Shown here: piece after piece, positions 1 to 20,532 of the stretch
Position numbering within the stretch: the stretch's first letter is position 1
Layout of the letters: each line of letters begins with the position of its first letter
Virus record (IMG/VR): IMGVR_UViG_3300031873_000707
Coordinates: 1 to 20,532 of that record
Reading direction: 5' to 3' (one strand)
Source of the DNA: a virus
Length of the DNA stretch: 20,532 bases
The notes under the pieces: model-generated
What the model was told of the DNA's origin: nothing
The model's database searches: none
What the model saw: the letters and a program-made list of their open reading frames with translations, nothing else
Translations under genes and position numbers: made by a program

Positions 1-199
1 CTGCCGTTTCCTCTTCGTTGCCTTCCCAGATCTCGTCCATGAAGTGCTTCCCGACCTTCACGCCCCTTTTGAAGCTCTCCCACTCCTCCCGGGAGAAGAT
101 GAGCTTGCCGTTACAGACGCCGCGGCCCTCGGGGCCCGAGAAGACCCTCACATGAACGAAGTCGCCACGGGGTTCTGGGTAGAACCGATGCTCGGTCAT
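1..199 (-). CDS. Hypothetical protein, 3' end beyond window
   Basis: An open frame reads leftward from an ATG at 199-197 and stays open for 66 codons to the window edge, so its C-terminus is missing. The peptide starts MTEHRFYPEPRGDFVHVRVF and ends in an acidic stretch rich in Trp and Glu. An AGGGA ribosome binding site lies about 7 bases upstream of the ATG. The mix of aromatic, charged and small residues reads like a real soluble protein rather than a GC-rich shadow frame. It follows the leftward gene at 280-579 by 80 bases and is probably cotranscribed with it. I do not recognise the family. No membrane segment or cysteine pair is visible in the part present. Confidence 0.62.
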   Translation of the reverse strand, partial: MTEHRFYPEPRGDFVHVRVFSGPEGRGVCNGKLIFSREEWESFKRGVKVGKHFMDEIWEGNEEETA

Positions 200-279
200 T
201 GGATGGTCCCTTGTAAAGGAGCCTCTGGAGGCCTCCCGGACCCGGGGGAATGGGTTGAACCGGGGGGCCCCCGTTGGCT
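200..279. other. GC-rich palindromic gap between two leftward genes
   Basis: These 80 bases separate the two leftward genes. They contain a perfect 10-bp palindrome GGAGGCCTCC at 227-236, an overlapping hairpin GCCTC-TG-GAGGC at 221-232, and a near-perfect palindrome at 258-275 built on CGGGGG-G-CCCCCG. There is no T-run, so this is not a classical intrinsic terminator. It could be an operator, an mRNA processing hairpin or simple GC-rich sequence. The AGGGA ribosome binding site of the leftward partial gene sits at its left border. Confidence 0.35.
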
Positions 280-579
280 CTAACCTTCGAAGTTCGCCTC
301 AGCCTCTCTGGCCCGCGCCCAGCGTGCCTTCGCGGACGCGATCCGTCGTTGCTTCGTCTCGGGTGACTCCTGCAAGAACCGCCCAACCTGCAGCCGCTCG
401 ATCTTCCCCTTCCGCATTATGGCCGTTACTCGGATGTCCATATCGGCGTAGGCCTTAAATAAATCTTCAAACGCTTCTCTACTAACGCTCGCTTCCAGTC
501 TCGGGCTTTTTACCACTTTCAGTCCTAGTTCGAAAGCTTGTTTCTTCAGCCATTCAATCCTCTGCTCTCTTGTCTCCAT
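280..579 (-). CDS. Hypothetical protein (99 aa, basic C-terminus)
   Basis: A 99-residue leftward protein with an ATG start directly behind a strong AGGAGGA ribosome binding site. It is largely helical by composition: an N-terminal charged helix (METREQRIEWLKKQAFELGL), a middle section containing FEDLFKAYADMDIRVTAIMR, and a C-terminal Lys/Arg/Ala-rich helix (residues about 75-99) that could contact nucleic acid. It is the first gene of the leftward unit, facing away from the replication and structural genes across a shared promoter region, a position where phages often keep regulators or host-takeover genes. I do not recognise the family and see no helix-turn-helix I would defend. Confidence 0.65.
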   Translation of the reverse strand: METREQRIEWLKKQAFELGLKVVKSPRLEASVSREAFEDLFKAYADMDIRVTAIMRKGKIERLQVGRFLQESPETKQRRIASAKARWARAREAEANFEG

Positions 580-596
580 TGTGATCCTCCTGTCTC

Positions 597-625
597 TTAT
601 TAGGTTGACTTTCTACCGGTGTCAA
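597..625 (-). promoter_or_regulatory. Putative sigma70-like promoter, leftward
   Basis: On the minus strand a perfect TTGACA (625-620) is followed after 17 bases by TAATAA (602-597), a weaker match to TATAAT. It would drive the 99-aa leftward gene with a very short leader that just includes the AGGAGGA ribosome binding site. The -35 box lies inside the spacer of the rightward promoter. Confidence 0.45.
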
Positions 626-632
626 GAATAAC
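605..632 (+). promoter_or_regulatory. Putative sigma70-like promoter, rightward
   Basis: TTGACT (605-610) is followed after 16 bases by AATAAC (627-632, four of six matches to TATAAT). It points toward the TTG-started gene at 657 and the long rightward gene array. The two opposing -35 boxes form an inverted repeat TTGAC-N11-GTCAA (605-625). A single protein bound here could therefore affect both directions. Confidence 0.4.
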
Positions 633-656
633 TTCAAAAAACCCTCGGAGGTCCCA

Positions 657-956
657 TTGGCGGGAGAAGAACAAGAGAATCTGTCGCCACCGGCCCCGGG
701 TCTCCTGTGGCTGGCCTTCGAAAGTCCCTGGGCGGGCCCCGGAAAACCCTACCCTCGGTGCATCGTCCAAGATAGTGAGCTCGCGAAGCGCCTACGGAAG
801 GCCTGGCCAGGCGTCAAAAAACTTGTCGGCGAGAATGAACTCGGGAAGCGATACCTCGAAAAGGCCGCAGAGGCGGGCAAACGGCTGAGGTGGATAGATT
901 GCGCGGGGTGGATGGAAGCCGCCAGAAGACAAACAATAAAACCAGAGGAAGTATAG
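657..956 (+). CDS. Hypothetical protein (99 aa)
   Basis: First gene of the rightward unit. The start is a TTG chosen because GGAGG at 647-651 lies five bases upstream; no in-frame ATG fits. The N-terminal third is Pro/Gly/Trp-rich (PPAPGLLWLAFESPWAGPGK), and the rest looks helical with many Lys, Arg and Glu, ending in a Trp-containing segment (WIDCAGWMEAARRQ). The family is not recognised. It could be a small early phage regulator. It is followed after 29 AT-rich bases by the next small gene. Confidence 0.55.
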   Translation: MAGEEQENLSPPAPGLLWLAFESPWAGPGKPYPRCIVQDSELAKRLRKAWPGVKKLVGENELGKRYLEKAAEAGKRLRWIDCAGWMEAARRQTIKPEEV

Positions 957-985
957 AATATAGATACAAACAAAGAGGGGAGCCC

Positions 986-1192
986 ATGTCTAGGGCAGAA
1001 AAACCTAATCCAGTTTGGTGGACTTGCCGAAAGGAAGACGACTATCTGAGAGTGGTGCATCACCATGGTAGGCTGGGGTATATCTGCGACCCCAAGGTGA
1101 CGGCTGCGGGCGACACCATCTGGGCCTGTTGGAAGTGTAAAGAGTCAATCACTCCAATAGAGGCCTTAGCAACCATTGAGGATGAACGATGA
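986..1192 (+). CDS. Small Cys-containing, possible zinc-binding protein
   Basis: A 68-residue protein whose ATG at 986 has a GAGGGGAG ribosome binding site just upstream; the frame is open further upstream but lacks a comparable site. It has four cysteines (C14, C34, C48, C51) including a CWKC knuckle, plus a HHH cluster at 25-27. This suggests a small metal-binding fold such as a zinc ribbon, although the first two cysteines do not make a canonical CxxC pair. Its stop overlaps the start of the replication initiator by four bases (ATGA), so the two are translationally coupled. A role in replication or its control is inferred only from that coupling. Confidence 0.62.
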   Translation: MSRAEKPNPVWWTCRKEDDYLRVVHHHGRLGYICDPKVTAAGDTIWACWKCKESITPIEALATIEDER

Positions 1193-2016
1193 GCCCGCGG
1201 AAGGGCTCAAAAGAGGCCGTCGAGGGGTTGCGAGCGAAGGCCGAGGGCCACCCTCGAGGACCCCGCAAGCGGGCACCCGACGCCGGACAGTTCCTGGTCA
1301 TACACGAGGCCGAATTCGACTCGATGATGGAGGCTGGCCTATCCGGGTCCCAATTCGCGGTCCTATTGGCTATGCGACTACACGCCAAACCGGGGGTGGA
1401 GTGCTGGCCCAGTATCGCCCGCCTATGTGAGAAGACAAAGCTATCCAGGAGAGTAGTTCAGTTAGCGCGGGCAGCACTCATACGGAAACAACTGCTACGT
1501 GCAGTACGGCGCTCCGGCAACAAATCGTATTATGAGATTTTCTCTCCCGGTGACCCCGAGACAAATCAGGAAGATACGCCCACAAGGGGTGAAGTTTTGA
1601 TCACCCCTTTGGAAAGGGGCGAAGTTTTGATCACCCCTTTGGACAAGGGGCGAAGTTTTGATCACCCCGGGGGCGAAGTTTTGATCACCCCCCCCTGCCA
1701 CCGGGGGCGAAGTTTTGATCACCCAGAATATATTAAAAGGAAAATGAAAACGCCCGCGCACGCGATCCATGATGGTCGCGTGTCGGGCTTAACAGCAGAC
1801 CAGCAGGATAAGACAGCACGCGCTGGAGTTCGACGTCTGTCACGAGCCGTTGCAAGCTTGGAACTGGTCGGTGTGCCGCCGGCGGAACTGGGCGCTCTCA
1901 GTGCGGAGCACCTTGGTGCCCTCAGTGCCAGCGACTTCTCCGCCGCGCTGAAGGAGGCTGAGAGGACCAGGTCGGTCGTGCCCTTCCGTGAGGGCAGGAA
2001 CGGAGGATCTTCTTGA
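1189..2016 (+). CDS. Replication initiator-like winged-helix protein
   Basis: A 275-residue protein with a basic N-terminus, then a winged helix-turn-helix at about residues 49-118 (LSGSQFAVLLAMRLHAKPGV, then CWPSIARLCEKTKLSRRVVQ and a wing ending GNKSYYEIF). This pattern is typical of phage and plasmid replication initiators (HTH_36/RepA_N/phage-O-like). Residues 133-179 are a low-complexity linker encoded by five iterons. Residues 180-275 form a separate C-terminal part that may recruit a helicase or loader. A DNA-binding domain, iteron-coded linker and C-terminal domain in that order matches phage lambda O. The start is supported by GAGGA upstream and by the ATGA overlap with the preceding gene. 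An alternative reading is a transcriptional regulator, but the iterons argue for replication. No helicase or polymerase gene is in this window. Confidence 0.78.
   Translation: MSPRKGSKEAVEGLRAKAEGHPRGPRKRAPDAGQFLVIHEAEFDSMMEAGLSGSQFAVLLAMRLHAKPGVECWPSIARLCEKTKLSRRVVQLARAALIRKQLLRAVRRSGNKSYYEIFSPGDPETNQEDTPTRGEVLITPLERGEVLITPLDKGRSFDHPGGEVLITPPCHRGRSFDHPEYIKRKMKTPAHAIHDGRVSGLTADQQDKTARAGVRRLSRAVASLELVGVPPAELGALSAEHLGALSASDFSAALKEAERTRSVVPFREGRNGGSS
1586..1725 (+). repeat. Five 22-bp iterons inside the initiator gene
   Basis: Five direct repeats begin at 1586, 1616, 1647, 1670 and 1704. All share the 20-base core GGGYGAAGTTTTGATCACCC, extended to 22 bp by a G before and a C after, except that unit 5 ends in A. 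Gaps between units are 8, 9, 1 and 12 bases. Unit 1 contains a perfect inverted repeat GGGGTGA-N8-TCACCCC; the other units have one mismatch in it. The repeats fall in different reading frames: units 1, 2 and 4 read GEVLITP while units 3 and 5 read RSFDHP. The DNA is therefore conserved rather than the peptide, which marks them as protein-binding sites. Confidence 0.88.
1586..1750. other. Putative phage replication origin
   Basis: The five-iteron array (1586-1725) is followed directly by an AT-rich block at 1726-1750 (21 of 25 bases A/T, purine-rich on the top strand), in a gene that is otherwise GC-rich. Iterons next to an AT-rich unwinding element inside the initiator gene is the architecture of lambda ori within O. 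The encoded winged-helix protein is the natural ligand. This is inferred from layout only; no second origin candidate is visible in the window. Confidence 0.72.
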
Positions 2017-2069
2017 CCTCGAGGAGAAGTGCGGGCAAGCTCGCTGCAGAGCGAGGGGAGGCTGTCGCG

Positions 2070-3023
2070 ATGCCACCAAAGACCCGGAAGCAGCAAACCA
2101 CCGTCATTGTCGCTCAGGGAGGCGCCGGCGACGTCCTTTGCCACGGGCCCCTTCTGGAAGTTCTGGTTCACAGGAACGAGCTCGTCGTTGTCCTCGCCGG
2201 CCACCCGGAGATGCTCGCGGGGACCCCCGGCATCGAACTCCTTTCGCTCAGACCGCAGGCCGACTGGCGCAACGATGGGCGCAGGATCTGGATGGAGGTT
2301 CGCTCGGGGGCCTGGGAAATCAAGCGCTGGAGCGGGTCGCATCCCTACGACGGCTGGGCGGGCATTGGCGAGGATCGACGAACGCTGGTCCAAATCGTCG
2401 CGAACATCCACGGGGTCGAGGTCGACGCGGACGCCGTCCCAGTCTACAGGCCGACGGTCGGCGAAGTCGGAGCGGCGAACCGCTGGTTCGAGCAGTTCCC
2501 TCCGGGCCCGGTGGTCTTGGTCCACTGGCCGACCAAGACTTGCTTCGGCGCGAAGAGGTGGAACGTCGGGGCGAAGCCGGAGTTCGCCGCGACCTTCGTC
2601 CAAATCGGCTCGAGCGACGAAGAGAGAATCCCCTGGGCGACGAGCGCGCTCGGAATGCCGCTCCGGGACACGGCGGCGTTGCTCTTCTCCCGCCGGGTCA
2701 GCGCGGCGATCCTCGGTGAGTCGGTCTTCGCGCATATCGCCGCGAGTTCTCCGCTGGGGAAGCGGGCGATCACCGTCTTCACCTGCACCGACCCTCACGT
2801 TTTCGGGCACAAGAGTTCGACGAGGCTCTCCGCTCCGAACGGTTGCGAATACTGGCCGTGCAACGGCCCAGTCGGAGGCATCGGTTCGCTGTCACCCGGC
2901 TTCCTGAATCTCACCACCGGAAAGCCGATGATTTACTGGTGCCGGCAGCAGCAGAAGGAACGGCTCTGCGGGCCTTCCTGGAATTCAACTCTACAAGCGG
3001 TTCAAGCGTTAGGGGGTATCTGA
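2070..3023 (+). CDS. Glycosyltransferase family 9-like protein
   Basis: A 317-residue soluble protein with a GT-B type, GT9/heptosyltransferase-like signature. The first strand and glycine loop are at residues 11-23 (TVIVAQGGAGDVL). The second half has QIGSSDEERI at about 178-187, then AAILGESVFAHIAASS at 212-227 and TVFTCTDP at 235-242, matching the GT9 donor-site pattern (HLAAA followed by FG-TDP). The C-terminal cysteines C259, C264, C291 and C300 echo the C-x-PC...C...C pattern of heptosyltransferases. The family's usual donor-site Asp is Glu here. The acceptor is unknown: host surface glycan, virion protein or DNA are all possible. The ATG at 2070 has GGGGAGG eight bases upstream. A TTG at 2013, overlapping the initiator stop (TTGA) and also well placed after GGAGG, would add 19 residues. 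There is no signal peptide or membrane segment. Confidence 0.72.
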   Translation: MPPKTRKQQTTVIVAQGGAGDVLCHGPLLEVLVHRNELVVVLAGHPEMLAGTPGIELLSLRPQADWRNDGRRIWMEVRSGAWEIKRWSGSHPYDGWAGIGEDRRTLVQIVANIHGVEVDADAVPVYRPTVGEVGAANRWFEQFPPGPVVLVHWPTKTCFGAKRWNVGAKPEFAATFVQIGSSDEERIPWATSALGMPLRDTAALLFSRRVSAAILGESVFAHIAASSPLGKRAITVFTCTDPHVFGHKSSTRLSAPNGCEYWPCNGPVGGIGSLSPGFLNLTTGKPMIYWCRQQQKERLCGPSWNSTLQAVQALGGI

Positions 3024-3220
3024 TGTGTGAAATTTGCGGCTCGAAAGGAACTCCGACTCACTCGATCTCCATGACCAGCGTGGCGGGGCCCGTGACGGTC
3101 TACGTCTGCACCGAGTTTCACCAGCGGCTGAACGAAGCGAACAAGGCCAGGGCTGCGTCGCTCCTGAAAGACCTAGCAGCGACGCTCGATGTTCCCCAGT
3201 GGCCGAAGAAGAAAAAGTAA
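3023..3220 (+). CDS. Small CxxC/CxxxH protein, possible zinc binding
   Basis: A 65-residue protein starting at the ATG that overlaps the glycosyltransferase stop by one base (TGATG), with AGGGGG six bases upstream. It has CEIC at residues 2-5 and C29/H33 (VCTEFH), enough for one zinc site of the CxxC...CxxxH type. A helical, Lys-tailed C-terminus ending PKKKK follows. It sits between the glycosyltransferase and the acetyltransferase and is coupled to both. The function is not recognised; a small accessory or adaptor protein is a guess. Confidence 0.66.
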   Translation: MCEICGSKGTPTHSISMTSVAGPVTVYVCTEFHQRLNEANKARAASLLKDLAATLDVPQWPKKKK

Positions 3221-3642
3221 TGATAGATATTAGTCTAATTGCAGCGACCGAAGAGCACCATCCTCTCATCTATAATAGCTTTATTAGAAGCGTCTCGGGC
3301 GACTACGATAGGAGGAAGAACAAGCGGCAGAGGCGGCCGGCGCCGCAATTCGCGCAGAGGCTGCACACGGTCGCGGAGAAGATGCTCAAGGAGGGCCGGG
3401 CCATCGTGGCCGATACCGGAGGCCTGGCGATCGGCTGGGCGATCGGAGGCGGGATGCCGCCGGCGCTGCACTTCGTCTACGTGAAGCGCGACTTCCGCCG
3501 CAGGGGGATCGGGATGAGCCTCGTGCAGGAGCTTTTCCCCGAGGGCCCACTGTTCGTTGCGCACATGACCCGGGCGGGCGGGTTCTTCCTCGACCACTGC
3601 AAGCGGCGGGTGGAGGCTCTTGCCGGGGCCTGGGAGGAGTGA
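3220..3642 (+). CDS. GNAT-family N-acetyltransferase
   Basis: A 140-residue protein with the GNAT core: a beta strand and acetyl-CoA pyrophosphate loop at about residues 83-101, seen as LHFVYVKRDFRRRGIGMSLV. This contains the RRxGIG motif A, preceded by the IGWAIG strand at 71-76. Family members transfer an acetyl group from acetyl-CoA to an amine on a protein or small molecule. The start ATG overlaps the previous stop by one base (TAATG); the ribosome binding site is only a weak purine run, so translation probably depends on coupling. GNAT genes just upstream of the terminase occur in other podovirus-like phages, with substrates generally unknown. The target here cannot be inferred. Confidence 0.8.
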   Translation: MIDISLIAATEEHHPLIYNSFIRSVSGDYDRRKNKRQRRPAPQFAQRLHTVAEKMLKEGRAIVADTGGLAIGWAIGGGMPPALHFVYVKRDFRRRGIGMSLVQELFPEGPLFVAHMTRAGGFFLDHCKRRVEALAGAWEE

Positions 3643-3643
3643 C

Positions 3644-4057
3644 TTGAAAGAGTTCACTGACCAGGAGCGGATCGGCATCATCGACGACGCCAACGCCGGC
3701 GCGACGATCCAGGACCTCGGCGATCTCTACAACTGCACCGAAGAGGACATCGAGGGGCTCTGCAAGAGAGACCCGGAGGTGGGGCAGGCGGTCAGGTCGG
3801 CGAGAGCGAAGATCCGCATGTTCATTCGGAAGCGGTTGATGGAGGTCTCCCTCAACGAGTTCGACCAGCGCAGCGCCTATTGCGCCCTCGGGCAACTGGC
3901 GAAGTCCTATCTCCGGGACAACGAGCGACCCAAGAGAGGCCGGAAGAAGGGCGAGGAGGTCGACCTCGACGAGCTCTCGGACGAGGAGGTCGAGAAGCTT
4001 CTCGCGGAGAGCGATTCTAAATTCGCTGAATATGTAGGAAAGCAAAAAGACAAGTGA
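3644..4057 (+). CDS. terS: Terminase small subunit
   Basis: A 137-residue protein starting at a TTG with GGAGG six bases upstream. An upstream in-frame TTG at 3620 has no ribosome binding site of that quality. The N-terminus carries a helix-turn-helix-like segment at about residues 9-36 (IGIIDDANAGATIQDLGDLY and then NCTEEDIEGL). A helical oligomerisation region follows, then a basic/acidic tail (RPKRGRKKGEEVDLDELSDE) that would contact DNA and the large subunit. The size, the domain layout and the position directly before TerL define the call. Its stop overlaps the TerL start by four bases. It would recognise the packaging site and stimulate the TerL motor. Confidence 0.8.
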   Translation: MKEFTDQERIGIIDDANAGATIQDLGDLYNCTEEDIEGLCKRDPEVGQAVRSARAKIRMFIRKRLMEVSLNEFDQRSAYCALGQLAKSYLRDNERPKRGRKKGEEVDLDELSDEEVEKLLAESDSKFAEYVGKQKDK

Positions 4058-5505
4058 GACTCCTGCCTGATCACGGGTCGGCCCGTAGAGCAGTTCTTCT
4101 CAAAGAGTGGCTTCGACGCAAAGCCCAAAAGGACGTAACCAAGGCCCTGCGTGACCAGCTCATCGAGAAGCAGAAGGACTTCATCGACTCGACGGCGCGG
4201 AGCAAGGTCGCCTGCTGCTCGAGACGCGCAGGGAAGACCTGGATGCTGGTCCGCGGGATTCTCTTGATGGCGCACTCCAGGCCGGATTCTGATATCGCGA
4301 TCGTGACCGACACGAGAGAGCACATCAAGAAGCTCGTCTGGGATGAGATGCTCGACATCGCGGAGGAGCTTTCGATTCCCCTGCGGGCGAACCACAACGA
4401 CCTCATCCTGCGGTTCCCTAACAAGAGCCGCGTCTGGCTCGCCGGCATCCCGACAATCAAGGACGCCAAGAAGCTGAAGGGGTTTCGATTCGACCTGGCC
4501 GTGATAGACGAGTGCCAAGACGTCAGGGAAGAAATCCTCGCGTACACCCTCGACGAGGTCTTCGCGCCGGCGTTGATGGACACCAAGGGCCAGCTCTGGA
4601 TGACCGGGACGCCGGGGGCCCGCAAACATGGCCGCTGGTTCGAGGCCTCGAGCGGGGCGAGCCCGGGTTGGAGCCTCTGGTCCTGGAACCAGGTCGACAA
4701 TCCGCGCTTCCCGGCCTGGGCTCACATCGCGGCGGCGGGCGAAGACTGGCAAAAGTTCGCCAGGGGCTATGTCCAGGTGGAAATCCTCGGGAAGGGCTTC
4801 TCCCTCGACGATCCGAAGGTCAGGCGCGAGTGGTTCGGAGAGTGGATCGAAGATCTCTCGAAGGCGATTTTCAAGGTCCCCGACGGGGCGATCGTCTCCC
4901 TCGAGGAGAAATGGAACTGGGATGCAGCTCGACTTGTAGCCTCAATCGACCTCGGGTTTACCGAGGAGGCGGCCTTTGTCGTCAACGCGCTCCTCGATGG
5001 GAAGATCCGGCAGGTCTACGAACACGCGCAAACCAGGATGAGCCTCTCGGACATCATCGAGCATGCAAAATCCATCTACCTGAAGTTCCCGGCCCCCGGT
5101 TGCACGCCGGCCAATGTCAAAACCAGGATCGAGATGACGGTCGTCGACCCGTCCGGCGGCGGCGCGAACATGAACCGGGAGATCCAGCAGCGGTTTCACC
5201 TGCCCTCGAGCGCGACCGAGAAAACGAACAAGCGGGACTACCTGATCCTCGGGAACGATGCTTTTGGGCGCGGAGTCGTCAAGGTCCTCCCGAAGACGGC
5301 CCAGCAATTGCGCTCGCTCGAATGGGACGAAGAGCGGAAAAAGGAACACGACTCGGGGCAACCGCAGGGCCTCGCGGACGCCTGGCTTTACAGCTGGCGA
5401 TACCTGAGCCTCTTCGCTGAGAAGACCCAGAAGCCCATGATCCCGTCGGAGGATGAACTCATGCTTGCGCGACGACTTCGGCAGATTCGGAAAAAGAATT
5501 ATTGA
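4054..5505 (+). CDS. terL: Terminase large subunit (ATPase/nuclease)
   Basis: A 483-residue packaging motor. The ATPase half has a terminase-type Walker A CSRRAGKT (residues 55-62), Walker B LAVIDECQD (148-156, with D152 and E153) and the coupling motif TGTPG (184-188). The RNase H-like nuclease half has the expected acidic residues: D299 in VASIDLGF, D365 in VVDPSGGG and D442 in LADAWLYSWR. Length is normal for the family. The GTG start overlaps the small-subunit stop (GTGA) and has only a distant AGGA, so it is probably translationally coupled. It cuts concatemeric phage DNA and pumps it into the prohead through the portal. Packaging mode (cos or pac) cannot be read from the sequence. Confidence 0.96.
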   Translation: MRLLPDHGSARRAVLLKEWLRRKAQKDVTKALRDQLIEKQKDFIDSTARSKVACCSRRAGKTWMLVRGILLMAHSRPDSDIAIVTDTREHIKKLVWDEMLDIAEELSIPLRANHNDLILRFPNKSRVWLAGIPTIKDAKKLKGFRFDLAVIDECQDVREEILAYTLDEVFAPALMDTKGQLWMTGTPGARKHGRWFEASSGASPGWSLWSWNQVDNPRFPAWAHIAAAGEDWQKFARGYVQVEILGKGFSLDDPKVRREWFGEWIEDLSKAIFKVPDGAIVSLEEKWNWDAARLVASIDLGFTEEAAFVVNALLDGKIRQVYEHAQTRMSLSDIIEHAKSIYLKFPAPGCTPANVKTRIEMTVVDPSGGGANMNREIQQRFHLPSSATEKTNKRDYLILGNDAFGRGVVKVLPKTAQQLRSLEWDEERKKEHDSGQPQGLADAWLYSWRYLSLFAEKTQKPMIPSEDELMLARRLRQIRKKNY

Positions 5506-5518
5506 CACAGGGATCTAG

Positions 5519-5965
5519 GTGTGGATCCAATCAAGCATGCAGCGGAACTCCATAGAGGCGCGGGTCGACCTAACCTACGGTTATCTCGCAGCCGACATGA
5601 TCTCGCATCGCATAGAGTCGCTGCGCATCGACTCTGAGAACCCCCTCCTCCTGCAGACCTCCAAGAATCTCACTTCCTCAAGTGGCCTGGCCTACAACTT
5701 CAAGCAGTTCAAGGGGCATTCTCCAGAGTATCTTGTTGTCCAGAACAATGCCACAACTGGAACAGTTACAGTCGAATGGAACAACGGCACGGGGGACCTC
5801 GTAACCACAATCCCGGCAAACGGAGGTCTCGCGGTCATTCCCGATCCGCATAGAATCCTCGCAGGTGGTGGCGTCGAGTCGCCGTACCTTGGCGAGGTTG
5901 TGGTGATCAAAGCAATCGGCGGAACCGCGCTCGTTGATATATCGTTTTGGGGGTATTCGTCGTGA
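5519..5965 (+). CDS. Beta-rich virion protein, paralogue 1 (TerL-portal interval)
   Basis: A 148-residue protein with a GTG start five bases after AGGGA. The C-terminal two thirds look like a beta-sandwich: LVVQNNATTGTVTVEWNN, then TIPANGGLAVIPDPHRI and a last strand ending VDISFWGYSS. The downstream neighbour has the same order of elements, so the two are probable paralogues. Small proteins of this sort between terminase and portal or next to the capsid gene are often head decoration or head-fibre proteins. That role is inferred from position and composition only. The stop overlaps the next start by four bases (GTGA). Confidence 0.72.
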   Translation: MWIQSSMQRNSIEARVDLTYGYLAADMISHRIESLRIDSENPLLLQTSKNLTSSSGLAYNFKQFKGHSPEYLVVQNNATTGTVTVEWNNGTGDLVTTIPANGGLAVIPDPHRILAGGGVESPYLGEVVVIKAIGGTALVDISFWGYSS

Positions 5966-6354
5966 GCTTCACAGCGGGGTTGAAGGTCGTCTATCGGAAC
6001 AAGGACGAGGAGGTCGTCACGCAGAGCAATTTCTCGCCTTACTCGAACGCTGCGGCTTACTATTACGACTACCCGATCGTGATTGGTGCTTCCACCAGCC
6101 AAACTATATTTTCCTATAATTCGCCCTTTAACCTAATCTTCCCGACCGAGACTTCTGATCTCTTGTTGGTCAAGAACAAAGGGCAAGGCGCAGTCAGGCT
6201 TCAGTATATGAATCTCGCCGGCGCGACCGCTGACATCGAGATCAAGAGCGGCAAGCTTCTTTTGGTTCAGGACGTCGACGTGATCTATGAAATCGTGCTC
6301 GTGAATGCGGGAGCATATTCAAACGAGGTAGAGATATTTCACGCGGGGCACTGA
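5962..6354 (+). CDS. Beta-rich virion protein, paralogue 2 (TerL-portal interval)
   Basis: A 130-residue protein starting at the GTG of the GTGA overlap, with GGGGG eight bases upstream. Elements aligned with its neighbour are LLLVKNKGQGAVRLQYMN against LVVQNNATTGTVTVEWNN, and IKSGKLLLVQDVDVIYEI against IPANGGLAVIPDPHRI. Both begin with a polar N-terminal segment and end in a beta strand. The N-terminal region has a Tyr-rich stretch (AAAYYYDYPIVIG). It ends directly against the portal ATG. It is probably a head surface or stabilising protein; the exact function is not known. Confidence 0.72.
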   Translation: MSFTAGLKVVYRNKDEEVVTQSNFSPYSNAAAYYYDYPIVIGASTSQTIFSYNSPFNLIFPTETSDLLLVKNKGQGAVRLQYMNLAGATADIEIKSGKLLLVQDVDVIYEIVLVNAGAYSNEVEIFHAGH

Positions 6355-8196
6355 ATGAATTTTCACACGAGAAATTGGTGGACACTGAAAGGCGATGACC
6401 TTCAGAGAGCGATCATCACCAATATTCTCGCGATCAGACAGAACCGCCTCGCGTGGGAAGACGACTGCCTGAAGAATCTGAAGCTCGCGACCAATCGATA
6501 CCACGGGGCCCTTTTCGACGTTTCTCAGCAAGAGCTCATGATGGACCCCGAGCAACTCAAGTGGAACATCATCGGTTCGATCATCGAGACCTGCGAAAGC
6601 GAAGTGGCCGGGACGTCCGAACCGAGGGCCAAGTTCATCACTCGAGGGGGCCGATATCGCGACCGCCTCATGGGCGAGAAGCTGACCCAATTCTGCGACG
6701 GGGTCTACTATCTCAATCGCGCCTATTCGCTCGGGAGAGAGTGGCTGAGAGACGCCGCGCTTTTTGGCGACGGTTGGATTGCGATAGTCGAGAAGGAGAC
6801 GCTGGAAGGCGTCGCGATTGCGCTCGAGCGGGTCTTCCCGTGGTGCATCTTCTTCGACGATCGAGATGCCGAGGGCAGGGCCCCTCGCAGCATGTCGCGG
6901 TATTTCGAACTCGACAGGGAAGAGGCCCTTCAACGATTCGCGGGAACGAAGGCGAAAGAGGCGATCAAGTCGGCGAAGAAGATCTTCAGCGACGGGGAGC
7001 ACGGCGAGTCGGTCATTGATCCGGTCGGCTTCATCGAGTCATGGCACCTGCCAACCTACGCCGGCGGCAAGAACGGTCTCGACGTAGTGATTTGCGATTC
7101 AGGGATCGTAAGCGAGGACGATTGGAACGAGCAGACCTTCCCGCTTGTGCCGTTGTTCTGGACGAAGGCGACTCGGGGCATGCGAGGCTGCGGGATCGGG
7201 GAGAGGGTTGGGCCAGTTCAGCTGGAGCTCAATCTCCTGCTCGCGAAAATACAACGTCACACAAACGCAGCGGCGACAAAAATATATTGCAACACTGCAA
7301 CCAAGATAAATGAGAACACACTCAACAACGACGAATTCGCAGTGGTGGAGTACACGGGCGACCAGCCTCCGATCGTTATCAATCAGGCGCCCATTCACGC
7401 GCAGTACTACGATCAGGTCGATCGCCTTTTCTCCCGCGGCTTCGAACTCGCCGGCCTGTCGCAGCTTAGGGCGACGTCTGCGAGGTCTGAGGTCGCGGGG
7501 CTTCGCTCTGGCGCCGCAATTCGTGAATACGCCGGAATTCAGTCTACCAGGCTACAAGCGATCGGGCTTGACTATACCGAGGCCCATCTGGCCGTTTGCA
7601 GAGAGATCTGCAGGGCTGCGCGGCGTGTAGCCGATCGCGGTGACGAGGTCGTGGTCCGCTACCCCCTTGGGGACGAGCTCGCCGAGATCTCCTGGGGGGA
7701 GGTCGCGCTGGACGAGGACGCCTACGTGATCCAGGCCTGGCCCGTCCCGCTCTTGACCGGGTCGCCGGCGTTCCAGCTGCAGAACATCCTCGAGCTCTCG
7801 GAGGTCAACCAGGAGATTGCGAACCACCTGCTCGAGAACTTCGACCACCCCGACATGAGGGCAATCATGCGGGGGATCAACGTGCGGCGGAAGATCGTGG
7901 AGCGGGTGATCGGCAAGATCCTGAATGGCGACACAGTCGACCCGCCTGACCCCGCGATTATCACGCCCGAGACCCTCGAGCAGATGACTGCGGCCTATCT
8001 GGACGCGCAACTGATCGAAGAGGACGTGGAGATCTTGGAAGCATTCCGAGCTTGGCTCGCCCAAGCGAAGGTTCTTTTGCCGCCGCCTCCCTCGATGCCG
8101 CTCATGGGCGGATTGAGCGGAGCCGTGCAACCCGGGGCTATGCCCGGACAACCCCCAGCGATGGGCCCCGACGAAGCGATGGGCCCGGGAGCGTAG
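6355..8196 (+). CDS. Portal protein
   Basis: A 613-residue protein in the canonical place between terminase and scaffold/capsid. Its length and style fit podovirus portals: an N-terminal helical region, wing segments such as AYSLGREWLRDAALFGDGWI, and a long helix in the crown/stem region (about residues 360-420, including SARSEVAGLRSGAAIREYAG). The C-terminus, from about residue 575, is a Pro/Met/Gly-rich tail, probably disordered. It would form the dodecameric ring at the capsid vertex, the docking site for TerL and later for the adaptor and nozzle. The ATG follows the previous TGA immediately; the ribosome binding site is weak (GCGGGG), so coupling is likely. Confidence 0.9.
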   Translation: MNFHTRNWWTLKGDDLQRAIITNILAIRQNRLAWEDDCLKNLKLATNRYHGALFDVSQQELMMDPEQLKWNIIGSIIETCESEVAGTSEPRAKFITRGGRYRDRLMGEKLTQFCDGVYYLNRAYSLGREWLRDAALFGDGWIAIVEKETLEGVAIALERVFPWCIFFDDRDAEGRAPRSMSRYFELDREEALQRFAGTKAKEAIKSAKKIFSDGEHGESVIDPVGFIESWHLPTYAGGKNGLDVVICDSGIVSEDDWNEQTFPLVPLFWTKATRGMRGCGIGERVGPVQLELNLLLAKIQRHTNAAATKIYCNTATKINENTLNNDEFAVVEYTGDQPPIVINQAPIHAQYYDQVDRLFSRGFELAGLSQLRATSARSEVAGLRSGAAIREYAGIQSTRLQAIGLDYTEAHLAVCREICRAARRVADRGDEVVVRYPLGDELAEISWGEVALDEDAYVIQAWPVPLLTGSPAFQLQNILELSEVNQEIANHLLENFDHPDMRAIMRGINVRRKIVERVIGKILNGDTVDPPDPAIITPETLEQMTAAYLDAQLIEEDVEILEAFRAWLAQAKVLLPPPPSMPLMGGLSGAVQPGAMPGQPPAMGPDEAMGPGA

Positions 8197-8197
8197 A

Positions 8198-9208
8198 ATG
8201 GCAGACGAAGCGGACATCAAGACCGAGATGGTCAACGCCATGAAGGCGACCCTTGAAAAAGGAGTGGAAACCGATGCCGTGCGGCAGCAAGAAAAAGGGC
8301 GGGAAGAAGAAGTAGTTCCAGAGGCGGCGGCGCCGGAGGCCGCGGAAGCGAAGGAAACCGCAGAAGCCCCGGCAGAGACGCCCCCGGCCCCCGAGAAGGC
8401 CGCAGAGGAGCCGCCTAAGGCAGAGGCCCAGGACGAGCTTCCCGAGCGTTCCTGGCAGAGCCTGGTGGCCAGGAACAAGGAGAACCTCGAGCTCAAGAGG
8501 AAGGTCAAGGAGCTCGAGGCGGGCGCCGGCGAAGGCAAGGAACTCAGAAAAGAGATCGATCAGCTCAAGGAAGTTAAGAGCTTCGTCGAGACGTGGCACA
8601 AAGATCCGATCGCTTACCTCGACCGCTTACTCGGAGACGATGGGCTCCGCGCCTGGCAAGAGCGAGTGAAGGCCAGGCAGGCTGGTGACGGCGCGACTCA
8701 ACCAGCCCGGGTGGACCCAGAAGTCCGAAAACTCCGCCAGAAGATCGAAGAGCTGGAGAAAAACCAGCACGAGTCGAAGCGAGAGGTGGAGGAGCGGGAG
8801 AGTCAGCGAATGATTTCGGAGTACGTGGCGAACGTCGAGCGAGCAGCGAAGGGCCTTGGAGAAAAGCAATTCAAGGTGTTCCAGAGGCTGAACGGGTCCG
8901 CTGTCGCGATGCAGATCGCCTCAACCCAAGCGCAAGCGGGAGGGGGCATCATGGACCCAGAAGAGGCGGCGAAAGCCGCCCATGCGCAGATTCTGAAGGA
9001 GCTCAGAGAACAGGCGGAGGAGGCGGGAGAGCTGATTGGCTTCGTGCCAGCGCCCCCCAAGCCGACGAACGGGAAGAAGCCTCCGGCGCCGCGAAAAGAC
9101 AAACCCGAAGCAGAGGAGCGCAAGGAGCCATTGTCGCCTCTGCAAGAAGCAGAAGAGACTCGCCGAAAGATGGCGGAAGCCATGAGGGCCGCGATCTCGT
9201 CTGCGTGA
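8198..9208 (+). CDS. Capsid scaffolding protein
   Basis: A 336-residue, highly charged, Ala/Glu/Lys/Pro-rich protein directly before the major capsid gene. Residues 37-82 are a disordered Glu/Ala/Pro stretch. Two coiled-coil segments follow at about 90-135 and 172-212, separated by HKDPIAYLDRLLGDDGLRAW, the short ordered motif seen in many phage scaffolds. The C-terminus is basic and Pro-rich (about 285-335), as expected for the coat-binding end. There are no cysteines. It would template procapsid assembly and leave before or during packaging. No protease gene lies beside it, so exit rather than proteolysis is more likely. The ATG follows a GGGAG site. Confidence 0.88.
   Translation: MADEADIKTEMVNAMKATLEKGVETDAVRQQEKGREEEVVPEAAAPEAAEAKETAEAPAETPPAPEKAAEEPPKAEAQDELPERSWQSLVARNKENLELKRKVKELEAGAGEGKELRKEIDQLKEVKSFVETWHKDPIAYLDRLLGDDGLRAWQERVKARQAGDGATQPARVDPEVRKLRQKIEELEKNQHESKREVEERESQRMISEYVANVERAAKGLGEKQFKVFQRLNGSAVAMQIASTQAQAGGGIMDPEEAAKAAHAQILKELREQAEEAGELIGFVPAPPKPTNGKKPPAPRKDKPEAEERKEPLSPLQEAEETRRKMAEAMRAAISSA
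8274..8315 (+). CDS. Possible embedded Lys-rich mini-ORF (13 aa)
   Basis: Inside the scaffold gene, in the +1 frame, an ATG with AGGAG ten bases upstream (8259-8263) opens a 13-codon frame encoding MPCGSKKKGGKKK before TAG. The scaffold frame across the same bases reads AVRQQEKGREEE. Very short Lys/Gly-rich peptides starting MPxG occur near head genes in some phages, as I recall without a database check. The ribosome binding site and the unusual peptide make this more than noise, but it is too short for any statistical coding test. It could equally be a chance product of Lys/Glu-rich codons. Confidence 0.3.
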   Translation: MPCGSKKKGGKKK

Positions 9209-9218
9209 AAGGGAGCCC

Positions 9219-10505
9219 ATGGGCACCAACGCAAGCATCTCCGCTCTCGATGCGGCGATGAAGGTGATCTACCATCAGTACCGCGACCTGACCTACAAAG
9301 ACCGCCCGTTCCTGGGGACCCTGCCGAAGAAGAAGGTCGTCGGCAAACGCAACGACTACCCGATCAAGTACGGCAACGGAACGACTGGCGCCGCGTTGTT
9401 CTCGGCGGCTCAGACGAACTACGCGCCGCCGAAGTACGAGGCCTGGGAGAGCACCCCCGCCCAGGACTACGCGATCGGCCGGATCGAAGGCAAGGCAGTT
9501 CGCGCCGGAGTCGCCGGGGGCATGGTCGAGGGCCTGGCAGACTCGGTCAGGGCTTGCGCGGATGCGATCCTCGCTCACCTGTCGGACTCGATCTCGATCC
9601 GCTGCTTCCGCCCCGCGAGCGGCTGGCGTGCTCAGATCCTGAGCGTCGACGCGACCGCCAACACGATCACCTTGGTGAATCCGTCCGAAAGCGCCTGCTT
9701 CGAAGTCGGGATGGTTTGTGTCGCTGGGGCCGGTGGTGGCTCGAAGAACTCAGGGTCGGCCATGACGACCATACGGGCCGACTTCTATGCGTCCGGGACC
9801 AACACGGCAGTCATTACAGGCGTCAATCGGAACACCGGGGTGCTCACGTTCAACGACATCTACGCCTCTACGACCGTCGTGCCCTATGATTACCTCGCCC
9901 GCTCGGGAGATCAGTATGCGAGCGCCAACCTCTGCATGTCGGGTCTCTTGGAGTGGTGCCCGGCGTCTGCGCCCTCGTCCGCGGCATTCTTCGGGGTCGA
10001 TCGGACTGCCGACTCGATGCTCGGTGGAACCCGCATCGACGCCTCGGCCTATGGCTCGATCGAGGAGGCGATCATCGACGGTTGCTCCCTCGCCGGAGAG
10101 ATGGGCGGAGCGCCCAAGAACGTCGTGATGGGCTGGCGCAAGTGGACCGCGTTCATCAAAGAGATCGGCTCGAAGACGAGCTACGAGCGCGTCCAGCTGC
10201 AGGCAATCAACGCGGCAGGGAAAGCCATCGCCGATATCGGCTACAAGGCTGTTGCTGTTCACACCAACACCGGCGACGTCAACGTGTTCGCGGATCGCCA
10301 CTGCCCGCACGACTACTGCTGGGCCTACGATCCGGCCGACTTCGTTCTCGAGAGCCTCGGGGACCTGGTCGGGTTCGACACCTTCGACAACGGGTCGACC
10401 TGGAAGCAAAGGTCCGACGCGGACGCCTTCGAGGCTCGCGGCCTGAGCTACCCGCAGCTCGTGAACATCGCCCCAGGGAACGGCTGCATCATCACCCTGC
10501 CCTAA
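9219..10505 (+). CDS. Major capsid protein (HK97 fold)
   Basis: A 428-residue protein after the scaffold gene, with an AAGGGAG ribosome binding site. The N-terminal part (ALDAAMKVIYHQYRDLTYKD, then PFLGTLPKKKVVGKRNDYPI) matches the N-arm and E-loop region of podovirus-type HK97-fold capsid proteins. Residues about 135-235 look like an inserted beta domain (QILSVDATANTITLVNPSES, later GVNRNTGVLTFNDIYA and DYLARSGDQY). The C-terminal half has P-domain and A-domain features (AIIDGCSLAGEMGGAPKNVV, MGWRKWTAFI, and the closing YPQLVNIAPGNGCIITLP). It is rich in cysteine, including DRHCPHDYCW. The gene ends with a double stop TAATAA. It forms the icosahedral shell with the scaffold and portal. Confidence 0.92.
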   Translation: MGTNASISALDAAMKVIYHQYRDLTYKDRPFLGTLPKKKVVGKRNDYPIKYGNGTTGAALFSAAQTNYAPPKYEAWESTPAQDYAIGRIEGKAVRAGVAGGMVEGLADSVRACADAILAHLSDSISIRCFRPASGWRAQILSVDATANTITLVNPSESACFEVGMVCVAGAGGGSKNSGSAMTTIRADFYASGTNTAVITGVNRNTGVLTFNDIYASTTVVPYDYLARSGDQYASANLCMSGLLEWCPASAPSSAAFFGVDRTADSMLGGTRIDASAYGSIEEAIIDGCSLAGEMGGAPKNVVMGWRKWTAFIKEIGSKTSYERVQLQAINAAGKAIADIGYKAVAVHTNTGDVNVFADRHCPHDYCWAYDPADFVLESLGDLVGFDTFDNGSTWKQRSDADAFEARGLSYPQLVNIAPGNGCIITLP

Positions 10506-10524
10506 TAAGAGTTGAGGTTCTACC

Positions 10525-11196
10525 ATGCCACCGATCCTCAGAGGCACGGTCAAGACCCGAGACCCTGGACTGAGGGTCGTCGCAGGATCCTTTGTTCCTG
10601 GAGTCTCAAGCGGTCTCTCAACCTACATCCTGACGCTTGCCAGCGGGACCCCGGCGAACCGCCTGGTCATCACGGCCAAGGCGCCATTCGTCGGGGCTGC
10701 TGGCGACGCGCTCACTTTCGACACAGAAGAGGGCGGCGCTCTCTCGGCTGTCTACGCGGCTCCGAAAACAACTCTGACTTACGTCGCGGCGTCAACCACG
10801 TTGGCGCAGGCGGTCACCGCGATCAATGCGATCAGCGGCGGCGCGGTGACCGCTTCGGCGATTGGAACCGGCACGACCACTTTCACGTTAACGAGCGACC
10901 TGATCACCCCCACCGCTCTCAGTGGAGGCGGGACGCAAAAGGGCAGAGGCTTCAGCGTGGCCCAGACCGCGGCCGGGACCTACCGCGTGACCCTTGACGA
11001 CATTCTGCAGGCCGTCCATCTGGTCAACGTCTCGGTTCAGACGGCAGTCGCGAAGGATCTGAGGGCGCAGGTCGGCCCCATCGTCCAGGCTTCGAAGTAC
11101 TTCGATATTTTCACGTTGGCCGGTTCAACGCTCACAGACGGAGCCTCGACGGACCGGATCAGCTTCATCGTTACGGGCCGGGCGATCACCCGGTAG
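10525..11196 (+). CDS. Beta-rich virion protein with inserted domain, paralogue A
   Basis: A 223-residue protein directly after the capsid gene (ATG with TTGAGG upstream). The backbone reads VVAGSFVPG, later KGRGFSVAQTAAGTYRVTLD, RAQVGPIVQ and DRISFIVTGR. The next gene has the same elements in the same order. A stretch of about 110 residues (approximately 28-138) rich in Ala, Thr and Gly interrupts the backbone. It runs from ANRLVITAKAPFVGAAGDAL to TLAQAVTAINAISGGAV and ends TALSGG, resembling a domain that recurs in phage structural proteins. A probable capsid decoration or head-fibre protein, judged by position; the exact role is unknown. Confidence 0.78.
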   Translation: MPPILRGTVKTRDPGLRVVAGSFVPGVSSGLSTYILTLASGTPANRLVITAKAPFVGAAGDALTFDTEEGGALSAVYAAPKTTLTYVAASTTLAQAVTAINAISGGAVTASAIGTGTTTFTLTSDLITPTALSGGGTQKGRGFSVAQTAAGTYRVTLDDILQAVHLVNVSVQTAVAKDLRAQVGPIVQASKYFDIFTLAGSTLTDGASTDRISFIVTGRAITR

Positions 11197-11208
11197 AAGG
11201 GATTCGAC

Positions 11209-12066
11209 ATGAGTATCGGACAGACCTACGATACACACGCGCTGGAAGCTGGTCTCGTCTTCGTCTATGGCTCTTTTGCTCCGAATGGGACCAGTGCAAT
11301 CGACGCGACAAGTATCCGCGGGAAAGGGTTTTCGGTCGAGAGAGTCGGGGTTGGGATGTACCTCCTGACCTTCGACAAATATCCAGGGTTCCGCGCTTTC
11401 ACGGCGTCGCTGCAGCTTGCCGCGGCTGCTGACAACTTCATCCAGGTCGGGCCTTACACGAGCGCCGTCTCGAAGGTCGTGAACACCTATACCAACGCGA
11501 CGGAGAAGGTCAACAAGAGCTCTCACGGGCTCCTGGATGGGATGAAGGTGCGGCTGAGCGCGACGGAAGGCGCTCCAGTCGTCTGTACCTTTACCAACGC
11601 GACGGAGAAGGTCAACAAGAGCTCTCACGGCCTGCTCGATGGAGATCGCGTGCGGTTCCGGAACGTAGGCGGCGCTCTGCCTACGGGATTGTCGGACGAG
11701 AAGATCTACTGGGTCGTCAACAAGGGGACGAACGACTTCGAGGTCTCCCTGACCGTGGGCGGCGCCGCCGTGACGATCAGTGACGACGGGACCGGGACGA
11801 ACTACTACTATCCGCAAGCGGCCCTGCCGACCGGTCTCAGCGAAGGACCCTACTACGTGGTCAACAAGGGGACGAACGACTTCGAGGTCTCGCTGACCGC
11901 TGGTGGTGCGGCGGTCACGTTCTCGAGCGATGGCGTCGGGACCCTGACCTACTACGTAGAGCCGGGGACCTTGCTGCTCTACAGCTGGACTTCGGCCCTT
12001 GCTGACATCGCAGCCAACGCGAACAACCGGATCAACTTCTGCGCGGTCTTCGACAGCTTGACCTAA
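11209..12066 (+). CDS. Beta-rich virion protein with HGL/YVVN modules, paralogue B
   Basis: A 285-residue protein with AAGGGA six bases before its ATG. It shares the backbone of the preceding gene: VYGSFAPNG, IRGKGFSVERVGVGMYLLTF, FIQVGPYTSA and, after the insert, LYSWTSALADIAANANNRIN plus FCAVFDSLT. About 150 residues between the QVGP and LYSW segments are built from repeat modules. A first half is NATEKVNKSSHGLLDG, seen twice, and a second half YVVNKGTNDFEVSLT with GGAAVT is also seen twice. The arrangement is first half, first half plus second half, second half. Repeats are near-identical at the DNA level. It is probably on the virion surface as a decoration or fibre protein; the modules may bind glycans or host structures, which is inference. 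Confidence 0.8.
   Translation: MSIGQTYDTHALEAGLVFVYGSFAPNGTSAIDATSIRGKGFSVERVGVGMYLLTFDKYPGFRAFTASLQLAAAADNFIQVGPYTSAVSKVVNTYTNATEKVNKSSHGLLDGMKVRLSATEGAPVVCTFTNATEKVNKSSHGLLDGDRVRFRNVGGALPTGLSDEKIYWVVNKGTNDFEVSLTVGGAAVTISDDGTGTNYYYPQAALPTGLSEGPYYVVNKGTNDFEVSLTAGGAAVTFSSDGVGTLTYYVEPGTLLLYSWTSALADIAANANNRINFCAVFDSLT
11485..11630 (+). repeat. Direct repeat A (44 bp, two copies)
   Basis: Copies at 11485-11528 and 11587-11630 are identical except for one base, offset by 102 bases (34 codons). Each encodes the segment TNATEKVNKSSHG. Synonymous positions are conserved too, which indicates recent duplication or gene conversion rather than selection on the protein. Confidence 0.9.
11716..11891 (+). 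repeat. Direct repeat B (32 bp, two copies)
   Basis: Copies at 11716-11747 and 11860-11891 are identical over 32 bases, offset by 144 bases (48 codons). Each encodes VNKGTNDFEVS. Together with repeat A this shows that halves of one module were duplicated separately inside the gene. Confidence 0.9.
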
Positions 12067-12085
12067 GAGGAGTGAGGGAGGGGCC

Positions 12086-12766
12086 ATGTCTGCCAGAATC
12101 ACGCTTACGACTCTGAAGGCGCTCATCAAAGACCAAGCAGACATGGCCAGCTCCACTTTTTTGACCGCCGGCTCGATGGATACGACCCTCACCTACTGGA
12201 TCAACTGCGCCGTCGCGGAGCTCCACGACCTTCTCGTCCAGTCGTTCGAGGACTACTTCGTCAAGAAAACGACCATCGCCCTCTCGGGCGCCGAGACATA
12301 TGTGCTCCCGGAGAACCTGCTTAGGGTCCTCAAGGTCCTCAGAAGCGATGGAGGGACCGTCACCGAGGTCAGGCGGGCTACCTTCTCGGACTTCACGAGC
12401 CTCATGAGTGAGGGCTCCTCTGCGGTCTACACGCCCATGTACCGGATCTCGGGCTCCGAGATCTACATCCTGCCGAGCGACACGACTGGATCGATCATCC
12501 TTTTCTACGTGCCCCAGGCGGTCAACCTGGCTCTGCCGGATGACGAACTCCACTACAACGTCCCTGACGGGTGGGCCGAGTTCGTCGTCGCGGACGTGGT
12601 CGCCCGGGCCCTCGAGAAGGAAGAGTCGGACCCGTCACCGGCACTCAGGCGGAAGGAGATGGCGAGGTCCAGGATCGTCACCATGGCGGCCGGCCGGGAC
12701 TCCTCCGACCCAAAGCGGCAGATCGACAGGAACAGCCAAAGGGACAACCTCTGGACCAGGGGGTGA
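12086..12766 (+). CDS. Head-tail adaptor (portal-adaptor) protein
   Basis: A 226-residue protein with GGGAGGGG before its ATG. The pattern fits the adaptor family found after capsid genes in podovirus-like phages (functional counterparts are T7 gp11 and P22 gp4). It has an N-terminal helical segment with FLTAGSMDTTLTYWINCAVA and ELHDLLVQSFEDYF. A beta region follows with YVLPENLLRVLKVLRSDGG, then YRISGSEIYILPSD and ILFYVPQAVNLALPDDE. It ends in a C-terminal helical, charged tail. It would form a ring below the portal that receives the nozzle protein. The assignment rests on pattern and gene order. Confidence 0.72.
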   Translation: MSARITLTTLKALIKDQADMASSTFLTAGSMDTTLTYWINCAVAELHDLLVQSFEDYFVKKTTIALSGAETYVLPENLLRVLKVLRSDGGTVTEVRRATFSDFTSLMSEGSSAVYTPMYRISGSEIYILPSDTTGSIILFYVPQAVNLALPDDELHYNVPDGWAEFVVADVVARALEKEESDPSPALRRKEMARSRIVTMAAGRDSSDPKRQIDRNSQRDNLWTRG

Positions 12767-12770
12767 AGCC

Positions 12771-13100
12771 TTGGGCAAAAGAACGGTCCAGGGATTCATC
12801 AGGACAAATAGGTCCAATCCAGAGATAATAAAGCTGGAGGATTCGATTGTCAACTATACGGCACAGTTGACATTGAATCAGATATTGTCCGGCGCGATTA
12901 TCGGCCCACTCCAGCTCCTGGCGGGAGTAACCCAAAGCGTCTATCACGGCCTTGGAAGGGAATACGTCGGATGGATTGTGATCGACACAGACCAGCCTAC
13001 GGATATCTTCAGGGATTCGATGGCGCCGGACGACCCGACGCTTTCGATCCCGCTCCAGGCTGCGACGCTTAGTCCAATCGTCAAGCTGTATGTTTTTTGA
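12771..13100 (+). CDS. Small virion protein, collar/tail associated
   Basis: A 109-residue protein. The frame is open far upstream, but the supported start is a TTG at 12771 with GGGGG seven bases upstream, right after the adaptor stop. After a polar N-terminus the sequence has LSGAIIGPLQLLAGVTQSVY followed by HGLGREYVGWIVIDT and a C-terminal strand IVKLYVF. The pattern leading to H-x-LGR-x3-GW is one I recall from small structural proteins of other tailed phages near the tail genes, where its function is unsettled. A component of the collar or tail base is the most reasonable guess. Its stop is a few bases before the nozzle start. Confidence 0.7.
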   Translation: MGKRTVQGFIRTNRSNPEIIKLEDSIVNYTAQLTLNQILSGAIIGPLQLLAGVTQSVYHGLGREYVGWIVIDTDQPTDIFRDSMAPDDPTLSIPLQAATLSPIVKLYVF

Positions 13101-13106
13101 GGGACC

Positions 13107-16100
13107 ATGAGAAAATATCCCAGCACGAAGTCCCGGGATGCACTTTCCGAGCAGATCGTTCGGGTGCCGCTCGGGGGCTCTCTTGATCAGGAGACGGATC
13201 CTCTCCTGGTTCAACCGGGGCAAGTCGCGACGGCCGAGAACATCGTCTATGACAAGACCGGAAGGGTCTCGAAGGACCCGGGCATCCAGAATCTTCCCTA
13301 CAAGTTCCAGTTCGCGAGCGACCTGGGATGGTCATTCGTCAGTGTGAATCTCATTTCAGAATTCAAGGACTCTCTTCTCGTCGCTGGACGAGTGGTAGAC
13401 CAGAGAGGATACAACGACCCCGAGACGCATACGAGACTCTGCCAGTACGAGGAGCTCCATCAGGCCTTCGATCCTTCGAGACTAGGAAGTAACAGTTCTC
13501 GGGACAACACTTGGTCGCCCGTCGGACAGGATAATATATCGTATTCTCAGTCGAACTCAAATATAGCATGGCCAGGGATGGCCATCACTGCATCTTACTG
13601 TTGGTACTCCTGCGTCGGCCCATTGACCAACAGGGTCAGACTCGTGGTTATCGAGAAAGCCACTGAGACCAGATTTCAGACAGACCTCACCCTGACCGGG
13701 GCAGTCAAGACGAGACTTCTGGAAGTTGGCTCGAACGTCATTCTCTTGTGCGCAACAGCCACCAAGCTCTGGGGCATGTATTTCTCGAAGACGGATCCTA
13801 CGACTGCATCTGCCTGGATTGACCTGGGGCTCGTGAGCGTCGGCGGGTGGGGGACACCCGCTTCTCCGCAGGAAGGTTGGGAGTGCTGCGCATACAACAA
13901 CCAGTTGATCATCTCGAGGATAGACAACGCGACAAGCCAGGCTCGGTTTGATCTCTACTCGAGTGAACTTAAGGTCTGGGTAGACTGTACCGGGACCCAG
14001 TCGACGAACAAAATCGGCAAGACAAGCCATGGTCTCTCAGAGGGAGATGAGATCAGCTTCCGGTCAATCACCGGAGGGTCAGGGATAAACACGGGGACGA
14101 GTTATTACGTAGTGAATCCCGGCACAAACGACTTCAAGATCACGCCGAGTTCGTCATGGGAGGCCTGCATCGGGATAGCTTCAACAGACAGAATAAATAA
14201 AAGCACCTACAGTGTACTCAACGATGGTGATATAGTATTTTTCCGCTCACTCGTTGGGGGGTCGGGGGTAAGTGCAGGGACGGCCTACTATGTCATCAAT
14301 CGCAGGGATCTATGGTGGGTGAACTGCACTGGTACAGCTTCCAGCGACCTGATCAACAAAACCAGCCATGGTCTCATCGCGGGAGATGAAGTGGTCTTCA
14401 GAAATCTCATCGGCGGGGCCGGGATAGCTGAACTGAGCAAATACTATGTGGTCAATGCGCTGACCGACACCTTTCAGATCTCTCTGACCCCCGGAGGAGC
14501 TCCCGTAGACTTCACGACTAACATGACGTCTGGGCAATACGCAAAAGGCTCATACATCTACGGAGACTTTCAGATCTCGCTGACTCTCGGTGGGTCTGCC
14601 GTAAACTTCACGACTGACATAAGTTCTGGCGAGTATGTCAAGATCTTGGACTTCACAACAGATATGACGGCTGGCCAGTACTCCAGAGGCGCGGCTCTTG
14701 TCGCAGTCCCAATCAGGACCCTGATCATCGCCGAGACGGTGGTTGATGCCTTCGTCGCAGTCTTTCCTATAGAGTTCTCGCCCTACGATCTCGGAGCATG
14801 CTGGAGGAATGGGAACAACATCAGGTTTGCGAAGCTGGTGAACGATCTGACCGCAGTCAGGACGAGCTATCCTGTTACTCTTTATACGGTCGGAGCAACC
14901 GACATCGTCCACACGATCACCGGCTCGACGGACCTGCAGGACTACTATGCGAACGGCGGCGGCAACACCCAGGACTACTCGGTCAGAATTATCGTCTCTC
15001 GGGAGATGACGGTTGTAACGCCATCGGCCCTGACCGCGCAAGTGAAAGTAATCGACCAGGCAGTGATCAACGTCCCCAGGACGATCTACCTGCCTACTTC
15101 TATATATCACTATATAATCCTGTCGAACGCATCGACCATCAACGGCCGAATGTACCTGATAATCGGGAACGAGCACAGCGGCGCATCTCTGGTGACGACT
15201 GGCCGGAACAAAACCCAGCTGATACCCGTTGCCTGGTTTGCGCCAGAAGAGGTTGCCGCACAAAAGAAGAACCTGAGCCAGATCTATTATGACTCCTCGG
15301 CAGACAAACTATACGCCACCTACAATCGGAACGACTACCAGAACGATTTCTTCGCGACTGGCAAGATCTTCACCATGTCGGCTCACTGCAGGGGACTCCA
15401 GTTAGACAACGGCTACGTGGCAGGGGGAGGATTCATCGCGACCTTTGATGGATGTCCGGTAGATTGCGGATACTGGCATCCACCGGAGATCAAAGAGATC
15501 ACTTCCCCGACTGGAGGGGCACTCTCGGGCGGGACCTACAGTTACCGTGCGACCTACGAGTGGATCGACGGGAATGGCGAGATTCATATCTCGCAGCCCA
15601 GCAGCCCTGTTGACTTGACGGCGACCATGAACGACAAGGGCTATCTCTGGGTTAGACCGATCTCCCTAGGGTCTGAATACCGGAATAACAACGTCAAAAT
15701 AGTTATCTATCGGAACACCCAAACGACTCCGACGATCTACTTCCGGGTCGCGGAGGCGTACAATTCCGTTTACTCGTCGGGGGTCACGATCAGTGACACG
15801 ATGAGCGACATAACAGCCGAGTCGCAGCCGCAGCTCTACACGACAGGCGGTGTTTTCTCGAACACCACGCCACCACCTGCGAGGATTCTATTCAGGCACC
15901 AGGGGCGCATCTGGGCGATCAATGACGACGACAAGAAGGAGATCTGGCCCTCGAAGCCGAAGATCGCCGGGGTTGCTCCAGAGTTCTGCCCTGAGATGAC
16001 CATTCGGATGCCGGAGGATATCTTAGGATTCGGGAGTCAGGGGGACAACCTCTTGGCGTTCGGAAGGAAGAGGATCTACTCAATCCTAGGCGATGGGCCG

Positions 16101-17105
16101 AACTCCATCGGGGTCGGCTCCTGGCCTGAGCCTAGGCCGATTTCCTTCGACACCGGCACCAACAACGAGAAGTCGGTGAAGCAAACCGACTACGGAACAG
16201 TCTTTCAAAACGATCGGGGCATATTCGTAATCGGATCGCAGTCCAACATCCAACTCATCAGCGACGCGGTCACCACCGAACTCGGGACCAAGCAGATCGT
16301 CGCGGTTGTCTCGGAACTCGGGAGACAGGCAGTCAAGATATTCCTCGAGGGGGTGGACTCGAAGGTCCTCATCTACGACTTCAAGCACCAGCGATGGTCA
16401 ATCGCTTCTCTTGGCGCCGGGGTCTCAGTCGGAACCGCCGGGAACTACGGGCTGAACACGGTCCATTTCTCGACGGTCGACAGGAAGCTCAGGAAGACTG
16501 GGACTCTCTATAAGCTGGTCCAAGAGAAGATGACGATGAAGGTCGTCAGCCCCTGGATCAACTTACAAGGCCTTGCGACCTTCAAGCGTCTTTGGTGGAT
16601 AGATATCATCGGAGAATGGAAGGCGCAGCACAATCTAGTCGTCAAGATATCTCAAGACTACGTTTCGACCTATGACCAAACAGTCACGTTTGATTGCTCC
16701 TCGAGCGTCAGTCCATATCTGCTGAGAATCAAGCCGGCTCGGCAGAAGTGCATGGCGATCAAGGTCGAGGTATATGACGACGAGGTCTGGCTTGCCTGTA
16801 CCGGGACCCAGTCGACGAACAAGATCAACAGGGATGCGCACGGGCTCACGGCCGGAGAGACCGTCTCATTCCGCTTGCTTGTGGGCGGCACGGGGCTTAC
16901 CGAGGTGACGACTTATTACGTTGTAAACCCGACCACAAACGACTTTCAAGTCTCTCTGTCGTCGGGCGGGACGGCGGTCAACTTCACGACAGACATGACT
17001 TCAGGCGAGTTCTACAAGAGAGGGAACTCCTGCACTTTGACCGGACTTGAGTTACACTTGGCAACGAAGAACTTTGCCGCGAGAACTTACGGGAAGGACG
17101 GCTAA
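13107..17105 (+). CDS. Tail nozzle/hub protein with repeat modules (1332 aa)
   Basis: The N-terminus (VRVPLGGSLDQETDPLLVQP followed by GQVATAENIVYDKTGRV and DPG) is the signature of podovirus nozzle/hub proteins such as T7 gp12 and P22 gp10, which close the tail below the adaptor. Beta-strand-rich sequence throughout and the closing section (MAIKVEVYD, LTGLELHLATKNFAARTYGK) fit this. At 1332 residues it is far longer than T7 gp12 (about 794). Part of the excess is repeat modules: at about residues 290-530 (C294-TGTQSTN, then three HGL/YYVVN-type modules and several partial ones) and again at about 1230-1308. The ATG follows GAGGGA, which overlaps the stop of the previous gene. An alternative is a fused nozzle plus receptor-binding module, since no separate spike is in the window. 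Confidence 0.82.
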   Translation: MRKYPSTKSRDALSEQIVRVPLGGSLDQETDPLLVQPGQVATAENIVYDKTGRVSKDPGIQNLPYKFQFASDLGWSFVSVNLISEFKDSLLVAGRVVDQRGYNDPETHTRLCQYEELHQAFDPSRLGSNSSRDNTWSPVGQDNISYSQSNSNIAWPGMAITASYCWYSCVGPLTNRVRLVVIEKATETRFQTDLTLTGAVKTRLLEVGSNVILLCATATKLWGMYFSKTDPTTASAWIDLGLVSVGGWGTPASPQEGWECCAYNNQLIISRIDNATSQARFDLYSSELKVWVDCTGTQSTNKIGKTSHGLSEGDEISFRSITGGSGINTGTSYYVVNPGTNDFKITPSSSWEACIGIASTDRINKSTYSVLNDGDIVFFRSLVGGSGVSAGTAYYVINRRDLWWVNCTGTASSDLINKTSHGLIAGDEVVFRNLIGGAGIAELSKYYVVNALTDTFQISLTPGGAPVDFTTNMTSGQYAKGSYIYGDFQISLTLGGSAVNFTTDISSGEYVKILDFTTDMTAGQYSRGAALVAVPIRTLIIAETVVDAFVAVFPIEFSPYDLGACWRNGNNIRFAKLVNDLTAVRTSYPVTLYTVGATDIVHTITGSTDLQDYYANGGGNTQDYSVRIIVSREMTVVTPSALTAQVKVIDQAVINVPRTIYLPTSIYHYIILSNASTINGRMYLIIGNEHSGASLVTTGRNKTQLIPVAWFAPEEVAAQKKNLSQIYYDSSADKLYATYNRNDYQNDFFATGKIFTMSAHCRGLQLDNGYVAGGGFIATFDGCPVDCGYWHPPEIKEITSPTGGALSGGTYSYRATYEWIDGNGEIHISQPSSPVDLTATMNDKGYLWVRPISLGSEYRNNNVKIVIYRNTQTTPTIYFRVAEAYNSVYSSGVTISDTMSDITAESQPQLYTTGGVFSNTTPPPARILFRHQGRIWAINDDDKKEIWPSKPKIAGVAPEFCPEMTIRMPEDILGFGSQGDNLLAFGRKRIYSILGDGPNSIGVGSWPEPRPISFDTGTNNEKSVKQTDYGTVFQNDRGIFVIGSQSNIQLISDAVTTELGTKQIVAVVSELGRQAVKIFLEGVDSKVLIYDFKHQRWSIASLGAGVSVGTAGNYGLNTVHFSTVDRKLRKTGTLYKLVQEKMTMKVVSPWINLQGLATFKRLWWIDIIGEWKAQHNLVVKISQDYVSTYDQTVTFDCSSSVSPYLLRIKPARQKCMAIKVEVYDDEVWLACTGTQSTNKINRDAHGLTAGETVSFRLLVGGTGLTEVTTYYVVNPTTNDFQVSLSSGGTAVNFTTDMTSGEFYKRGNSCTLTGLELHLATKNFAARTYGKDG
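13985..14700 (+). repeat. Block of HGL/YYVVN/FTTDMTSG repeat modules in nozzle gene
   Basis: Encodes tandem versions of one module. A first half has TGTQSTNKIGKTSHGLSEGD-type sequence. A centre reads SYYVVNPGTNDF. A second half has GGxxVxFTTDMTSGxY-type sequence. Three first halves begin near 13985, 14165 and 14327. Complete or partial second halves appear near 14485, 14565 and 14650, the last two cut short. The middle module has lost the HGL core (STYSVLNDGD) and its second half. This patchwork suggests repeated unequal exchange within the gene. Confidence 0.82.
16796..17026 (+). repeat. Distal copy of the nozzle repeat module
   Basis: A complete module near the C-terminus of the nozzle gene. 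Its first 27 bases (16796-16822) are identical to 13985-14011, about 2.8 kb upstream and in the same frame. It then encodes AHGLTAGETVSF, TTYYVVNPTTNDFQVS and VNFTTDMTSGEF. It is the cleanest single example of the module in the gene. Confidence 0.85.
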
Positions 17106-17106
17106 A

Positions 17107-18168
17107 ATGGGCGAACCTATCGGCGGAGTGCCCAGGGACCCCAACCCTAGGCCGGGAATGAGGGAAGGACCGTGGCGCGGCGAGAACGACCCGCCGCCGC
17201 CGCCTCGAGAGGTATCTGACGAAGAATACCAGCGGTTGATGCGGGAGGAGTTCAGAAACAGTGCAATTGGAAAGAAATTCAGGGGAGAACTCGGCAAAGT
17301 AGGTGGGTTTCCTAATCAAGTATTCGACGAGGGACAGTTTGCCATAGACGAGGCGAGACGGATCCAGGAGGAAACCGACAAGCGGACCCGTGAACTCGAG
17401 ACGCAGCTCTGGAGCCAGGCAAGAGGGGAAGAGACTCCATCGCAGAAACAATTCGCAGAGCAACTACAGCAAACCCAACGCCTACAAAAGGGAATGGTAG
17501 GGTCGGTCCGAGGGCTCTCGGGCGAAAGGGCCAGGCGTTACGGCCAAGATTTCGGATCCAGACTCGAGACAGAAGGCAGGCCTCGTCTCGCATCTATTCG
17601 CGCTACCGAGATGCAAGACGCAGAAGAGGCTCTCACTAGGTTCCAAGGCCAACGAGACGCGCTGGCCTTGCAGTATCTCCAAATGGCGTATTCCGCAGAG
17701 GATGCCAAAAGAATGGCAGACCTGGAATACCAAAATATGATTCAAGCCTTCCGCGATCAGAAGTTGGCTGAATACAAGCAAAGAATAGACAGAGAAATGG
17801 GAATTTTCGGAGGCATCACTGGGGCGGTAGGCAGGATCGCCGCCATGTTCAGCGATAAAAATACCAAGCAAAACGTAAGTGGCGTGAAATCGGGAGAAGT
17901 GAACGACTTCCTTGGCGCGCTAAAAGGCTACACATACGAGTACAAAGACGAGTTCAAGAAGCACCCGCAGGCCAACGACTCAAAGAACACTGGGATCATG
18001 GCACAGGACCTCGAAAAAAGTTCAATCGGAAGGACAATAATCAAAGAGGTTGACGTAAACGGCAGGAAGATAAAAGCAGTCGATAACGGGCGGTTCGTAC
18101 ACGCTCTAGCCGCCGCCGTAGCCGACATGAACAATAGGCTGAATAAGCTGAAGCGAGCAGGAGCCTAA
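17107..18168 (+). CDS. Helical virion protein with C-terminal S74 chaperone domain
   Basis: A 353-residue protein; ATG at 17107 with GGAAGGA upstream. The N-terminus is Pro/Gly-rich (residues 1-35), and residues about 40-235 are charged, Gln/Glu/Arg-rich helices likely to form coiled coils. A short Gly/Ala/Ile segment (IFGGITGAVGRIAAMF) leads into a C-terminal domain that begins SDKNTKQNV at S249. It continues NDFLGALKGYTYEYKD, GIMAQDLEK, and a final helix AAAVADMNNRLNKLKR. This is the intramolecular chaperone of endosialidase type (peptidase S74), with the Ser and the Lys five residues later preserved. Family knowledge predicts self-cleavage before S249, releasing about 105 residues after trimerisation. 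It could be an internal/ejection protein or a fibre-like protein; the helical body favours the former. Confidence 0.82.
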   Translation: MGEPIGGVPRDPNPRPGMREGPWRGENDPPPPPREVSDEEYQRLMREEFRNSAIGKKFRGELGKVGGFPNQVFDEGQFAIDEARRIQEETDKRTRELETQLWSQARGEETPSQKQFAEQLQQTQRLQKGMVGSVRGLSGERARRYGQDFGSRLETEGRPRLASIRATEMQDAEEALTRFQGQRDALALQYLQMAYSAEDAKRMADLEYQNMIQAFRDQKLAEYKQRIDREMGIFGGITGAVGRIAAMFSDKNTKQNVSGVKSGEVNDFLGALKGYTYEYKDEFKKHPQANDSKNTGIMAQDLEKSSIGRTIIKEVDVNGRKIKAVDNGRFVHALAAAVADMNNRLNKLKRAGA

Positions 18169-18169
18169 A

Positions 18170-18958
18170 ATGGACTGGAAGTGGAAACGAGCCGAGTATG
18201 AGGCAAGGCAGCGACAAAGAATGCGGGAAGATCAGGCTGTCGGCGGGAGGATAGACACCGAAGACACAGATCGCTTCCAGCAATTCGCACGATCTATGTA
18301 CGCCCAGGCGAGGCCTGGGCAATGGGGCGCGATCAACGAACTTCTCTCGAGGAGAATGTCGGGCGAGTCGGAGTCGGCATCCAAAATCAAGGGACAGATC
18401 CTTCAGGCGCAGATGTCCGAAGAGATGTCGAAGAGAATCGCGAATAGAGCGGGCAGCTCTCAATCGGCGGCTCTTGCATTAGCGGCGGCACGCCCAGTAG
18501 CTGACAAATCGGCGGCGGCCGTAGAGCACTCTGCGATGCAGAGGCGGATCGAGCAGGGACAGTCGATAAACACCTTCGCCAACGCGTCCCAAAAGCAAGA
18601 AGGCTTTAGGTCTGACCTTCTCAAAATGGGGCTATCCGACGCGCAAGCTAAACTAGCTGCGGACATTCAAACGAGGAAAAACGTATTCCGCGATGTTCTT
18701 AGGGAACGGCAGAAAAGTCAGATCAGCGATCAATACGCCGAGCAGGTCAGACTCGGAATGGTGGGGGCCTTGGGTGGTGCGGTCGCTGCCTTGGGATCCA
18801 TGGGAAGTAATGAGCAACAGAAGAAGAAACCGGAAGATCAAGACCAAGGTGTGCTCGATGTGAAGGGAGATGTAATACAATGGGGAGAAGGGGAAGAAGA
18901 ACGCTTGGGCGATGAATTCGAGTGGTCGCAAGAGGGAAAGCCGGCGGCCCTGGCATAG
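18170..18958 (+). CDS. Probable internal virion (ejection) protein, Ala-rich helical
   Basis: A 262-residue protein; ATG one base after the previous stop, with CAGGAG upstream. It is helix-rich, high in Ala, Gln, Ser and Arg, without cysteines. A Gly/Ala segment at about residues 194-212 (VRLGMVGALGGAVAALGSMG) could insert in or lie on a membrane. The C-terminal 50 residues are acidic and polar. Composition, size and position after the nozzle resemble small ejection proteins of T7-like phages (gp14 type), which leave the virion and help make the DNA channel through the envelope. No sequence signature proves this. Confidence 0.6.
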   Translation: MDWKWKRAEYEARQRQRMREDQAVGGRIDTEDTDRFQQFARSMYAQARPGQWGAINELLSRRMSGESESASKIKGQILQAQMSEEMSKRIANRAGSSQSAALALAAARPVADKSAAAVEHSAMQRRIEQGQSINTFANASQKQEGFRSDLLKMGLSDAQAKLAADIQTRKNVFRDVLRERQKSQISDQYAEQVRLGMVGALGGAVAALGSMGSNEQQKKKPEDQDQGVLDVKGDVIQWGEGEEERLGDEFEWSQEGKPAALA

Positions 18959-18969
18959 GAGAGCAGAAA

Positions 18970-19131
18970 ATGAAAGAGATCCCCATGCTTTTGGTCGTCT
19001 CTGGGAAGAAGGGTCTCAAGAAGGAAGACGACGAAGACGAGGACGACGACGAAGACGAGGGGAAGCTCCTCGAAAAGGCTCTTGCTAAAAGCAAGGGCGT
19101 ACCTCCCATCTTGCTCGTTTCTCGAAAGTAG
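18970..19131 (+). CDS. Small acidic protein with matching hydrophobic ends (53 aa)
   Basis: Its ATG at 18970 follows AGGAGA by about eight bases, and a stop at 19129-19131 precedes the next gene. The protein has a hydrophobic head (IPMLLVVSGKKG), a central Asp/Glu run (EDDEDEDDDEDEG) and a hydrophobic tail (VPPILLVSRK) that mirrors the head: P-x-LLV-V-S-x-K. The acidic run comes from a GA(C/A/G) triplet expansion. It lies among probable ejection protein genes, so a virion or assembly role is plausible. The family is not recognised. Confidence 0.62.
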   Translation: MKEIPMLLVVSGKKGLKKEDDEDEDDDEDEGKLLEKALAKSKGVPPILLVSRK

Positions 19132-19139
19132 GAGACGTC

Positions 19140-20532
19140 ATGGCCGATGAAATTCCCCCCCTTCTGGCGCTCAACCAGGACGAGCCCCTGATCCAGTCCT
19201 ACGATCCCAACTCCGACGTTCCCCTCCCCGGAGATCCGTCGCAAAGCATGGACCCTGAAACGATCATTGGCCCCAACATTCCCGAGTCAATGGTCGTGCC
19301 TTCTATGCGAAGCGGCTCGGAGCCGGCACCGATATTGCCAGAGGAAGAGGGGCACCGGTACTGGGATAAAGAGACAGGCAAGTCGATGCCGATCGGTGAA
19401 GCGCGGAGGCTCGGTCTCATAGACAAACCGGCTGCGGGTCCGGGCGCCCCTCCTTCTATGCTCGGCGAACGGAGGCCTTATCAGGCCGCTACAGACCCGT
19501 CCATACCGCAGACGCTAAACGTCCGCGGTATGTTTGGCGATGCTCCGGGGATCAATCTCAGAGAAGCGCAAAAAGCGGCACGGGAAATGGAGGGGTACGA
19601 GGGTAGACTTTCTGATTCTGAGTTGAAGATCGGTGGCCTGACTGCTGAGAAGACAGCCTTAATTCAGCAGAAGTCTACGGCAGAGCAAGCGTTCGACAAA
19701 GAACAAGTCCGTATTCGCGAAAAGGCGATCAAAGCGCAGAAAGAAGCGGACGACCTCCGGCTCCAGGCGATGGAAACGGCGAAGGCCGACGTGCGCTCTA
19801 AAATATCAGGTCTACAGGACCTTCAGGACAATCTCTTGTCGTCGAAGATGGATCCTGGTCGGTTCTGGAACGACAGGACGACTGGACAGAAGATAGCAAT
19901 TGCGATCGGAATTGCGCTCAGTTCCTTTGGAAGTATAATGTCTGGAGGAAAACAGCCGAACTATGCTTTAGATATCATAGACAAGGCGATCGACCGAGAT
20001 CTAGATGCGCAAAAAGCAGACATCGATCGGCTCGGGATGAAGATCAACGTCCAACAAAATCTCATCGCGCAGACTCGGGCGGTAACGCAGGATGCTCAGG
20101 CGGAATATTCCGCGGCTAAGGCGATGGCGTTCGACCAGGTTTCGGCGCAACTGGACGTGGCCGCTTTGCGCTACAAAGACGCGACAGCTAAAAGCCGGCT
20201 GGGACTGCTCGGCAACGACGTCGCGACCAAGGCCGAAGACTTCAGGATGAAGACCTTGGACCATCTCTCCTCCGCAGCTGCTCGCCGGGGCGGAATACAG
20301 CTTCAGATAGCTACGGCAGACTACGAAGCAAAGAAGGGGACCTGGGCGATGGAGATGACGGCCCTCTCGAAGATGGGCACCCCAGGGACCATGCCCGGAC
20401 AGCACCCTGACCTACAATGGCTCCCCGGATCGCAAGGACCCGCGAAAAAAGAAAACGCGGCAAGGGCGGCCATGGAGTGGGAAGATGGGAAGCTTCTAGA
20501 TGCGGCATTCAGCAATCTGATAGCTCTCGGTC
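19140..20532 (+). CDS. Large coiled-coil virion protein, probable ejection protein, 3' end beyond window
   Basis: An open frame from an ATG at 19140 (AGGAGA upstream) stays open for 464 codons to the window edge, so the C-terminus is missing. The N-terminal ~130 residues are Pro-rich and probably disordered (PLLALNQDEPLIQSYDPNSD). Residues about 150-235 form a coiled coil. Residues 238-310 contain DPGRFWNDRTTGQKIAIAIG, a hydrophobic stretch ending LSSFGSIMSGG, and then ALDIIDKAIDRDLDAQK. I recall this combination from helical virion proteins of other phages, where a membrane-like segment is followed by an amphipathic D/E-K helix. More coiled coil follows. Position and composition suggest one of the large internal proteins ejected with the DNA. 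No lytic transglycosylase motif is visible in the part present. Confidence 0.75.
   Translation, partial: MADEIPPLLALNQDEPLIQSYDPNSDVPLPGDPSQSMDPETIIGPNIPESMVVPSMRSGSEPAPILPEEEGHRYWDKETGKSMPIGEARRLGLIDKPAAGPGAPPSMLGERRPYQAATDPSIPQTLNVRGMFGDAPGINLREAQKAAREMEGYEGRLSDSELKIGGLTAEKTALIQQKSTAEQAFDKEQVRIREKAIKAQKEADDLRLQAMETAKADVRSKISGLQDLQDNLLSSKMDPGRFWNDRTTGQKIAIAIGIALSSFGSIMSGGKQPNYALDIIDKAIDRDLDAQKADIDRLGMKINVQQNLIAQTRAVTQDAQAEYSAAKAMAFDQVSAQLDVAALRYKDATAKSRLGLLGNDVATKAEDFRMKTLDHLSSAAARRGGIQLQIATADYEAKKGTWAMEMTALSKMGTPGTMPGQHPDLQWLPGSQGPAKKENAARAAMEWEDGKLLDAAFSNLIALG
19502..19532. other. Strong inverted repeat inside coding sequence
   Basis: CATACCGCAGACG (19502-19514) and CGTCCGCGGTATG (19520-19532) form a 13-bp stem with one mismatch around the loop CTAAA. 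It lies within the reading frame of the large coiled-coil gene, so it is not a gene-end terminator, and no T-run follows. It may be an RNA processing or attenuation hairpin, a protein-binding site, or chance. Confidence 0.55.

Follow-up and report, generated by a model that had tools for sequence, protein, structure and literature searches.

A phage locus with tandem paralogous genes carrying different loop inserts, one of them a beta module nested within its own copy

Results

Structural gene cluster of the window

The stretch of DNA analyzed here (the window) is an IMG/VR virus record of 20,532 bases from an uncultured phage. It contains a tailed-phage structural cluster comprising terminase, capsid protein, two small proteins (P1 and P2), an SU10-type adaptor and a large tail protein, with the following genes at its center:

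9219..10502, plus strand: major capsid protein, upstream of P1 (SU10_MCP, E 0.0019, below cut-off)
10525..11193, plus strand: P1, 223 aa, a backbone whose loop 1 holds an insert
11209..12063, plus strand: P2, 285 aa, a backbone as in P1 with an insert in loop 2
12086..12763, plus strand: SU10-type adaptor, downstream of P2 (PF24175, 51.9 bits, cut-off 27)
13107..17102, plus strand: large putative tail protein, 1332 aa (E1_FCCH, 34.8 bits, cut-off 29.5)

The adaptor passes the threshold of its family, and the capsid protein stays under that of the SU10 major capsid family (18.2 bits, cut-off 24.1); a profile of the window capsid protein against the PDB returned unrelated enzymes, all at E 0.066 or worse. 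The capsid protein is identical in 365 of 428 residues (85%) to that of another IMG/VR contig, 3300004481_001263 (hereafter, L010). The tail assignment is suggested by PHROG matches of a module described below and by gene order; a profile of the tail proteins had no match in the PDB. In the product of 17047-18165, aa 269-324 match an intramolecular chaperone domain (Peptidase_S74, 31.5 bits, cut-off 22), with ~50 further residues after it. Between terminase and portal, two small ORFs (5519-5965 and 5947-6354) adjoin each other, and their alignment score is not significant (35 vs. a shuffle mean of 28.7, with 227 of 2000 shuffles reaching 35).

P1 and P2 have a common backbone

An earlier note on this DNA described two genes with a common backbone and different inserts in different loops, and this description is borne out: both open reading frames lie where it had placed them, and the motifs follow one another in the order that it listed (GSFVP, GRGFSV, GTYRVT, QVGP and RISF in P1; GSFAP, GKGFSV, GMYLLT, QVGP and RINF in P2). 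Full-length BLASTP aligns the two proteins with E = 1e-6 (37% over 62 aa). With the inserts cut out, their local alignment score is 93, as compared to a mean of 28.3 (sd 5.0) for shuffled sequences, none of which (0/2000) reaches this value; the cut was made by eye and chosen after looking, which is why two tests of homology on uncut sequences were added. At full length the score is 80, reached by one of the 2000 shuffles. Cross-pair BLASTP between P1 and P2 orthologs of the window and L010 gave E-values of 1e-6, 1e-9, 7e-7 and 0.008, the weakest pair being the two L010 proteins. In a search of 7112 ORFs from the collected loci with a profile built from both P1 orthologs, both P2 proteins rank directly after the P1s (E 1.2e-9 and 2.3e-5), followed by a match at E 0.088, with no other ORF below 0.05. 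With the inserts taken out first, an alignment of the four backbones has 130 columns, 20 of them invariant. Taken together, these alignments show that P1 and P2 are paralogs of common ancestry with different inserts at two loops.

The backbone had no match above cut-off in Pfam, PHROG or NCBIfam, and the best match of its profile in the PDB was unrelated (E 1.4). Of the models made for the superposition of backbones proposed in the earlier note, that of P1, built from two sequences, has a mean pLDDT of 50.6, and the AlphaFold2 model of P2 is confident in the insert only, with a backbone pLDDT below 70. Because the 31 rows of the P2 alignment were module rows only, the backbone in this model is a single-sequence guess, and the fold searches made with it test, in effect, the module only.

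Filled and empty insertion sites in a relative

The insert of P1 follows GSFVPG at about aa 31-138:

10615..10938, plus strand: P1 insert, GAAGD...LSGG-type, ~108 aa, shared with the L010 ortholog

A survey of relatives for other inserts at both sites, proposed in the earlier note, returned a single contig with the backbone in viral_contigs, L010, in which the P2 ortholog (~121 aa) has no insert and the P1 ortholog has a longer one, with a further domain of ~105–120 aa within it. In viral_contigs, this extra domain (~105 aa, L010:8993-9307) was found in no contig other than L010. A homology between the inner and outer inserts of L010 P1 was considered and is not supported, as local alignment gave scores of 29 and 33, within the range of shuffled sequences (reached by 1692 and 1217 of 2000), and a GAAGN/GVTGD-like motif is all that they have in common. 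Since these two inserts are not demonstrably related, self-nesting is claimed below for the module of P2 and the tail protein only, and not for P1.

Further searches for backbone relatives were negative in genome_contigs (0 of 152 pattern matches). Among 50,697 phage records, nothing similar was found to P1, the L010 P1 and P2 orthologs or the tail protein, and the four matches of P2 run through its insert module only. Small ORFs with a GTGDYTITF motif in three other loci (L023, L031 and L042) show weak backbone likeness (E 0.7-1.5). As L010 is the sole backbone relative found, gain of the P2 insert in the window vs. its loss in L010 can be told apart by parsimony only.

The P2 insert is a module within a module

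The insert of P2 occupies about aa 90-250 and starts ~8 residues past QVGP. An insert was correctly anticipated there by the earlier note, which had seen HGL/YVVN modules; these are, however, not modules in a row, and the arrangement found is one module interrupted by another:

11476..11577, plus strand: module A, first part (A1); HMM positions 1-27, 16.8 bits; DNA repeat with the start of B
11578..11814, plus strand: module B, complete, inside A; HMM positions 1-64, 80.3 bits; AlphaFold2 pLDDT 90-97 in blocks
11815..11958, plus strand: module A, second part (A2); HMM positions 17-64, 48.3 bits; DNA repeat with the end of B

Starting from six window and L010 modules, four search rounds yielded the module HMM; the match of P2 at 80 bits is, thus, one to an HMM built with P2 included. 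At the DNA level, A1 and the start of B form a direct repeat of 65 nt at 88% identity, and A2 and the end of B another of 93 nt at 77%; the copies are spaced by 102 nt in the first repeat and by 144 nt in the second. Judged from these matches, the P2 insert is a small beta module with a second copy of itself in one of its loops, A1-[B]-A2. By eye, the junctions show neither a target-site duplication nor a motif at the module ends, for which reason no transposition machinery is proposed here.

A three-deep nest in the tail protein

The large tail protein contains the same family of modules in a still deeper arrangement, together with an intact copy:

13977..14156, plus strand: tail module A, first part; HMM 1-53, 68.9 bits
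14157..14315, plus strand: tail module B, first part; HMM 2-42, 32.7 bits
14316..14561, plus strand: tail module C, complete and innermost, with a short linker; HMM 1-63, 83.8 bits
14562..14645, plus strand: tail module B, second part; HMM 46-63, 16.6 bits; DNA repeat
14646..14690, plus strand: tail module A, last 15 residues, closing the outermost layer; no HMM match, placed by BLOSUM62 score
16788..17021, plus strand: tail module D, close to the C-terminus and intact; also conserved in L010

The 15-residue end of module A scores 62 (BLOSUM62) against the ends of intact modules, as compared to a maximum of 23 among 970 other windows of the protein. By the order and complementarity of these parts, the region reads as a nest three modules deep, A1-B1-[C]-B2-A2. 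All three interrupted modules (A of P2, A and B of the tail protein) consist of two complementary parts that add up to approximately one module, and they are broken at three different loops. A formal nesting rule (partial start, full module and partial end within 20 residues), written after both cases had been seen, selects 2 of 177 module-bearing ORFs among the 7112 ORFs, both of them in the window. Several contigs occur in this ORF set two times with differing locus ids; the loci that are duplicates of the window or of L010 (L001, L002, L003, L006, L011 and L091) were excluded from it. Chimeric assembly was considered as a source of the nests and appears unlikely, as the repeated parts have 60-88% DNA identity, and are not identical, and both frames are open.

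The L010 tail protein has a single module in this region, ~30 residues downstream of the site of the triple nest, and the C-terminal module is kept in both phages.

Origin and age of the nested modules

A tree was built from 78 modules, eight of them from the window and L010 and the others kept if nearly complete, matching at E 1e-6 or better and at most 85% identical to any module already included. Modules A and B of P2 are sisters (75% identity, support 0.85) that group with modules of unrelated proteins in two other phages, L004 and L005 (61-68% identity, support 0.89); their identity to the modules of the tail protein of their own phage is only 33-45%. The tail modules of the window and L010 form one clade (support 0.94), in which tail module C pairs, again with support 0.94, with the module found at the different tail site in L010. 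This topology fits an acquisition of the P2 module from outside, followed by local copying into itself, and a separate expansion in the tail gene.

The proportions of synonymous differences (pS) are 0.38 for A1/B1 and 0.47 for A2/B2, and those of nonsynonymous differences (pN) are 0.06 and 0.21 (22 and 33 codons, i.e., small samples). The A/B divergence is at or below that of the capsid genes of the window and L010 (pS 0.47), which suggests that the P2 duplication is approximately as old as the split of the two phages or younger, and has been constrained since. Similar pS along with lower pN in both halves fits one event followed by constraint.

The same repeats allow for another origin of the P2 arrangement, by two independent tandem duplications of half-modules instead of an insertion. 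Direct repeats are what tandem duplication would leave, and the DNA identity of the two halves differs (88% vs. 77%), although their synonymous divergence is similar within these small samples, and the three-deep tail nest, with its complementary parts and different break points, would require several coincidences. We consider half-module duplication rather unlikely and prefer the insertion of a complete module copy.

The same module in capsid proteins of other phages

In two other loci (L007 and L008), the FCCH-like module is an in-frame insert in an SU10-type major capsid protein (L007:8070-8291). The capsid protein of phage Gaia, aligned directly, is without the module and has clean flanks. 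Among the phage records, each of the best 20 of 57 matches of the capsid query is in two pieces covering 77-83%, Gaia alone having been aligned. Within IMG/VR, the module is present in the capsid protein of 79 of 80 relatives kept (the best 80 of 140; loci L094-L173), with L169 as the one without it; this list was ordered by likeness to a query that carries the module and is, thus, biased to presence. Module residues are conserved across diverse phages.

These observations bear on the possibility that the modules are ancestral linkers or spacers, neutrally lost and scrambled, with no display function. The presence of the insert varies between close relatives, which makes it dispensable, and such decay would be in line with a confidently folding module B inside a less confident outer copy. 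It is at odds with the excess of synonymous over nonsynonymous changes per site in the duplicated parts, with the conservation of residues across diverse phages and with the retention of the module in nearly all of the capsid-protein relatives (in a list that favors presence). We regard this neutral reading as unlikely and retain stepwise gain of constrained domains as the preferred reading.

Module family and fold

The tail protein passes the gathering score of the E1_FCCH family (PF16190; 34.8 vs. 29.5 bits), and P2 falls short of it (20.7 vs. 29.5 bits, E 0.00046). Phage relatives of this family occur in three PHROGs (4711, 7765 and 9370; tail fibre), and the PHROG matches cover the module only. 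It is the module family that these entries have in common with P2 and the tail protein; nesting was not seen in the other module-bearing ORFs examined (the two exceptions in 177 being those of the window).

In the AlphaFold2 model of P2, blocks of the inner module have pLDDT values of 90-97, as compared to mostly 54-74 in the outer module. Over module B, structural matches were obtained with E1 FCCH domains (highest Z 7.3), a tail-tube chain of phage T1 (7.3) and phage endosialidases (6.9 and 6.0). The best E1 FCCH match (9b5c_A 179-259) has Z 7.3 over 74 residues with an rmsd of 2.7, and values of Z below 8 may reflect a common arrangement. A Foldseek search of the P2 model against the PDB yielded nothing at E 0.001 or better (best E 0.011), and 32 matches reach 0.001 in a viral library, several of them named tail fibre or baseplate proteins.

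The T1 match runs from module B (11578-11814, model residues 119-205) to residues 14-97 of chain 9l0f_G (Z 7.3), and a further match is to 9jlf_E of phage FCWL1 (Z 7.1), hinting, at the level of predicted structure, at an FCCH-like barrel built into tail-tube proteins.

The likeness to the beta-barrel of endosialidases (4hiz, 3ju4; PF12195) extends to a weak profile match to 4hiz (E 0.054), and the tail protein scores 11.9 bits with PF12195, far under the cut-off of 35. This barrel is a phage surface domain, as the present module may also be; no enzyme domain was recognized in the window proteins. In a study of K1F, the barrel is described as a sialic-acid binding site and a hotspot of host discrimination (PMC12632334). 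By analogy, the present modules could possibly bind glycans. P2 also scores below cut-off with Ig-like Pfam families (Big_11, 11.9 bits; Peptidase_C25_C, 21.3 bits; cut-off 25 for both).

Discussion

Proposed virion location and origin of the inserts

The reading that we favor, with a probability of roughly 60%, is that the tandem paralogs P1 and P2 are most likely of a head decoration or head-fibre-like type, with a backbone of ~115–125 residues that gained loop-inserted domains stepwise. Decoration protein genes commonly sit directly after the capsid gene. A location of P1 and P2 on the head is suggested by the gene order of the window, i.e., capsid protein, P1, P2 and SU10-type adaptor. The same order could also place them elsewhere, as neck or tail completion proteins with the inserts at the tail vertex, since both genes directly precede the adaptor and the module-bearing tail protein; they directly follow the capsid gene, however, and no database family matches either backbone. 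We consider this neck or tail location possible, while leaning towards the head. The display platform loaded with different domains that was originally envisaged for these genes agrees with the common backbone and with the interchangeable inserts (P2 empty and P1 with a longer insert in L010), and its surface display would follow from a location deduced from gene order.

With P1 and P2 as decoration-like paralogs, the backbone would tolerate in-frame insertion of domains at two loops, the modules likely being gained by illegitimate or short-homology recombination. In a first step a module would enter the backbone, and in a second step a copy of it would enter its own loop. The modules would be small beta domains with chain ends close together, and for this reason the host domain would still fold after each plug-in. 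The chain would then push outward like beads, with both ends returning to the platform, so that each nested insertion would lengthen an outward ornament on the virion. Such ornaments may be adhesive or shielding, possibly carbohydrate-binding like the endosialidase barrel.

A bolder version would have the FCCH-like module as a mobile in-frame unit traveling across the capsid, decoration and tail genes of different, unrelated phages, with a preference for its own loops and with repeated self-insertion building nested, outward rods. We regard this version as improbable.

Relation to known systems

Promiscuous Ig-like domains on phage virion proteins are reported to have been described by Fraser et al. 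in 2006. These are likewise small beta domains scattered over unrelated virion proteins and present or absent between relatives; they belong, however, to another domain family, and it is the present module that goes into loops and into itself. More generally, domains common to otherwise unrelated phage proteins and their ongoing shuffling were described by Smug et al. (2023, PMC10684548). As far as the accessible portion of that paper extends, the general process is as here, and a nesting of one module family within itself is not described; the word "nested" is absent from its main text. A literature search over titles and abstract starts, with few subscription journals, found no description of FCCH-type modules, or of modules nested in their own kind, in phage virion proteins. 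Promiscuous virion domains and domain shuffling are already known; a module that nests in itself step by step, with orthologs whose site is empty, represents an unusual variant of them.

Implications

Mosaicism of phage virions is known, and its steps are seldom visible; here, both filled and empty states of orthologous sites are seen, and two related phages show one- and three-module states of one tail region, in addition to a module within its own copy. If the proposed scheme is true, the loading, transfer and lengthening of surface domains would follow a concrete route that lends itself to testing, and nature would already offer insertion-tolerant sites in two places, a small virion protein and a capsid protein of the SU10 type. 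If the mobile-module version were also to hold, it would amount to a stepwise, protein-level way to lengthen virion ornaments.

Follow-up and report, generated by a model that had tools for sequence, protein, structure and literature searches.

The window, meaning the whole stretch of 20,532 nucleotides that was analysed (positions 1 to 20,532 of IMG/VR virus record IMGVR_UViG_3300031873_000707), comes from a virus. Terminase, portal-like, capsid and adaptor genes were recognised in this 20.5-kb window by profile matches. The genes considered here are listed below.

9219–10505, + strand: probable major capsid gene, without the module described below (context; SU10_MCP E 0.0019, below the cut-off).
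11209–12066, + strand: small virion protein, 285 amino acids, one module lying within another that is split (profile matches); paralogue of the gene at 10525.
12086–12766, + strand: SU10-type adaptor gene (context; Pfam SU10_adaptor, E 1.7e-13).
13107–17105, + strand: large virion protein at the tail / nozzle position, 1332 amino acids, with four modules (open reading frame; located after the SU10_adaptor gene; module matches).

The initial annotation called the product of the 13107 gene a nozzle. The sequence of the protein gives this label no support, as profile scans found no match to Phage_nozzle (PF25675) or phrog_376, and the hhalign probability against module-free phrog_376 proteins (the cores of L019 and L067) is 0.2. 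It is gene order alone, with the tail gene coming after the SU10-type adaptor gene, that suggests a nozzle. The AlphaFold model of residues 1–1200 has a mean pLDDT of 39, too poor for recognizing a nozzle fold or for placing the modules, and only its M3 part (see below) is usable. No phage record matching the whole tail protein was found. Searches of viral contigs found one relative of the window phage, the sister contig L003, which is also the only close one, with a tail-gene core 76% identical to that of the window.

The module is about 78 residues long, and there are four copies in the tail gene and two more in the 11209 gene. The search profile was built from complete modules, and h numbers refer to positions in this profile. 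In the tail protein the profile is matched over h1–57 (residues 293–349), h1–48 (353–401), its full length (406–482), h52–77 (489–514) and again its full length (1230–1307), where the residue numbers run from the preceding stop and are two higher than in the count from the ATG. The modules and their parts are as follows.

11479–11571, + strand: outer split module of the 11209 gene, N-terminal part (profile match).
11578–11817, + strand: inner complete module of the 11209 gene (profile match; pLDDT about 95).
11821–11955, + strand: outer split module of the 11209 gene, C-terminal part (profile match).
13977–14156, + strand: M1, outermost split module, N-terminal part, residues 291–350, profile about 1–57 (profile match).
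14157–14312, + strand: M2, middle split module, N-terminal part, residues 351–402, profile about 1–48 (profile match).
14313–14549, + strand: M3, innermost and complete, residues 403–481 (profile match; AlphaFold pLDDT about 97; FCCH fold, Z 8.9).
14562–14645, + strand: M2, C-terminal part, residues 486–513, profile about 52–77 (profile match).
14649–14690, + strand: M1, C-terminal end, residues 515–528, DFTTDMTAGQYSRG (14 residues only; placed by eye; alone below HMM detection).
16788–17024, + strand: M6, complete C-terminal module, residues 1228–1306, orthologous to the C-terminal module of L003 (profile match, tree).

The repeats reported earlier around residues 290–530 and at 1230–1308 are real, as judged from the profile matches and the short C-terminal piece at 515–528. 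The three or more copies described around 290–530 are one whole and two split modules, arranged concentrically and not in a row. The 11209 gene does hold a related version, as reported. Its protein is matched to the tail protein by blastp at E 1e-20 to 5e-14, and the profile is matched over h2–28, its full length and h36–73, with the outer module broken near h28–36.

The complete modules were modelled well by AlphaFold (pLDDT about 95 for the inner module of 11209 and about 97 for M3), and in these models they are small β-barrels with the FCCH fold. The tail protein passes the cut-off of Pfam E1_FCCH (PF16190; E 1.7e-8, 34.8 bits against a cut-off of 29.5), and the 11209 protein reaches 20.7 bits, under the same cut-off. 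The nearest solved structures of the two complete modelled modules are the first catalytic cysteine half-domain (FCCH) of ubiquitin E1, with Z scores of 8.9 (2.3 Å over 75 residues) and 8.0 (2.7 Å over 75 residues); Z scores near 8 may also reflect common arrangements, and for this module the FCCH sequence profile and the fold agree. A whole-protein Pfam scan of the tail protein found no other E1 domains, and the context is that of a phage virion gene. Membership of the module in E1_FCCH is at the domain level only. In E1, FCCH is a domain inserted within another domain. The phage module, in comparison, is located in virion proteins without the E1 context, in several copies, and nested.

The next structures are the endosialidases, capsule-binding tailspikes, of phages phi92 (Z 7.5 and 7.2) and K1F (endoNF, Z 6.6 and 6.3), at 22–26% identity and in a range, Z 6.3–7.5, where common arrangements score too. 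The module has its phage virion setting, and possibly its fold, in common with this endosialidase β-barrel. On the other hand, it is below the cut-off of the Pfam profile (PF12195; 11.9 against 35 bits), and no sialidase propeller was detected. With regard to the immunoglobulin fold, the best matches of the module are FCCH barrels, with no Ig chain among the matches listed. Tail-tube or head-tail chains of T1 and FCWL1 (9l0f_G, 9jlf_E) match the module model at Z 7.6–7.8. Matches to TAL effectors in a PDB profile search were rejected as a repeat artefact, as no single stretch passes alone.

The pieces in the tail gene follow the order N-part, N-part, whole, C-part, C-part, with the middle module broken near h48–52 and the outer module near h57–65. 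This order would arise if a module entered a loop of another module that was itself inserted in the loop of a third. Judged from the profile matches, the region of residues 291–528 is a triple nest, with a full module predicted within a split second one, and both within a split third. In total, five nesting events with complementary break points were found by profile matches, two in the tail gene and the others in 11209 and in the unrelated phage contigs L019 and L125. In the tail-fibre protein L125, the pieces are h1–45, a whole module and h50–78, and the rejoined outer module is 71–75% identical over 77 amino acids to intact modules of other phages. In L019, a tail protein of phrog_376 whose match to Phage_nozzle is weak and below the cut-off, a module of another subfamily is found between h3–31 and h33–77, and the rejoined outer module is 71–73% identical to intact modules.

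The same order of pieces, N-N-NC-C-C, could also be produced without nesting, by tandem duplication followed by deletions or by separate duplications of N-terminal and C-terminal halves. Tandem arrays of whole modules do exist (L067, L045 and residues 335–562 of L019), and neither an insertion junction at the DNA level nor a target-site duplication was resolved. Against such a history, the fragments are complementary in pairs, at differing break points. Only 4 of 120 possible pairings match as well (P 0.001 for uniform break points), in a test of five events, three of them in one genome, that was chosen after the pattern had been seen. The break points are located between predicted strands, in predicted loops. 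Moreover, all the fragments above 10 bits are in the four nested proteins, and no robust unpaired fragment was found among 181 module domains at 131 loci, most of these sequences coming from searches seeded with similar modules. Finally, the inner module of L019 is only 36% identical to the outer one and belongs to another subfamily, so a duplication cannot have produced this nest. We consider either form of duplication unlikely as the source of the split modules, and nesting is the preferred reading. The models of the outer modules have moderate confidence and none is high; the N-terminal part in 11209 was modelled at pLDDT of about 53–80. Repeats of 8 and nearly 8 nucleotides at the nest junctions, found by eye, were rejected as target-site duplications, one pair being out of frame.

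The module is widely distributed. At least 406 relatives were confirmed in viral contigs, among the 600 matches listed for one profile. The carriers include SU10_MCP capsid proteins, phrog_158 major tail proteins, phrog_376 tail or nozzle proteins (L067 and L019), tail collar fibres and tail fibres. The SU10-type major capsid proteins with the module are matched by those of Mycobacterium phage Gaia and other phages on either side of it only, and the Gaia protein lacks it. Similarly, some rhizobial prophages have the module in their major tail protein (phrog_158), and a relative from Rhizobium subbaraonis is without it. The module therefore shows the behavior of a promiscuous domain, being present in unrelated virion proteins and variably so. 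In L070 (4536–5723) and L071 (4455–5657), an SU10-type major capsid protein has taken up a whole FCCH-like module. Its location in a major capsid protein would presumably give hundreds of copies per capsid. L005 and L006 encode near-identical module-bearing tail proteins of 404 amino acids, and the large tail protein that follows carries three modules in one phage but a single module in the other.

The sister contig differs from the window in its modules. Its homologue of the 11209 gene does not have the module, and neither does the paralogous 10525 gene in either genome. The tail gene of L003 has one module where that of the window has three. In addition, this single module lies after a homologous 30-residue segment and those of the window lie before it (a match score not reached in any of 5000 shuffles). 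These differences show that modules were recently gained or lost. The C-terminal copy, in comparison, occupies the same position in the two genomes. The genes at 10525–11196 and 11209–12066 are paralogues encoding small virion proteins between the capsid and the adaptor. In the L003 counterpart of this pair (L003:3547–4936), the copy of the 10525 gene has an insertion of its own, of about 113 amino acids and different sequence, and this gene pair thus seems prone to domain insertion.

The initial annotation explained the repeats as intragenomic copying of a surface domain among tail and head proteins, by which host contact might be diversified. The claim that modules moved between the tail gene and the 11209 gene, in either direction, was examined with a maximum-likelihood tree over 78 columns, of modules gathered by similarity searches. 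The 27-bp identity between M1 and M6, the grouping of the two 11209 modules as each other's closest relatives (68.9/93) and the single cluster of the sampled tail-gene modules would be consistent with such copying. However, the tree separates the 11209 modules from those of the tail gene. The 11209 pair groups with modules of L068 and L069 (support 88.8/99), for which no Pfam family and no PHROG match was found beyond the module. The inner 11209 module is 65–68% identical to these and the outer one 60%, compared to only about 45% for M6. The tail-gene set groups with the modules of L070 and L071 (96.4/100), which are in the major capsid proteins (SU10_MCP, E 5e-84 and 2e-80). Within this set, M6 is paired with the C-terminal copy of the sister phage, and the one other copy that the sister has is paired with M3 (83.7/99). 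The check proposed earlier, whether modules group by genome rather than by gene, thus finds the modules of each gene closest to those of other phages.

These groupings support separate acquisition, or long divergence, of the two gene sets, as read from the sequences, and we regard transfer between the two genes as very unlikely. Duplication within the tail gene is likewise supported by the sequence comparisons. What stands of the initial proposal is a surface-type domain that has spread among virion genes and duplicated within the tail gene, and what is lost is the copying between genes of the genome. Repeated motifs in one phage genome need not imply intragenomic copying, and a natural misreading is corrected here.

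The identical block reported 2.8 kb apart is exact, with a spacing of 2811 bp.

13985–14011, + strand: 27-bp block, first copy, in M1; identical to 16796–16822; possible tract of recent exchange between M1 and M6.
16796–16822, + strand: 27-bp block, second copy, in M6; identical to 13985–14011.

The identity has a P value of 0.0015 by codon shuffling, uncorrected. M1 and M6 are 67% identical over the N-terminal part, and 8 of the 27 bases are different in the orthologous copy of the sister contig. Because this tract is shared despite these differences, a recent local exchange between M1 and M6 is possible.

Overall, we consider it likely that the FCCH-like module is a promiscuous virion-surface domain that inserts into loops, including those of its own copies, and so becomes nested, and that it probably binds glycans. 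Whole-module DNA of about 235 bp would enter exposed loops of virion proteins that are unrelated to one another, with the reading frame kept, and loops of resident modules would also accept a new module, giving nests like Russian dolls. The ends of the barrel would lie close together, so that a loop could take the insert and the insertion be kept. The inserts consist of the module only (about 78 amino acids), with no nuclease, integrase or splicing gene of their own as in a mobile element, and illegitimate recombination is therefore the presumed route. In the window genome, the tail gene would have acquired the triple nest at residues 291–528 in addition to an old C-terminal copy, and the 11209 gene a double nest with modules of separate origin. 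More tentatively, a domain-sized DNA cassette may be effectively mobile among phage virion genes, re-entering its own copies and building trees of barrels on capsids and tails. If so, it would be a recurrent way to grow surface decorations with the core of the carrier undisturbed. Self-nesting would also make the order of insertion events readable, mark loops that tolerate whole domains, and show how phages stack surface domains on their particles.

By analogy with K1F, this promiscuous decoration domain of virions probably binds glycans. K1F has three binding sites for polysialic acid, among them the β-barrel, which is also a hotspot for telling hosts apart (PMC12632334). The phage copies would face outward and bind weakly and multivalently to glycans of the host surface, as the similar barrel does in K1F. 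A less favored but credible alternative is that the modules have a structural role, spacing or stabilising the particle, and no direct one in host binding. The many kinds of virion protein that carry the module fit this possibility, as does its presence in E1, where the fold need not bind glycan. The C-terminal module has also diverged no further than the remainder of the tail protein, with 80% identity to that of the sister compared to 76%. On the other hand, the variation in presence indicates that some copies are dispensable, and in K1F a barrel of similar fold does bind glycan (PMC12632334).

That phages carry promiscuous Ig-like domains is well established, and the module would be a second such fold beside them, found in proteins of the capsid, tail tube, nozzle and fibres and in small virion proteins. 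Ig-like domains have been described in phage virions (Fraser et al. 2006, as cited in PMC10385173), including tail tubes (PMC8718954). Like the module, they turn up repeatedly in capsid, tail-tube and fibre proteins that are unrelated to one another, and relatives differ in them. The module differs in that its best matches are FCCH barrels and not Ig sandwiches, and in also entering loops of its own kind. The described mosaicism of phage protein fragments (PMC10684548) resembles the case of the module, in that domains of receptor-binding and tail proteins have been shuffled recently. A term search found neither 'FCCH' nor 'inserted' in the text of that paper, and self-nesting is apparently not reported there. 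Searches of the open-access literature found no relevant paper on FCCH or PF16190 with phage, or on nested domain insertion in phages.

Downstream of the tail gene, the protein encoded by 17047–18168 has a C-terminal Peptidase_S74 chaperone domain (E 2.2e-7). Its counterpart in the sister contig (L003:9401–10243, 280 amino acids) has a glycine-rich end, and the Peptidase_S74 domain is apparently absent. The gene in the window has a TTG start at 17047 and shares 17047–17105 with the last part of the tail gene, in another frame, and the same arrangement is found in L003 (9401–9459).
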